Shown here: positions 1 to 64,000 of the stretch, piece by piece
How positions within the stretch are numbered: the first letter of the stretch is position 1
How the letters are laid out: every line of letters starts with the position of its first letter
NCBI RefSeq assembly: GCF_001507555.1
Contig: NZ_LQBO01000001.1
Span: forward strand, 2,170,001 to 2,234,000
From: Thiomicrospira sp. XS5
Lineage (GTDB): Bacteria; Pseudomonadota; Gammaproteobacteria; Thiomicrospirales; Thiomicrospiraceae
Length of the DNA stretch: 64,000 nt
Direction: 5' to 3'
Made by a program: the position numbers and the translations under genes
Notes under the pieces: model-generated
What the model was told of the DNA's origin: nothing
The model's input: only the letters and a program-made list of their open reading frames with translations
Databases searched by the model: none

Positions 1-108
1 TGGCGGTTTTCGGGCTTTCACATTCCTTTCATAAATGCCCCCGTATTTTTGCTAAGATGAGCGTTCAACCGCTCAATCTTTTCGTTTTTTCATCAAGAGG
101 AAATCACC

Positions 109-996
109 ATGTTATTGAAAAAACACGCTCTCGCCTGGGCGCTGGCCGCCTTATTGCCAACCCTCCCGTTCACGACCACTTTGGCCGATAACGCCCACTT
201 GAAAGGTGTCGGGTTCGCCACACCGGAAGCCATGGAATACGAAGCCGACAGCGATACTTATCTGGTCGCCAACATCAACGGTAGCCCGTTTGAAAAAGAC
301 GACAACGGCTTTATTTCCAAGTTGTCACCGGACGGCGAAGTGATTGAATTGAAATGGCTGGATGGCGCCAGCGACGACATAACACTCAACGCGCCGAAAG
401 GCATGGTGACGCAAGACGGCAAACTCTATGTGGCTGACATTGACCGTCTGCGCGTGTTCGATTTGAGCAGCAAAAAACAATTGGACGACATCGTTTTTCC
501 CGGCAGCAGCTTCATTAACGGCGTCAGCCCGGCACCAGACGGCGGTTTATACGTCACCGACAGCGGTATGGCACCCGGCTTCAAACCGTCCGGCACCGAA
601 GCGATTTATAAGGTCGATGCCAGTGGAAAAGTCCTTAAATTGAAAAGCGGAAAACTCGGCCATCCGAACGGCGTTTACGCCAAAGGCGACACACTCTGGA
701 TGGTCACGCTTGGTTCCGGCCAGCTTCGCACCATGACACTGGACGGCACGGAAACCTCGCGCATGACCTTGCCGTTCAATCGTCTGGACGGCTTGATTGT
801 GACCAATGACAACCGCCTCATCACCTCCAGCTGGAAAGCCAAAGGGGTTTACGAAATTACCCCGGACGACCATTTGGAATTGATTGTCGGCGACCTGGAA
901 TCTCCGGCGGACTTGGGCTACGACAGCAAACGCAACCGCTTGTTGATTCCGTTGTTCCTGAAGGACGAAGTGGTCATTTACTCATTGGAAGACTGA
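109..996 (+). CDS. Secreted SMP-30/gluconolactonase-like beta-propeller protein
   Basis: The 295-residue protein begins with a clear signal peptide (MLLKK, then a hydrophobic run, cleavage probably after TTLA), so it should be exported to the periplasm. The rest has repeated short blade-like segments such as PDGEVIEL, DGKLYVAD, PDGGLYVTD, HPNGVYAKGD and DGLIV, typical of SMP-30/gluconolactonase/LRE or NHL-type six-bladed propellers. The family includes lactonases and esterases, but the substrate cannot be read from the sequence. The ATG has a good ribosome site (AAGAGGAAA, five bases away). It is a single gene converging on the metallo-beta-lactamase-fold gene, with a shared terminator between them. 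The fold is well supported; enzymatic activity is inference. Confidence 0.75.
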   Translation: MLLKKHALAWALAALLPTLPFTTTLADNAHLKGVGFATPEAMEYEADSDTYLVANINGSPFEKDDNGFISKLSPDGEVIELKWLDGASDDITLNAPKGMVTQDGKLYVADIDRLRVFDLSSKKQLDDIVFPGSSFINGVSPAPDGGLYVTDSGMAPGFKPSGTEAIYKVDASGKVLKLKSGKLGHPNGVYAKGDTLWMVTLGSGQLRTMTLDGTETSRMTLPFNRLDGLIVTNDNRLITSSWKAKGVYEITPDDHLELIVGDLESPADLGYDSKRNRLLIPLFLKDEVVIYSLED

Positions 997-1020
997 GTCC
1001 CTGACAACCAAACAGACAAT

Positions 1021-1046
1021 AAAAAAGGGCCGAAAGGCCCTTTTTT
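1021..1046. terminator. Bidirectional intrinsic terminator between convergent genes
   Basis: A perfect inverted repeat (GGGCC-GAAA-GGCCC) is flanked by six A on the left and six T on the right. It can terminate transcripts from both sides and sits between convergent genes ending at 996 and 1073. Confidence 0.92.
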
Positions 1047-1072
1047 ATTCGTATCGAACTCAAAGCATTGAC

Positions 1073-2173
1073 TTAAAAATCACCGCCGGTGATTTCATTG
1101 TAAATGCGTCGAGCATTGTTTTTCGCCGCCTGGTCGAAGACCGGACGATCTTTATACATCGACTGATCGATGTTTTCAGCATCTTCCTGGTTACCACCGT
1201 TATCCACGACTTTCTGCACTTCTTTCTGCACATACTTGAAGTAGTCGTAGGTTTGCTTTTTCACCGTCGCCATATCGGTCGGCGTTCCGTGCCCAGGGAT
1301 GACATACACATCAGACGGAATCTGCGACATCATATTCTCGAAAGACGCCACCCAGTCCATGCTATTGGTGTAAGCAAACATCACCGGCATCCGCTCGTTA
1401 AAGCCCAAATCCCCGGTCATCAACACCTTACGACTCGGAATGTACACGCTCGTGGAAGCGGGCGTATGCCCCGGCCCGAAATCCATCAATATGAACTTTT
1501 CGCCACCGCCGACATCGACGCTCAATTTGTTATTGAAGGTGGTGAACTTATCGGAAACATTTCGCGCCATATTGGTGATGGAGTTCCCGACTCGCAAAGC
1601 CCACTCCGACTTGATGGCGTCGAACGACTGATCGAACTGCATATTGGCCAAATCGCTGGAATACAGGTGTTTCACACCCACATCCCACCAATAACTGGCC
1701 CCCAGATAAGCGTGGCCCTGGTTGTTTTCAACCGCCACCCACTTCACCGGCTTGTTGGTCAAACGCTTGATTTGCTGATGCACGCTGTAAGCGATCGCCG
1801 GATTGGCACCGGCATTGAACACGAATACGCCATCTTTGAAAATGACAAAGGAAATATTGTTGTTCAACCCGAAGTTGGACGGGTTGTGCCAAATCTGACT
1901 GCCGACGATGGTGTAGACGCCGTCGGTCACTTTCACCGCTTTCGGCAACGGCAGTTCGTCACCGATGTAACCGGCTTTCTTCATGGTTGATTTGACTTCA
2001 TTGACATAGGTATTGGCGGCACTGGCGGCGACATTACCATTCCCCATTTCCTTGGCCCAGGCTTCAAACCCGGCGGTGTATGGATCTTCCATGCTTTCCG
2101 CAAGCACTTGGGGACTGTATAAATGCACACTGCTTAACAGCAGCACGGTACCTAACTTGGAAATGACGTTCAT
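1073..2173 (-). CDS. Exported metallo-beta-lactamase-fold protein with degenerate first metal motif
   Basis: The start is set at the ATG at 2173 because GGAGG lies five bases upstream; an in-frame ATG at 2209 lacks such a site. The protein is 366 residues, with a signal peptide ending near VLAES. The later metallo-beta-lactamase landmarks are present: GPGHTPAS (metal His), TGDLGF (bridging Asp) and IPGHG (last His). The usual HxHxDH motif, however, reads ENNQGH around residue 150, so only the last histidine remains. The family hydrolyses thioesters, lactones, phosphodiesters or beta-lactams using one or two metals; with this site altered, catalysis may differ or be lost. Some quinoprotein- or sulfur-oxidation-associated members are periplasmic, but nothing nearby links it to such a system. 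Confidence 0.75.
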   Translation of the reverse strand: MNVISKLGTVLLLSSVHLYSPQVLAESMEDPYTAGFEAWAKEMGNGNVAASAANTYVNEVKSTMKKAGYIGDELPLPKAVKVTDGVYTIVGSQIWHNPSNFGLNNNISFVIFKDGVFVFNAGANPAIAYSVHQQIKRLTNKPVKWVAVENNQGHAYLGASYWWDVGVKHLYSSDLANMQFDQSFDAIKSEWALRVGNSITNMARNVSDKFTTFNNKLSVDVGGGEKFILMDFGPGHTPASTSVYIPSRKVLMTGDLGFNERMPVMFAYTNSMDWVASFENMMSQIPSDVYVIPGHGTPTDMATVKKQTYDYFKYVQKEVQKVVDNGGNQEDAENIDQSMYKDRPVFDQAAKNNARRIYNEITGGDF

Positions 2174-2348
2174 CTTTCCTCCATCTATTGTCTTTTGTGT
2201 GTGAATCACATCTTTATATTGAATAACCTAGGGACTGAAACAGGTTCAGTTACAGGCATCATACCATTCGTAATGCCTTATCCCCATTGATGTTTTTAAT
2301 CACTGACAAAAGTTTTCGATGAGTAAAAACCCTTAAACGAATTTTCTT

Positions 2349-3452
2349 TTAGGTCCGGTCGAGTAAATCGGAATTTTTATGGGCGTAGACGTCAAAGATG
2401 GTGATGGCCATGGCGGCGATGACCGGCCCGAAGAACAAACCGATCATACCGAAATGAATCAACCCGGCGAAGGTGGACAGCACCGTAATCAAGGTATGAT
2501 TGGCCACCGCCAAATCATCGGTGCCACTGCCGATGGAGCGGGCGATTTTCTGAATCAGCATCGGGCGCACAATATTATCAATAACAAAACCATTCACGAA
2601 AGCACCGAAGAACACCACCACGCCAGCGCCAACATAATTGCCCTGCGCCATTAACACCAGGGTCAATGGAATCCAAACCAACGCCGCGCCGACAATCGGA
2701 ATAAACGACGTAATGGCAATCGCCATCCCGATAAACAAGCCGGGCAAGCCGAGTCCCCAAGAAACAAAGGCGAACACCACACCTTGCATCAAAGCGATAC
2801 CCAACACCGACAACAGCAAGATGCTCGATAGGTTGGAAAAACGATTCATGATCATGGTGTCGTAATAGTTTTCCAACGGCGACAGCACTTTCAGGTGATG
2901 CGCGATGCGATGCCCGTCACGGTAGAAAAAGAACAAGGCGAAGACCGCCAACAGAACAAAGGTCAAAAACGACGTGGTGCTGCCAAAAACCCCGCTGACC
3001 AGGAACACGATGGTGTCCTGCGCGAACTTGATGATTTTGCCGGAATTCTCACGCAACTGTTCCATCAGCTGCGCCTGAGTATCTTCCGGAATGGGGATAA
3101 TATTGACCAGATTCTGGTTTAACCGAGCGAAACTGTCCGGCGTCTGCTGCGATAACCATTGCTGCGCCTGGCCGAAGATATGCCCCACCTGCAAGCCCAC
3201 TTCCAGCAGCAAATAAGTAACCGGCACAATCACCGTGAGAAACACCACCGTACTCATGATCGCCGACGCATAGGTTTCCGAACGGTTGACTTTGGGTAGA
3301 ATCTTCAAATACATTGTATAGGTCGCGGTCGCCAGAATCATGGCGAACAACAGCGCTTCCAGAAACGGCGAGAAGAGCCACAGCAATCCAATAATGGCTG
3401 TCAGCAACAAAAGGATCAAAAAACCTTCTTCGTAGGGTGCGTTTGAGCGCAT
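2349..3452 (-). CDS. AI-2E family permease (YdiK/PerM-like)
   Basis: The 367-residue integral membrane protein has about eight hydrophobic segments and the family layout: two N-terminal helices (near 13-45), a long amphipathic periplasmic region (about 85-145), then a helix bundle with the conserved stretch ITSFIPIVGAALVWIPL near residues 243-260 and the late pattern FGPVIAAM. Family members (AI-2 exporter TqsA, YdiK, PerM) export small molecules or act in proton-coupled transport; the substrate here is unknown. It is divergent from ppnN with only 38 bases between the start codons, so promoters must lie partly inside the opposing genes. Confidence 0.85.
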   Translation of the reverse strand: MRSNAPYEEGFLILLLLTAIIGLLWLFSPFLEALLFAMILATATYTMYLKILPKVNRSETYASAIMSTVVFLTVIVPVTYLLLEVGLQVGHIFGQAQQWLSQQTPDSFARLNQNLVNIIPIPEDTQAQLMEQLRENSGKIIKFAQDTIVFLVSGVFGSTTSFLTFVLLAVFALFFFYRDGHRIAHHLKVLSPLENYYDTMIMNRFSNLSSILLLSVLGIALMQGVVFAFVSWGLGLPGLFIGMAIAITSFIPIVGAALVWIPLTLVLMAQGNYVGAGVVVFFGAFVNGFVIDNIVRPMLIQKIARSIGSGTDDLAVANHTLITVLSTFAGLIHFGMIGLFFGPVIAAMAITIFDVYAHKNSDLLDRT

Positions 3453-3490
3453 AATATCAACCTGTCAGAAAAAACAAGCACTAATCTATC

Positions 3491-4867
3491 ATGAACAGCA
3501 TCATCAAAAAAGTTTTAATTCGCCCGGCCGGCGCCCTGCAAATCCTCTCTTATAAAGAAGCTCAACAGCTTTGCGACCAAACCGAAACCGGCTTGAACGA
3601 AGTTTTCCGACGTTGCAGTTTGGCGGTTTTGAATACCGGCACCAAAGACGATAACGGCATGGCACTGTTGGAAGCCCATCCGGACTTTCAGATACAGGTA
3701 CACATCAAAGGCCGCGGCCTACAGATTGAAATTGATAATGCGCCGGAAAACGCCTTTGTGAACGGCGAGATGATCGAAGGTCTGCAAGAGCATTTAACCG
3801 CTGTGATTCGTGATTTGATTTACGCTCAGAACGAAATCATCGACAGCCAGGAATTCGATCTGGAAACACCATTTGGCCTGACCAATGCCATTTTCCACAT
3901 TGCCCGCAACGCCTGTTTGATGAAGCCCGACGTCGACCCGAACATCGTCACCTGCTGGGGCGGCCACTCCATTCCGCTGGAAGAATACAAATACACCAAG
4001 CGTATCGGCTACCACCTTGGCTTGCGCCGCTTGGACATCTGCACCGGTTGCGGCCCCGGCGCCATGAAAGGCCCGATGAAAGGCGCTGTACTCGGCCACG
4101 GCAAACAGCGTTATAAACACGCCCGTTTCATCGGCCTGACCGAACCGGGCATCATTGCCGCCGAAGCGCCGAATGCCATCGTCACCGAGCTGGCGATTTT
4201 CCCGGACATCGAAAAACGCCTCGAAGCCTTTATGCGCTTAGGGCACGGCATTATTATTTTCCCGGGCGGCGCCGGCACCATGGAAGAAATTCTCTACTTG
4301 CTGAGTGTGCTACTGCACCCGCAAAACAACAATATCCCCTTCCCGGTCGCTTTGACCGCCCCCGAATCCGGCCGCGCCTACTTTGATGCGGTGTTGGAAT
4401 TCATCGAACACGCGCTTGGTAAAGAAGCGGTACGCAAACTGACCGTCCTCATTGACCGCCCGGAAGAAGTCGCCGACTTCATTGAAAGCGGCATTGAAGA
4501 TGTCAAAGCCTTCCGCAAGGCCACCAGCGATGCTTACTATTACAACTGGAATCTACACATTCCTTACGAGCTGCAGCAACCGTTCCTGCCAACGCATGAC
4601 AGCGTCGCCGCGCTGGAGTTGCACAAAGACCAACCGACTTACCACTTGGCGGGGCAACTACGCAATGTGTTCTCCGCCATCGTGGCCGGCAACGTCAAAA
4701 GCGAAGGCATCGCGCAGATCAATGAGCGCGGCCCGTTCCAAATCAACGGCGACCCGGAAATCATGAAACGCATGGACAATCTGCTCAAGTCGTTCGTCGA
4801 GCAACGCCGCATGAAATTAGGCACGGAGCATTACGAGCCCTGCTATAATATCGTCACGGGCGAATAG
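3491..4867 (+). CDS. ppnN: Pyrimidine/purine nucleotide 5'-monophosphate nucleosidase PpnN (YgdH)
   Basis: PpnN cleaves nucleoside 5'-monophosphates to the free base and ribose 5-phosphate and in E. coli is stimulated by (p)ppGpp. The 458-residue protein is full length (E. coli 454). It has the N-terminal PpnN domain, then a LOG-type Rossmann core with ICTGCGPGAMKGPMKGA near residues 178-195 and the catalytic PGGAGTMEE near residue 258, followed by the family's C-terminal extension. No clear Shine-Dalgarno precedes the ATG (ATCTATC), so initiation may be weak. It precedes the helicase gene by 69 bases on the same strand, so the two may be co-transcribed. Identity is confident. Confidence 0.93.
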   Translation: MNSIIKKVLIRPAGALQILSYKEAQQLCDQTETGLNEVFRRCSLAVLNTGTKDDNGMALLEAHPDFQIQVHIKGRGLQIEIDNAPENAFVNGEMIEGLQEHLTAVIRDLIYAQNEIIDSQEFDLETPFGLTNAIFHIARNACLMKPDVDPNIVTCWGGHSIPLEEYKYTKRIGYHLGLRRLDICTGCGPGAMKGPMKGAVLGHGKQRYKHARFIGLTEPGIIAAEAPNAIVTELAIFPDIEKRLEAFMRLGHGIIIFPGGAGTMEEILYLLSVLLHPQNNNIPFPVALTAPESGRAYFDAVLEFIEHALGKEAVRKLTVLIDRPEEVADFIESGIEDVKAFRKATSDAYYYNWNLHIPYELQQPFLPTHDSVAALELHKDQPTYHLAGQLRNVFSAIVAGNVKSEGIAQINERGPFQINGDPEIMKRMDNLLKSFVEQRRMKLGTEHYEPCYNIVTGE

Positions 4868-4936
4868 CAAGCAAAACGCTTTCTATTGTGTGAGTCCGAC
4901 CGATCAACCGTGCTCAAGCCATCACGTGAGTCCAGC

Positions 4937-6148
4937 ATGACATTTGAAGAATTAGACCTTGACCCGGTGCTGCTGAGCGCCATCGAAGAACAGCATTTCC
5001 ACAAACCGACCCCAATTCAAGCGGAAGCGATTCCCGAAATGCTGCTCAGCAAGGACGTGCTGGCCGGTGCCGCCACCGGCACCGGTAAAACGGCGGCCTT
5101 CGTACTGCCCGCTCTGCAATTTTTGCTGGACGTTCCCAAACCCAGCCGTCACCCACGGGTGTTGATTCTGGCCCCGACACGCGAACTCGCCTTTCAAATC
5201 CACAAGGTCGTCAAACAACTCGGCACCCACTGCCCTTTCCGTTCCAATATCGTCACCGGCGGTTTCGCCTCCGACAAACAACTGGACGTGCTGAAAGCGG
5301 ATATGGACATACTGGTGGCCACGCCGGGCCGTCTGTTGAACATCATGACCAAGGAATTCATCGACTTGTCCGATGTGGAACTTCTGATCATCGACGAAGC
5401 GGATCGCATGCTCGACATGGGGCAAGGGCCAGATGTTCTGGCCTTGATTGAAGCCATCCCCGGCGACTTCCAAGCCGCCTGTTTTTCCGCCACGCTCGGC
5501 GGGGCAGGCCTGGCGAAATTTGCCGAAGACATTCTAGACGAGCCCAGCGTCATTCAAGTGGATGCGCCGAACCAACAATCCGAACAAATCCAGCAGTTCG
5601 CCTATCTGGCCAACGACAAGGCTCATAAACAGGCGCTATTGAAAGCGATCCTGGAAGACGACACCTGCCAAAGCGCGATTGTCTTCTGCAACAAAAAAGA
5701 CCGCGCCATTGAACTGGCTGATTGGTTACAGGCCGAAGGCGTGTCCAGCACCGTTCTACACGGCGACTTTATTCAGGCCAAACGTCTGGAAAAGACCAAC
5801 AAATTCAAGCAAGGCAAAATCAAGGTGCTGGTCGCCACCGACGTCGCCGCTCGCGGCCTAGACATTCTCAATGTGACCCACGTCATCAATTACGACGTGC
5901 CTTTCCGCGGAGACATCTACATCCACCGCATCGGTCGAACCGGCCGCGCCCAGCAAGTCGGCATCGCCATCAATCTGGTGGAACGCCATGACCTCTCCCA
6001 CCTGCAACGCATCGAATATCACCTCAAACAACGTATTCCGCTGGCCAAAATTCCGGGGCTGGAGCCGAACTTCAAGCTCAAAGACGCTCTGAAAAAACCG
6101 AAGAAGAAAAAGAAAAAAGACACCAAAGCGAAAAAGAAGAAAAAGTGA
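4937..6148 (+). CDS. DEAD-box ATP-dependent RNA helicase, SrmB-like
   Basis: All DEAD-box motifs are visible: the Q-motif (F..PTPIQAEAIP), Walker A ATGTGKTAAF, PTRELAFQ, TPGRLL, DEAD, SAT, the helicase C-domain ATDVAARGLDI, and HRIGRTGRA. The opening (TFEELDLDPVLLSAI) and the motif FSATLGGAGLAKFAEDIL resemble SrmB, which helps assemble the 50S ribosomal subunit in E. coli. RhlE-type assignment is the alternative. The C-terminus is a lysine-rich tail of about 18 residues, a likely RNA-binding extension. The start at 4937 matches the family N-terminus; an upstream in-frame ATG at 4886 adds 17 unrelated residues. The stop codon is embedded in a 16-bp palindrome built on CCAGGCCTGG. Confidence 0.88.
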   Translation: MTFEELDLDPVLLSAIEEQHFHKPTPIQAEAIPEMLLSKDVLAGAATGTGKTAAFVLPALQFLLDVPKPSRHPRVLILAPTRELAFQIHKVVKQLGTHCPFRSNIVTGGFASDKQLDVLKADMDILVATPGRLLNIMTKEFIDLSDVELLIIDEADRMLDMGQGPDVLALIEAIPGDFQAACFSATLGGAGLAKFAEDILDEPSVIQVDAPNQQSEQIQQFAYLANDKAHKQALLKAILEDDTCQSAIVFCNKKDRAIELADWLQAEGVSSTVLHGDFIQAKRLEKTNKFKQGKIKVLVATDVAARGLDILNVTHVINYDVPFRGDIYIHRIGRTGRAQQVGIAINLVERHDLSHLQRIEYHLKQRIPLAKIPGLEPNFKLKDALKKPKKKKKKDTKAKKKKK

Positions 6149-6161
6149 CCAGGCCTGGTCA
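6146..6161. terminator. 16-bp perfect palindrome containing CCAGGCCTGG at the helicase stop codon
   Basis: The sequence TGACCAGGCCTGGTCA reads identically on both strands, and its first three bases are the helicase stop. Convergent genes end at 6148 and 6245. No strong T-run follows, so intrinsic termination is uncertain. It is one of 15 exact copies of the decamer (6149-6158) in the window. Confidence 0.55.
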
Positions 6162-6244
6162 GAATGGCCCTTTCAACATTCAAACGCACCGGACGCCGAA
6201 AGAGTGAACCGGTTCGCGAAACGAACCGGAGCAACAATGAACGG

Positions 6245-7027
6245 TTAATCGATAATGGTATCCGCGTCGCTTTTCGACCCAGGTTCCAATGACAGCTGGT
6301 CGAAGTAATAATGCGACAAGGCGATGACCGCCAGTACCGGTGCGAAAAAGCTGATAATCGGAAACACACTCAAGGCATAGAGCACCCCGACGGCAAAAGT
6401 CGGCGGCCAGTTCGTCAGCGGTTTCAAGCGGCTGAACAAGGCTTCCGGTAGAATCACCTGCCCCACATCCAGCACCACGGCATAACGGAAAAACAAGAAC
6501 CCGATCAACCAAAACCACACCACATTGATGAGCGGCACAAACAGCAGCGGGAAGGTCACAATCAACAACAGCAGAATCAACAACCCGAATTTCACCAATT
6601 TCCAAATCATGCCCAACATCGAGCCGTGACCGTGGTATTCGGTGTGCGGATAATGCTTGTCATGCACCGCTTTCACCAACGAATCGGTCATAAAGCCGGT
6701 CACGATCATCGCGAACAACAGCACCAGATAACTGCCGAGCACAATGCCCAGCAACCCGGCAATCACCGCGACAGTAAAGCCCAAAAACCAGAGCACCAAT
6801 CCGCCCACCAACGGAATCGCACCGATGGTGTTCTCGGCTTGAAGCTTCCAGCTTTCAAAATCCTGTACAAACGCACTCTGCGTAATAAAGTCACTCGTCA
6901 ACAACAGGCCGAATACGCCATACCCCATCAACGAGACCAAAACCAGGCCAACGGCGAACGGAATAAACAGCCGAATCAGAATGGCCGGTTCTTTCAAATC
7001 GACCAGAGTTTTCCAGAGCAATGTCAT
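6245..7027 (-). CDS. EI24-domain (CysZ-like) integral membrane protein
   Basis: The 260-residue protein has about six hydrophobic segments and the EI24/CysZ pattern: an N-terminal helix pair, a long hydrophobic hairpin near residues 70-115, a hydrophilic histidine-containing loop (YPHTEYHGHG near 128), then a pair of helices ending with FFRYAVVLDVG. CysZ members are sulfate permeases, but many EI24 proteins are uncharacterised and no cys genes adjoin it, so transport of sulfate is not claimed. Its ATG overlaps the upstream aldehyde dehydrogenase stop in TAATG, a classic translational-coupling arrangement, so the two genes form an operon. Confidence 0.78.
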   Translation of the reverse strand: MTLLWKTLVDLKEPAILIRLFIPFAVGLVLVSLMGYGVFGLLLTSDFITQSAFVQDFESWKLQAENTIGAIPLVGGLVLWFLGFTVAVIAGLLGIVLGSYLVLLFAMIVTGFMTDSLVKAVHDKHYPHTEYHGHGSMLGMIWKLVKFGLLILLLLIVTFPLLFVPLINVVWFWLIGFLFFRYAVVLDVGQVILPEALFSRLKPLTNWPPTFAVGVLYALSVFPIISFFAPVLAVIALSHYYFDQLSLEPGSKSDADTIID

Positions 7028-8394
7028 TATTTAATCCAGATGCTTTTAATATTAGTGAATTCACGAATGCCTTGCCCCGACAACTCACGCCCGTAACCGG
7101 AGTGCTTCACGCCACCAAACGGCATACGCGGATCGGAAAAGGTAATGCTGTTAACAAAGGTCGCGCCCGACTCCATGCCGCGCGCCATGGTTTCCGCCGT
7201 GGCCGAATCGTTGGACCAGATGGAACCGCCCAACCCGAAATCGGTGGCATTCGCCAGCCCGAGCGCATGCGCCGGTTCGGAGGCTTTCAACACGATGGCG
7301 ACCGGCCCGAAAAACTCCTCGCTGAACGCGGGCATATTGCTGGTTACGTCCGTCAAAATAGTGGGCGCGTAATAGCAGCCCGGACGATCCAACTGATAAC
7401 CGCCGGTGACGATTTTGGCGCCCATTTCGACCGACTTGGTGACCTGTTGATGCAATTCGTCGAGCAAGTCCTGACGCGCCATCGGTGCTAAGGTGGCATC
7501 GGCGTCCATGGGGTTGCCCGCCTCGAACTGCGATTCCACCGCCGTTTTAAAACGCTCGATAAAGTCATCGATAATCCCTGCGTCCACAATAAAACGCTTG
7601 GAAGCGATGCAGCTTTGCCCCATGTTCATAAAGCGACCTTTCACCGCATTTTCCACCGCAGTTTGAATATCGGCGTTATCCAGCACGATAAAGGCATCGG
7701 AACCGCCCAATTCCAGAACGGATTTTTTCAACTCTTCCCCGGCGACACTGGCCACTTTACGACCGGCCGGTTCACTGCCCGTCAAAGACACCGCTTTAAC
7801 CGCCGGATGACGGATCACCGACTCCACTTTATCGGAACCAATCATCAAGGTGCTGAATACGCCGTCCGGATAACCGGCTTTACGGAACACTTCTTCAATC
7901 GCCAAAGCACACTGTGGCACATTGGAAGCGTGTTTCAATAAGCCGATGTTACCGGCGGTGACCGTCGGTACCGCAAACCGCAACGCTTGCCAGAACGGGA
8001 AGTTCCACGGCATCACCCCCAGCACCACGCCCAACGGCAAATAGGCCACATAGCTTTTGCTGGCATCGGTTTCAATGATTTCATCGGCGAGAAACCGCTC
8101 GGCATTTTCGGCGTAGTAATCGCACAACCAGGCGCATTTTTCGATTTCCGCCACGGCTTCGGAATAACGTTTGCCCATCTCCAGCGTAATCAACTCCGCC
8201 AGCACTTCCTTGTCGTCCAACAACACATCGCCCAAACGATTCAACAATGCGATACGATCAGACAGCGGCGTCAGTTTCGACCAGTCGGCAAAACCGTAAC
8301 CGGCTTGCGTGACCACTTCGTCGAGTGTGGCCTGGTCCCAGGTATCGAATTCGGCTAACAGCTCATTGGTTGCGGGATTGATTGATTGCATCAT
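7027..8394 (-). CDS. NAD(P)-dependent succinate-semialdehyde dehydrogenase family protein
   Basis: The 455-residue protein is a full-length aldehyde dehydrogenase of the SSADH (GabD/Sad-like) branch. Visible landmarks are [14 protein letters not shown] (cofactor-binding PWNFP), [12 protein letters not shown], the catalytic general base in LELGGSDAF, the nucleophile in [12 protein letters not shown], and EEFFGPVA. It would oxidise succinate semialdehyde or a similar short aldehyde in the cytoplasm. The exact substrate and NAD versus NADP preference cannot be told from the sequence. The gene is translationally coupled to the downstream EI24 membrane protein. Confidence 0.9.
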
Positions 8395-8469
8395 AGTCGT
8401 TCCTTCTTTGGTTACGGCTGAACGTAAACACGGTCCATTCTAGAATGGCGGCTTAACCGCCGAAAATAT

Positions 8470-9672
8470 TTAAGGGTTATCCATGGCCTGTTGCGCCCAA
8501 GCCGAGGCTGACAGCAGCAAATTAGCCAAATCGGAAATGCCGACGTCGCCATAACGCAGGTTCGCGACGGTCTCTCCGGCCCCTTCCAACTGTTTCAAGC
8601 ACGACAAAGCTTCCCCCATCGGGCCACGGTAATGAATCAAGGCCTCTTTCACATCATCGGACAAAGGCATCTCTTCCAAAATTTCGGCAATCGGCGCGCG
8701 GAAAAAGGCGCCCAAATTGGAAAACAGGCCGACCAGAAAGAAGGTGTCGCGTTCACGGGCATGACCGGTTTTTTCAGCCAGCTTTTCACAGAAATTAGCG
8801 CGCATCAGCGAGGTGGTCAAGAGTTCTTTCGGCGCATCTTCCAAATCGCCCAGCATCATCATATTCACCCAGAACTTCAAACGCTTCAGCCCCATGTATT
8901 TCAAGGCATCGGAAACCGACTCGACCTTGATCGGAATCATGGTCGCCGGGTTATTCACCGCTACCAATAACTTGTGCGTCAAGGCGACGTCCTGGCTCAA
9001 AATACTGGACAGTTCTTCGAATTTGGTTTTAGGGTCATTGATTTTGGACATCAACTGCAACAAGGTCAGCTTGTTGCCGGTCAATTTCTGACCGTTCATC
9101 ACCACGGGGTTGGTAAAGAAATAGCCTTGGAAATAATCGAAACCGATGCGTTTGAGATAATTGAACATCTCTTCGGTTTCCACCCGTTCCGCAATGACTT
9201 TAACGCCTTTTTCATGCAAGTCTTGCAGCATGGATTTTATTTTGACTTCGGAGTGCGCTTCGTTATCGATTTTGACGAAATCACTGATGGACGCGAGCTT
9301 GACGCTGGATTCGTCATCGACAAAGTTATCCAGCGCAATGGCCGAGCCTTCCAGTTTCAAGGCCTTCAAGCTTTTGAGAATCTCGACATCTTTATTCACA
9401 TCGTTGGGAATTTCCAACACGATGTTATGGTTCTGATCGAAGCTCGGCCATTTCGCTTTGGCGATCAACTCGCGCGGTAATTGCATCACGGCGGCATGAG
9501 AACCGACAATCGACTGAAAACCGATTTCGGACTCGGTCTTCTCCAGCAACTGCTCGGTGGCTTCAATGGTGGCTTGATTGGGATTCAGTCCTTGGTGAAA
9601 TTCCAGCTCGTACGCAAAGACTTTCATATTTCGGTCAAGAATCGGTTGGCGGCCAATAAAAACTTCTGACAT
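8470..9672 (-). CDS. Degenerate EAL plus HDOD domain signalling protein
   Basis: This 400-residue cytoplasmic protein has the COG3434 (YuxH-type) layout: an EAL-related domain in residues 1-200 (opening FIGRQPILDRNMKVFAYELEF, later RVETEEMF and FQGYFF) followed by an HDOD domain (about 205-390). The EAL signature is replaced by YELEF, and several metal-binding acidic positions expected in active phosphodiesterases are not evident. It is therefore more likely a c-di-GMP sensor or protein-interaction module than an enzyme. HDOD domains participate in signalling and motility control. A second HDOD protein lies at 28444-29262. Confidence 0.85.
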   Translation of the reverse strand: MSEVFIGRQPILDRNMKVFAYELEFHQGLNPNQATIEATEQLLEKTESEIGFQSIVGSHAAVMQLPRELIAKAKWPSFDQNHNIVLEIPNDVNKDVEILKSLKALKLEGSAIALDNFVDDESSVKLASISDFVKIDNEAHSEVKIKSMLQDLHEKGVKVIAERVETEEMFNYLKRIGFDYFQGYFFTNPVVMNGQKLTGNKLTLLQLMSKINDPKTKFEELSSILSQDVALTHKLLVAVNNPATMIPIKVESVSDALKYMGLKRLKFWVNMMMLGDLEDAPKELLTTSLMRANFCEKLAEKTGHARERDTFFLVGLFSNLGAFFRAPIAEILEEMPLSDDVKEALIHYRGPMGEALSCLKQLEGAGETVANLRYGDVGISDLANLLLSASAWAQQAMDNP

Positions 9673-9827
9673 GATTCATTCCTATTGCACTCAGAGTGAC
9701 GCTTTCGTCGATGACGATGATTTTTATATTCGATACGTTTTCACGCGTACTCCAAACTTTAACGCCGCGCCAGAACGAACGCAAGCAAAAATGGTTGAGG
9801 CCACCCGAAAATTGTGGGAAATCATCT

Positions 9828-9855
9828 ACATTCTCACCAGGCCTGGTGAGAATGT
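9828..9855. terminator. 28-bp perfect palindrome centred on CCAGGCCTGG, downstream of pyrC
   Basis: Fourteen consecutive base pairs on each side of the centre (between 9841 and 9842) are complementary with no spacer. The core decamer is at 9837-9846. It starts ten bases past the pyrC stop and would make a very stable stem. There is no long T-run on the pyrC strand, so it may be a transcript 3'-end stabiliser or terminator, or a protein-binding site. Confidence 0.65.
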
Positions 9856-9864
9856 GGATTCCGC

Positions 9865-11199
9865 TTAACGCGTAAAGGTCAGGCGTTGTCCTGGCGTAAA
9901 CTCGGCGAACTGGCCTTGGTGATACTTCAATTCACCATTGACGATGGTGCTCATCACCGACGATTTGAAGGTGTGACCTTCCCAAGGCGACCAACCGCAT
10001 TGATAAAGGTTGTTGTCACGCGTGTCGGTGTGCGGAAGATTCATATCCACCAGCACCAAGTCGGCGGCATAGCCTTCGCGGATAAAGCCGCGTTTTTCAA
10101 TCTGGTAACGGATGGCGACGTTGTGCGAGGTTTTCTGCACCACGGTTTCCAAATCGAACACCCCGTCATGCACCATATCCAGCAAGGCCGTTAACGATTG
10201 TTGCACCTGCGGCAACCCGGCTGGCGTGCCGAAGTAGGAATCGCTTTGTTTTTCCTCCCAGGTGTGCGGCGCATGGTCGGTGGCAATGATGTCGATCCGC
10301 CCTTCTTTCACCGCTTGGCGAATGGCATCGCGGTCGGATGGCTGTTTAATGGCCGGGTTACATTTGATCAAGCCGCCTTTTTCCGCGTAATCGTCGGCGG
10401 TAAACCACAAATGATGCACACAGGCTTCGGCGGTGATTTTTTTGCCCTCAACCGACCCCGGCGCAAACAGTGCCATTTCTTCGGCGGTGGTCAAATGCAG
10501 AATGTGTAAATCGGCACCGGTTTTCTTCGCTAGATCCACCGCAAAAGACGACGACTTGTAACAGGCTTCCCGACAACGAATGTCCGGATGGTATTGCATT
10601 GGAATCGCATCACCGTATTTTTCGCGATACAAGGCTTCCTGCTCTTTAATCATCGGTGTGTCTTCGCAATGCGTGGTAATCAATGTTGGGCTGTGGGTAA
10701 AAATATCGGTCAGCGCCTGTTCGCGATCCACCAGCATGTTCCCGGTGGAGGCTCCCATGAAAATCTTCACCCCGCAGGTCGCGTTCGGGTCCAAGGCTTT
10801 GAGTTCTTCAATGTTGTCGTTGGTGGCGCCCAGATAAAACGAGTGATTGGCCCAAGCGGTTTTGGCGGCCAGTTCGTACTTGGCTTCCAAATTTTCCAAC
10901 GTGGTGGTGGTCGGTTTCACGTTCGGCATGTCCATAAAGGTCGTTGTACCACCCGCGATCGCCGCTTTCGATTCCGTGGCGATACTGCCTTTGGCCGGGA
11001 ACCCTGGGTCGCGAAAATGCACTTGATCATCGATAAACCCAGGCAGTAAATGTTGGCCGGCCGCGTCGATGGTCACGTCCGCCGCCACCGACAACTGCGG
11101 TGCGATTTGCGCAATCACGCCATCTTGAATGAACACATCAGCTTCGAAAATTCGGCCTTCGTTAACGACTTTAGCTTGGGTAATCAATAAACTTTTCAT
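9865..11199 (-). CDS. pyrC: Dihydroorotase (class I type)
   Basis: Dihydroorotase cyclises N-carbamoyl-aspartate to dihydroorotate in de novo pyrimidine synthesis. The 444-residue protein shows the amidohydrolase metal motif near residue 58 (DQVHFRDPG), a GVKIFMGASTG motif whose lysine is the likely carboxylated metal ligand, a histidine in THCED, another in LHILHLTTAEE, and the late IIATDHAPH motif. The length and the pattern DPGFPAKGSIATESKAAIAGG suit the longer class I enzymes rather than the short E. coli class II enzyme. It is monocistronic; pyrE is about 6.5 kb away on the other strand. Confidence 0.93.
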   Translation of the reverse strand: MKSLLITQAKVVNEGRIFEADVFIQDGVIAQIAPQLSVAADVTIDAAGQHLLPGFIDDQVHFRDPGFPAKGSIATESKAAIAGGTTTFMDMPNVKPTTTTLENLEAKYELAAKTAWANHSFYLGATNDNIEELKALDPNATCGVKIFMGASTGNMLVDREQALTDIFTHSPTLITTHCEDTPMIKEQEALYREKYGDAIPMQYHPDIRCREACYKSSSFAVDLAKKTGADLHILHLTTAEEMALFAPGSVEGKKITAEACVHHLWFTADDYAEKGGLIKCNPAIKQPSDRDAIRQAVKEGRIDIIATDHAPHTWEEKQSDSYFGTPAGLPQVQQSLTALLDMVHDGVFDLETVVQKTSHNVAIRYQIEKRGFIREGYAADLVLVDMNLPHTDTRDNNLYQCGWSPWEGHTFKSSVMSTIVNGELKYHQGQFAEFTPGQRLTFTR

Positions 11200-11322
11200 A
11201 AAACGGACTCTTGTATTGCAATGCGAATGGCATCATTTTAAACCCTTGAACCGATTTGCACAGAGAAAACCCATGAAAATTTCGTATCCTAGTAAAATCA
11301 TCTTGGTACAACTGCAAATGTG

Positions 11323-11339
11323 ATAAAGTAACACTTTAT
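11323..11339. promoter_or_regulatory. Inverted repeat in the pyrC-yidD divergent intergenic region
   Basis: ATAAAGT-AAC-ACTTTAT is a seven-base-arm inverted repeat 29 bases before the yidD start and overlaps a possible TATAAC -10 box (11337-11342). It could be an operator. No known regulator consensus was recognised. Confidence 0.3.
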
Positions 11340-11367
11340 AACCTCGACTGAGAAAACCGCTTCGACT

Positions 11368-11688
11368 ATGAACCCGTTCAAATGGCTTGCCATCCTGCCG
11401 ATTCGCTTTTACCAGCTGTTTATCAGTCCACTGCTGGGACCGCGCTGTCGCTTTTATCCAAGCTGTTCCCACTACACCATTGAGGCCATACAACAGCACG
11501 GCGTCTTGTGTGGGTTATGGCTGGGCATCAAACGGGTCTCCAAATGCCATCCGGGCAACCCTGGCGGCGTTGATCCGGTGCCGGAGTGTGGCTGTTCACA
11601 TCATCACACGCCGTCATCAAATGACACCCCCGGCCAGGAAACACCTCTCGCGTCCGAAAAACCCGAAAAAGACAGTTCGAAAGACTGA
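11368..11688 (+). CDS. yidD: Membrane protein insertion efficiency factor YidD
   Basis: YidD assists YidC-dependent insertion of inner-membrane proteins. The 106-residue protein has the family core: [24 protein letters not shown] near residues 13-36, [28 protein letters not shown], and a closing DPVP motif. Beyond it lies a hydrophilic His/Ser/Pro/Lys-rich tail of about 30 residues. YidD is usually encoded between rnpA and yidC next to the origin-proximal rpmH cluster; here it is isolated between pyrC and ppk, so it has been relocated. The identity is clear from the cysteine-rich motif. Confidence 0.92.
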
Positions 11689-11693
11689 CGAAA

Positions 11694-11727
11694 GTTTCAT
11701 TTTATCGTCATCTAGCCGCTTTATACT
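11694..11727 (+). promoter_or_regulatory. Candidate Pho box and -10 upstream of ppk
   Basis: GTTTCAT-TTTA-TCGTCAT (11694-11711) matches the PhoB box layout of two seven-base repeats related to CTGTCAT separated by four AT-rich bases; each repeat agrees at five of seven positions. Ten bases later is TATACT (11722-11727), the spacing expected for a Pho-activated promoter that lacks a -35. The match is to the E. coli consensus; PhoB control of ppk is known in other bacteria. No phoBR genes are in the window. Confidence 0.55.
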
Positions 11728-11859
11728 GCCTATCACGGACGGTCACCTGAGCAGTTCCATACTGAATACCACTTGTAAATCCGGGTAGAAAGAGGAAAAT
11801 ATTAAGGTTGGCAGCCACCCAACTGCACAGTCGACCATAACAACAATACAGAGGACGCC

Positions 11860-13971
11860 ATGGAAACCACAACGACGATTGACACCCCATACATCAACCA
11901 AGAAAAAAGCTTACTTGAATTCAACCGTCGTGTTCTGGCCCAAGCGAAAAACCCCGACATCCCATTGTTGGAACGCCTGAAATTCCTGTGTATTTCCAGC
12001 AGCAATATGGACGAATTCTTTGAGGTGCGCCTCGCCAGCCTGTATGAGTTATGCAATGATCCGTCCGCGCGCACCCAACCGGACAACCGGACACCACAGG
12101 ATGCCATCGAACTGCTGTCGGACGTGGCCCACGAACTCGTGGACGACCAATACCACACCCTTAATAACATTCTGATTCCCGAACTGGAAAAAGAAGATGT
12201 TCGTTTTTTGCGCCGCAACCACTGGACCGATCAGCAAAAAGAATGGATCCGCAATTATTTCATCAAATCCTTGCAGCCGGTGATGAGTCCAATGGGCTTA
12301 GATCCGTCACACCCCTTCCCGAGACTGCTGAACAAAAGTTTGAATTTCATTGTGTCACTGGAAGGCAAAGACGCTTTCGGCCGCTCCAACGGGCTGGCCA
12401 TCGTACAGGTACCACGCTCCTTACCGCGCATCATCAAACTGCCGCCGGAAGCCACCGACGGGCCGAATGACTTTGTGTTCCTGTCATCCGTTTTGCACTC
12501 CAATGTGTCTAACCTTTTCCCGGGCATGACCGTCACCGGCTGCCACCAGTTCCGCATCACCCGCAACACCAACCTCTTCATCGATGAAGAGGAAGTGGAC
12601 GACATCATGAGCGCACTGGAAGGCGAATTGAGCAGCCGCCAATACGGCGGAGCGATTCGCTTGGAAGTCTCCGACAAGTGCCCGAAAAATATGTACGAAT
12701 ACTTGATGGATCGTTTCAACTTGAACGAAGAACAACTCTATCAGGTCAACGGTCCGGTCAACCTGCACCGCCTTGATGCCGTGCCGGATTTGGCCAAACG
12801 ACCAGACCTGCTGTTCGAGCCTTATTCGCCCAGACAATTGACGGTCAAGGAAGCCAAACAAGGTGCCTTCAAACTCTTTACCCGCAATAAAGCGCCGCAA
12901 ACCCTGTTTGATCAAATTCAACAGCGCGATATTTTATTGCACCACCCGTATGATTCTTTCACACCGGTCATCGAATTCCTGCAACAGGCCGCTAAAGACC
13001 CGAATGTATTGGCCATTCGCATGACCCTTTACCGAACCGGTGAAAAATCGGCTATTATCGACGCCTTGGAAAAAGCCGCCAAAAACGGCAAAGAAGTCAC
13101 CGCCGTGGTGGAGCTGCGAGCCCGCTTCGACGAAGACAACAACATTATCCAGGCCAACCGTCTGCAAGATGCCGGGGTGAATGTGGTCTACGGTGTGGTC
13201 GGGTATAAAACCCACGCCAAGATGATTCTGGTGGTACGCCGTGAAGGTGAACAGTTACGCCATTACGTGCACCTCGGCACCGGTAACTATCACCACATCA
13301 CCACGCGTTTTTACACCGACTTCGGATTGTTCTCCGCCAACCCGGACATGGGACGGGACGTCTCGAAAATTTTCCAGCAATTGACCAGCCTGGGCGACAC
13401 CAAAAACCTACAGGTTTTATTACAGTCACCGTTTACCTTACAAAGCGGTATGGTTGAGCGCATTCAACGTGAAGCGGAAAACGCCCGCCAAGGCAAATCC
13501 TCCCGCATCATTGCGAAAATGAACGGTCTGCAGGAAAAAAGCATGATCGACGCCCTCTGTGAAGCCTCTCAGGCGGGCGTACAAATCGACTTGATTGTAC
13601 GCGGCATCTGCAGCTTGCGCCCGGGTGTGCCCGGCTTGTCGGAAAATATCACCGTCACCAGCATTATCGGGCGCTTTCTGGAACACCATCGGGTTTATTA
13701 TTTTGAAAACAGCCAAGGCGAACCGGAACTCTTTTGCTCCAGCGCCGACTGGATGCGCCGCAATCTGTTCTCACGCGTGGAAACCTGCTTCCCGATTTTA
13801 GACAAGAAGCACTTCCAGCAAGTTTATACCGAAGGGCTGGCCATCTACCTGAACGACAACACCGGTGCCTGGCAACTGCAAGCCGACGGTACCTACACTC
13901 AAAAAACACCGGCCGACGGCGAAGAAGCCTTCAACGCCCAACGCTGGTTGATTGAAAAATATTCCAGTTAA
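11860..13971 (+). CDS. ppk1: Polyphosphate kinase 1
   Basis: PPK1 reversibly transfers the ATP gamma phosphate to inorganic polyphosphate. The 703-residue protein is full length with the N-terminal domain (EKSLLEFNRRVLAQA, SSNMDEFFEVR), the head domain, and two phospholipase-D-like C domains. The autophosphorylated histidine is predicted at residue 452 in the motif KTHAKM, with the second conserved histidine at 471 in YVHLGTGNYH. Other conserved segments are RMTLYRTG and SSADWMRRNL. It precedes ppx by 179 bases on the same strand; the pair make and degrade polyphosphate. A candidate Pho box upstream would link expression to phosphate starvation. Confidence 0.96.
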   Translation: METTTTIDTPYINQEKSLLEFNRRVLAQAKNPDIPLLERLKFLCISSSNMDEFFEVRLASLYELCNDPSARTQPDNRTPQDAIELLSDVAHELVDDQYHTLNNILIPELEKEDVRFLRRNHWTDQQKEWIRNYFIKSLQPVMSPMGLDPSHPFPRLLNKSLNFIVSLEGKDAFGRSNGLAIVQVPRSLPRIIKLPPEATDGPNDFVFLSSVLHSNVSNLFPGMTVTGCHQFRITRNTNLFIDEEEVDDIMSALEGELSSRQYGGAIRLEVSDKCPKNMYEYLMDRFNLNEEQLYQVNGPVNLHRLDAVPDLAKRPDLLFEPYSPRQLTVKEAKQGAFKLFTRNKAPQTLFDQIQQRDILLHHPYDSFTPVIEFLQQAAKDPNVLAIRMTLYRTGEKSAIIDALEKAAKNGKEVTAVVELRARFDEDNNIIQANRLQDAGVNVVYGVVGYKTHAKMILVVRREGEQLRHYVHLGTGNYHHITTRFYTDFGLFSANPDMGRDVSKIFQQLTSLGDTKNLQVLLQSPFTLQSGMVERIQREAENARQGKSSRIIAKMNGLQEKSMIDALCEASQAGVQIDLIVRGICSLRPGVPGLSENITVTSIIGRFLEHHRVYYFENSQGEPELFCSSADWMRRNLFSRVETCFPILDKKHFQQVYTEGLAIYLNDNTGAWQLQADGTYTQKTPADGEEAFNAQRWLIEKYSS

Positions 13972-13987
13972 ACGACTAAACCAGCCA

Positions 13988-14043
13988 TTGGCCGACGGCC
14001 CCGCGTCGGTCAACCGACGGGATCGACGCCAATCGTTTGCGTC
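13988..14043 (+). promoter_or_regulatory. Overlapping alternative hairpins in the ppk-ppx spacer
   Basis: TTGGCCGACG (13988-13997) can pair with CGTCGGTCAA (14004-14013), one pair being G-T. The same CGTCGGT (14004-14010) can instead pair perfectly with ACCGACG (14013-14019). A third stem, GACGC/GCGTC (14024-14028 and 14039-14043), follows. Mutually exclusive pairings resemble an attenuator or processing element, but no T-run follows, so function is uncertain. Confidence 0.4.
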
Positions 14044-14090
14044 ACACCCTTTTTCACAGTAAGCTGTCATCAGGGTCAAGGGTGACCGAT

Positions 14091-14118
14091 TTTCATTTTC
14101 GCCAAAAGCGAGTAAACT
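14091..14118 (+). promoter_or_regulatory. Candidate promoter for ppx
   Basis: TTTCAT (14091-14096), a 16-base spacer and TAAACT (14113-14118) lie 33 bases before the ppx ATG. The match to sigma-70 is moderate. It could give ppx expression independent of ppk. Confidence 0.35.
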
Positions 14119-14150
14119 ATGCGCCTTTTTCGCCAACTCAGTAGCTTAAA

Positions 14151-15665
14151 ATGACAGAAACGACTGCCGAACCGAACCAAAACATCTATGCCGCCATCGA
14201 CCTCGGCTCCAACAGTTTTCACATGGTCATCGCCCGGGAAGTGCATGGGCAATTACAGATCATCGATAAACACAAGGAAATGATTCGGCTACGGTCAGGC
14301 CTGGACAAAAAAGGCTATTTGACGCCGCAGGCTTTTCAAAGCGGCATTGAATGCCTGGAACGTTTCGGCCAGTTGATTAAAAACATTCCATCGCATCAAG
14401 TTCGCGCCGTCGGCACCAACACGCTACGCAATGCCAAGAACAGTCACGAATTCCTGAGCCAAGCGCGCCAAGCGCTCGGTCACAGCATCCAAATCATTGC
14501 CGGGCAGGAAGAAGCCCGCTTGATTTACCTCGGCGTCGCGCACGGGTTGCCGCAAAACGACGAACAACGCCTGGTGATGGACATCGGCGGCGGCAGCACC
14601 GAATACATCATCGGCCAGAATTTTTCCTACAACCACTTAACCAGCACCGAAATGGGCTGCGTCAGCATCACTCAAAAGTTTTTCTCGAAAGAAGACATCA
14701 CCGAAAAGCGCATGAACAAAGCCATTTCGGCCTGTCGCCAGATCATTCGACCGCATTTATTGAAACTGACTCGCCTCGGGTGGGATTGTGCCCTCGGCGC
14801 TTCCGGCACCATTAAGGCCATCGGCACTATTTTGAAAGACAACGACTGGAGTGCTTCCGGCATCACCTTGGACGGTATGTACCAGTTGCGAGACGCGTTG
14901 ATTGCGTCAGACTCGCTGGCGACTTCCGGCATACAAGGACTCAAAGAAGAACGGGTGCCGGTGTTACCGGGCGGCTTGGCCATTCTCATCGCCACCTTTG
15001 AAGAATTGAAAATCGATCAGATGCAGGTGTCTTCCAACGCCTTGCGAGAGGGGCTGATTTTCGACACCCTTGGCCGCCTCTTTGCCGAAGACGTCCGTGA
15101 AACCAGTGTGGCCGCGGCCCAGGCCTGGTTGAAAATAGACCAACCACAAGCCAATGCGATTGCCCGCACCAGTGAAATCCTATTCAAGCAGGCGCACAAT
15201 AGCTGGCAATTACACGACCGCGATTACAGCTACGATAAGCTTTTAAACTGGGCGGCCCGCCTGCATGAAGCAGGCATGGCGCTCAGTTACAAACGCTACC
15301 GCCACCATAGCGCCTATTTGATTGAAAATTCCGAATTGGCGGGTTTCACCCAGGAAGAAAAACAAATGCTGGCGGCCATGCTGCTGAATCATCGCGGCAA
15401 GTTCGTGCCGGACGTCTACGACAAGTTCGATGCGCCGCACAACACCAAACTCAAATACCTGACGGTCTTGCTGCGCTTGGCAGTGCGCATCCACCGCGGG
15501 CGCGAAACCGATATTCCCAACATTTTGCTCCACATCAAAGACGACCGCAGCATCCACTTACAATTCGAAAACGATTGGTTACCGGAGCACCCGCTGACGC
15601 AACTGGATTTGGACGTTGAAGCGGGCCGTCTGGCCTCCGCCGGTTTTGAACTGACGTATCAGTAA
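14151..15665 (+). CDS. ppx: Exopolyphosphatase (Ppx/GppA family)
   Basis: Ppx releases terminal phosphate from polyphosphate; family members can also hydrolyse pppGpp. The 504-residue protein carries the ASKHA ATPase-fold motifs AAIDLGSNSFHMVIAR near residue 14 and VMDIGGGSTEYIIG near residue 144, then GASGTIKA and PVLPGGLAIL, followed by a C-terminal HD-like region (HRGKFVPD, RLAVRIHRGR). Placement directly after ppk favours the exopolyphosphatase role over GppA. It contains one CCAGGCCTGG copy at 15119-15128, read as Gln-Ala-Trp. Confidence 0.92.
   Translation: MTETTAEPNQNIYAAIDLGSNSFHMVIAREVHGQLQIIDKHKEMIRLRSGLDKKGYLTPQAFQSGIECLERFGQLIKNIPSHQVRAVGTNTLRNAKNSHEFLSQARQALGHSIQIIAGQEEARLIYLGVAHGLPQNDEQRLVMDIGGGSTEYIIGQNFSYNHLTSTEMGCVSITQKFFSKEDITEKRMNKAISACRQIIRPHLLKLTRLGWDCALGASGTIKAIGTILKDNDWSASGITLDGMYQLRDALIASDSLATSGIQGLKEERVPVLPGGLAILIATFEELKIDQMQVSSNALREGLIFDTLGRLFAEDVRETSVAAAQAWLKIDQPQANAIARTSEILFKQAHNSWQLHDRDYSYDKLLNWAARLHEAGMALSYKRYRHHSAYLIENSELAGFTQEEKQMLAAMLLNHRGKFVPDVYDKFDAPHNTKLKYLTVLLRLAVRIHRGRETDIPNILLHIKDDRSIHLQFENDWLPEHPLTQLDLDVEAGRLASAGFELTYQ
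15119..15128. repeat. CCAGGCCTGG palindrome inside ppx
   Basis: Exact copy of the iterated decamer. It is read in the codon frame CAG-GCC-TGG as Gln-Ala-Trp. Confidence 0.85.
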
Positions 15666-15673
15666 AACCGGCC

Positions 15674-16771
15674 TCAATAAACGTCGAATTGCACCCGACG
15701 GGATTTTTTCCAATCGTGCCACAAGCTTTCGGCGGCGGCTTCATCCAAGCCGCCTTCGGTCTGCAGAATTTTCAACAATACGCTTTCGACACCGACTTTC
15801 AGTTGGTTTTTGTCACCACATAAATAAAAGAAAGCGCCATCCGACAGCAGCTTCCAAATCGCTTCACGCTCGTCCCAAAGTCGATCTTGCACATAGACTT
15901 TATGCGCTTGATCACGCGAAAAAGCGGTACGCAGATGCAAGCCTTGGGTTTCCCATTCCGCTAGGGTCGTTTCAAACAGATGGCTTTTATCACGATGGGT
16001 TTCCCCAAAAAACAACCAGGCCTGGTGGTTTTGCACACACCGTTCTTCCAAAAACCACTCTTGTAAAAAACCGATAAAGGGCGCGATGCCGGTACCGGCA
16101 CCGACCATAATAATCGGTGCCGGTTCACACAACGTATCTTCAAGGGCATGCGGCAATTTGAAATTGCGGTTTTTGCTCAATGCCACATCAATGACATCGC
16201 CCGGCTGCAACGCACTCAACGCCGTGGTCACCAAGCCTTTACGTTCCCGCTCGGCGCGTTCAAACGCCACCTTGCGATACACCAAATCCACGCGTTTGTC
16301 GCCCACCGCCTGCGGGGCGGAAGCGATGGAATAATATCGCGGCGCCAAAGGCGCGAGAAACTGACAAAACGCCAAGCCCTTAAACTGAGGATAAGCTTCC
16401 AACAAATCGACAATGTCACGCCCTTCGGCGTACGCCATCATTTCCGCTCGATCCGCCCAATCGTCCAAGCCTTCCTGCCGCTTGAGTTTATTCAAAATCG
16501 CCGGGCTTAATTGCGTCAATTCCAGGTGATAATGTAAAGCCTCCCGCACCGGCATTTCGCCCAACCGCCGCAGTTCAATCGGTTCGTCACCGGACAATTC
16601 CAATTTCCGCAACACCAACTCAACCAGTTCAGGCGAGTTTTCAGCCGAGACCATCAACCAGTCACCCGGCAGATAATCCAACGGTTCCTCGGTTTCCAAG
16701 CCGATATGAAACACGTCTTTTTCCGGGTGTTCAGGGGTTAGAAGTTCATTGAATAGCACTTGGGCTTGCAT
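15674..16771 (-). CDS. CysJ-like FAD/NADPH oxidoreductase lacking the flavodoxin domain
   Basis: The 365-residue protein corresponds to the FAD-binding and ferredoxin-NADP reductase modules of sulfite reductase flavoprotein (CysJ) and related diflavin reductases. Visible motifs are PGDWLMV, the FAD motif APRYYSIAS near residue 145, the pyrophosphate motif VGAGTGIAPFIGFL near 220, WLFFGE, FYLCGD, and the C-terminal aromatic end VQFDVY. No N-terminal flavodoxin domain is present, so it would need a separate electron acceptor. No sulfite reductase hemoprotein gene is adjacent, so the partner is unknown. It converges on ppx with eight bases between stops and carries a CCAGGCCTGG copy. Confidence 0.82.
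   Translation of the reverse strand: MQAQVLFNELLTPEHPEKDVFHIGLETEEPLDYLPGDWLMVSAENSPELVELVLRKLELSGDEPIELRRLGEMPVREALHYHLELTQLSPAILNKLKRQEGLDDWADRAEMMAYAEGRDIVDLLEAYPQFKGLAFCQFLAPLAPRYYSIASAPQAVGDKRVDLVYRKVAFERAERERKGLVTTALSALQPGDVIDVALSKNRNFKLPHALEDTLCEPAPIIMVGAGTGIAPFIGFLQEWFLEERCVQNHQAWLFFGETHRDKSHLFETTLAEWETQGLHLRTAFSRDQAHKVYVQDRLWDEREAIWKLLSDGAFFYLCGDKNQLKVGVESVLLKILQTEGGLDEAAAESLWHDWKKSRRVQFDVY
16016..16025. repeat. CCAGGCCTGG palindrome inside the CysJ-like gene
   Basis: Exact copy, extended to a 12-bp palindrome (16015-16026). The minus-strand gene reads it as Gln-Ala-Trp within HQAWLFFGE. Confidence 0.85.
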
Positions 16772-16875
16772 GGAATGTCCTCACGATTCGTGTTGGCCAT
16801 CCATTATAGGATGCAACGGCTTTTTTACAAAACCGTTGCCAGGGAGAAAGAATACAAAAAAGAAATCGGTCGGAA

Positions 16876-17373
16876 TCAGCCGCGCAAGTTTTCAATCAAA
16901 ACACTCAACCAAGGTGCGGTGGCCAGAATAGTAACTGCCGACATCAAACCGGAAATCAACCCGATACCCACTTGCGGAATCAAGTTGTTATTTTTGATTT
17001 CAATGTCGGACATTTGACGCTCAACCGCCGAAAAAATATCCACCTGTTTTTTCAACAAACCGTTTAAAGTTCGAATCTGCTTAAACAAAAGCTGCTGCTC
17101 TTTTTCGACTTTTTCACGCGATCTATCAGACACCGTTTCCAGGTCACGCATCTGTTTCGCCAACTGTCCGATCGAGGCATCCATTTGTTTGACCAGACCT
17201 TGAATCGCCGTTTTATCGTCTTTCAGCCATTCGAAGTCCGGCGAGACCATGTCTTCCATATCCGCTGAATTAAACTCTTCCGCTTGATTCTGGGAACGAT
17301 GACGTCTTAACGCCTGTTCCAACAACACGCTTTTTGAGCCAAGGGGTTCCACTTTGCTAAGATCAATCGCCAT
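16876..17373 (-). CDS. Coiled-coil protein with C-terminal membrane anchor, function unknown
   Basis: The start is placed at 17373 (MAIDLSKVEPLG), which has AAGGAC about seven bases upstream; the longer frame to 17421 lacks a site. The 165-residue protein has a charged N-terminal part, a long heptad-like region (about 60-130, including KQMRDLETVSDRSREKVEKE), and one hydrophobic helix near the C-terminus (VGIGLISGLMSAVTILATA) ending in a short positively charged tail. It looks like a tail-anchored coiled-coil protein. I do not recognise the family, and its isolated position gives no functional hint. Confidence 0.7.
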   Translation of the reverse strand: MAIDLSKVEPLGSKSVLLEQALRRHRSQNQAEEFNSADMEDMVSPDFEWLKDDKTAIQGLVKQMDASIGQLAKQMRDLETVSDRSREKVEKEQQLLFKQIRTLNGLLKKQVDIFSAVERQMSDIEIKNNNLIPQVGIGLISGLMSAVTILATAPWLSVLIENLRG

Positions 17374-17590
17374 TTTTTTGTCCTTTTTGATATTGCGGGT
17401 CAAAGCCACGAAAACTGTCAAATTTTCGTCACTCGAACGGTCTTTGCGAAGTCTATTGCAGGATGCGTGCCAATTTCATTTTTTGGCGGCTACGTGATTT
17501 AACGAATTTCAAATATCCCCCCTTATTTCGCAGGGAAAGTCATAAAAAAATGGATGATTTAACAGACAAAAAACTTTATCTCTAAAGTTC

Positions 17591-17619
17591 TTGAGAAAAA
17601 AAAACCGCATGGTTAAGAT
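17591..17619 (+). promoter_or_regulatory. Sigma-70-type promoter for pyrE
   Basis: TTGAGA (17591-17596), a 17-base spacer and TAAGAT (17614-17619) lie 31 bases before the pyrE ATG. The spacer contains an A-run. The 276-base gap before pyrE otherwise holds AT-rich sequence with no gene that I can support. Confidence 0.6.
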
Positions 17620-17649
17620 AACCTGACGAAAAGGAATGAATACACACGA

Positions 17650-18291
17650 ATGAACAAAGCAAAATTTATTGAATTTATCATGGAAGCCGGCGTCTTAAAG
17701 CTGGGCGAATTCACATTGAAATCAGGCCGCAAAAGCCCTTATTTTTTTAATGCCGGGCTCTTTAACACCGGCGGCCAATTGGCGCAGTTAGCACAGGCTT
17801 ACGCCGCCACCATTGCAGACAGCAACGTGTCTTTTGACGTTTTATTCGGCCCGGCGTACAAAGGCATTCCGCTGGCGGCCACCACCAGCGTGGCCTTAGC
17901 CAGTGATTTTGCGTTGGACAAGCCCTATGCGTTTAACCGCAAGGAAGCGAAAGATCATGGCGAAGGCGGCACCATTGTCGGCCACCCGCTGGAGGGTGAT
18001 GTCTTGATTATCGACGATGTGATTACCGCCGGTACCGCGATTCGCGAATCCATGGACATTATTCAGTCGCATGGCGCCCGCCCGGCCGGCGTCGTGGTGG
18101 CACTGGATCGCATGGAACGCGGACAAGGCACGCAATCAGCCATTCAGGAAGTGGAAGCGGAATTCGGCATTCCCGTCTTCAGTGTCATCAATCTGAATGA
18201 CATCATCGACTTTCTGACTGAACAAAGTGACGATGCAACCATTTTACAATCCATGAAAGACTATCGGGCCAATTACGGCATCGATGCCTGA
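17650..18291 (+). CDS. pyrE: Orotate phosphoribosyltransferase
   Basis: PyrE joins orotate to PRPP to form OMP in de novo pyrimidine synthesis. The 213-residue protein matches the family length and has [20 protein letters not shown] at the N-terminus, the [11 protein letters not shown] motif, the catalytic loop segment [10 protein letters not shown], and the PRPP-binding motif [15 protein letters not shown] near residues 119-133. A sigma-70-like promoter is visible upstream. The spacing from AAGGAA to the ATG is longer than ideal. In other gammaproteobacteria pyrE converges on the dut side of the coaBC-dut cluster; here it faces the same way but is separated by about 11 kb. Confidence 0.96.
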
Positions 18292-18324
18292 CAAAACGTA
18301 AACAACCAGTGAGTAAGCAACGAC

Positions 18325-18864
18325 GTGGCAAATAAACTCCGAGAGCTGCTGTTATTGCGGCATGCAAAATCCGACTGGAAAAAGCCGAGTTCGACCGACA
18401 TCGACCGCCCGATTTCCGACAAAGGAAAAAAAGCGGCGTGCAAAATCGCTCACTGGTTCAGTGAACAAAATGCCTGGCCAGATCTGGTGTGGGTCTCGCC
18501 AGCCAAGCGTGCACAACAAACACTCAAGCGACTGAACTTACCAAAAGACATTCCGGTCGAAACTCAAGACACCTTGTACATGGCCGATCAAACCCAGCTG
18601 CTGGCCTTATTGGCCAAGATACCAGAAGGCTTCGAACGGGTGTTGCTGATTGGGCACAACCCCGGCTTTGAGGACTTAATCCATTTTTTGATTGGCGACC
18701 CGAAAGAAGACGGCACGAAACTCCTGCCGACAGCCGCGTTGGCGCAAATGGTGCTCGGCCATAATTGGCAACATTTATCAGCGGGTGACGGGCGTTTGTC
18801 ACATATCACCCGCCCCAAAGACATTGCCCGGCCTTGCAAGGAAAAGGAGACGCCAGCAGGGTAA
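18325..18864 (+). CDS. sixA: SixA-like phosphohistidine phosphatase (histidine phosphatase superfamily)
   Basis: The 179-residue protein begins at a GTG and has the LLLLRHAKSDW catalytic motif near residue 9 (RHA in place of RHG, as in SixA), then DRPISDKGKKAA, WVSPAKRAQQT, and the second catalytic histidine in LLIGHNPGFEDL. E. coli SixA removes phosphate from phosphohistidine in the nitrogen phosphotransferase system or ArcB. Length is slightly above E. coli SixA (161), with a basic C-terminal tail. It follows pyrE by 33 bases and may be co-transcribed. Confidence 0.85.
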   Translation: MANKLRELLLLRHAKSDWKKPSSTDIDRPISDKGKKAACKIAHWFSEQNAWPDLVWVSPAKRAQQTLKRLNLPKDIPVETQDTLYMADQTQLLALLAKIPEGFERVLLIGHNPGFEDLIHFLIGDPKEDGTKLLPTAALAQMVLGHNWQHLSAGDGRLSHITRPKDIARPCKEKETPAG

Positions 18865-18955
18865 CGGAATCGGCTGGGCACAAATCATGCTAAGCTGTGA
18901 TGGAACAAAACAATAATAACGAGACACTCAATAAAACCTGTCAGAGGCACCGGTA

Positions 18956-21900
18956 ATGACGCAAGCAAACAGACCCCTTATCGATGAACAAGTCGACATC
19001 CCGGATTACTACCGGATCATTTCCCGAACGGACCTTCAAGGCACGATCTTGGAAGCCAACTCCGAGTTCATCGAGGTCAGTGGCTACCCCGCCGATGAAA
19101 TCATCGGGCAACCCCATAACATCCTGCGGCATCCAGATGTTCCGAAGGCCGTCTTCAAGGACTTCTGGGACACATTGAAAGCCGGGCTTTCCTGGACGCA
19201 AATCGTCAAAAACCGCACTAAAGACGGTCGTCATTATTGGGTGAAAGCCAACGCAGCACCCATTGTTGAAAATGGCCAACCTGTCGGCTACATCTCGGTT
19301 CGGACACCGGCCACACAGGATGAAATTGCCACCGCCACCGAAGCTTATAAAGGCATTAATGCCGGGCAACTGGTAATTCACCGCGGCAAAATCCAAACAC
19401 CCTCCCGCTACCGACTCGATCAACTGAACCCTTTTAACCGCATGAAAATCATGAACAAACTGGCGGTTACCGGGGCCATTTTGGTGGTTTTAGGGATTGC
19501 CATCAGTTCCATTTTGGCGGAAGTCGACTACCTAAAAGCCGAGGATGAAAACGCGCAAATCCGCAAGGAACAAATTGTCCGCGATTTGGACAACTATGTT
19601 TCCAAATACGAGTTAGTGAGTTTGAATACTGCCATTGGTTTAGCCGCCAACCCGGATGTCATTCGTTCATTGGAAAGCGGCGATAACCGTCTTGCGAAAA
19701 AAGCCTTGAACGAAGAGTTTGACCTGATTAAAAAAGTCTCCGGCCAAACAGTACGCGCGCACATTCACGACGCCCGCGGCCACTCTTTTCTCCGTTCCTG
19801 GCGTGACAAATCCGGTGACGATTTAAAATCCTTCCGCTACACCGTCAACCAGGTACGAGAAAGCCAGAAAGCGGTCACCGGTATTGAGTTGGGCCGAGCC
19901 GGGGCCGCCATCCGAAGCTTATCCCCTATTTTCAGTGAAAACGGTGCCACCTTCCTCGGCTCCATCGAAATTGTCTCCAGTATCAAATCGCTGGTGAAAT
20001 TTTTACAGAGTGAATCCATCAATTATGTCTCTTTATTCACACCAAATGCTCTGGACATTGCCGTAAAGGCGAAGGACAACCCTAAGTTTGGTGAACTGAC
20101 ATTGGCCAGCACGTCCAACTTTAAACCGGAAACCATCGACAAGCTAAAAGCCATCGACATCTCACGCTTAATCGAAAAAGGCCACCTGATCGCCGACGGT
20201 TCTTTCTTTGCCTTAGCGCCGATTACCGACACCAATGGCGACATGATCGGTTACCACATTTTCATTGAAGACATGACCAAACTCAATGCCCTTAACAGTG
20301 CGGCGGCCAACGCCGCCATCGACTCTGTCGTCAATGTCGGGGTGTCAATGCTGGCGCTCATCATCGTCTTCCTTCTTCTGATTAGAACCGCTGTAACGCG
20401 ACCTTTAAAACGTATTGTGGATGTCATGACCCATGCGACAGAATCCGGCGACTTGAGTACCCGAGTGGACGCCTCTCACAAAGATGAAATGGGTCAGTTG
20501 GCGGAAGCCTATAACAACCAGATGCAATCCGCCCAAGTCTCCCTCGGTGAAGCCGGCCGGATGATGAAAGACATCTCCGAAGGCCGTTTGAGAACCGAAA
20601 CCATCATTCCGATGACCGGCGATTATCAAGTGATGAAAACCAACCTCAACAATGCTTCCAAGGCACTTCAAGAAACCTTTGGTGAAGTGCGTGGCATTCT
20701 CAAGGAAATCCGCGCCGGTAACTTCAACTATGAAACACACCACCAAACCCGCGGCGACTTCAGCGATGCCATGAAAGACGCCCAAGCGGCCATGACCATC
20801 CTGAAAGGGGTTTTCTACGAAGTGAACGAACTGATGAGTCAGGTCGCGGAAGGCTTCTTCGGCCGCCGAATCACCTCCAAAGCCGAAGGCGAAATTCAGG
20901 AGCTGAAAGACAACATCAACGCCTCGCTGGACAAGTTGGAAAGCATTATCCAGCAAACCACTCAAGTCATGATCGCCCAAGGCACCGGCGACCTACGCGC
21001 CCGTATCGACATGGAAACGGACGGGACTTTGGCGGTTTTAAAAGCCGGGATCAACAGCTCCATCACCAATATCGGTAGTTTATTGTCTCAGTCGACCTAC
21101 TCCATCAAAAAACTGTCCGACGGCACCATCAAGATTTCCAACGACATCTCCGACCTGTCGGCCCGTACGCAACAGCAGGCCGCTTCATTGGAAGAAACCG
21201 CCGCCAGCATGGAGCAAATTACTTCCACCATCCAACAAACGGCCAACAACGCCAAAGAAGCGAATGAAGCCGCCACGACGTCGTTAACGGAAGCCAAAGA
21301 GGCCAACCAGGTGGTGCACAAAACCATTGAATCCATCAATGAAATCAACGAAGCCAGTGCCAAGATTTCCGAAATCACGGCGTTGATTGACAGCATCGCT
21401 TTCCAAACCAACCTGCTGGCGTTGAACGCTGCGGTGGAAGCGGCGCGTGCCGGCGACCACGGTCGCGGTTTTGCGGTCGTGGCTGGCGAAGTGCGCACCC
21501 TGGCGGGTAAATCCGCCGATGCGGCCAAAGACATTCGTCAGTTGATTGATAACACGGTGGAGAAAGTGCACGAAGGGGCCAAATTGGCGGACGAGTCCGG
21601 CAAAGCATTGGAACTGATTAACGACTCCATCGCTCGCATTGGCAGTTATGTTGGCGAAATTTCGCAAACGACCGCCGAACAAGCCAAAGGGGTTGAACAG
21701 GTGAATATTGCCATCAGCAGCATTGACCAGGTCACCCAGCAAAACTCCACGTTGGTGGATGAAACCGCCGAACGCACTGCGGAAATGAGCCAGTTAGCCG
21801 AAAATGTTGACGAATTGATCGGCACCTTTAAAATCGACTTGGATCAAATTGCATTCCGTACCGCCATGGAAAGCGGCATGTTCACCTTCGCCCACGCGCG

Positions 21901-22459
21901 TCGTGCTCACCGTCAATGGAAAGGCATCATCACCGCCTACGTCGAAGGCATCGAAATTGACTTTGACCATGCCGCGGCGACCGACCATCACAAATGTGCG
22001 CTTGGTCAATGGTATTACGGCCCGGAAGGCCAAAAATACATGCACTTGCAAGAGATGAAAGATGTTGAGAAATGGCACGCCGAGTTGCACGCCATCATCA
22101 AACGCATTTTGGAAGCCAACAAAGTCGACGACATGGAAGCCGTGAAACGGGAGTTCCATAACCTTGATCATGCCAGTGAAGAAGTCATCAAATACTTGTC
22201 TCTGGCGGAAAAAGCCGTGGTGCGTGAAACGAAACAACATGATAACGCCACCCAATCGGCAACCGTCAGCGGCCGTTCGACACCCAAACTGGCTCCCAAA
22301 GCGCCGGAAGCCAAACCGGAAAAACCGACTGCGAAACCGGATGACAAGCCGGAAACGGCTCCTCGTAAGCCGACGCCTTCGGCTCCGGAGGCTGGCTTGC
22401 AAAAACCGGCACCTTCACAACCAAAGCAAGATGATGGTGATGAATGGGGCGAATTCTAA
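18956..22459 (+). CDS. Methyl-accepting chemotaxis protein with Aer-like PAS, CZB domain and C-terminal CheR-tether-like motif
   Basis: This 1167-residue chemoreceptor has several modules. Residues about 12-130 are a PAS domain closely resembling the FAD-binding Aer PAS ([23 protein letters not shown] in segments, [20 protein letters not shown]). A membrane segment lies near 165-187, followed by an extracytoplasmic sensor region, a second membrane segment near 450-470 and HAMP. The methyl-accepting coiled coil has its hairpin in [24 protein letters not shown] zinc-binding domain lies near 985-1080 ([23 protein letters not shown]), then a Pro/Ala/Lys-rich linker ending in EWGEF. The last five residues fit the CheR/CheB tether form x-W-x-x-F. 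It probably senses redox state or energy and feeds CheA-CheW. No che genes adjoin it. Confidence 0.92.
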
Positions 22460-22493
22460 AACCTCATTGCTTAACCCACTTCAACCCGCAAAC

Positions 22494-22528
22494 AAAAAAG
22501 CCCCTTCAGAAATCTGAAGGGGCTTTTT
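22494..22528. terminator. Bidirectional intrinsic terminator
   Basis: GCCCCTTCAGA (22500-22510) and TCTGAAGGGGC (22513-22523) form an 11-bp stem flanked by A-run and T-run. It serves the chemoreceptor gene and the convergent TSUP gene. Confidence 0.93.
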
Positions 22529-22558
22529 CATAACATAGACACGACTAAATTGACTGGC

Positions 22559-23314
22559 TCAAACGACCCTTACAATCAAAGCGACACCCACACACACCGT
22601 GACCACTTCAAAACTGCGTTTCACCAGTTGATTGCCTTTAACAATCGAAAAATGCGCCCCGAGATACCCGCCGATTAACGACCCCAATATCAGCGCCGGC
22701 AGCCAATCCCACTGAATGTGGCCAAGCCACCCCAACGTCGCCGCGCCAAAGCCGTTCCAAAAAATGCCAACCAGCACCAACGTATAAGCCACCGCAGCCT
22801 TATAGTCCAAACCGAACCAGACAATCAACCAAAGGGTGACGAACAACCCGGAACCGGATGTCAGAGAGCCATTCACGGCACCGATGGCAAACAACACCAG
22901 GCCACCCAACAGCAGGCCTGGTACATTTCGGTGTTTTGGTTCGGCCACATGCCCTAAATCGGGTTTAAAATACGAATAGACACCCAAGCTCAGCGTCAGA
23001 ATTCCCAGTGCCAATTGGGCCCAACGGTCGTCCACTTGCAAAATCAGGTTGGCACCCAACAGAACACCTGGCAAACCCGATAAGAGGATTAAACCGACAA
23101 AACGAATATCAAACTGAGAGGATTGCAGATGCCGGGCTGTGGCGCCCAACCCTAAAAACACACTGGCGACTTTATGGGTCGCAAGAGCCACGCTGAACGG
23201 CAACCCCAAAAACAATAACGCCGGTAGTTGTAGCAGGCCAGCCCCACCACCCGCTAAGGCGGACAATAAATTGGCCACAAACGAAATAACAAACAACAGT
23301 AACTGGTCCTGCAT
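22559..23314 (-). CDS. TSUP (TauE/SafE) family permease
   Basis: The 251-residue protein has about eight hydrophobic segments with the family's glycine-rich first repeat SALAGGGAGLLQLPALLFLG near residue 16 and the second-repeat counterpart GAVNGSLTSGSGLFVT near 145. TSUP members move sulfur-containing anions such as sulfite, sulfoacetate or taurine-derived compounds, and some move metals; the substrate here is unknown. Another TSUP gene, interrupted by a stop codon, lies at the molybdate locus (52784-53581) and looks only distantly related. Confidence 0.85.
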   Translation of the reverse strand: MQDQLLLFVISFVANLLSALAGGGAGLLQLPALLFLGLPFSVALATHKVASVFLGLGATARHLQSSQFDIRFVGLILLSGLPGVLLGANLILQVDDRWAQLALGILTLSLGVYSYFKPDLGHVAEPKHRNVPGLLLGGLVLFAIGAVNGSLTSGSGLFVTLWLIVWFGLDYKAAVAYTLVLVGIFWNGFGAATLGWLGHIQWDWLPALILGSLIGGYLGAHFSIVKGNQLVKRSFEVVTVCVGVALIVRVV

Positions 23315-23347
23315 ATTGTTACCCGCTCCGGCCGATTATGGAAAGCA

Positions 23348-24271
<924 letters not shown>

Positions 24272-24345
24272 TTAACAAAAGGGATTAAAGCGCCTATTCT
24301 ACCATTTTTAATGGTTGATTAACGTCTTAAGATACCGCCTTTTGC

Positions 24346-24374
24346 TTGAGTCCTAGCCTGAGCATCGCTACAAT
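24346..24374 (+). promoter_or_regulatory. Sigma-70-type promoter for the lipoprotein gene
   Basis: TTGAGT (24346-24351), a 17-base spacer and TACAAT (24369-24374) lie 33 bases before the ATG at 24408. Confidence 0.65.
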
Positions 24375-24407
24375 GCAAGGCATTCCAACCAACCCAGGAA
24401 ACCGTCT

Positions 24408-24956
24408 ATGCGATTCATCACCCTTCTACTGGCATCCCTTTTACTTGTGACCGGCTGTGAAAACTTATCCACGAAACCATCGGCTACCCAGAACGACACC
24501 TTAATTAACCTCAAGGGTAAAAGTAATGCGGAAGCGGCCAAAACGCTCTCCAACGCGTTACAAGACAGCGGCTATACAGTTCGTGACGTGCCTCAAGGTC
24601 GGTTTATCGTCGTGTATAACCAGCACAACTACATTTTAGAACCGAAATTAATGAAAAACGGCCTGAGCCGCATCGTGGTCAGTCGTTTGTTTGAAATCAA
24701 AGAAGAATATCAGCATTCGCCCAAAATTTTCGTGCTCGTCACGTCATTGAATCGCAACCTGAACTTTGCCAAATTTTCGATTCTGCCCGAAAACCGAGCC
24801 GGTCACGTTCAAACCGCCATCACCTTCATTCACGAAACCGTTTCACTGGACGAAATCAAACAGTTTATCGCCTGGTTTGACGACAGTCTGGCGGAAGTCA
24901 AACAGATGGTCCCGGCCGAAGCCTTAGACATGGTTAAACACCCCGCCAAACAATAA
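24408..24956 (+). CDS. Putative lipoprotein with YbjN-like region
   Basis: The 182-residue protein begins MRFITLLLASLLLVTGC, a canonical signal peptidase II lipobox with cysteine at residue 17, so it should be a lipid-anchored envelope protein. The mature part includes SILPENRAGHVQTAITF and VSLDEIKQFIAWFDDSL, a pattern seen in YbjN/type III secretion chaperone-like sensory domains, but that assignment is tentative. A good promoter and ribosome site (AGGAAA) precede it. It converges on the EF-hand-like gene with 27 bases between the ends. Function is unknown. Confidence 0.75.
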   Translation: MRFITLLLASLLLVTGCENLSTKPSATQNDTLINLKGKSNAEAAKTLSNALQDSGYTVRDVPQGRFIVVYNQHNYILEPKLMKNGLSRIVVSRLFEIKEEYQHSPKIFVLVTSLNRNLNFAKFSILPENRAGHVQTAITFIHETVSLDEIKQFIAWFDDSLAEVKQMVPAEALDMVKHPAKQ

Positions 24957-24983
24957 ACGACGAAAGACAACATGCTCAGGCCG

Positions 24984-26279
24984 TTAATCCGAATAGCGGC
25001 TTTCGATTTTTTCCAGTAAGGCTTTACGCTCGGCAATGGCCTGACGAATATATTCGAGCAACTGTTCAAAAAAGGTTTTAGCGTCTTCCACCTCTTTCGG
25101 TCCGCGTTCCGCAAACACCGATTGATCGGTCTGGTTCAGACGCGCCTGCCAGTTACTTTGTACCTGCTGCATTTGGTTCATCGCTTCGGCAAAAGCCTCA
25201 AATTGCTTCGTCTGACCTTCCGACAATAGAGACAGACTGTCGGCATCCAAATCTTCTTCTGCCACACGGTCCGTTAAATCAATGGACTGCGCACTGCGCA
25301 CATTCCCGTCTTCCATCAACACCACCCCAGCGGCTTTTACTTGCCCCAACAGTTCCCCCTCCGAGCTACGCAAATCACCACTCTGTTCAACATTGCCTAA
25401 ATAAATGGCACCGACACCTTTCGATGCCAAGCTGACCATCCGGGCGTCATTTGACTGATCGGTCCATAATTGCAATTTTTGGAAAATCGGGTCGGCTTCA
25501 TCAATCCAGCCATTGCCGTCGGCATCGTATTTCGACAAGTCGGTGAAACCGTTGCCACTCTCGGTACCAAATAGCTCGGAGCCGTCATTCACACGCCCAT
25601 CCCCATTCAAATCCAGTACCAAATAACCACTGCCGCTTCCAAGCTGGGCAAGTGACTGATCGTCACCATCACCGTTCAAATCGAATTCAAAGTACTGATC
25701 GCTCAACGCCACCGAATCGGTACCAAAGTTAATCACCAACGGATCGGTCATGGCCTGAACACTCATTGAGGTCTTGGTTTCCGCCGCAATGTGCGTCATG
25801 GAAGCATGCGACGTAAACAAATTGAAATTAATACTGCGTCCATCGGCCAGGGTGACCTGACCATCCGCCGCCATGGCCGAATAAGACTGCGTTTGAATCG
25901 TCAATTGATGTGCAAACTCAAAAGCCACCTCACCACTGACGGATAGGCTCGAGCCGTTGCCGGCGGGAAACACTCGCTGACTGGCGATGCTGGCCGATTC
26001 GCCAGCCAAACTGACTTGAATCAATTCCTGAGTCAAGTGTTCGCGTTGATGAAGGGTTTGGGTGTCACCGTCCGTCACGTCGGAGGCGGATTCAAAACGT
26101 TGCCGCGAGTCGTGACGATAATGGAATTGTTCGGATTGCTGGAAGCTGACGTTTATCGCACCTGACCGGCCGGATGCGGCATTAATGCGTTCGCCAAGTG
26201 CCGCCACGGTTTTATCGGTGCGTTGGGCATCATAGCGATGATACTGTTCAAGGTGAACAGCGGAAGATTGGATAATCAT
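24984..26279 (-). CDS. Calcium-binding (EF-hand/dockerin-like) protein, function unknown
   Basis: The start at 26279 (MIIQSSAVHLEQYHRYD) is favoured by GGAG nine bases upstream; an ATG at 26306 would add nine residues. The 431-residue protein has no signal peptide. Its middle carries three Asp-rich loops: DLNGDGDDQSL, DLNGDGRVNDGSELFG and DADGNGWIDEADP, which fit Ca-binding loops of the EF-hand/dockerin type. The N-terminal half is rich in Ser, Gln and His, and the C-terminus is a Glu/Gln-rich helix (QLLEYIRQAIAERKALLEKI). Proteins with the LDLNGDGRVNDGSELFG-type motif occur widely in marine gammaproteobacteria, and I know of no established function. It may be secreted by a signal-less route, but no type I secretion genes are nearby. 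Confidence 0.7.
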   Translation of the reverse strand: MIIQSSAVHLEQYHRYDAQRTDKTVAALGERINAASGRSGAINVSFQQSEQFHYRHDSRQRFESASDVTDGDTQTLHQREHLTQELIQVSLAGESASIASQRVFPAGNGSSLSVSGEVAFEFAHQLTIQTQSYSAMAADGQVTLADGRSINFNLFTSHASMTHIAAETKTSMSVQAMTDPLVINFGTDSVALSDQYFEFDLNGDGDDQSLAQLGSGSGYLVLDLNGDGRVNDGSELFGTESGNGFTDLSKYDADGNGWIDEADPIFQKLQLWTDQSNDARMVSLASKGVGAIYLGNVEQSGDLRSSEGELLGQVKAAGVVLMEDGNVRSAQSIDLTDRVAEEDLDADSLSLLSEGQTKQFEAFAEAMNQMQQVQSNWQARLNQTDQSVFAERGPKEVEDAKTFFEQLLEYIRQAIAERKALLEKIESRYSD

Positions 26280-26471
26280 AAGTGTGTACTCCACGATATT
26301 AAACAACTTTCCCTTGTTTAATCACGGCACCACACACCGTGAGTCGTAGAATCACATTTTCATTTCTGGTCTATGAATTGTGACAGCTTGGCGATTGGAG
26401 GTTAGCCTCTCTGTATTTTGAAATAACCAAGCCTGATCACTGTATCGACCATCGAGCGATTTTGTTGAGCC

Positions 26472-26957
26472 TTAATCTCGAAAATTATTAAACTGCAACG
26501 GCATTTCCAAATCTTCCATGCCTTTCAGAAGTTGCATCACGGCTTGCAAGTCATCGCGTTTTTTGCCCGTGACTCGAATGGTATCTTCCTGCTTGGCCGC
26601 CTGCACTTTCAGCTTGGAATCCTTGATGGCTTTGATGATTTTTTTCGCTAAAGGCGCGTCCAGCCCTTCTTTCATCTCAATCACTTGTTTGGCGGCTTTT
26701 AATTGAATGTCCGGGTCCTTCACTTCCATACACTTCACATCAATCCCACGACGATTGGCTTTCTGAATCAAAATATCCAACATCTGCTGTAACTGAAAGT
26801 CGGACTCGGTTTTCATGGTCACGATGGAATCATTAAGCTCAAAACTCGAGCCGCTTCCTTTAAAGTCATAGCGCGTCGTTACTTCTTTATTGGCTTGATC
26901 GACGGCATTGGTCAGTTCATGTTGATCCAGTTCGGAAACAATGTCGAATGAAGGCAT
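26472..26957 (-). CDS. yajQ: YajQ family nucleotide-binding protein (UPF0234)
   Basis: The 161-residue protein matches YajQ throughout: MPSFDIVSELDQHELTNAVDQ at the start, TTRYDFKGS, the charged middle KAAKQVIEMKEGLDAPLAKK, VTGKKRDDLQ, and an end close to PLQFNNFRD. The family has two RNP-like ferredoxin folds. Members bind nucleic acid or nucleotides, and some Xanthomonas and Pseudomonas homologues bind c-di-GMP to control transcription. That would suit the many c-di-GMP proteins in this window, though binding here is inference. A CCAGGCCTGG copy lies 34 bases upstream of its start. Confidence 0.95.
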   Translation of the reverse strand: MPSFDIVSELDQHELTNAVDQANKEVTTRYDFKGSGSSFELNDSIVTMKTESDFQLQQMLDILIQKANRRGIDVKCMEVKDPDIQLKAAKQVIEMKEGLDAPLAKKIIKAIKDSKLKVQAAKQEDTIRVTGKKRDDLQAVMQLLKGMEDLEMPLQFNNFRD

Positions 26958-26990
26958 AATCTCTCCTAAAAATACTCATCCTAAAAGTGG

Positions 26991-27000
26991 CCAGGCCTGG
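26991..27000. repeat. Intergenic CCAGGCCTGG palindrome upstream of yajQ
   Basis: Exact decamer not extended beyond 10 bp (flanks GGC and GCC do not pair perfectly). It is the only intergenic copy that lacks a longer palindrome and the only one close to a gene 5' end without a T-run. The surrounding 26958-27212 gap holds no other gene I can support. Confidence 0.8.
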
Positions 27001-27212
27001 GCCGTTTGACCCAAAAACGAAAAGGTGATTGCACCGCCGACCGACTTTGTAAAAATCGTATTTTAGCATTTAAGCCACGATTCGACGAACGTTATAACCG
27101 GCGCCATTTCCGCAAAAAAACTTAAAACATGATAGGATGCTTTTTTGAAACCATTCTCACAACATACGAACCTTCAGCCAACTTAAACCGCCGGTCACTG
27201 AACGCGATACAC

Positions 27213-28433
27213 ATGAAATCACCCGCTCCGACACCCCCCTACCCAATTGCCGACACCGCTCAACGGATTCAGCCGTTCCATGTCATGAAGATTCTTGGCG
27301 AGGCCAAGGCTCTGGAAGCACAAGGGCATGACATTATCCACATGGAAATCGGCGAACCGGATTTCAGCTCCTTGCCGCAAGTGCATGCCGCGGCCCAACA
27401 GGCCATGAAGGCCGGACACACCCATTACACGCCAACACTCGGTTTACCGGAACTGCGTAGCGCACTTTCCGACTTTTACGGACATTTTTATCGGGCGGAC
27501 GTGCCGGCCGAGCGCATTATGCTCACCCCAGGATCATCCAGCGGTTTACAGCTACTTTTAACCGCTTTATTAAACCCCGGTGACAAGGTCCTTATGACCG
27601 ACCCGGCCTATCCGTGCAACCGGGAGTTCGTTCGTCTACTGCAGAGCCAACTCATCAGCGTGCCCGTCACGGAAGCCACACGTTATCAGCTGACATTGCC
27701 GTTATTAAAAGCGCACTGGCAAGACGGCATCAAAGTCGTCATGGTCGCCAGCCCGTCCAACCCGACGGGTACGGTCATTGAAGCCGATGAGCTCGTCGCA
27801 ATGGCCGAATTCCTGGCTGAAAAAGGGGCTTATTTACTGATGGATGAAATTTACCAGGGCTTGGTTTACAATCGACCGGCCGAATCGATTCTCAGCCGGT
27901 GCGCCGACTTGAACAACGTCTTGGTCATCAATTCTTTTTCGAAATTCTTCTGCATGACTGGTTGGCGTCTGGGCTGGATTGTCGCCCCGACGTTCTTAAT
28001 ACCAACGCTGGAGCGTCTGGGCCAAAATTTGTTTCTCTCGGCTCCGACCTTATCGCAATACGGCGCGTTGGCCGTTTTGGAACCCGACGCACTGGCCGAG
28101 CTGGAACAGCGCCGCCAAATCTTCCAAAAACGCCGTGATACGTTAATGCAAGCCATGCAAGAGGCGGGGCTGTCCCCCCGCATTTGCCCGGATGGCGCTT
28201 TTTATCTTTACTGGGATATTTCCGCGTTCAGCGATGATGCCGAAGCCTTTTGCCTGGCCCTGTTGCATGAAACCGGAGTGGCATTAACCCCCGGCACGGA
28301 TTTCGGCGATTACCGCGCCCAGCAGCACGTTCGCTTAGCTTACACAACGGACGAAGAGACATTACAACGCGCAGTCGAAAAACTAAAAGGGGCGCTCCGC
28401 AAGCGGGCGCCCCTTTCACACAACAGCGATTAA
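27213..28433 (+). CDS. Pyridoxal-phosphate-dependent aminotransferase (class I/II)
   Basis: The 406-residue form starts at 27213 (MKSPAPTPPYP); a longer frame from 27129 adds 28 residues unlike family N-termini. Neither start has a strong ribosome site. Fold-type I landmarks are IHMEIGEPDF, YTPTLGLPELRSAL, TPGSSSGLQLL, the cofactor asparagine in ASPSNPTGTVI, DEIYQGLVY, and the PLP lysine in NSFSKFFCMTGWRLGW. These resemble the AspC/AlaA-type branch, but the amino donor cannot be named. The last codons overlap a strong hairpin (28386-28416). Confidence 0.88.
   Translation: MKSPAPTPPYPIADTAQRIQPFHVMKILGEAKALEAQGHDIIHMEIGEPDFSSLPQVHAAAQQAMKAGHTHYTPTLGLPELRSALSDFYGHFYRADVPAERIMLTPGSSSGLQLLLTALLNPGDKVLMTDPAYPCNREFVRLLQSQLISVPVTEATRYQLTLPLLKAHWQDGIKVVMVASPSNPTGTVIEADELVAMAEFLAEKGAYLLMDEIYQGLVYNRPAESILSRCADLNNVLVINSFSKFFCMTGWRLGWIVAPTFLIPTLERLGQNLFLSAPTLSQYGALAVLEPDALAELEQRRQIFQKRRDTLMQAMQEAGLSPRICPDGAFYLYWDISAFSDDAEAFCLALLHETGVALTPGTDFGDYRAQQHVRLAYTTDEETLQRAVEKLKGALRKRAPLSHNSD
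28386..28416. terminator. Terminator-like hairpin overlapping the aminotransferase 3' end
   Basis: AAAGGGGCGC (28386-28395) and GCGCCCCTTT (28407-28416) form a 10-bp stem around an 11-base loop. It lies inside the last 16 codons, so the stem is also coding. It may act for the convergent HDOD gene ending at 28444 too. Confidence 0.6.
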
Positions 28434-28443
28434 ATCGCTCCCA

Positions 28444-29262
28444 TTAGGTTGACCCGATCAGAACGCGCCTCAACCCATTAATGTCCTCATTCGATAACAT
28501 GAGTTCTTCTTGCGCTTCGGCCAGGTATTGTCGCGCTTCATCGGTCATGTAAGCGCCGAACGACACTTCGTTGACAATCACATTGGCGATTTTCACCATC
28601 GCGATCATACCGCGTACTTTATCCTGCCCAATATTAGAGTGCGGCATGTGATGCAACATAATCACATTCAGCATTTCCACTGGCAACTTCCATTTCTGAC
28701 CGATCAAAATACCAATGTCGGTGTGCCCTGAACCGTAACGTTCGACTTCTTTTTTCACACCGCTGACCGGATTGGTGTTAATCAAAGAAAACACTTTTTG
28801 ATAGTTTTCCGGGTCTTTCGTCGCCAGCAGCAAACTCCCGCCGTTATGGAACAATCCAAGCAAATAGGCTTCATCACGCGACACACCGTGTACATATTCC
28901 GACAGTTCGGCACAACAAAACGCGGTATCTTTAGAGTGTTCGATGATTTCTTGCACTTCACGCGTGTTAAACAGGTTTTGAATGGCCGCCGACAACACCA
29001 GGTTTTTTAAGTTGTTATAGCCCAGTACATCCACCGCTTCCCGAATCGATTTGACCGGTGTTTTCAGTTTCATAATCGGCGAATTAACGATACGAATCAC
29101 TTCGCCGGAAAGCTTGGTATTGCTTTCGATGATTTCGGTGATTTGCTGGTTATTGGGAAATTTGCTGGAGAGTGCGGAATCCAACTCCATGATTTCTTTC
29201 GGTAGGTCGGGAATTTTCACTCCCTGAATGGCTTTTATCGCCCCTCTGAGTCGCTGCTCCAT
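28444..29262 (-). CDS. HDOD domain protein
   Basis: The 272-residue protein consists almost entirely of an HDOD domain. Typical segments are IPDLPKEIMELDSALS, SGEVIRIVNSPIMKLKTPVKSIREAVDVLGYNNLKNLVLSAA, YLLGLFHNGGSLLL, and IMLHHMPHSN. HDOD proteins are HD-related but generally lack the full catalytic HD residues and function as signalling adaptors. Output and partner are unknown. It stands alone, ending ten bases after the convergent aminotransferase stop. Confidence 0.87.
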   Translation of the reverse strand: MEQRLRGAIKAIQGVKIPDLPKEIMELDSALSSKFPNNQQITEIIESNTKLSGEVIRIVNSPIMKLKTPVKSIREAVDVLGYNNLKNLVLSAAIQNLFNTREVQEIIEHSKDTAFCCAELSEYVHGVSRDEAYLLGLFHNGGSLLLATKDPENYQKVFSLINTNPVSGVKKEVERYGSGHTDIGILIGQKWKLPVEMLNVIMLHHMPHSNIGQDKVRGMIAMVKIANVIVNEVSFGAYMTDEARQYLAEAQEELMLSNEDINGLRRVLIGST

Positions 29263-29367
29263 GAACGTTCACTATCTTTTCTTATATAATCGTGATTCTT
29301 ATTCTAATCAGGACGACGGCATTACACAATATAAAACAACGTACAAAATCAGGATATTTTCATGCCC

Positions 29368-30753
29368 TTAAAATGGCAACGATAATGTTGGGTCCACCGA
29401 CAACATCAAGGTTTTAAAACGTTGCTGAATCCGAGCCAGGGCTTGCGGCGTTTCGCCTTCAAAGCGCAAGACAATGACCGGCGAGGTATTAGAGGGACGA
29501 ATCAGCCCCCAACCATCGTCGAAATCGACCCGTAAACCGTCCAAGTCAAACACCTTGGCATCGCTGAAATCGGCTACGGCTTTGATTTTGTCCATAAAGG
29601 CATAATGCTGCCCTTCTTCAAACGGAATGTCGATTTCCGGCGTGTTATAGGCATTCGGAAGCGCCGCGAATAACTCGGCGGCGGTTTGCGACTGAGTAGA
29701 CAAGATTTCCAGCATGCGAGCGGCGGTGTAAACGCCGTCGTCAAACCCATACCAACGCTCCTTGAAAAACATATGGCCGGACACTTCGCCGCCCAGCGCC
29801 GCGCCGGATTCCCGCATTTTTGCTTTCATATAGGAATGGCCGGTTTTCCACATGGTGGCGTGGCCACCTGCCGCCTCAATGACTTTCGGCAATAAGGCCG
29901 TGCACTTAATATCGTAAATCACTTCCGCCCCCGGCTGGCGGGTTAACACATCCTGTGCGTACAACATCATTTGTCGGTCCGGATACAAAGGTTCTCCGCG
30001 GTTATCCACCACGCCACAGCGGTCGCCATCGCCATCAAATGCCAAACCGACGTCGGCCTCCAACGCCACCACTTTTTCAGCCAGATCTTGCAAATTCTTC
30101 AACTTCGCCGGATCGGGATGGTGATTCGGAAAGGTGCCGTCCACCTCACAGAAAATCGCCGTCACATCGCACCCCAAGGCTTCGATAATCTCTGGCGCGA
30201 ATGCGCCGGCAATGCCGTTACCGGCATCCACCACCACCTTTAAAGGGCGCTTTAACGCGATACCGGAAACAATACGCTCACGATAGGCGGGAAAAATATC
30301 ATAGGATTCATAATCACCAGGCCTGGCGGATTCGACAAAATCGTCGTTTTGAATACGTTGCAACAGTTTTTGGATGTGTTCGCCATAAAGCGTGACGCCA
30401 TCAATAACCATTTTGATGCCATTGTAGTCCGGTGGATTATGGGAGCCGGTAATGACCACACAGGAATGCCCGCCGGGCAAGGTCTCAGCAGCAAAATACA
30501 CCATCGGCGTCATGACCGCACCGAGATCAATCACCTTGACGCCGGTTGACCGCAACCCTTCCGACATCAAGTGCGCAAAGCGTTCACCGGACAAGCGTCC
30601 GTCACGACCAAGCACAATTTGCGTCTCGCCGACGGCCAACATTTCCGAGCCCAGCGCCTGCCCCACACAATAGACGGTTTCCTCGGTCATGGCCTGGTCA
30701 ACAATGCCACGAATATCGTAGGTTCGAAAAATACGTGGATCAACGTGAGCCAT
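29368..30753 (-). CDS. algC: Phosphomannomutase/phosphoglucomutase AlgC-type
   Basis: This enzyme interconverts hexose 1- and 6-phosphates for nucleotide-sugar and exopolysaccharide synthesis. The 461-residue protein (Pseudomonas AlgC is about 463) opens with RIFRTYDIRGIV and has the phosphoserine motif VVITGSHNPPDYNG near residue 104, the Mg loop AFDGDGDRCGVVD near 238, the sugar loop GGEVSGHMFF near 320, and RPSNTSPVIVLRFE near the C-terminus. It follows dut by 85 bases on the same strand, the order seen in Pseudomonas. A CCAGGCCTGG copy lies inside. Confidence 0.94.
   Translation of the reverse strand: MAHVDPRIFRTYDIRGIVDQAMTEETVYCVGQALGSEMLAVGETQIVLGRDGRLSGERFAHLMSEGLRSTGVKVIDLGAVMTPMVYFAAETLPGGHSCVVITGSHNPPDYNGIKMVIDGVTLYGEHIQKLLQRIQNDDFVESARPGDYESYDIFPAYRERIVSGIALKRPLKVVVDAGNGIAGAFAPEIIEALGCDVTAIFCEVDGTFPNHHPDPAKLKNLQDLAEKVVALEADVGLAFDGDGDRCGVVDNRGEPLYPDRQMMLYAQDVLTRQPGAEVIYDIKCTALLPKVIEAAGGHATMWKTGHSYMKAKMRESGAALGGEVSGHMFFKERWYGFDDGVYTAARMLEILSTQSQTAAELFAALPNAYNTPEIDIPFEEGQHYAFMDKIKAVADFSDAKVFDLDGLRVDFDDGWGLIRPSNTSPVIVLRFEGETPQALARIQQRFKTLMLSVDPTLSLPF
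30317..30326. repeat. CCAGGCCTGG palindrome inside algC
   Basis: Exact copy, read on the minus strand in the frame GCC-AGG-CCT-GG as Ala-Arg-Pro-Gly. Confidence 0.85.
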
Positions 30754-30838
30754 GCCGTTCCCTATTTTGAATCAAAATCATCGCGCCATCATACCGCCTT
30801 AACATAACAGAGATATGACAAGCTTTTGGGCGTTCCAT

Positions 30839-31300
30839 TCAGTGTGTGCCGGTATGGCCAAACCCACCTTCGCCACGCTCGGTGGCATCACCGAACTCCT
30901 CAACTTGGGTAAACACGGGCTGTAACACCGGCACAATGACCATTTGTGCAATGCGCTCACCCACCTCAACCGTATAAGCTTGATCGCTTCGATTCCAACA
31001 AGACACCATTAAAGGCCCTTGGTAGTCGGAGTCGATCAGTCCGACTAAATTACCTAGTACGATGCCGTGTTTATGCCCCAAACCGGAGCGTGGTAATAAC
31101 ATCGCCGCTAAACCCGGATCGTCCAGGTGAATGGCCATACCGGTCGGAATCAACACCGTTTGCCCCGGCTCGATGGTCATGACCTCATCAATACAAGCGC
31201 GTAAATCCAACCCGGCCGAACCCCGTGTGCCGTAAGTCGGTAGTTCAATTTCATTTCCGAGACGCGGGTCGAGAATTTTGTATTGCACTTGCATGGTCAT
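30839..31300 (-). CDS. dut: Deoxyuridine 5'-triphosphate nucleotidohydrolase
   Basis: dUTPase hydrolyses dUTP to dUMP, preventing uracil incorporation into DNA. The start at 31300 (MTMQVQYKI) has AAGGAAA five bases upstream and gives 153 residues, the normal length; the frame extends uselessly to 31369. All five trimeric dUTPase motifs are visible: [28 protein letters not shown], the region [14 protein letters not shown], and the glycine-rich [10 protein letters not shown]. algC follows 85 bases downstream, matching a widespread gammaproteobacterial gene order. Confidence 0.96.
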
Positions 31301-31458
31301 CAGGCTTTCCTTCTTCCAGTTTGAAAACGGATTTATTCTACACCACTCAGTCACCAGAAGTGGCTCCAAATCATCCAGTGCAGGTTGCCTCAGGATACTT
31401 TGACTCCTTTCGAAACATCCAGTAGGATTGCAAACATCATTCTTGCGGAACCCTGCCT

Positions 31459-32178
31459 GTGAACGAACTCACCCTGATTTTATTATTGACCTTATTCGCC
31501 GGTGCTTGCATACCATTGGGCGGGCTGCTCGGCTATTTTGAAAGCATCCGTCCAAGATGGCTGGAAAACGAACTGCGTCACGCCATCATCGCCTTTGGTG
31601 GCGGCATATTAGTGGCAGCCGTCGCCTTGGTGTTGGTACCGGAAGGGAAGAAATACGTTCAGCACGATTTTGGAAGTGTGCTGATTTTCCTGGCTGGCGG
31701 GGTCACTTTCTTTATGATGGAACGCTTTTTAGGCTTGAAACGCCGTGAAAAGCCACAGTTTACTGCCATGTTACTCGACTACCTTCCGGAGTCCTTAGCC
31801 TTGGGCGGGGCTTTTGCACTGGGCTCCCCGACGGCACCGTTATTGGCGTTATTCATCGGCCTGCAAAACTTACCGGAAGGTTTCAACGCCTATCGCGAAC
31901 TGGTGGCTCAACCCGGCAGCAGCAAACGCAAGATTCTTGGCTTTATGCTGCTATTGGCCATGCTGGGCCCCGTCATCGGCTTATTGGGTTATACCTATTT
32001 TGCCGAAAGCGAAGTCCTGCTGGGCGCGGTGATGTTGTTTGCCTCGGGCGGTATCCTGTATTTGATTTTTCAGGACATCGCACCTCAGTCACGTATGCAG
32101 CATCATTGGGCACCACCATTAGGCGCGGTGCTTGGTTTCTGCCTGGGACTGCTGGGGCAAAGCCTGGTTAGCGCCTAG
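31459..32178 (+). CDS. ZIP family divalent metal permease
   Basis: The 239-residue protein starts with GTG and has about eight hydrophobic segments. The ZIP helix signatures appear as [13 protein letters not shown] near residue 107 and [12 protein letters not shown] near 133. The first normally reads HN..DG and the second HE.PEG, so histidines that usually coordinate metal are replaced by Asp/Tyr and Gln. That makes metal transport likely by family but the specificity unclear. It converges on the BCCT gene with one base between the stops and no recognisable terminator. Confidence 0.75.
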
Positions 32179-32179
32179 A

Positions 32180-34183
32180 TTATCGCAAGACATGCAGGAA
32201 GTGCATGTGCTTGTGGTAGTGATCGATAATGTCTTGAATGATCGCCTGCTTGGACCAGCCCATCACATCGTAATCCTGACCACCTTCCTGCAAATGGATC
32301 TCCGCACGATAGTAATGCGCCGATTCATCCATTTCGTCTTCCGGCAGCTCCACTTGCGTGAACTCCGGTTTCAGGTGCGAACGACTGCGAACCTCATAAA
32401 CAAAATCGGTTTCATCGCCGTGCTGAACATTCAGTTTGACCCGATCACGCTCAGAGTCCAACTCGACCACCGCATTCAGCCCTTGCGCCTGTAGCTCCTT
32501 ACTGACTTCTTCACAAGCCTGCTTCGCCACGGTACGAACATAACGGCTAACCACGGTTTTACTCGGGTAATCCACAATATTATGCAAGCGTTGCTTCCAG
32601 TTATCGTCCAAGGCCGACGGTGCCGGCGACACATTCATTTGCAAACTTTCACGTTTCGCCAAATCCACCCGTAACGCCATAATCAGGCCATAGGTCGCGA
32701 CCAATAATACCAACGAGAACGGCAAAGCACTGGCAATGGTCATGGTTTGCAGCGCTCCCAGACCGCCGGCCAACAGCAGAATCGCGGCAATCAGGCCCAC
32801 GCCGACAACCCAATACAGTCGCTGCCAAAGCGGTGTGTCATCTCGTCCATTGGAACACAGCATATTGACCACCAGCGCTCCGGAATCCGCCGAGGTAACG
32901 AAAAAGATCACCACCATCAAAATGGCGATAAAGGACAAAATATCGCCGAACGGAAAATGCCCCAGGAACGCGAACAAGGCAATGGCGACATCTTCAGACA
33001 CCACTTCGCCTAAGCTGGCCATGCCCTGGTTCATAATCATATCGATGGCCGAGTTCCCGAAAAAGGTAAACCACATCATACTGAAGCCCACCGGTACAAA
33101 CAGCACGCCGGTGGCAAACTCACGAATGGTGCGCCCGCGCGACACCCGGGCGATAAACAACCCGACAAACGGTGCCCAAGCCAGCCACCAGGCCCAGTAC
33201 AAAATGGTCCAACCACCAATCCAATCGGTTTTTTCATACGCAAACAGGAAAAACGTCTCTTTGACGATGCTGGACACATAATTCCCGGCATTTTGAATCA
33301 ACGCTTGTAACAAAAAGACGGTGGAACCCAAAAACAGCACCAACAGCATTAAGGTAATGGCCAAGCCCATATTCAATTCCGATAAACGGCGAATGCCTTT
33401 ATCCAGCCCGGTGGCGACCGATACACCGGCCAGGGCCGTCACGGCGACAATCAACACCACCTGCGTCCAGACGCCGACCGGCACATCGAACAGATAATTC
33501 AAACCACTGTTCATTTGCAGCACGCCGTAGCCAAGCGACGTGGCGATACCGAAAATCGTGCCGATCACCGCGAAGACATCCACAGCATGCCCAATCGGCC
33601 CGTAAATGCGCTCACCAATAATCGGGTAGAGTGCGGAACGCAATGTCAGCGGCAGACCATGTCGGTAACTGAAAAACGCCAGTATCAACGCAACAATGGC
33701 GTAAATCGCCCAGGCGTGCATGCCCCAGTGGAAAAAGGTAATTTTCATCGCACTGCGCGCCGCCTCAACACTTTCCGGCTCGCCAACCGGCGGTGACAGA
33801 AAGTGCATGACCGGCTCCGCCACCCCGAAGAACATCAAGCCGATGCCCATCCCAGCGGAAAACAACATCGAAAACCAAGTCAGATTGGAATAGTCCGGCG
33901 TGGCATGGTCCGGCCCGAGTTTGATATCGCCGTAACGCGACAAGCCCAAAAACACCACCGTGATGAGCAGAATCGCTACCGTTAAAACATAAAACCAACT
34001 GCCATTATCGACAATCACATCTTGCAAGTGCCCGAAAAAGTTGTCCGCGTGGGTTGGCAATACCACGGCATAAAGCAGCAGCAAAATGACCAGACCTGAC
34101 GCGGTGTAGAAAACCGGCGGATTGAGTTTGGCGGCTTCCGGCTTTGTCTCTGGCGAATTGTCTGACGATGTCGTTTGATTCAT
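32180..34183 (-). CDS. BCCT family betaine/carnitine/choline transporter
   Basis: The 667-residue protein has 12 hydrophobic segments and the family signature: GIGLMFFGVAEPVMHF near residue 112, the tryptophan-rich WTILYWAWWLAWAPFVGLFIARVSRGRT near 330, and MWFTFFGNSA. A long cytoplasmic C-terminal extension of about 150 residues resembles BetT, in which the tail senses osmotic strength. It probably imports choline or glycine betaine for osmoprotection. The gene lies 66 bases downstream of the porin gene on the same strand, so porin and permease probably form one uptake operon. Confidence 0.88.
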   Translation of the reverse strand: MNQTTSSDNSPETKPEAAKLNPPVFYTASGLVILLLLYAVVLPTHADNFFGHLQDVIVDNGSWFYVLTVAILLITVVFLGLSRYGDIKLGPDHATPDYSNLTWFSMLFSAGMGIGLMFFGVAEPVMHFLSPPVGEPESVEAARSAMKITFFHWGMHAWAIYAIVALILAFFSYRHGLPLTLRSALYPIIGERIYGPIGHAVDVFAVIGTIFGIATSLGYGVLQMNSGLNYLFDVPVGVWTQVVLIVAVTALAGVSVATGLDKGIRRLSELNMGLAITLMLLVLFLGSTVFLLQALIQNAGNYVSSIVKETFFLFAYEKTDWIGGWTILYWAWWLAWAPFVGLFIARVSRGRTIREFATGVLFVPVGFSMMWFTFFGNSAIDMIMNQGMASLGEVVSEDVAIALFAFLGHFPFGDILSFIAILMVVIFFVTSADSGALVVNMLCSNGRDDTPLWQRLYWVVGVGLIAAILLLAGGLGALQTMTIASALPFSLVLLVATYGLIMALRVDLAKRESLQMNVSPAPSALDDNWKQRLHNIVDYPSKTVVSRYVRTVAKQACEEVSKELQAQGLNAVVELDSERDRVKLNVQHGDETDFVYEVRSRSHLKPEFTQVELPEDEMDESAHYYRAEIHLQEGGQDYDVMGWSKQAIIQDIIDHYHKHMHFLHVLR

Positions 34184-34249
34184 GGGAGTGTCCTTATCGG
34201 TTATCGCTTGTCGGTTTTCAGTATTGAGAGTTGGGCGTAATCGCCACGC

Positions 34250-35359
34250 TTAGAAGTAAAAATCGACTGTGAGGTATAAGGCGGAAAAATCCCCTTCGCC
34301 GACATTGCCATCCATGCCGATATAACCGTCTTGCGTCAGATACTCGGCATACAACCAGCCGGGGCCGTAATCGTATTTGATGCCCGGTGCATAGGCTGAC
34401 ACCAAGCCTGCCGGATTGCCTTTGGTCTGCGGATCGGCCCAGGAAGCATCCAGGTAATAGGTCCAGTTGCCGGTCGAGCGACCAATTTCAAAGGCATAGC
34501 GAGTGTTTTCAATGTCTTCTTCCAAGCCTTCGCTGTCTGCATAGTGGTCTGGCAACCGGCGTTGGGTTTGAATCACCTGAGCATTGACAAAGGTTTCACC
34601 GAAATGCCCTTTGTAATAGACCACACCAGCCGCATGGTTACCGCTCACAGGGTGGTTACCGACATCGTTGCCATTGGCATCATAAATATCCTGCAACTGG
34701 CCGGTCTGTAACGACACACCGACCTGATGATCTTCATTCACATTGACGGCAAAATTCCCCACCCAGGTCTGAACTTTTCGATAACGGGTTTTCCCACCGC
34801 CGTGCGAGCCCCAGTGGTTATTGTCATCCATGGTGTCACTACTGGTATCACCGAAGTCGTCTTGGTGGTAATAAGCGAAATCGTATAAGACTTTTTCCGT
34901 CTGGCCGTGCCATTTCAGGCCGACATCCATTTGATCCCCATAACCGCCGATGAGCATATCGCCCGGCCAGAAGTTATAGGTTTTCCAGCCGAAAGGCACC
35001 TGGCTTTTACCGATTTTGAGGGTATTGTTTTTAACCAGGTCAAACCCCACCCAGGCCCGTTTCATCGACATTTGATCACCAGTGGAGTTATGCTCAGGGT
35101 CGGTAAAACTCCCCGGGCCCATCCGCCATTCCGCCGAGTAAGACCAAATGCCTTTGCCCGGGTCGGCCGCGCCGTCCGCATAGATGATAAAGGCTTCATC
35201 CCCAAAGTTACCGTTGTTGGGTTCGTCGGAACCGTCATCAAAGCTGTAGTTGTAATTAAACCAGACACCGCCGGCAAAATTGTATTCGGCTTGAACCGAC
35301 GTGCCCAGCAAAGCTAAGAACGTGAAGAAACTGAGTTGTACCTGACGGACCAATGGCAT
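34250..35359 (-). CDS. Outer-membrane porin
   Basis: The 369-residue protein has a signal peptide (cleavage after SVQA), alternating amphipathic beta strands with many aromatic residues, and ends in YLTVDFYF, the terminal phenylalanine recognised by the BAM machinery. It resembles the OprO/OprP-like or carbohydrate-type porins only in general layout, so the solute is not assigned. Its position just upstream of a BCCT permease suggests passage of betaine-type osmolytes. A strong promoter and a hairpin-rich leader of about 170 bases precede it. Confidence 0.8.
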   Translation of the reverse strand: MPLVRQVQLSFFTFLALLGTSVQAEYNFAGGVWFNYNYSFDDGSDEPNNGNFGDEAFIIYADGAADPGKGIWSYSAEWRMGPGSFTDPEHNSTGDQMSMKRAWVGFDLVKNNTLKIGKSQVPFGWKTYNFWPGDMLIGGYGDQMDVGLKWHGQTEKVLYDFAYYHQDDFGDTSSDTMDDNNHWGSHGGGKTRYRKVQTWVGNFAVNVNEDHQVGVSLQTGQLQDIYDANGNDVGNHPVSGNHAAGVVYYKGHFGETFVNAQVIQTQRRLPDHYADSEGLEEDIENTRYAFEIGRSTGNWTYYLDASWADPQTKGNPAGLVSAYAPGIKYDYGPGWLYAEYLTQDGYIGMDGNVGEGDFSALYLTVDFYF

Positions 35360-35425
35360 AGATCACCTTATTGTTCTGATTTTCAAACATGCACCCAACC
35401 GAATGACGGTGTGGATGAATTGGAA

Positions 35426-35515
35426 CACGCTCGCTGGGTTGAGCGTGACTTGACCGAGTTCAATGACTCGAAAAACCACTTTATTGAAAGTGAAAAGACG
35501 TCGCCTTGACGCGAC
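35426..35515 (-). promoter_or_regulatory. Four-hairpin 5' leader of the porin-BCCT operon
   Basis: Four consecutive inverted repeats occur in 90 bases: CACGCTC/GAGCGTG (35426-35432, 35441-35447), CGAGT/ACTCG (35455-35459, 35466-35470), CACTTT/AAAGTG (35477-35482, 35487-35492) and GTCGC/GCGAC (35500-35504, 35511-35515). All lie between the predicted transcription start (near 35532) and the porin ATG. The arrangement suggests a structured untranslated leader, but I match it to no known riboswitch. Confidence 0.45.
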
Positions 35516-35538
35516 TAAAACTGCTTTTTATTGTCAGT

Positions 35539-35567
35539 ATTCTACTGTGTTGACGCCAAACCGTCAA
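35539..35567 (-). promoter_or_regulatory. Strong sigma-70-type promoter for the porin-BCCT operon
   Basis: On the minus strand TTGACG (35562-35567), a 17-base spacer and TAGAAT (35539-35544) match the sigma-70 consensus well. Transcription would start near 35532, giving a leader of about 170 bases. Confidence 0.65.
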
Positions 35568-35604
35568 AATAACACATCAGCCAACCAGGCATCAAAGCTT
35601 GATT

Positions 35605-36675
35605 TCAGGCATTATCGGCATCGGCATACGCCGATTTGATTTCCAGAATTTTCGGCAAAATCGCGACAAAACACTCCACCAGATAAGGGTCAAAATGCGC
35701 CCCTTTCTCAGATTCGATAAGGTGGACGGCCTTCTCAACACTCCAGGCTTTTTTGTAAGGGCGCTCGGAGGTGAGGGCATCAAACACATCGGCGATGGCG
35801 ACAATTCGTCCGGAAATGGGAATTTCTTCCCCCACCAGCCCTTTGGGATAACCTTTTCCATTGTATTTTTCATGATGCGTCAGCGCGATTTCATAGGCGA
35901 TTCTCAACACTTCCGAATCATGTCCTTCGAGAATTTCCGCCCCGATTTCCACATGGCGCTGCATTTCAAAATATTCGTCGTCGGACAGCTTACCCGGTTT
36001 CAACATGATTTCGTCGGAAATCCCGATTTTACCAACATCGTGCATCGGCGAGGCAATCCGAATCATATGCGCCTTGTTTTTGCCCAGGCCGGCTTTCAAG
36101 GCGATTTTTTCAGAATAATAGCTGACGCGTTTAACATGGTTTCCGGTTTCGTTGTCACGGTATTCGGCTGCTCGTCCAAGCCGGTAAATGATTTCGTGGT
36201 GCGCGTCTTCCAAGGCTTTGGTTCTTTCCCAGACCTTTTGTTCCAACATTTTATTCTGTTGGCGCAACATCTTTTTCATCAACCAGTTTTCCAACTGAAT
36301 TTCGATACGCTTCAACAACTCGTAGCGATTGAACGGTTTCATCACATAATCACTGGCACCGCCCTTCAAGGCTTTCACACGATTATCCTGATCATTTTGT
36401 GCCGTCAACATAATCACCGGTGGCACCTGCTCCGCTGTAAAATGCTGCCGAATCAACGCAAGCGATGCAAACCCGTCCAAAATCGGCATATTGATGTCCA
36501 GTAACACCAGGTCAATGTCCATCTGATTCAACAGTAAACTCAACTGTAACGGGTCTTTAATCGTATGAATATGCCGAAACCCCTCGGCTTCCAGCAGATC
36601 GCGGACTAAATCCAGGTTCATCTGCTGGTCATCCACGACCAGAATATTGGTATCATGCAACCGCTCATTAAACAT
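35605..36675 (-). CDS. Response regulator with HD-GYP c-di-GMP phosphodiesterase domain (RpfG-like)
   Basis: The 356-residue protein has an intact receiver domain (about 8-130) with VDDQQMN, the phosphoacceptor Asp60 in LVLLDINMP, and the lysine in YVMKPF. The HD-GYP domain follows (about 165-340) with MHDVGKIG, THHEKYNGKGYP and AIADVFDALTS. Both domains keep their catalytic residues, so it should be a phosphorylation-controlled c-di-GMP phosphodiesterase. Its ATG overlaps the end of the upstream hybrid-kinase gene by eight bases, so the two are translationally linked. The kinase carries degenerate receivers, making this protein the obvious phosphate acceptor. Confidence 0.93.
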   Translation of the reverse strand: MFNERLHDTNILVVDDQQMNLDLVRDLLEAEGFRHIHTIKDPLQLSLLLNQMDIDLVLLDINMPILDGFASLALIRQHFTAEQVPPVIMLTAQNDQDNRVKALKGGASDYVMKPFNRYELLKRIEIQLENWLMKKMLRQQNKMLEQKVWERTKALEDAHHEIIYRLGRAAEYRDNETGNHVKRVSYYSEKIALKAGLGKNKAHMIRIASPMHDVGKIGISDEIMLKPGKLSDDEYFEMQRHVEIGAEILEGHDSEVLRIAYEIALTHHEKYNGKGYPKGLVGEEIPISGRIVAIADVFDALTSERPYKKAWSVEKAVHLIESEKGAHFDPYLVECFVAILPKILEIKSAYADADNA

Positions 36676-39600
36676 TGGTCATCCCTCTCGCTTTAGCGAT
36701 GAGCGTAGTCACATCCGTGCCCGACAGTTCGACCGGTAAAATACAATCCACCTCATCCAAAACAAAATCCGCCAATAGGCAATAAAACCGTTCACCGGAA
36801 ACGGCGGAAGTGCTTTTATACGCTCGTATCGTCTCCAGGGCTTGGTCCGGTTCCAACCGCTTACCCAGCAACACCAAGTTAGGTTGGTAAGACACCAACA
36901 TTTCCGCCCCCAATTCCAAATTGGGGGCAATGTTCAGTTCAACGCCGGTTAAATCATGGCTCGCTTCCGCCATTAAACGCATATTATTAGGGTTATCATC
37001 CACCAACAATACCTTGATCAAACAATCGGTACATTCGAATTCCGCCGCCACATCCAAAGCTTCGGCTTTCGAGGCATCTGACGAAACCAAAGGCAACGTC
37101 ACCCAAAAAGAAGACCCTTTACCTTCTTCGCTGCTGAAGCCGATTTCGCCGCCCATTAACTCCATAAGTTTCTGAGCAATACTCAAGCCGATACCGGTGC
37201 CTTCAATGTCAGAAGACTCTTGCCCCAAACGTTTATAAGCCGCAAAGACCTGAGACTGTTTTTCCAATGGAATGCCGTAACCGGTATCCGTCACCGCAAT
37301 TCGGACATGCTTACGCCCCCCGGGCAAGGCAACGGTTTGCGCTCTAAGTTGAATGGTGCCGTTTGGACGATTGTATTTCACCGCATTCGACAGCAAATTC
37401 AACAACACTTGTTTAAAACGCAGCCCATCCACTTCAACCTGGTAATCAAATTCATGCCATTGAATCGGTAAGACGGCAATGCGGTGCTTATTCGCTAAAG
37501 GCTCAATCGTGGACAAACTGCTTTTAACCAGGTTTTCCAGGCAAGTCGGCTCGACATTAATATCCACCTCACCCTCTTCAATTCGGGACAGTTCGAGCAG
37601 CTGGTTGATCAGGGCCAGTAAATGTTCACCACTGTCGGCAATATTATGAACTTGGCGCAATTGACGTTCCGACAAGCCATCATCTTTCAGCAGCTCTGCA
37701 AAACCGATAATCGCATTCAGCGGCGTCCGCAATTCGTGGCTCATGCTGGATAAAAAATCGCTTTTGGCTTGGTCGGCTTTCTCGGCACGCTTGAGCGCTT
37801 CAATCAAATCCTGTTCGGATTGCTTACGCTCCGTGATATCTTGCACAATGCCCAGCATTCTCTGCGCTTCGCCCGTTTCGGAACGTATCACATCCCCCCG
37901 CTCCTGCAACCAACGCACCGTGCCGTCCCCCCAAACCACTCTGTGCTCTACATTGTAGTCCTCTCCTTTCTCGACACAGGCGGTAATGGCATCCAAGACC
38001 GTTTGTCGGTCGTCGGGATGCAGGTAATCGACAAAATTATCGAATGTGGATTCCATTTCCTGACGTTCACCGCCGAACAAAGGCGCAATTCGGTCAGACC
38101 AATACACTTCGCCGGTTTGAATATTCCAATCCCAAGTGCCGATATTGGCAAAGCTCTGGCTACGACTCAAGCGATCTTCACTGGTTTTCAAGGCATTTTC
38201 CGCCACCTTGATATCGGTGACGTCCTGCGCAAAACCGGAAATAAAAATCACATTGCCCGCCTCATCGAGCACCGGATGGCCCTGTTGCTGGATGTAACGA
38301 AGGCTTCCATCGGCTCGCACGATACGATGTGCAAATGCAAACCCACCGGGTTCCGCGAGTTTGGCCTTGGCGGCGACCACATCATCATAATCGTCCGGGT
38401 GAACAATCGATTCAAACCCTTCAATATCCGGCGGAAAGCTTTCACGGTCATAACCGAAAATATCGTAAATGGTGTCCGACCATTCCAAAGTTTGATTATT
38501 CACATCCAGTTGCCAATAACTGATTTTGGCCATGGATTGCGCATCCAGCAAGCGCTGCTCGGTCTGCTTGATATGCGTCACATCGGTTCGAATAGAAATG
38601 TATTTTTCCGGACGGCCTTTAATATCCAAGATCGGGATGATGCTCGATTCCACCCAATAGAGTTCGCCCGACTTAGCTCGGTTACACACTTCGCCGCGCC
38701 AAGGCTGCCCTGACGCGATGGTGCGCCACATCTCGGCAAAAAATTCTTTCGGGTGTCGCCCCGAATTGACGATTCGATGATCCTGCCCCAACAACTCATC
38801 CCGCGTATAACCACTGACACGACAGAAGGTGTCGTTCACTTCGATGATTCGCCCTTTTCGGTCCGCCACGGAGATAATATTATGGAAATCCAGCCCGGTT
38901 TTGTAGTCGATGGCTTTTTGCAGCGCATTATCGGCCGCGTCGGTCAAATAGCGCAAATCCCGCTCATGGTCCAAACGCGCCAGAATTTGTGTTCCTAAGC
39001 GGTAAACCGGCATGCTTTTCGGCAGAACGACATCTTCTTGGTAGTGATTGAAGGCATCCAGTTTCGCCAAATGCTCCGGCACCGTCTGAAAATGAAATAC
39101 CGGCACCATTTTCATATTCGGGAACTGACGCAACGCCGTGTGTATGGAAGCAACATCCTCCGACGCATCCTGATTCAACACGATGGCGTTCGGCAACCCA
39201 TTACGAACCGCCGCCAAGGCTTGTTCGGCCTCACGGTAATGCGCCGTGTGCACGCCCAGACCGCTCAAATGCGCTTCCAGGTCTCGGCATGCGTCGCCCT
39301 CACCGATCAAACAAACACGATAGGGTTGATACTGTGCCGCAATATTATGATAAAGCTGATAGAAATGACGCCGGAAATAGAAGCTGTCTTCCGGCCACAC
39401 GAAAAAGAATTGAAACCCGTGCCGGGATAAGTCCAATCGCAACCCCATGTCTTCACTGGCCGCCAGGTAAATGGCCTGTTCCAGCGGAAAATGCTGCGCC
39501 ATGACATTGGCGAGAAACGACAGATTGTGCTGTTTGCTTTCGGGCAACGAAAACACAAGAATATCCCGACGGCGCAATCCGGATAACTCCGTCGGGGAAT

Positions 39601-40021
39601 GGAAAATCACTTCTTGCAAACTCAAGCCGCTGGTGCGGCGCGACAGGTCGTTGATTTGCGAATCCGAAACCCCGTAAAAACACAGTCTCGGGGCGTCTTC
39701 TTCCCGCAAGGATTCTGTCTCAACGCTTTCTGCCAAGCGGTTGCGCAACGCCTGCAACTCCGCCAAAAAAGCATCGAACCCTTCAAACGTCGGATGAATA
39801 TCGCTCATCATCCGCCGCTTCAAGCTGGCAAACCCGTCGGAAAAGCGGTTCATACCGTAAGATTTCAAGGTGTAAGACAGAGAGTCCAACAAACAGAAAA
39901 GCGCGTCCAATTCCATCTCGAGCGACGTGGAATCAAAACCTGAAAACGAGTCTATGGCCTCATCCAGACGCTGAAGAATCAGCGTGCGAAATTCGGCCTG
40001 TTGCGGTCGATAAGAGTGCAT
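36668..40021 (-). CDS. Multi-PAS histidine kinase flanked by two degenerate receiver domains
   Basis: The 1117-residue protein has no clear membrane segment. An N-terminal region (about 115-350) contains receiver-like segments; the second (about 243-345) has NAIVLNQ where an aspartate is expected and VLPKSMP at the lysine position. Three PAS domains follow at about 370-490, 500-615 and 620-740. HisKA carries phospho-His762 in SMSHELRTPLNA, and the ATPase domain has N and G boxes (LLSNAVKYN, DTGYGIPLEK, GTGIGLSIAQKL). A C-terminal receiver-like domain opens VLLVDDNPNN but reads LVLLGKRLEP at the phosphoacceptor position. It therefore looks like a soluble PAS-sensing kinase whose own receivers cannot be phosphorylated normally and which feeds the overlapping HD-GYP regulator. 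Confidence 0.9.
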   Translation of the reverse strand: MHSYRPQQAEFRTLILQRLDEAIDSFSGFDSTSLEMELDALFCLLDSLSYTLKSYGMNRFSDGFASLKRRMMSDIHPTFEGFDAFLAELQALRNRLAESVETESLREEDAPRLCFYGVSDSQINDLSRRTSGLSLQEVIFHSPTELSGLRRRDILVFSLPESKQHNLSFLANVMAQHFPLEQAIYLAASEDMGLRLDLSRHGFQFFFVWPEDSFYFRRHFYQLYHNIAAQYQPYRVCLIGEGDACRDLEAHLSGLGVHTAHYREAEQALAAVRNGLPNAIVLNQDASEDVASIHTALRQFPNMKMVPVFHFQTVPEHLAKLDAFNHYQEDVVLPKSMPVYRLGTQILARLDHERDLRYLTDAADNALQKAIDYKTGLDFHNIISVADRKGRIIEVNDTFCRVSGYTRDELLGQDHRIVNSGRHPKEFFAEMWRTIASGQPWRGEVCNRAKSGELYWVESSIIPILDIKGRPEKYISIRTDVTHIKQTEQRLLDAQSMAKISYWQLDVNNQTLEWSDTIYDIFGYDRESFPPDIEGFESIVHPDDYDDVVAAKAKLAEPGGFAFAHRIVRADGSLRYIQQQGHPVLDEAGNVIFISGFAQDVTDIKVAENALKTSEDRLSRSQSFANIGTWDWNIQTGEVYWSDRIAPLFGGERQEMESTFDNFVDYLHPDDRQTVLDAITACVEKGEDYNVEHRVVWGDGTVRWLQERGDVIRSETGEAQRMLGIVQDITERKQSEQDLIEALKRAEKADQAKSDFLSSMSHELRTPLNAIIGFAELLKDDGLSERQLRQVHNIADSGEHLLALINQLLELSRIEEGEVDINVEPTCLENLVKSSLSTIEPLANKHRIAVLPIQWHEFDYQVEVDGLRFKQVLLNLLSNAVKYNRPNGTIQLRAQTVALPGGRKHVRIAVTDTGYGIPLEKQSQVFAAYKRLGQESSDIEGTGIGLSIAQKLMELMGGEIGFSSEEGKGSSFWVTLPLVSSDASKAEALDVAAEFECTDCLIKVLLVDDNPNNMRLMAEASHDLTGVELNIAPNLELGAEMLVSYQPNLVLLGKRLEPDQALETIRAYKSTSAVSGERFYCLLADFVLDEVDCILPVELSGTDVTTLIAKARGMTNV

Positions 40022-40150
40022 AGTATTTAATCTATTTTTCAGCCGGACTGGATAACCTGGATTGGATCACCACATCCATGTGCTTTATATCAGATTATAC
40101 ACATACACATAATTTTAGAAAGGAAATAACAAATTCCAATCAGAGAGAGG

Positions 40151-40180
40151 GGGATTTCCAGCCATAAGATGCAAAATCCC
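40151..40180. repeat. Small inverted repeat between the DUF4156 and kinase genes
   Basis: GGGATTT (40151-40157) and AAATCCC (40174-40180) form a seven-base stem with a 16-base loop. The rest of the 198-base gap shows no gene. Function is unknown; it could be a weak terminator for the DUF4156 gene or a leader element of neither. Confidence 0.3.
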
Positions 40181-40219
40181 ACCCGAAAGAGCTTAATCGT
40201 TGCCTAAATGGTCACGCAA

Positions 40220-40567
40220 TTATTTCGCGCACTTATAAATATCGAATTTCTGCATGCCACCAATCACAGGAGACACCGCCACAATCGAATCGCCACCCAT
40301 GGTGCCGGCATCGTTTTTCGCGATATTGATCAGTTCTTTCTGAACTTTCTCTTTCGAGAATTCCACGCCGCCCAGCGAACTCTGAACCTGAGCCGTGGTC
40401 GTGCCCAGCTTTTCACAACCGGTGACATTAAACGCTTTTACCACCGTGACACTTTTCGACGCCTCGGTCGGTTTATTAAAAGTACAGCCACTTACGGCCA
40501 ATAGGGATACGACAACCACACTTGCCAATGGAAGAATGAAACGTTGCGTCAACGCGGGTACTTTCAT
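40220..40567 (-). CDS. DUF4156 family lipoprotein
   Basis: The 115-residue protein has a signal peptide with lipobox LAVSGC (cysteine near residue 28), so it is predicted to be a lipid-anchored envelope protein. The mature part (VTGCEKLGTTTAQVQ, ELINIAKNDAGTMGGDSIVAV, YKCAK) fits the DUF4156 pattern, which includes E. coli YjeI. Two conserved cysteines in the mature part could form a disulfide. No function is established for the family. Confidence 0.75.
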   Translation of the reverse strand: MKVPALTQRFILPLASVVVVSLLAVSGCTFNKPTEASKSVTVVKAFNVTGCEKLGTTTAQVQSSLGGVEFSKEKVQKELINIAKNDAGTMGGDSIVAVSPVIGGMQKFDIYKCAK

Positions 40568-40693
40568 AATGCCTCACTTAATTTACGGATTGCTTTAAAC
40601 AGGGAGTTCGTATCAAATTGTACGCGAGAAACGGCGGACGTTAAATACGGTCACGTCCGTTCTCATACTAAAGTCTATTAACTGGATGAATCA

Positions 40694-40717
40694 AAAACGT
40701 CCAGGCCTGGGCGTTTT
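40694..40717. terminator. Terminator built on CCAGGCCTGG at the coaBC 3' end
   Basis: A 24-bp inverted repeat with one mismatched pair, centred on the decamer at 40701-40710 and flanked by AAAACG and CGTTTT. On the coaBC strand the stem is followed by a short T-run (TTTTT), and the coaBC stop codon overlaps its edge. It is a convincing intrinsic terminator. Confidence 0.8.
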
Positions 40718-41930
40718 AAAAGGTCGCTTCCGCAATGAACGCTAACAGCTCGAATGCTTGTTGCGACTTGGACGACGGCGTCAATGTCCGTTTCTGCGCT
40801 TCGGTCATCAAGGTTAACTGGTTATCATCGGTTTCAAACCCCAGCCCGTCGCCGACACGGTTGGCGCAAATCATGTCCAGCCCTTTTCGGGCGCGTTTTT
40901 CACGCGCGTGCGCCAGCACATCGTCCGTTTCGGCGGCAAACCCCACCACGAAAACATCCGGATGCTGCTGTGCCACCGTCGCGACGATATCGGGGTTTTT
41001 CACCAAACGCAAGGTCATGTCATCCTGACCGGCTTGTTTTTTCAACTTACGGTCATGCGCCGTTTCCGGCCGAAAATCGGCCACCGCCGCGGCACTGATA
41101 AACACATCCTGAAGACTGACTTGCTCGGACACCGCCGCCAGCATTTCCTGAGCCGACACCACATCCAGCCGCCGAATCTCGGGGTGGGCGGACAGCGCGA
41201 CCGGTCCGGCCACCAACGTCACGTCCGCGCCTAACTTCCGGGCGGTTTCGGCAATGGCAAACCCCATTTTGCCGGAACTGTGATTGCCCAGGAAGCGCAC
41301 CGGATCCATCGCCTCCTGCGTCGGCCCGGCGGACACCAACAAACGTTTGCCCTGCCAACGTTTCGCCAATTCTGCCCAGGCCTGGGCGTTTTTCGTAATG
41401 TCCGCCACCTGTTGTACCACCGCCGCATAAATTGCGGGGGGTTCCGGCAAACGCCCGGCACCGGTTTCCCCGCAGGCCTGCTCGCCTTCTCCCGGCGGGA
41501 TTACCTGCCAACCACACTGCTGCAGTACCGCCAGGTTTTCTTGAGTGGCGTCGTTTTGCCACATCAAGCGGTTCATCGCAGGAGCCAACATTTTCGGCTT
41601 ATCCGACGCCAGACACAGAGTTGTCAATAAGTCATCGGCGCGCCCCATTCGGAGCTTGGCCAGGGTTTCCGCCGAACAAGGCGCCACCAAAATCACATCC
41701 GGCCAGCGCGCCAATTCAATGTGCCCCATCCCGGCTTCCTGGGTTTCGTCAAACAACTGGTCACGCACCGGATGGCCCGACAAGGCTTGAAACGATAACG
41801 GCTGAATAAACGCCTTGGCCCCTTCGGTCATCACCACCTGAACCTCATGCCCGCCTTTAACAAACAGTCGCACCAATTCCAATGCTTTATACGCGGCGAT
41901 GCCGCCGGTGACGCCCAGTAAAACCTTCAT
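40716..41930 (-). CDS. coaBC: Bifunctional phosphopantothenoylcysteine decarboxylase/phosphopantothenate-cysteine ligase
   Basis: CoaBC carries out two consecutive steps of coenzyme A synthesis. The 404-residue protein has the flavin-dependent CoaC domain (about 1-180) with GGIAAYKALELVRL, the catalytic histidine in MGHIELARWPD, PAMNRLMWQN and the active cysteine in QACGETGAG. The CoaB ligase domain follows with SAGPTQEAMDPVRFLGN, HSSGKMGFA and the KLKKQ region. The gene is divergent from radC with only the thioesterase gene between, as in the widespread dfp-radC arrangement. One decamer copy is internal and another forms its terminator. Confidence 0.96.
   Translation of the reverse strand: MKVLLGVTGGIAAYKALELVRLFVKGGHEVQVVMTEGAKAFIQPLSFQALSGHPVRDQLFDETQEAGMGHIELARWPDVILVAPCSAETLAKLRMGRADDLLTTLCLASDKPKMLAPAMNRLMWQNDATQENLAVLQQCGWQVIPPGEGEQACGETGAGRLPEPPAIYAAVVQQVADITKNAQAWAELAKRWQGKRLLVSAGPTQEAMDPVRFLGNHSSGKMGFAIAETARKLGADVTLVAGPVALSAHPEIRRLDVVSAQEMLAAVSEQVSLQDVFISAAAVADFRPETAHDRKLKKQAGQDDMTLRLVKNPDIVATVAQQHPDVFVVGFAAETDDVLAHAREKRARKGLDMICANRVGDGLGFETDDNQLTLMTEAQKRTLTPSSKSQQAFELLAFIAEATF
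41376..41385. repeat. CCAGGCCTGG palindrome inside coaBC
   Basis: Exact copy, extended to a 14-bp palindrome (41374-41387). It is read on the minus strand as Gln-Ala-Trp in NAQAWAEL. A near variant, GCAGGCCTGC, lies at 41472-41481. Confidence 0.85.
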
Positions 41931-41936
41931 CTGAAA

Positions 41937-42338
41937 CTACCCGACTTCCGTGGCTTGAGAAGCCAACGCCAATAATTCCGGCGCCATTCGCACCGGGCGA
42001 CCGTTTTGCACGGTGGCGCCGTAGGTTTTCGCCGCCACCATCAAGGTGCCGTCTTCTTTATAAATGTTCTGGAGAAACACCACTTTGACACGCCCCTGCG
42101 GCACCACTTCGACCGTCACATAGAAACGATCGTGCGGCCGCAAAGAGGCCTTGTAATCGACTTCGGCGCGAATCACCATCAAATCGATGCCTTGGGCCGC
42201 CAACGCCGCAAAATCCACTTGGTTCGCCAATAAAAATTCGTGGCGCGCATGTTCCAAATAATTCTGATACACCGCGTTATTGACCACGCCTTGCAGATCG
42301 CACTCGTAATCGCGGACGGCCATTTCAAGCTTAAACAT
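41937..42338 (-). CDS. Hotdog-fold acyl-CoA thioesterase (4HBT/FadM-like)
   Basis: The 133-residue protein is a single hotdog domain with [25 protein letters not shown] near residues 8-32 in segments, the typical catalytic loop of 4-hydroxybenzoyl-CoA-type thioesterases. The histidine found in YbgC (GVVYH) is an asparagine here, giving VVNN, as in FadM-type enzymes. Substrate acyl chain is unknown. It lies six bases upstream of coaBC on the same strand, so it is probably co-transcribed with that coenzyme A biosynthetic gene. Confidence 0.85.
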
Positions 42339-42399
42339 TGCCAGTGAAAACCCTTTTCATTTAAGATGGCGATTATCTTACCAAAAATTCCGTAAAAAC

Positions 42400-43077
42400 A
42401 TGGCAATTACCGATTGGCACGAAAACGACCGACCGCGTGAAAAACTCCTCAACTTCGGCCCCGAACACCTCAGTGACGCCGAACTGCTCGCCATTTTCCT
42501 GCGCGTCGGCGTGCAAGGCAAAAGTGCCGTCGAACTGGCGCAGGATTTACTGGACCACTTCGGCAGCCTGCACCAACTGCTCAACGCGGACGAAACGGAA
42601 TTTTGCAAAGCCAAGGGACTCGGGCAAGCTAAATTTGTTCAACTCCAAGCGGTTTTGGAAATCTCTCGCCGCCACTTTGAATCCGGGTTGACCAAAGGCG
42701 ACGCCTTGACCGATCCGGAAAACGTCGCCCGGTTATTGCAACACCACATCGGCCAGCAGGCACGGGAAACCTTTGGTTTGGTCTTGCTGGACCAGCAGCA
42801 CCATTTTATTGCCTTTGCCCCGCTCTTTACCGGCACGCTGAATCAAGCCTCGGTACACGCCCGAGAAGTCATCCAGACCATTCTGGACCATCAGGCGGCG
42901 GCAGTGATACTGGCACACAATCACCCGTCCGGCGACCCAACGCCCAGTCAGGCCGACCTGGATTTGACCCAACGTTTAAAGCAGGCTTTGGACATGATTG
43001 AAGTGCGTTGCCTGGACCACATTATCTTGGGCGACCACGGTCGGTGGACGTCCCTCGCACAGCAAGGGCATTTGTAA
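42400..43077 (+). CDS. radC: RadC family protein (JAB1/MPN domain)
   Basis: The 225-residue protein has an N-terminal helix-hairpin-helix region ([25 protein letters not shown], seen in segments) and a C-terminal JAMM domain with the metal motif [14 protein letters not shown] near residue 173. RadC proteins were once thought to act in DNA repair, but the E. coli function is unresolved. It is divergent from the thioesterase-coaBC pair and precedes rpmB, as in E. coli and Pseudomonas, except that a DUF1461 gene is inserted in between. Confidence 0.94.
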
Positions 43078-43079
43078 CC

Positions 43080-43826
43080 ATGCGCCAAACCAAGCCATGG
43101 ATAAGGCCCTCTTTCTGGCTGGGTGTGATATGGGTTTGGGCCGGTTTTCTGCTATCGCTTTGGATCAGCTGGCACCTGTTGGCCAAAACGGATTTCTTCT
43201 ATCCCGTTTGGTACGACCACGCCGGCATTCACGAAAACATTGAACGTTATGCCCCCGACAATCACTACCGTGAGGGGTTTGAGAAAACCTCACGCAACGA
43301 ACGCTTAGCGCTGTTTCACGGCATTGTCGTGGCGATTCAACACCAAGGGAAAGGGCTGGACACGTTGGCTTATCGTCATGAAGGGCAAAGCGTTTTACTG
43401 TTACACCCTCCGGAAATCGGTCATTTGCAGGATGTCGCCAACCTGGTCTCCTGGTTGAACCGAGCAGGCCTGGTCATTTTCGGGATTTGGCTTCTCATCG
43501 GTTTATGGCGTTTCAAACACCATCAATACACGACTTTACGCCAGGCCTGGTGGATTTTGGGAAGCAACTTGGCCCTCATCGCACTGCTCTTGGGAGTATT
43601 TGGCGCGGAAAAAGTTTTCTACCAACTGCATGTCTGGGTGTTTCCGCCGGAACATCCCTGGTTCTTTTTCTACGAAGACTCTTTAATGAGTACCTTGATG
43701 AAGGCGCCGGATTTATTCGCGTACATCGCCATCGCATTGGTCGTGACTGCCGGATTGATTTTTAGCTTGCTACTCTACACCGCACAACGCGTCCAAACAC
43801 AGGCGGGCCGCTTAAAAAGCCGTTGA
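43080..43826 (+). CDS. DUF1461 family integral membrane protein
   Basis: The start at 43080 follows the radC stop by two bases; the frame is open upstream within radC but that is not coding. The 248-residue protein has about four or five hydrophobic helices: near 12-34, 130-148, 163-182 and 215-238. Between the first two is a hydrophilic extracytoplasmic segment with NHYREGFEKTSRNERLALFHGIV. This pattern matches DUF1461/TIGR01906. No function is established. It separates radC from rpmB and is probably expressed with radC. Confidence 0.78.
   Translation: MRQTKPWIRPSFWLGVIWVWAGFLLSLWISWHLLAKTDFFYPVWYDHAGIHENIERYAPDNHYREGFEKTSRNERLALFHGIVVAIQHQGKGLDTLAYRHEGQSVLLLHPPEIGHLQDVANLVSWLNRAGLVIFGIWLLIGLWRFKHHQYTTLRQAWWILGSNLALIALLLGVFGAEKVFYQLHVWVFPPEHPWFFFYEDSLMSTLMKAPDLFAYIAIALVVTAGLIFSLLLYTAQRVQTQAGRLKSR
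43541..43550. repeat. CCAGGCCTGG palindrome inside the DUF1461 gene
   Basis: Exact copy, read as Gln-Ala-Trp in RQAWWIL. A one-mismatch variant, GCAGGCCTGG, lies 77 bases earlier at 43464-43473. Confidence 0.85.
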
Positions 43827-43881
43827 ATTTACAGAAAAAAGATTTTTTTAACCCCCAACACAACATTTCCATGCGAGACGC

Positions 43882-43910
43882 TTGCTTTTTGATTGGATTT
43901 TATGGATAAT
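43882..43910 (+). promoter_or_regulatory. Sigma-70-type promoter for rpmB-rpmG
   Basis: TTGCTT (43882-43887), a 17-base spacer and GATAAT (43905-43910). Transcription from it would give a leader of about 107 bases before rpmB. Confidence 0.65.
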
Positions 43911-43983
43911 TCCGCTTCTTGTTTTTCACAGTCTTACCCAGGCTGTTTTAACATAGAAATATTCGAATATTTTTAATGTCAGG

Positions 43984-44009
43984 GGTAGCGAGATTCGCTA
44001 ACCTTTTTT
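43984..44009 (+). promoter_or_regulatory. Hairpin plus T-run in the rpmB leader
   Basis: TAGCGA (43986-43991) and TCGCTA (43995-44000) pair around GAT, with outer G-C pairs, and six T follow at 44004-44009. This is a terminator-like structure just before the rpmB ribosome site (GAGAGGA). A 16-bp AT-rich palindrome (43957-43972) lies upstream. It could be an attenuator for the ribosomal-protein operon. Confidence 0.45.
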
Positions 44010-44024
44010 GAGAGGAATTGAGAA

Positions 44025-44261
44025 ATGTCCAAAGTCTGCCAAGTAACAGGAAAGAAGCCTGTAGTCGGTAACAATGTTTCCCACTCTCATCGTAAAACTC
44101 GTCGTCGTTTTTTACCTAACCTACAAACTCACCGTTTTTGGGTTGAGAACGAAAGCCGTTTTGTAAAACTACGCGTTTCCACTTCTGGAATGCGTATCAT
44201 CGACAAAAACGGTATTGAGTCAGTGCTTGCAGAAATGCGTGCACGTGGTGAGAAAGTTTAA
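44025..44261 (+). CDS. rpmB: 50S ribosomal protein L28
   Basis: The 78-residue protein matches L28 end to end: [21 protein letters not shown] at the start (here seen with [17 protein letters not shown]) and [20 protein letters not shown] at the end, with the normal length of 78. A strong ribosome site (GAGAGGA) is nine bases upstream. It precedes rpmG by 11 bases, the standard operon. Confidence 0.98.
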
Positions 44262-44272
44262 GGGAGCCCGAC

Positions 44273-44425
44273 ATGCGCGATAAAATTAAACTTCAATCGA
44301 CAGAAAGCGCTTATTTTTATACAACCGATAAAAACAAGCGTAACATGGCCGGAAAATTCGAGATCAAGAAATACGATCCGATTCTGCGCAAGCATGTTCT
44401 CTTCAAAGAAGCCAAAATCAAATAA
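44273..44425 (+). CDS. rpmG: 50S ribosomal protein L33
   Basis: The 50-residue protein has [29 protein letters not shown] in part, [17 protein letters not shown], the L33 pattern. It contains no cysteine pairs, so it is the zinc-independent (C-minus) form. AGGGAG precedes the ATG. A strong terminator follows 23 bases after the stop. Confidence 0.97.
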
Positions 44426-44447
44426 GTTCTATCCGACTTAGATGATG

Positions 44448-44474
44448 ACCCAGCTCAAAAGGCTGGGTTTTTTT
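44448..44474 (+). terminator. Intrinsic terminator of rpmB-rpmG
   Basis: ACCCAGC (44448-44454) and GCTGGGT (44462-44468) pair around a seven-base loop, with a run of T extending the right arm to 44474. Confidence 0.93.
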
Positions 44475-44504
44475 ATGCCTGAAAGAAATCGACCTTCCCT
44501 AAAA

Positions 44505-47162
44505 TCATCCAGCCATCACGCCCGGTTTGACCATCACCACTTGGTTACGCCCTTCCTGTTTAGCCGAATACAGTGCCTCATCCACTAAATGATACGTTTG
44601 ATCGGTACCGACCAGTTCGCCCGGCTGTAAAAAAGCGGCCCCGATTGAAATCGTCAGCAAGCCGTGCTGTGAATTTTCATTTAAAATGCCCAAACTTTGA
44701 ACGCCCGAGCACAGGTCTTCAAGATGCTTTTGAAACGCTTCCTGTGACTTAAAGCTCGCTAAAACAAAAAACTCTTCCCCTCCCATCCGGAACAGCATGT
44801 CGGTCTCACGGGCAAAATGCCGCTTCATCAAATTCGCCACTTGCTTCAAAACCTCGTCGCCTTTCTGATGCCCGTAATGGTCATTAATCTTCTTAAAGAA
44901 ATCAATGTCGAGCATCGCCACCGATAAAGGCACGTCATCCCGTTTGGCTCGTTTCAATTCTCGCCCGAAGACCTGGTTGAAATAGCGTCGGTTATACAAC
45001 TCGGTCAGGTCATCGGTAATGGAAATCTGCTCAATGCGCTTACGATCAGAGATGTCCACCCGAGTCGCCCAGACTTGATGCACACGCCCCCAGATATTAC
45101 GCACCGGCGTCAAGGTCAACTCCACCCAATAAGGATTGTTGGCGGCGGTGCACCCCTCCATCTCGCCGTGCCAGGCTCGGCCGGCCAATAGCCAATTCCG
45201 AATATGATCCTGTTTACGTTTCGTCAGGTCATCCGTCGCAAGATCCAGGTAGGAGCGCCCTAACAACTCTTGTTCGGCATACCCCGTCAAACGACAATAA
45301 GCCTCGCTCACCCAAATAAAGGTTAACGACTCCAAATCCACCAAGGTGGCATAGTTCAATTCGTGAATTTGATTGATATAAGCTTGCTGTTTGTTTTTTT
45401 GATAACGGTAAAAAGCCACCAACAGCAACATGGCCAACACGACCACCAGGATGACCAAAGCCACCTCCAATAACTGACGCTGATCAAGGCGACTCACCAT
45501 TTCCAGTTGAATCCAGTGATTGAAAATTTCGCGGCGCTCCTCTTCCGTAATGGACGCCAACCCTTTCTGCAAAATATTGAATAAAACTGGCTTGTCTTTA
45601 CGCACCCCGATAGCCAGTTCAAAGCGGTGCTCGGATTGCCCGATAACATGAATGCCGGTCAAACCGTATTTGTTAATGGCGTAGTTAATCGCCCCCAAAT
45701 TTCCCGAGTACACCATGGCCCGGCCATCAACCACCGCTTCCAAGCCTTCTTTCACCGAGCTCACCGGCAATAATTTGATTTCCGGGTAGTTTTTGGCCAG
45801 CGTCTCATGCGACCAATAGCCGTTCACCACCGCCACCGTGTGACCGTTCAATTGCTTGTAATCCGGAATCACCGACAGCTCTTTTTGCCCCACCAACACC
45901 ATTGGAAACGACAAATACGGTTCGGTAAACTGCATATACTCGGAACGCTCCGGGGTCGCCACCGCACAGGAAAACGCATCGTATTTCCCTTCCTGGGCCA
46001 ACTTCAGTACTTCCGCCCAGGGGCGCGTCTGATCCACCTGAAAACGCAAACCGGTTTTTTGAGACAGTAACTGAAAGTACTCAGCGGCGATACCGCGGTA
46101 GCGCCCTTTGGAATCAATGAACTCAAACGGTTCCCAATCAATATCATTCGCCAGGTTCACCACCGGGTTTTGTTCGATATAGGCCAACTCTTCGGGAGTG
46201 AAAACATAGCTGGCTGCATTGAAAATGAAATCGGTCATATCCAAGCGGTTGAAGATCGCCGTTGACAACAGACCGACTTCTTTCGCTTCGGCCGCCGTTG
46301 CTAGCAATTTCGCCGGCTCGACATTACCAATGGGTGTCAAACCCGACTTCACATAATGCACCGTCACCTTGGCTTCATTGAGCAAGGCTTCCCGCGACTT
46401 CACCACCGGGTAGTGCGCCATAATGTAATCCACCACTTCGGCCTGATGCTGCAGGGCATAACGCCACCCCCGAATGGTCGCGTCCTTGAAACGCTTGACC
46501 TCTTCTGGGTAACGATTGGCAAACCGCTCGGAGGTGATAATCAAATCGCCATAACTTTGCACCCCGAAGGTTTTCGGGTCCACCGCATAATAAGGCACCC
46601 CTTCTTGCTGAAGCCGAAAGGGTTCATTGGTCATATAAGCGCCATACAAATCCACCTTATGGCCAATAAAATCGTTTAAATTGCCGGAAGGCGGTATCGA
46701 CGTCAAAGGCTTTTGCGTCACCGTATTGGCTTTATTGATGAGACTTTGAATTTGTAGATTGGTAAAGTGCATGACGGTCATGCCGCTCATGTCTTTGAGT
46801 TCTTCAATCGGTTGATGCGCCAGTAGCACCATCGGTGAAAACTGGAAAGAGCTCATGACCAGTTTGATGGGCGCGCCTTTCGCATAATCGACAATCACGG
46901 AACTGTACGCCGTGGCAAAATCGGTCCGGCCATGCACCACTTCATCGACCATATTGGTGCCGGGCCGCCAATTTTTAATCGTCACATCCAACCCGGCGTC
47001 ACGATAATACCCCTGTTTGACGGCCGCATAGAAACCGGCGAATTGAAATTGGTGATTCCAATTCACCTGAACGGTAATCGGGGTCAATGTTTGAGAGAAC
47101 GCCTTGGCAGAAAACACCAAGCCGATCAGCAGTACGGAAATCCATAAAGGGCGAAAAGGCAT
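44505..47162 (-). CDS. Diguanylate cyclase with NMT1-type and SBP_bac_3-type periplasmic sensors and PAS
   Basis: The 885-residue protein has a signal peptide and then two different solute-binding modules. The first, an NMT1/THI5-like domain (about 27-240), opens VQVNWNHQFQFAGFYAAVKQGYY as in thiamine-precursor or nitrate/taurine-type binding proteins. The second, a family 3 amino-acid-type module (about 335-555), includes NDIDWEPFEFID and GRYRGIAAEYF. A transmembrane helix near 565-588 leads to a cytoplasmic PAS domain (about 600-705) and a GGDEF domain with active GGEEF near 791 preceded by RETD five residues earlier, an allosteric I-site. It should make c-di-GMP in response to periplasmic ligands. 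The ligands are unknown. Confidence 0.92.
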   Translation of the reverse strand: MPFRPLWISVLLIGLVFSAKAFSQTLTPITVQVNWNHQFQFAGFYAAVKQGYYRDAGLDVTIKNWRPGTNMVDEVVHGRTDFATAYSSVIVDYAKGAPIKLVMSSFQFSPMVLLAHQPIEELKDMSGMTVMHFTNLQIQSLINKANTVTQKPLTSIPPSGNLNDFIGHKVDLYGAYMTNEPFRLQQEGVPYYAVDPKTFGVQSYGDLIITSERFANRYPEEVKRFKDATIRGWRYALQHQAEVVDYIMAHYPVVKSREALLNEAKVTVHYVKSGLTPIGNVEPAKLLATAAEAKEVGLLSTAIFNRLDMTDFIFNAASYVFTPEELAYIEQNPVVNLANDIDWEPFEFIDSKGRYRGIAAEYFQLLSQKTGLRFQVDQTRPWAEVLKLAQEGKYDAFSCAVATPERSEYMQFTEPYLSFPMVLVGQKELSVIPDYKQLNGHTVAVVNGYWSHETLAKNYPEIKLLPVSSVKEGLEAVVDGRAMVYSGNLGAINYAINKYGLTGIHVIGQSEHRFELAIGVRKDKPVLFNILQKGLASITEEERREIFNHWIQLEMVSRLDQRQLLEVALVILVVVLAMLLLVAFYRYQKNKQQAYINQIHELNYATLVDLESLTFIWVSEAYCRLTGYAEQELLGRSYLDLATDDLTKRKQDHIRNWLLAGRAWHGEMEGCTAANNPYWVELTLTPVRNIWGRVHQVWATRVDISDRKRIEQISITDDLTELYNRRYFNQVFGRELKRAKRDDVPLSVAMLDIDFFKKINDHYGHQKGDEVLKQVANLMKRHFARETDMLFRMGGEEFFVLASFKSQEAFQKHLEDLCSGVQSLGILNENSQHGLLTISIGAAFLQPGELVGTDQTYHLVDEALYSAKQEGRNQVVMVKPGVMAG

Positions 47163-47206
47163 AGCAAGTGCAAACCGTTATTATTGTGTTTACCGCCATT
47201 ATAAAA

Positions 47207-47234
47207 AATTTACCCTACAAGAGAAGGGTAAATT
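47207..47234 (-). terminator. Intrinsic terminator after the DUF4197 gene, merging with a -10-like box
   Basis: AATTTACCC (47207-47215) and GGGTAAATT (47226-47234) form a nine-base stem with a ten-base loop. On the minus strand it is followed by six T and immediately TATAAT (47198-47203), which could serve as a -10 box for the GGDEF gene starting at 47162. The -35 is weak. Confidence 0.75.
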
Positions 47235-47263
47235 ACACTTTTTCACCCACTTGCATCCGAACG

Positions 47264-48067
47264 TTAAGGACTAAACACTTTTTTCAGAAGTTCCGTGGTT
47301 TGCTCGGCAGGGTTTTCACGAATCTCGGCTTCTTTTTCAGCCAAGTAATAAAACAAACCATCTAAGCCTTTTTGAGAAGTGTAATCCACCAAATTGGTTT
47401 TGATATCCGGCACGAAAGGCATCCCCTGATACTCTGCCATCATCTGGTCATAAAGCTTCACCGCGCCGACCTCATCCATTTTCTGTGCGATGATCGGTTT
47501 CATCTGACGCTGCAACTCTGTATCCGTTTTTTGGCGTAAATATTGTGTGGCCGAGTCATCCGGCCCATTATAAAGAGCTTGTAAATCGGCAAACTTCATT
47601 TCGGAAATCGCTTGAATAAACAACGCCTGAGCTTGAGGAGCGGCTTGTTCAGCAGCCTCGTTGAGCTTCGCTTCCAATGCTTGGCTGTAATCCCCCAACC
47701 CCGCCTGTTTTAAGAGTGCATCGGCCCGCTGCAACTGAGTCGGCAACGGAATGTGAACCGCCGGATCCTGACTATAGCCTCCAACCTGACTTAATTGTGA
47801 CACCACTTGTTTGGAACCGATGTCCAGCGCTTGCTTGAAAGCTTTCGACAATTCACTTGTCGACAGATTGGCAGGCAACGCGGATGAAGAATGAGCGGAT
47901 TGATCAGCGGTCGAACTTTCCGATGATTCCGACGACGATGATTGCAAAAGATCCTGAGCCTGATCCAACCAACCCGCCTGAGCAATCGAAACCACCCCAC
48001 CGAAAATAACGCAAACCGCTAACTTATGAACAGAATATTTTTTTGCACGATTTGAAGACATGCCCAC
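47264..48067 (-). CDS. DUF4197 family protein
   Basis: The 267-residue protein has a signal peptide (cleavage after AQAG or nearby), a Ser-rich low-complexity stretch (about residues 42-65), then the DUF4197 domain (about 70-265) with LSKAFKQALDIGSKQVVSQLS, VHIPLPTQLQ, DSATQYLRQKT and LDGLFYYLAEKEAEIRENPAEQTTELLKKVF. The family is periplasmic and of unknown function. It stands alone between a terminator and a small ORF. Confidence 0.85.
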   Translation of the reverse strand: MGMSSNRAKKYSVHKLAVCVIFGGVVSIAQAGWLDQAQDLLQSSSSESSESSTADQSAHSSSALPANLSTSELSKAFKQALDIGSKQVVSQLSQVGGYSQDPAVHIPLPTQLQRADALLKQAGLGDYSQALEAKLNEAAEQAAPQAQALFIQAISEMKFADLQALYNGPDDSATQYLRQKTDTELQRQMKPIIAQKMDEVGAVKLYDQMMAEYQGMPFVPDIKTNLVDYTSQKGLDGLFYYLAEKEAEIRENPAEQTTELLKKVFSP

Positions 48068-48174
48068 ACCTTTTTTTCAAGAAAACTGACTCCCATATCC
48101 GAAAATATGGCGAAATCATTTTACTTTATTTTGATTTTTCCGGGTGACTCGTGCAGTGAAAAAGGTTCCGAAAG

Positions 48175-48381
48175 TCAGGTTATCTGTCCGTAATAACGCT
48201 GTTTAGCTTGTCGAATGGCGGGCGGAATCTTAGCCCAGTTTTCCGGAAATTTTTTAGTTTGAAACTCTCGCAAGGCATTGTAGGCATCTTCCGCCAAGCG
48301 AAAACTGGCGACGACGCCATCTGTATCAGAAACGCAATACCCCACGTCGTCACAATCCATGTAATATTTTTGTGTACTCAT
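48175..48381 (-). CDS. Small conserved-looking protein of unknown function
   Basis: The start at 48381 (MSTQKYYMDCDDVG) has a near-perfect ribosome site, AGGAGGTGG, six bases upstream on the minus strand; an in-frame upstream TTG/ATG pair would add two residues. The 68-residue protein is acidic at its N-terminus, then forms a helix (SFRLAEDAYNALREFQ) and ends basic (AIRQAKQRYYGQIT). There is no signal peptide or membrane segment. I do not recognise the family. The strong ribosome site is the main evidence that it is real. Confidence 0.62.
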   Translation of the reverse strand: MSTQKYYMDCDDVGYCVSDTDGVVASFRLAEDAYNALREFQTKKFPENWAKIPPAIRQAKQRYYGQIT

Positions 48382-48547
48382 GTTCAACCACCTCCTAACG
48401 AAGGTTTTTTATTTTTTCCCTTGTGCTAATCAAGCTATCGGCCATTCCGTGGAAAGATTGAATCAATATGGCCTGAAAGCTGGCTTTTTGTGTCAACTGC
48501 ATTAAAATATTGACACCCCAACGCCTACCAAATATTAAGAAAGAAAC

Positions 48548-49363
48548 ATGCCAGAATTACCGGAAGTCGAAACCACTAAACGCGGCATTCAGCCGAATGT
48601 CGAACAACAAACCATCCGCGACATCGTCATTCGCGATGGCCGCCTGCGCTGGCCGGTGGACGAAACCCTCCCCCAAAAACTGCCAGGCCTGGTGATTTCC
48701 GGCATTCAACGCCGCGCCAAATACTTATTGTTAAAAACCGAGCGCGGACACTTAATTATTCACCTGGGCATGTCCGGCAACTTACGCGTCTTACCGCACG
48801 ACCATCCGCCCGTTAAACATGACCACATCGACCTGATCCTCGACAACGGCTATCTGTTGCGTTATCACGACCCGCGTCGTTTCGGTTGCTGGCTGTGGAC
48901 GGAAGCCCCGCCCGAAGAACACGATTTACTTAAAGCGCTTGGGCCGGAACCCTTAACCGACGCCTTCAACGCCGACCACCTGTTGCAAAAAGCCAACAAC
49001 CGCAAGGTCGCCATCAAAACCTTCATCATGACCAACGCCGTAGTCGTCGGTGTCGGCAATATCTACGCCAACGAAGCCCTGTTCCTCAGCGGCCTGCATC
49101 CGGCGCGCCCAGCCCACAGCCTGACGCGACCGGAAGCCGAACGCTTGGTCGACCACATCAAACAGGTATTGGCCGCCGCCATCGAACAAGGTGGCACCAC
49201 CTTGAAAGACTTTCTCAGCCCAAGTGGCCAGCCGGGCTATTTCGAGCAAAAGCTGCATGTCTATGGGCGTGACAAACAACCCTGTCCAACCTGCGACCAA
49301 CCGGTGCAAAAAACCGTGCTGAATCAGCGCGCCGCTTATTTTTGCGAACACTGTCAAAAGTAA
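48548..49363 (+). CDS. mutM: Formamidopyrimidine-DNA glycosylase
   Basis: MutM removes oxidised purines such as 8-oxoguanine and cleaves the abasic site. The 271-residue protein begins with the catalytic MPELPEVE, has RRAKYLLL with the lysine loop, IIHLGMSG, the DPRRFG loop near residue 107, VGVGNIYANE, the helix-two-turn-helix, and the C-terminal zinc finger CPTCDQPVQKTVLNQRAAYFCEHC seen in parts. The family length is matched. In E. coli it follows rpmB-rpmG directly; here a signalling protein and two other genes intervene. A CCAGGCCTGG copy lies at 48683-48692. Confidence 0.97.
   Translation: MPELPEVETTKRGIQPNVEQQTIRDIVIRDGRLRWPVDETLPQKLPGLVISGIQRRAKYLLLKTERGHLIIHLGMSGNLRVLPHDHPPVKHDHIDLILDNGYLLRYHDPRRFGCWLWTEAPPEEHDLLKALGPEPLTDAFNADHLLQKANNRKVAIKTFIMTNAVVVGVGNIYANEALFLSGLHPARPAHSLTRPEAERLVDHIKQVLAAAIEQGGTTLKDFLSPSGQPGYFEQKLHVYGRDKQPCPTCDQPVQKTVLNQRAAYFCEHCQK
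48683..48692. repeat. CCAGGCCTGG palindrome inside mutM
   Basis: Exact copy, read in the frame CCA-GGC-CTG-G as Pro-Gly-Leu in LPGLVISG. Confidence 0.85.
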
Positions 49364-49488
49364 TGCACAACCCTGAAGATAACATGGGCATGATTGCCGA
49401 TGTTTAAAAGCGACTTGAGCGGATAAAAAAAAGCCTCTAATATAGCCACATAGATTTCACTGGACACCTCGATTCCAACGCTGGGCAT

Positions 49489-49971
49489 ATGAACACCTTC
49501 TTCTCGACAATCCGCTCGTTTCCTATCTGGCTCGCCATCGGACTGACATCACTGGCGTTCACACTGTCCAGTTGCGACTCGTCCTCGCCATCGAATATCG
49601 AGCAATGGCCCTTAAACGACGCCTGTGAACTGCATCAATCCGCTTGTCAAACCCGTCATGAAAAGCAAAACATCACCATCGACATTCGCCCAAAACCGAT
49701 TCGAGTGGCACGAACACTGACCGTTCGCGTCAAACTGGACAATATCTTCGCCAGTAAAGTCGAGCTCGATATTTCCGGCCTGAATATGTACATGGGCTAT
49801 AACCGCGTCACCCTTTTCCCATTACCGGGCCAACCCGGTTTTTACGAAGGCAAATCCATGCTGGCCTTCTGCACCAATGACCGCATGGACTGGCAACTGA
49901 CCGTCATCGCCACTCAGGAAGATGGCGAAGTCATTCAAGCCCCCTTCTTATTGGTTACGCATAATCGCTGA
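49489..49971 (+). CDS. Putative lipoprotein of unknown function
   Basis: The 160-residue protein has an N-terminal hydrophobic segment ending in LSSC (cysteine near 29), a plausible lipobox. The mature part is predicted to be mostly beta strands (ITIDIRPKPIRVARTLTVRVKLDNI, seen in parts; NMYMGYNRVTLFPLPGQPGFYEGKSML), a pattern like small immunoglobulin-type or FixH/YtkA-like periplasmic domains, but I cannot confirm a family. It lies between mutM and a P-type ATPase and may be co-transcribed with the ATPase, 80 bases downstream. Confidence 0.6.
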   Translation: MNTFFSTIRSFPIWLAIGLTSLAFTLSSCDSSSPSNIEQWPLNDACELHQSACQTRHEKQNITIDIRPKPIRVARTLTVRVKLDNIFASKVELDISGLNMYMGYNRVTLFPLPGQPGFYEGKSMLAFCTNDRMDWQLTVIATQEDGEVIQAPFLLVTHNR

Positions 49972-50051
49972 ATAATTCTTTAAAAGCCTCCGGCGTTTGT
50001 GTCAGAATAAAATCATTCTGTCCAACAACTTATCGCCGTAAGAGGTTTGAG

Positions 50052-52745
<2,694 letters not shown>

Positions 52746-52783
52746 CTTCGCATCTTCGGAAAGGCTTTAAAGGAAAAGGAACA

Positions 52784-53581
52784 CTAATGCTTGAATACCT
52801 TCCAAGCAGACAAGAAAAGCAATACGGCCAATAACAATCCTAAACCTTGTGCTGATACCCAGCCAAGCATGGCTCCCCCGGCGATGGCACCGGCAATGGA
52901 GCCGACCGTCATCCAGATAAGTAGGTCACGCTCGCGCCGCAGTGCATGAAAGGCTTCAGCCTGACTATAACGATAAAACCCCACCAGCATGGTCGGCAGG
53001 CTTACCAACAACGACAGGCTGCCAGCGGTTTTTATATCAATGCCCTACAAAATAACAATAATCGGAATCAACAACTCACCACCGGCCACGCCCAAAACAG
53101 CCGCCACGATGCCAATCATCAGCCCGGCCAAAATGCCGACCAGCGTTTGTAACCAGGCCTGGTGAAACATCGGTTGCCCGGCGTCACCGAGCGGTGCCAA
53201 ATGTTCCCAGAGCATGACCACCGCCAAAGCCATCAACAGCATAAAAACCACACGATTCAACATTTTCGGTGCCAGCCGCATCACATAGCCAGCGGCGTAC
53301 CAGGCTCCGACGAGGCTGCCAGCCAGCAAATTCACCACCATTGACCAATGGGGTAGCAAACTGTCAAACGGAACACTGAACCCGCGTGAAAAAATGGAGG
53401 TCACCACCACAACCAAGCTCATGGCCTTATTGAGGATAATCGCCTCCAGCGTCGGCAAGTTGAACACCGCGACCAGCACTGGCATACGGAACTCGGCTCC
53501 GCCCAAGCCTATCAGTCCCCCCAGCAGACCGATGAGCGCGCCGAAAAAAGTCGCCAACCAGATTTTTTTGCCCAGTGTCAT
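52784..53581 (-). pseudogene. TSUP (TauE/SafE) permease gene interrupted by one in-frame TAG
   Basis: The first part (53581 to 53048) encodes 178 residues with GALIGLLGGLIGLGGAEFRMPVL, the first TSUP repeat, and ends GVAGGELLIPIIVIL before TAG at 53045-53047. The reading frame then continues without any shift: GIDIKTAGSLSLLVSLPTMLVGFYRYS and on to WKVFKH, exactly the sequence expected next in the second TSUP repeat. The full frame would be 265 residues. Only a single base change (for example from TAT, TAC, CAG or TTG) separates it from an intact gene. It is either a very recent pseudogene, a read-through gene or a sequencing error. It lies five bases after modC, so it belongs to the modBC operon and may move an oxyanion. 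Confidence 0.82.
53153..53162. repeat. CCAGGCCTGG palindrome inside the TSUP gene
   Basis: Exact copy, read on the minus strand as Gln-Ala-Trp in FHQAWLQTL. Confidence 0.85.
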
Positions 53582-53586
53582 CTGTG

Positions 53587-54687
53587 TTACTCCGTCACCG
53601 CGACCGATTTAATCAGGGCAAAAACCGCCAGGCCTGGCTGAATCTTCAGTCGTTCCGCCGAGTGTTGAGTCACTTCCGAAAACAGTTGCTGGCCGTCCGA
53701 CAAGCGCAAACGCACCAATAAACGGTGCTGACCTTGCGGAATCAGCTCGGTGACTTCCGCGGGAAAATGATTAATGATGCTCAGGTCTTTCGGGTCGGAC
53801 AGGGCCAAACTGACGTCCCGCGCCAACACCCGCACCCGAATCGTTTCCTTACCCCCCGGTACGGCTTCGGACAACCAAATGGTTTCGGTTTTCCCAAAGC
53901 GCGCCGGTTGTAAACCGTCCTGCATCGCCAACGGACTCGCCTGCAACACCGACACCGCGCCTTGCTCGTCAAACAACGGCGAGTCCGGACGCGCCAACGC
54001 CTGTTGCAACGTCTCGACGGTTTCAACACGACCGTTTTGCATGAACAGCACCCGGTCGGCCAAGCGCTCGACTTCCGCCGGTGCATGAGTGATGTAGAGC
54101 ACCGGCAGCTGGTAAGCGGTCACCAACTCTTCAATCAGCGTCAGCATCTCGGCCTTGGCGCGCCAATCCAATGCCGACAAGGGTTCGTCCATGCACAACA
54201 ATTTCGGACGCATCAACAACGCACGGGCAATCGCCACCCGCTGACGCTCGCCCCCGGACAAATACGTCACGGCACGGTCGAGTTTATCGGCAATGCCAAC
54301 CCGCTGCACAATCTCCTCAAAGCTTTCCGGTTTGATGCCTTTCGGCAGGCGCTTGACACCGTACATCAGATTTTGGCGTACCGTCATATGCGGAAACAGC
54401 GCCGCATCTTGAAACACGAAACCGATGTGGCGCTTTCGGGTTGGCAAAACACTGGCTCCGGCTTGCCAAATCTCACCACCCACTGATAAATTCCCTTCGG
54501 TGCGCTTATCCAAGCCGCTGATGGCACGCAATAACGTACTTTTACCACTGCCGGAACGGCCGAACAACACGGTCACGCCCTGCAATGGAATCTCAAACGG
54601 CCCGGACTCGAGATAAAAGTCCCCCAATTCGAGTTTGAGGTTCCCTTGCATCAACAATTGGCTTGGTGTGCTCTGCATTGAATCCAT
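53587..54687 (-). CDS. modC: Molybdate ABC transporter ATP-binding protein ModC
   Basis: ModC powers molybdate import. The 366-residue protein has Walker A GRSGSGKSTLL near residue 43, the Q-loop QDAALFPHMTV, ABC signature LSGGERQRVAIARALL near 144, Walker B LLCMDEPLSALD and the H-loop ITHAPAEV. A C-terminal regulatory MOP/TOBE-type region follows (about 295-366, with SRVLARDVSLALSDPKDLSI-like sequence). It lies three bases after modB. A CCAGGCCTGG copy is near its 3' end. Confidence 0.94.
   Translation of the reverse strand: MDSMQSTPSQLLMQGNLKLELGDFYLESGPFEIPLQGVTVLFGRSGSGKSTLLRAISGLDKRTEGNLSVGGEIWQAGASVLPTRKRHIGFVFQDAALFPHMTVRQNLMYGVKRLPKGIKPESFEEIVQRVGIADKLDRAVTYLSGGERQRVAIARALLMRPKLLCMDEPLSALDWRAKAEMLTLIEELVTAYQLPVLYITHAPAEVERLADRVLFMQNGRVETVETLQQALARPDSPLFDEQGAVSVLQASPLAMQDGLQPARFGKTETIWLSEAVPGGKETIRVRVLARDVSLALSDPKDLSIINHFPAEVTELIPQGQHRLLVRLRLSDGQQLFSEVTQHSAERLKIQPGLAVFALIKSVAVTE
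53628..53637. repeat. CCAGGCCTGG palindrome inside modC
   Basis: Exact copy, read on the minus strand in the frame CCA-GGC-CTG-G as Pro-Gly-Leu in IQPGLAVF. Confidence 0.85.
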
Positions 54688-54690
54688 TCC

Positions 54691-55386
54691 TTACCCCACC
54701 TTCACACCGAAACGGCGGTTCAGGCCGTACACCAACATCAGAACCGTCAACGCGAAAATCAACATCATCGCCGACAGGATATGCGCTTGGTCGTATTCCA
54801 AACTTTCCACATGATCGAAAATATCAATTGAAACCATACGGGTTTCACCCGGAATATTCCCCCCGACCATCAGCACCACACCAAACTCGCCGACGGTGTG
54901 CGCAAACGACAAGGTCGCCGCCACCAAGATGCCTCGGCGCGACAAGGGCAAAACAATGGTCCAGAAACGGTCCAGAAACGACGCTCGCATGGTCGCGGCC
55001 GCGTCCAGCAGACGATGTGGAATGTTTTCAAAGGCATGCATCAGCGGTTGAATGGCAAAGGGTAATGAATAAAACACCGACCCAATCACCAGACCGGTTT
55101 TACTGAAGGTCAATTGCCCCTCGAAACCGAACCAGCGCAACACTTCGGTCACGGTACCGTTGGGGTTGAACAAAATCAGTAGGTAAAACCCCAATACCGT
55201 CGGCGGCAACACCAATGGCAAGGCCACCAGCGCTTCCAAAAACACCTTATTGGACGAGCGCATTTGCGCCATCCACCAGGCCAAAGGCGTCCCCAAGACC
55301 AATAAAACGATGGTCGTCATGGTCGCTACCTCCAGCGTCAGCCAGATCGGTTGCAAATTGATTTCCGTACCGAAGATTTCCAACAT
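54691..55386 (-). CDS. modB: Molybdate ABC transporter permease ModB
   Basis: The 231-residue protein has five to six transmembrane segments and the inner-membrane permease signature region AATMRASFLDRFWTIVLPLSRRGILVAA, seen in parts, near residues 130-157 (the EAA loop that contacts ModC). It opens LQPIWLTLEVATMTTIVLLVLGTPLAWW. It is followed at three bases by modC. Upstream, instead of modA directly, is a palindromic terminator (55410-55437) only 24 bases from the ATG, with AGAG as a modest ribosome site. Confidence 0.92.
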   Translation of the reverse strand: MLEIFGTEINLQPIWLTLEVATMTTIVLLVLGTPLAWWMAQMRSSNKVFLEALVALPLVLPPTVLGFYLLILFNPNGTVTEVLRWFGFEGQLTFSKTGLVIGSVFYSLPFAIQPLMHAFENIPHRLLDAAATMRASFLDRFWTIVLPLSRRGILVAATLSFAHTVGEFGVVLMVGGNIPGETRMVSIDIFDHVESLEYDQAHILSAMMLIFALTVLMLVYGLNRRFGVKVG

Positions 55387-55409
55387 GATGTCTCTTTTCC
55401 GCTCCCATA

Positions 55410-55437
55410 AAAAAACGACCAGGCCTGGCCGTTTTTT
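55410..55437. terminator. 28-bp near-perfect palindromic terminator between modA and modB
   Basis: Centred on CCAGGCCTGG (55419-55428), the arms extend 14 bases with one mismatch and end in six A on the left and six T on the right, giving a strong bidirectional intrinsic terminator. It stands 186 bases beyond the modA stop and 24 bases before the modB ATG. Confidence 0.88.
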
Positions 55438-55516
55438 CAGAATAGAGAGCTTTACACGGGTGGGACGCGAGGAAAAAATGAGATAAAATTTTTCTGAATT
55501 AGGCGAAAAACGAAGC

Positions 55517-55545
55517 TAATAGCTGGCTATTAACGAGTTCTTCAA
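55517..55545 (-). promoter_or_regulatory. Weak candidate promoter between modA and modB
   Basis: On the minus strand TTGAAG (55540-55545), a 17-base spacer and CTATTA (55517-55522) resemble a sigma-70 promoter weakly; the -10 overlaps a short inverted repeat (TAATAGC-TG-GCTATTA, 55517-55532). It lies upstream of the terminator, so transcripts from it would also have to pass that hairpin. Confidence 0.3.
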
Positions 55546-55623
55546 CGACATTCAGGAAGATTTTAGCCATTTTTAGCCGTGTATCCATCCCGTGCAAAGC
55601 TCTCAGATAAAGGCTATTGTAAC

Positions 55624-56385
55624 TTAGCTGACGTTATAGCCATAACGTTTGATAATCTCGATGGCTTTCGGTGTCTTGATAAACGCCATAAAGGCTTTGG
55701 CGGCCGCATTCTTTTCACCTTGTTTAGTCAGCAGCGCGCCTTGGTTAATCGGCTTATAGTCCGACTGCGGTACCACCCAGTATTGACCTTTTTGGTACAC
55801 CGGACTTTGCGGATCCACCACTTGCGACATGGCAACAAACCCGATTTCGGCATTGCCGGTGGCGACGTATTGGAAAGCGTGAGCGATGCTTTCACCATTG
55901 ACGATTTTCGCTTTCACGTCCTGATACAGGCCTTCTTTTTTCAAAAACGCCACGGCACGTTCACCGTAAGGCGCGGTTTTCGGGTTAGCGACCGCCAGAT
56001 GGTTGTATTGTTTCGCTTTCAAAACCTGAATGGGGCTGGTTTTCACCGGAAACTTCGCGCTGTACAGCACGATTTGACCCTGCGCATAGACAAAATAGCT
56101 GTCGGCCACACCGATGCCATCGTCAATGGTTTTTTTCGGGCGACGCTCGTCGGCACCGAAGAAGGCATCGAAAGGCGCGCCGTTTTTGATTTGAGCATAG
56201 AGCTTACCGGTCGGCCCGAACGAGAACTTCACCTGATGGCCGGTTTCCTTTTCAAACACCTTACCCACCTCTTCGATGGTTTTGGTGAAATTGGCTGCCA
56301 CCGCAATTTTAGCGGTTTCCGCATACGCCATCGAGGCGCTCAAAACACCCACAGCTAAGGCCAGGGTACGAATCATCATTTTCAT
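55624..56385 (-). CDS. modA: Molybdate ABC transporter substrate-binding protein ModA
   Basis: The 253-residue protein has a signal peptide (cleavage after AYAE region) and ModA landmarks: IAVAANFTKTIEEVGKVFEKETG, FSFGPTGKLYAQIKNGAPFDAFFGADE in parts, NPKTAPYGERA and the late IEIIKRYGY. It captures molybdate or tungstate in the periplasm. GGAG lies eight bases before the ATG at 56385. Its own transcript can end at the terminator 186 bases downstream, which would give more ModA than ModBC. Two ATACATAT repeats upstream are a candidate ModE site. Confidence 0.93.
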   Translation of the reverse strand: MKMMIRTLALAVGVLSASMAYAETAKIAVAANFTKTIEEVGKVFEKETGHQVKFSFGPTGKLYAQIKNGAPFDAFFGADERRPKKTIDDGIGVADSYFVYAQGQIVLYSAKFPVKTSPIQVLKAKQYNHLAVANPKTAPYGERAVAFLKKEGLYQDVKAKIVNGESIAHAFQYVATGNAEIGFVAMSQVVDPQSPVYQKGQYWVVPQSDYKPINQGALLTKQGEKNAAAKAFMAFIKTPKAIEIIKRYGYNVS

Positions 56386-56409
56386 ACAGTCACTCCGTTA
56401 TGATAGTTA

Positions 56410-56444
56410 ATACATATTACGTTTGATACATATCGTTAAGTCAA
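56410..56444 (-). promoter_or_regulatory. modA promoter region with direct repeat, candidate ModE operator
   Basis: ATACATAT occurs twice (56410-56417 and 56426-56433), 16 bases apart. On the minus strand TTGACT (56439-56444) and TAATAT (56414-56419) are 19 bases apart, a suboptimal promoter. AT-rich palindromic ModE sites are known upstream of modA in other bacteria, so a regulator position is plausible. The exact E. coli ModE consensus is not matched. Confidence 0.4.
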
Positions 56445-56456
56445 AAAAATCCGACC

Positions 56457-57269
56457 TCAGTCGGAAACCGCCAACAATACATGACTGGCTTTGACCAGGG
56501 CGCAACATCTTGCCCCCACGGCCAGCCCCAAATTCTCGACACTCTGGTTTGTCACGATGGCAGAAATCATTTGTTCCCCTTCCAGCTGGATGGACACGTC
56601 ACTGTTGACGGCGCCTTCATCCAATTTAGTGACCACACCGCAGAACTGATTTCGCGCGCTGGTTTTCACCGTGCCGTTCAAGTCTTCGGTCAGAATCACC
56701 CAACTGGCTTTAATCAGGGCATACGCATCGGAACCGACTTCCAGCCCCAGACGTTCCAAACTGTCCAACGTAATCTGCGCGATCACTTCGTTACCTTGCC
56801 CCACCGATAGGGTCACCTCACAATTCACCGCCCCCTTTTCAATTTCGGTAACGGTTCCGTGGAACAGATTTCGTGCACTTGTTTTCATGGAAATTTTCCT
56901 CATTAATTCCAATTGACTGAGCATGTTCGGCGACATCGCCTCCAGCTCCCGCATCCAATGTTGCATTTGTTCATTGAATAAGCGATAGGCCGCCAACAAG
57001 GCTTCACCGGCTTGGGTCAACACCATGCCGCCGCCGCCAGCGCCGCCTTTCTGGGTGTGCACCAACGGCTCTTCCGCCAGCTGATTCATGGCCTCAATGG
57101 CTTGCCAGGCGCCTTTGTAACTCATCCCACAAGCTTTCGCCGCCGCCGATAGGGAACCCAGTGATTCGATCTTGTTCAGCAGTTCCAAACGGCGCTGCCC
57201 GGAGCGAGACTGCTTGCTGCCCATCAAGAAAGATTGCACGAGCTGTTCGGGGAGATTGGATGCGTTCAA
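56457..57269 (-). CDS. modE: Molybdate-responsive transcriptional regulator ModE
   Basis: ModE represses molybdate transport genes when bound to molybdate. I place the start at a TTG (57267-57269) because AAGAAGG lies seven bases upstream and the length then suits E. coli ModE; the ATG at 57311 falls inside a promoter -10 box. The 270-residue protein has an N-terminal winged helix (SLSAAAKACGMSYKGAWQAIEAMNQL, in parts; the glycine-rich wing GGAGGGGMVLT) and two Mop domains, each opening SARNLFHG or SARNQFCG (about 130-200 and 200-268). The gene lies just upstream of modA on the same strand, 71 bases away. Confidence 0.9.
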   Translation of the reverse strand: MNASNLPEQLVQSFLMGSKQSRSGQRRLELLNKIESLGSLSAAAKACGMSYKGAWQAIEAMNQLAEEPLVHTQKGGAGGGGMVLTQAGEALLAAYRLFNEQMQHWMRELEAMSPNMLSQLELMRKISMKTSARNLFHGTVTEIEKGAVNCEVTLSVGQGNEVIAQITLDSLERLGLEVGSDAYALIKASWVILTEDLNGTVKTSARNQFCGVVTKLDEGAVNSDVSIQLEGEQMISAIVTNQSVENLGLAVGARCCALVKASHVLLAVSD

Positions 57270-57309
57270 ATGTCCGGCCTTCTTTATAACTTTAAGTACA
57301 TAGCGAAGC

Positions 57310-57338
57310 ATTATAGTCGAGCAATTGACCAACCGCAA
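57310..57338 (-). promoter_or_regulatory. Sigma-70-type promoter for modE
   Basis: On the minus strand TTGCGG (57333-57338), a 17-base spacer and a perfect TATAAT (57310-57315). It would give a transcript start near 57303 and a leader of about 34 bases to the TTG start of modE. Confidence 0.7.
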
Positions 57339-57460
57339 CGCCCAAGCGTTCAAATTATTTAATCGAAGGATAAATAGGTGCCAAGAAGCCATCAGCCCTA
57401 CAATCGCAGTCAACCACCGTGTTAAGATATCCACATTCAAGTGCTATCTCAGGGACGACG

Positions 57461-58456
57461 ATGGACATCCTTACCCCCAAAACACAATCACACGCCCACC
57501 TAAAAACGATCCGCATCGGCGCGCTTATTCGCCGTTATCTCGGTATCCGAGAAGCCGGCAGCAGCCACTCCGAAAAGCTGATTTCAGGCCTGGGCGGTTT
57601 TCTGGCGATTATGGTCATCCTGCTGATCAGCCATCGCTTTTTGGCGCTACCGGATGCGTTGGCCGTGGTCGCTTCCATGGGCGCCTCGGCCGTTTTGTTG
57701 TTTGCTGTGCCGCATGGCCCGTTATCTCAACCCTGGCCGTTAATCGGCGGGAATGTCATTTCGGCTTTTATTGGCGTGAGCTGTGCCCTCTTGATTGACC
57801 CGCCCATTCTCGCCGCCAGCGTCGCCGTCGGCGCGTCCATCACGGCCATGTATTATTTAAAATGCATTCATCCGCCAGGCGGCGCCACCGCCTTGACCGC
57901 CGTGATCGGCGGCGAGAGTATTCATGCGCTGGGCTATGAATTCTTGTTAACGCCGGTGCTGCTGAATGGGCTCTCGATTTTAGCGATGGCCGTGTTGTTC
58001 AATGCGTTCTTTCATTGGCGTCGTTATCCGGCTTATTGGCACCAACAACAGGCCGAACCTCAGCCCGTGGCGCAGGACGGCTTTTCCCACAGCGATTTTT
58101 TAAAGGCTCTAAAGGAAATCGATTCGTTCGTGGACATCAATGAATACGATTTACGGCGCATCCTAGCGTTAGTCGGAACCCCGAACACCCACCTTTCGTC
58201 GTCGGACATCGAGCTTGGCCGAGTCTACAGCAACGGCTTGATTGGGCGGGATTGGTCGATGCGCCAAATCATTGATGAATCTGGAAGTGATGACCCGGAC
58301 AAGGACTTTGTGATCTTCAAACAAATTGCCGGACAGGAACGCAAAACCACCGACTGCGTGACGCGCCAGGAATTTGCGGATTGGGCGAAATACGAAATGG
58401 TCAAGGAAAATGGTCTTTGGCACCGAAAAACCGGGCCGGAAACCCATCACGATTAA
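57461..58456 (+). CDS. HPP family membrane protein with C-terminal CBS-like region
   Basis: The start at 57461 (MDILTPKTQSH) has AGGGA six bases upstream. The 331-residue protein has an HPP domain with four transmembrane segments, including ASMGASAVLLFAVPHGPLSQPWPLIGGN in part near residue 75 and the signature CIHPPGGATAL near 136. A soluble C-terminal part of about 120 residues follows (FVDINEYDLRRILAL). HPP proteins include a cyanobacterial and plastid nitrite transporter, but many are uncharacterised. It is divergent from the modE gene, so a link to molybdate-dependent nitrate metabolism is possible but unproven. Confidence 0.8.
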   Translation: MDILTPKTQSHAHLKTIRIGALIRRYLGIREAGSSHSEKLISGLGGFLAIMVILLISHRFLALPDALAVVASMGASAVLLFAVPHGPLSQPWPLIGGNVISAFIGVSCALLIDPPILAASVAVGASITAMYYLKCIHPPGGATALTAVIGGESIHALGYEFLLTPVLLNGLSILAMAVLFNAFFHWRRYPAYWHQQQAEPQPVAQDGFSHSDFLKALKEIDSFVDINEYDLRRILALVGTPNTHLSSSDIELGRVYSNGLIGRDWSMRQIIDESGSDDPDKDFVIFKQIAGQERKTTDCVTRQEFADWAKYEMVKENGLWHRKTGPETHHD

Positions 58457-58494
58457 TCGGCCGGCCTCGCCAACAGGCAAAGCGCGCATATATC

Positions 58495-58520
58495 AAATAC
58501 CGCCAGGCCTGGCGGTATTT
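58495..58520. terminator. 26-bp perfect palindrome centred on CCAGGCCTGG between convergent genes
   Basis: Thirteen bases on each side are fully complementary (core at 58503-58512), ending in AAAT/ATTT. It sits between the HPP gene (ending 58456) and coaD (ending 58527), exactly where a bidirectional terminator is expected. Confidence 0.75.
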
Positions 58521-58526
58521 ACAACC

Positions 58527-59036
<510 letters not shown>

Positions 59037-59082
59037 CTATTCTACTTGAGATGCGACTTGGGTTCCATGCCAAATCCAGAGG

Positions 59083-62000
59083 TTATGTTTTTTTGCATTC
59101 CGGGGCCTCTTCCCATTCACAGACCCAATCCGGCAAAGCCTCCGGCACCATCGGCTTAGCAATCGCATAGCCTTGAACCAACTCACAGCCCATCTTCAGT
59201 AACGCTTCAAAATGCGCCTCGGTTTCCACGCCTTCGGCAATCACTTCTCGGCTAAAGGCTTGGGCCAGTTTGAGAATGCCGTCGACAATGGCCCGGTCAT
59301 CCGGATCCACCAGCATATCACGAATAAACGTTTGATCGATTTTCACCGTTTGAGCCGGTAAGTGACGCAAATAGGTCAACGAGGAATAACCGGTTCCAAA
59401 ATCATCCAGAGCAAAATGCACCCCCAGCTCCAAACATTCGCGGATCAACAAACTGATATTAACGACGTCTTCCAAAGCACTGGTTTCCAGAATTTCCACT
59501 TCCAGCGAGAAAGGCGGCAACGCAGGGTATTGCGAAACATAGTCGCGTAAGGTTTCCATAAAATCGCGATGCTGAATGAAATAAGCGCCGATGTTGACAC
59601 TGACATTAAAGTGGAGTCCTTGTTCATGCCAAGCATTCAGCTGCTTTAAGGCTGTGCGCAACACCCATTTATCCAACTCAATGCTCAAAGGCAGGCCCTC
59701 AATGTTCGGCAAAAAATCACCGGGCAGTAAAAGCCCACGGTCTGGATACTGCCAGCGAACCAAGGCCTCCGCGCCGATGACTCGACCTTCTTTGATATTC
59801 ACTTTAGGCTGAAAATGCAGCACGAACTGGTCTTGATCAATCGCCTCGATGATTTCCTGTTGAATACGGCTTTGCGATTTCATCATGGAATCGTGACTGA
59901 CATCAAAATAGTGATAACGATTCTTGCCTTCCTGCTTGGCCTGATACATCGCTTGGTCGGCGTGCCGCATCAACTGATCCGGGTCGCCTTGGTCTTCGGG
60001 GTAGAAGGTCACGCCGATACTGGCGGACACGGTTAAAGTATGCCCCTGAACATGCACCGGGTCGGAAGCGGCTTTTAACAAACGTTCTAAAATCTCTTCG
60101 CAATCTTTAAGCGATTCCAGATTAGCCAATACGGCCACAAATTCATCTCCGCCGATGCGCGATAAGGTATCTTCTTCCCGCAGGGCAGATCGCATCCGTT
60201 TGGAAACTTCCACCAGCAGATCATCCCCGATATCATGACCAAAGGAATCATTAATGGCTTTGAACTGGTCCAGGTCAATAAACAGCACAGCCAAATAACC
60301 ACCGCGGCGGTTAATGATAAACATGGCCTGGCTCAAACGGTCGGCCAACAGCGTCCGATTCGGTAATTGCGTTAAAACGTCGTAATGCGCGATGTGCTCA
60401 AGCTGCTGTTGCTGTTCTTTCAACGAAGTGATGTCGGTAAAGAGGCCCACGTAATTCTGAATGGCGCCGTTAGCATCTTGAATGGCGCTAATGGTAATAA
60501 TTTGAGCATAAATGGAACCGTCTTTGTGACGGTTCCACATTTCACCGGTCCAGTGCCCTTTTTCAAACAGCGTTTTCCACATGGTGTTGTAAAATTCCTG
60601 CGGCTGACGACCGGAACTGAGAATGTTCGGGTTTTGGCCGATCACCTCATCGCGCTCATAACCGGTGATCAAGGTAAACCCTCGGTTGACATCGATAATA
60701 CGCCCATTTTTATCGGTAATGGTAATCCCCTCTCGGGCGTGCGTGAACACACTGGCGGCGAGGTTCAAACGGGCTTCGGCGGCACGCTTATCGGAAATAT
60801 CTTCATAAGTGATGACCAAACCATACTGAGGGTGATCCAACGGTGTGGCGTTGACATTCAACCAGGTGCTGCCGCCCGTGTGCCGAATTTCCATGACCTG
60901 ATTTTTAACGGTTGTATGATCCTGTAAAGCGCGAACACTGGCATACTCATCCGGCGGCATCGGAGTACCGTCTTCCCGATAAATCAGCCAAACATCGTCG
61001 TCATAACGCCGCGAGGTATGCTCTTCTCGAGTAAGACCGAGTAGTTTTTCCGACGCGGAATTGCACTCTAGAATATGTCCATCACGATCGGTCAGGGAAA
61101 TGCCAATCGGCAGTATTTCAAAAATGGTTCTCAACCGCTCCTCATTCATGGCAATCATATCTTCGACCTGCTTACGGTCGGAGACATCCATGTGCATCCC
61201 CACCATTCGGGTCGGATGGCCTTCATCGTCGCGCTCGACCACCTGTCCGCGCGATTCGATCCAGAGCCAGTCGTTGTCCACCGTCGCAAGTCGATACTCG
61301 ACGCTGTAGGTATCCTTATCCTCCAAATGCGCTTGCAAGCGCTCCACCGCATGACAATCATCCGGGTGCAACATCTGCCGCCATTTCTCGAAACTGACTT
61401 GAAACGCATTTTCCTTAAAACCAAGCATGGTATAAGAGCGCGCATCCCAAAGCATGACGTCATTGACGATATCCCAATCCCACTGCCCGATATTACTGGC
61501 TTCCAAAATCAGATTCAGACGCTGATCTTTTTCCGCCAGCTGACGCTCTTGACGCTTACGCAATGAGATATCCCGCGCCAGCACCACAAATTTGGGCGAT
61601 TCAGCCGCATCCAGCGGCGTTTTACGAGACACAGATAATTCGTAATAACGGCGTCCATCTGCAAAATCCAGAGCATACTGCAGCCCGAACGAATTCCCGG
61701 ACTTATAAGCATTATGCAAGGCGGTCATAATCACAATCGCCGGTTTTTCAGGCAATACCTCTTCAACTTGCTTATTTAAGAAGACGTCCGGTGACACATA
61801 CAAGTGATCCGCCTCGGACGAATGGTAACTGTGAATAACCCCGCTTAAATCGACTTCGAATAATAAATCCGGCAGTGCATCCAAGGTGGCCTTCAACTCG
61901 TTTCGAGCGGTTTCCAAGGCTTTTTGCGACGTTTTCAGTTCGGAGATATCCTGCGCCAAGCCAAGATACCCGACGACATCACCGGCTTCGTTCAAAATAT

Positions 62001-62949
62001 TCGACGTATACAAACTCACCATCAGACGAGAACCATCCTTGCGAATATAGGTCCATTCACTTTCACGGTGTTGGTTATTTTCCAATTGCTCCACAAACAC
62101 GCCAAAGCCATCCATCGGCTTCCCTAACAGCTTGGAAAGTGCCGTCTGCTGCGCCTTCACTTCCGCTTTATCGTGAAACTTAAGCGGCGTGGTTTTGCCC
62201 ACCACTTCGTCTGCCCGATACCCCAATATCTTTTCCGCACCGTGGTTGAAAGCGGTAATCACACCTTCCTTATCGGTCGCAATAATGCCAACACCGGTGG
62301 CCGCATTCATAATATTGGTCAACATCGTAGCGACATCGTTCAACGATTTTTGCAATTTTTGACGGCGATACATGAACCACAGCAACAACAGAATCAACAC
62401 CGTTTGAATCAAAATACCCGACACCAGCGTCCAAGTCTGCCGCTCATAAGACGCTTTCAGTTCCTGTCGTTGTTCATCGACCATGTTTTCAAGCCGAGTC
62501 TGGTAATGCCAAAAGTCTTCATTTTTTTCGCGCAGAGGTGTCATATCGTGAATCGTAGACAGCAGTAGGGTACGCCCATTGAAATCATAGGGTTCGGAGT
62601 GGACTTCAACCGTGCGAACCTCGTCATTCGCCAGTTTGTGCCGGAAGATAAAATAATTGCGGCCTTCGGATTTGGCCAAGCGGCGTTCTTCAGCCACCTG
62701 TTCTGGCGTCAGTTGATTGATTTGCTGAATGGTCATCCGCTGAAGCTGCGGAATGGAATAGCCGTAAAATTTGGCCGCGGCCGAATTGGCTTCAACAATT
62801 TCCCCACTACTTGGCTCAATCAACATCATGACGGAACCGCTGCCCTTAAAGAACTGTTGGAATGTCGGGTGAGCACCGGCCGCCAACGACAGTAACAACA
62901 TCCCTATCGCAAGAAATGATAAAGCAAAACGGTTGAACGACATCTGCAT
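59083..62949 (-). CDS. Multi-PAS GGDEF/EAL protein with periplasmic PAS
   Basis: The 1288-residue protein starts with a transmembrane helix (about 7-26), then a PAS-like sensor (GEIVEANSAAAKFYGYSIPQL, about 32-135) that would be periplasmic, a coiled coil, and a second helix (about 168-192). At least four cytoplasmic PAS domains follow (about 205-810), including a last one with RDEVIGQNPNILSSGRQPQEF. The GGDEF domain has SRIGGDEF near 928 with REED five residues earlier (I-site). The EAL domain has GAEALVRW near 1058, DDFGTGYSSLTYL, AEGVETE and QGYAIAKPM, all consistent with catalysis. It could make or degrade c-di-GMP in response to several signals. Confidence 0.93.
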   Translation of the reverse strand: MQMSFNRFALSFLAIGMLLLSLAAGAHPTFQQFFKGSGSVMMLIEPSSGEIVEANSAAAKFYGYSIPQLQRMTIQQINQLTPEQVAEERRLAKSEGRNYFIFRHKLANDEVRTVEVHSEPYDFNGRTLLLSTIHDMTPLREKNEDFWHYQTRLENMVDEQRQELKASYERQTWTLVSGILIQTVLILLLLWFMYRRQKLQKSLNDVATMLTNIMNAATGVGIIATDKEGVITAFNHGAEKILGYRADEVVGKTTPLKFHDKAEVKAQQTALSKLLGKPMDGFGVFVEQLENNQHRESEWTYIRKDGSRLMVSLYTSNILNEAGDVVGYLGLAQDISELKTSQKALETARNELKATLDALPDLLFEVDLSGVIHSYHSSEADHLYVSPDVFLNKQVEEVLPEKPAIVIMTALHNAYKSGNSFGLQYALDFADGRRYYELSVSRKTPLDAAESPKFVVLARDISLRKRQERQLAEKDQRLNLILEASNIGQWDWDIVNDVMLWDARSYTMLGFKENAFQVSFEKWRQMLHPDDCHAVERLQAHLEDKDTYSVEYRLATVDNDWLWIESRGQVVERDDEGHPTRMVGMHMDVSDRKQVEDMIAMNEERLRTIFEILPIGISLTDRDGHILECNSASEKLLGLTREEHTSRRYDDDVWLIYREDGTPMPPDEYASVRALQDHTTVKNQVMEIRHTGGSTWLNVNATPLDHPQYGLVITYEDISDKRAAEARLNLAASVFTHAREGITITDKNGRIIDVNRGFTLITGYERDEVIGQNPNILSSGRQPQEFYNTMWKTLFEKGHWTGEMWNRHKDGSIYAQIITISAIQDANGAIQNYVGLFTDITSLKEQQQQLEHIAHYDVLTQLPNRTLLADRLSQAMFIINRRGGYLAVLFIDLDQFKAINDSFGHDIGDDLLVEVSKRMRSALREEDTLSRIGGDEFVAVLANLESLKDCEEILERLLKAASDPVHVQGHTLTVSASIGVTFYPEDQGDPDQLMRHADQAMYQAKQEGKNRYHYFDVSHDSMMKSQSRIQQEIIEAIDQDQFVLHFQPKVNIKEGRVIGAEALVRWQYPDRGLLLPGDFLPNIEGLPLSIELDKWVLRTALKQLNAWHEQGLHFNVSVNIGAYFIQHRDFMETLRDYVSQYPALPPFSLEVEILETSALEDVVNISLLIRECLELGVHFALDDFGTGYSSLTYLRHLPAQTVKIDQTFIRDMLVDPDDRAIVDGILKLAQAFSREVIAEGVETEAHFEALLKMGCELVQGYAIAKPMVPEALPDWVCEWEEAPECKKT

Positions 62950-63046
62950 TCAATTAAGCCCTCTTGAATCCATGTCTACGGGGTCCGGCGCCTTCCATAG
63001 CGGCTTGCAGACTATGATAGCGATCTATTATGGTTTCATTCTAACC

Positions 63047-63062
63047 CAAGCCAAAAGGCTTG
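63047..63062 (-). repeat. Short hairpin between rsmD and the GGDEF/EAL gene
   Basis: CAAGCC-AAAA-GGCTTG forms a six-base stem with a four-base loop just after the rsmD stop. No T-run follows on the rsmD strand, so termination is uncertain. Confidence 0.35.
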
Positions 63063-63076
63063 CCTAAACATTTCTC

Positions 63077-63703
63077 TTAATGACGGGATACACAAAATAA
63101 ACCATAACGGACTTCGGAAGTGGTTTTCTCCCGATGACACACCCAATTCGGTGGGAGCACTGGCCAATCCAGCCCCTTCTCCTGTTCCAAATACAGCCAG
63201 GCCTGGTCGTTTTTCAGATAATGACCTGCCAATAATCGATCCACCGCCGGTTGCATCAACCCTTGATGAAACGGGGGATCCAGAAACACCACATCGAACG
63301 ATTGCTTGGCCGGTTGTTCGAGCCAAGCCAAACTGTCGGTTTGAATCACGTCCACGTGGTCAGTATTCAGAGTGGCCGCATTTTGCAAGAGCTGTGTCGC
63401 ATTCGGCTTGGACAATTCCAGAAACGTCACCGCCGACGCTCCTCGCGACAGGGCTTCAAACCCTAAGCTTCCGGTGCCCGCAAACACATCCAGACAATGC
63501 GCCCCGGGAATATCGAACTGCAACCAATTGAACAGGGTTTCCCGTACCCGGTCGCTTGTCGGGCGCAACCCTTGCGCATCCAGCACCGGCAGCTTTCGGC
63601 CGCGCCAGTCACCACCAATCAGACGAATACGGCCGGCCGCCGCAGCGGCATTTTTCGCGTTTTGTGTCGGGCGTCGCCCCTTTCCGCTTGTTCGTTTTTT
63701 CAT
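63077..63703 (-). CDS. rsmD: 16S rRNA (guanine(966)-N2)-methyltransferase RsmD
   Basis: RsmD methylates G966 of 16S rRNA. The 208-residue protein has a basic N-terminus, RIIGGDWRGRKLPVL-like sequence (RLIGGDWRGRKLPV), the RPTSDRVRETLFNWL motif, the SAM-binding LDVFAGTGSLGFEALSRGA in part, and the catalytic VFLDPPFHQG. The gene is near coaD, as often seen in gammaproteobacteria, with the large GGDEF/EAL gene in between. A CCAGGCCTGG copy lies at 63197-63206. Confidence 0.95.
   Translation of the reverse strand: MKKRTSGKGRRPTQNAKNAAAAAGRIRLIGGDWRGRKLPVLDAQGLRPTSDRVRETLFNWLQFDIPGAHCLDVFAGTGSLGFEALSRGASAVTFLELSKPNATQLLQNAATLNTDHVDVIQTDSLAWLEQPAKQSFDVVFLDPPFHQGLMQPAVDRLLAGHYLKNDQAWLYLEQEKGLDWPVLPPNWVCHREKTTSEVRYGLFCVSRH
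63197..63206. repeat. CCAGGCCTGG palindrome inside rsmD
   Basis: Exact copy, read on the minus strand as Gln-Ala-Trp in NDQAWLYLE. Confidence 0.85.
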
Positions 63704-63807
63704 AGATTGATTGACGCTTCTATGGTTCGGGTTTCAAAAAGTGCCATCATAGCGAAGTCTGCCATGGCTGTCATAAAAACCGGCGGTTTTCAAATCGAGC
63801 ATGCGAT

Positions 63808-63849
63808 TTGACACAGCCGACGGAGAAACGTTAAGGTGTTGATTCAACA
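63808..63849 (+). promoter_or_regulatory. Candidate promoter and operator before the last gene
   Basis: TTGACA (63808-63813) is a perfect -35 box, but 17 bases later only TTAAGG (63831-63836) is found as -10. Just after it is the palindrome TGTTGA-T-TCAACA (63837-63849), a possible operator. No other gene is seen in the 63704-63918 gap. Confidence 0.4.
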
Positions 63850-63918
63850 TTAAAAACAACCTTACTCTACTGGAGCCAAACGTATTTTAGCCATGGCCAC
63901 CATGCAAAGGAGGCAAGA

Positions 63919-64000
63919 ATGACACCGAGAACGATTCATCACATCACATGGACTCTCTCTCACACACTGAACCGCTCTTATGCGCGTAAAAGCCTGAAAC
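63919..64000 (+). CDS. Start of a gene running off the window, product unknown
   Basis: AGGAGG (63909-63914) is five bases before the ATG at 63919, an excellent ribosome site, and 27 codons stay open to the window end (MTPRTIHHITWTLSHTL and on). The visible part is basic with a short semi-hydrophobic stretch. The gene divergent from rsmD in related bacteria is often a zinc protease or ftsY, but nothing here confirms either. Confidence 0.6.
   Translation, partial: MTPRTIHHITWTLSHTLNRSYARKSLK

Follow-up and report, generated by a model that had tools for sequence, protein, structure and literature searches.

An in-frame amber codon interrupts a TauE/TSUP permease gene beside the molybdate genes of Thiomicrospira sp. 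XS5

Results

A permease frame with one internal stop lies next to modC

The stretch of DNA analysed here (64,000 nucleotides of contig NZ_LQBO01000001.1 of Thiomicrospira sp. XS5, referred to as the window) carries on its minus strand, in this order, modE, modA, modB, modC and a gene for a permease of the TauE/SafE (TSUP) type. The modA (55624-56385), modB (54691-55386) and modC (53587-54687) genes are open frames that match TIGR01256, TIGR02141 and TIGR02142, respectively, above cut-off, and the modE-like regulator (56457-57440) contains HTH and Mop/TOBE domains. As listed, the modE ORF (57440-56457) starts with a TTG about 80 codons ahead of its first domain match, and the true start probably lies further inside it. 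The permease ATG, at 53581, is found 5 bases past the modC stop, and a GGAG seen by eye within the end of modC (53590-53593, minus strand) may be the ribosome-binding site of the permease gene. On its other side the permease gene meets a convergent gene for a P-type cation ATPase (50052-52745, plus strand).

Translation of positions 52784-53581 (minus strand) with TAG read as X yields 265 residues containing a single X, at position 179, followed by the natural stop of the gene, which is also a TAG (52784-52786). The internal TAG (minus strand, 53047-53045; CTA at 53045-53047 of the plus strand) is in frame with the ATG at 53581 and is the only internal stop of this 265-codon frame, which runs through it without a frameshift. 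The Pfam TauE model (PF01925, curated cut-off 32.6 bits) matches both the part upstream of the stop (53048-53581, residues 1-178, E 1.6e-16, 61.2 bits) and the 86 residues past it (52784-53044, E 4.1e-8, 33.6 bits), and the joined halves align without gaps over 261 residues, at 81.6% identity, to one open frame each in two relatives, G022 and G030. Since PF01925 matches either half and the joined halves give this ungapped alignment, the region is one gene with one stop rather than two frames that are adjacent by chance, in agreement with the original prediction of a TSUP permease gene split by a single in-frame amber codon. The cut-off of the family is thus exceeded on either side of the TAG, and the intact relative L004, of 265 aa, likewise has two matched stretches. 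The window copy differs from TauE/SafE permeases in its in-frame TAG: because the frame is halted at codon 179, no uninterrupted protein with both repeats is encoded, and we file it as a broken TauE/SafE gene, interrupted once by either mutation or error, and not as a working member of the family.

The stop position is a tryptophan codon in the closest relatives

A search for the permease among 62 genomes of the family (E<=1e-15) gave seven matches, the source genome of the window included. Four of the others belong to one sister genus (G022, G030, G015 and G019, 78-82% identical) and two to another (G060 and G071, 48-49% identical). A second search, in a set of 369 genomes from the class (E<=1e-20), added G361, G196, G130 (at two loci) and G206. 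Where the window gene has its TAG, the four relatives from the first sister genus have TGG (Trp), and the seven rows further away have Tyr (G361 and G206) or Phe (G060, G071, G196 and both copies of G130). A stop at this position occurs in none of the 11 rows from relatives (10 genomes) that cover it. A single G-to-A transition from TGG to TAG would be the simplest history. Judged against intact orthologues, the gene carries a disabling change of the kind that marks a pseudogene, with TAG facing TGG in G022, G030, G015 and G019.

We calculated dN/dS from Nei-Gojobori counts against G022 and G030, for each half of the gene separately. The ratios are crude, as dS is saturated (2.3 to 2.6), and come to 0.058 (G022) and 0.051 (G030) upstream of the stop and to 0.048 and 0.048 past it. 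Nor is dN higher past the stop (0.111 and 0.119) than upstream (0.131 and 0.133), and no second stop or frameshift was found in the permease frame. Because conservation does not drop from the upstream half to the half past the stop, the change would seem to be young, or else an error, and the dN/dS comparison is expected to give the same picture for either. The suggestion that the nonsense change is very recent is therefore supported by the single base that separates TAG from the TGG found in the four closest relatives, by the lack of any other lesion in the frame and by the constraint kept past the stop.

Genes compared with the nearest species are otherwise intact

The main rival to a nonsense mutation is a base-calling or assembly error, in which case codon 179 would be a sense codon in the living strain and the permease gene would be intact. 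Such an error would look identical to what is seen, a lone substitution with both halves fully conserved, and the evidence for the stop comes from a single draft assembly of the species, in 23 contigs. As a quality control, we turned to G002, the species closest to that of the window going by modB (93.5% identical, with 98% for the ATPase), and took from four stretches of this genome 67 ORFs with a minimum length of 90 aa, shorter overlapping ones dropped. Genes cut by the ends of these stretches, except modC and the BCCT gene, entered the comparison as partial sequences. Fifty of the 67 ORFs match the window at more than 60% identity. Four of the fifty have stops in the window; the other 46 have neither a stop nor a match broken in two, and 45 of these were placed within intact ORFs of the window, leaving unplaced one close to the window end. 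At least one among the 45 (11802-12218) shares positions with a longer ORF and might be an antisense frame as well.

The four frames with stops were considered as broken genes and rejected, since each runs antisense to a gene whose frame is open in the window as well as in G002. Three of these genes are identified by their Pfam matches, as an EI24/CysZ-type gene, a BCCT transporter gene and a DUF4156 gene, and the fourth is modC. The EI24/CysZ-type gene (6245-7027, minus strand) encodes a protein 100% identical to that of G002; its plus-strand antisense frame is open for 261 codons in G002 and has one stop in the window.

The window is not riddled with errors. That no other window gene compared with G002 has a stop or frameshift speaks against a generally poor assembly, but it says nothing certain on the TAG base, and the control leaves this lone base unproven. 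Against an error stands also the occurrence of damaged copies of the same gene in three other genomes, as described below, which makes a real lesion unsurprising. On balance, we consider an error rather improbable.

The permease gene is patchily distributed and repeatedly damaged

In G002, the place between the ATPase gene and modC (L114:5664-5753, against 52745-53587 of the window) gave no permease match, although the two neighbours have the same arrangement there, and the 10 other genomes of the genus that were searched also gave none at E<=1e-15. The absence from G002 may reflect either a loss there or a gain in the lineage of the window; the similarity of the permease to G022 and G030 falls between those of modB and modC, with dS saturated.

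We sought the gene in 24 stretches around mod genes (4 + 20), and remnants of it within these same stretches. The permease gene of G015 has a 102-nt in-frame deletion and that of G019 an 82-nt frameshifting deletion, which could be an assembly fault since this genome is metagenome-assembled. G082 retains an 86-aa open remnant (L124:7700-7960), with 537 nt missing through two internal deletions, and G030 has, besides an intact gene, a heavily damaged piece of a second copy some 8 kb off (L034:16380-16770). The frame is open in G022, G030, G060 and G071 (265 aa in the first two). In total, the permease is damaged in four of the eight family genomes in which a trace of it was seen beside modC, the window included, and the lesion is different in each. 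This patchy presence, together with the damage in several genomes, suggests that the permease gene is accessory and that its loss seems to be tolerated in this bacterial family.

G015 has two modC-like genes (L035:4718-5557 and 10078-11142). The modC-like gene that adjoins the permease shares about 51% identity with the window modC, against about 79% for the permease upstream of the stop, a gap which hints that parts of the operon may have been exchanged.

To place the window gene among TSUP proteins, we built a tree from tblastn matches at 23 of the 37 permease loci; with G025 giving no match, G035 (49 aa) dropped for its length and the window gene added, the tree has 22 rows. The window gene groups with G015, G022 and G030 (100/100 support), within a group of 11 rows (99/99) that stands apart from the other TSUP proteins used; the placement of one long row, G130b, is unsure according to a warning from the program. 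Eight of the 11 rows adjoin mod genes, a further difference from TauE/SafE permeases at large, and the other three, from G361 and G130 (twice), gave no mod gene match within the available 6.7 to 8 kb of contig. The label "mod-linked" needs three changes on the tree and not one, and 3 of 500 shuffles do equally well. The mod link is thus clustered on the tree, but not to the point of showing a single origin. Our search of the literature on TSUP or TauE proteins with molybdate found no description of such a link or of its function; in the part of PMC5840216 available, the functions of TSUP proteins in the genomes treated are said not to be predictable, and mod linkage is not described in that part.

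Predicted consequences of the stop

The intact gene would be translated right after modC into a permease with two TauE repeats. With a G-to-A transition creating TAG at codon 179, translation would yield the first 178 residues and break off within the second TauE repeat, past the strongest hydrophobic stretch; a plain hydropathy scan places beyond the stop hydrophobic stretches at about 220-263, which are lost. Loss of function is probable for this shortened membrane protein. It could be argued that the first 178 aa work as a shortened transporter, or as a split one together with a re-initiated piece, since a TTG-started frame of 75 aa is present past the TAG and the much reduced 86-aa frame of G082 is still open. 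The stop, however, falls inside the second TauE repeat and not between the repeats, and the gene is split at this point in none of the 11 relative rows covering it, which leaves a working shortened or split transporter highly improbable.

Because the permease gene is downstream of modC and is followed by the convergent ATPase gene, the stop should not lower the expression of modABC. Expression of modABC left untouched in this way fits the persistence of the mutation, which could thus be maintained.

TAG is an ordinary stop codon in this genome

In-frame stop codons can be recoded by amber suppressor tRNAs, as pyrrolysine or by programmed read-through, and the permease gene resembles such cases in having an in-frame TAG with an open, conserved frame beyond it. 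The original prediction had accordingly raised suppression or read-through and proposed a search for a TAG suppressor among the tRNA genes. The genome has 42 tRNA genes (RF00005), none of them within the window, and ARAGORN reads the anticodons of all 42; none is CUA, UUA or UCA, although a tRNA unrecognised by RF00005 could be missed. The N-terminal domain of PylS (TIGR03912, a model of this domain alone) has no match in the genome, and among 14 genomes used as controls only Methanosarcina acetivorans gave a match. Of the 45 window ORFs holding a frame conserved in G002, 28 end with TAA, 13 with TGA and 4 with TAG, and three of these last four end with TAG in G002 as well. Since TAG terminates these 4 of 45 conserved ORFs and also the permease gene itself, it is an ordinary stop in this genome. 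The RNA past the stop folds no better than shuffled sequences (z -0.87, with 37 of 200 shuffles as good), and the stop, which programmed read-through would be expected to keep in orthologues, is absent from all 11 relative rows that cover its position. Full-length permease made by suppression or read-through of the TAG is therefore hardly credible, and the amber codon does not point to unusual decoding, a question that is settled as far as sequence allows.

Discussion

The best explanation of these observations is, with good confidence, that the accessory permease gene downstream of modC is dispensable and has recently acquired a nonsense mutation. Two counterpoints should be considered: the open frames in G022, G030, G060 and G071 suggest that the permease gene is not useless everywhere, and the part past the stop appears to be without decay of its own. 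Recent nonsense pseudogenes of bacterial accessory genes are of a known kind. The window gene resembles them in its one disabling substitution in a conserved gene, in its patchy presence and in the differing lesions of its relatives, and we see no difference from them save that the same gene is damaged in several genomes.

The case looks like an ordinary one of gene loss and not of an unusual reading of the genetic code, and the repeated damage to a mod-linked permease gene is its only mildly notable part. For annotation, the permease gene should be marked as disrupted, and it counts as one of several copies of this molybdate-linked permease that are damaged. As a speculation to which we give only a small chance, the modABC-linked TSUP permease might be a conditionally useful and sometimes costly partner of molybdate uptake, repeatedly gained and broken in the family as the supply of metal or sulfur changes, in which case the window would show the first step of one such loss.
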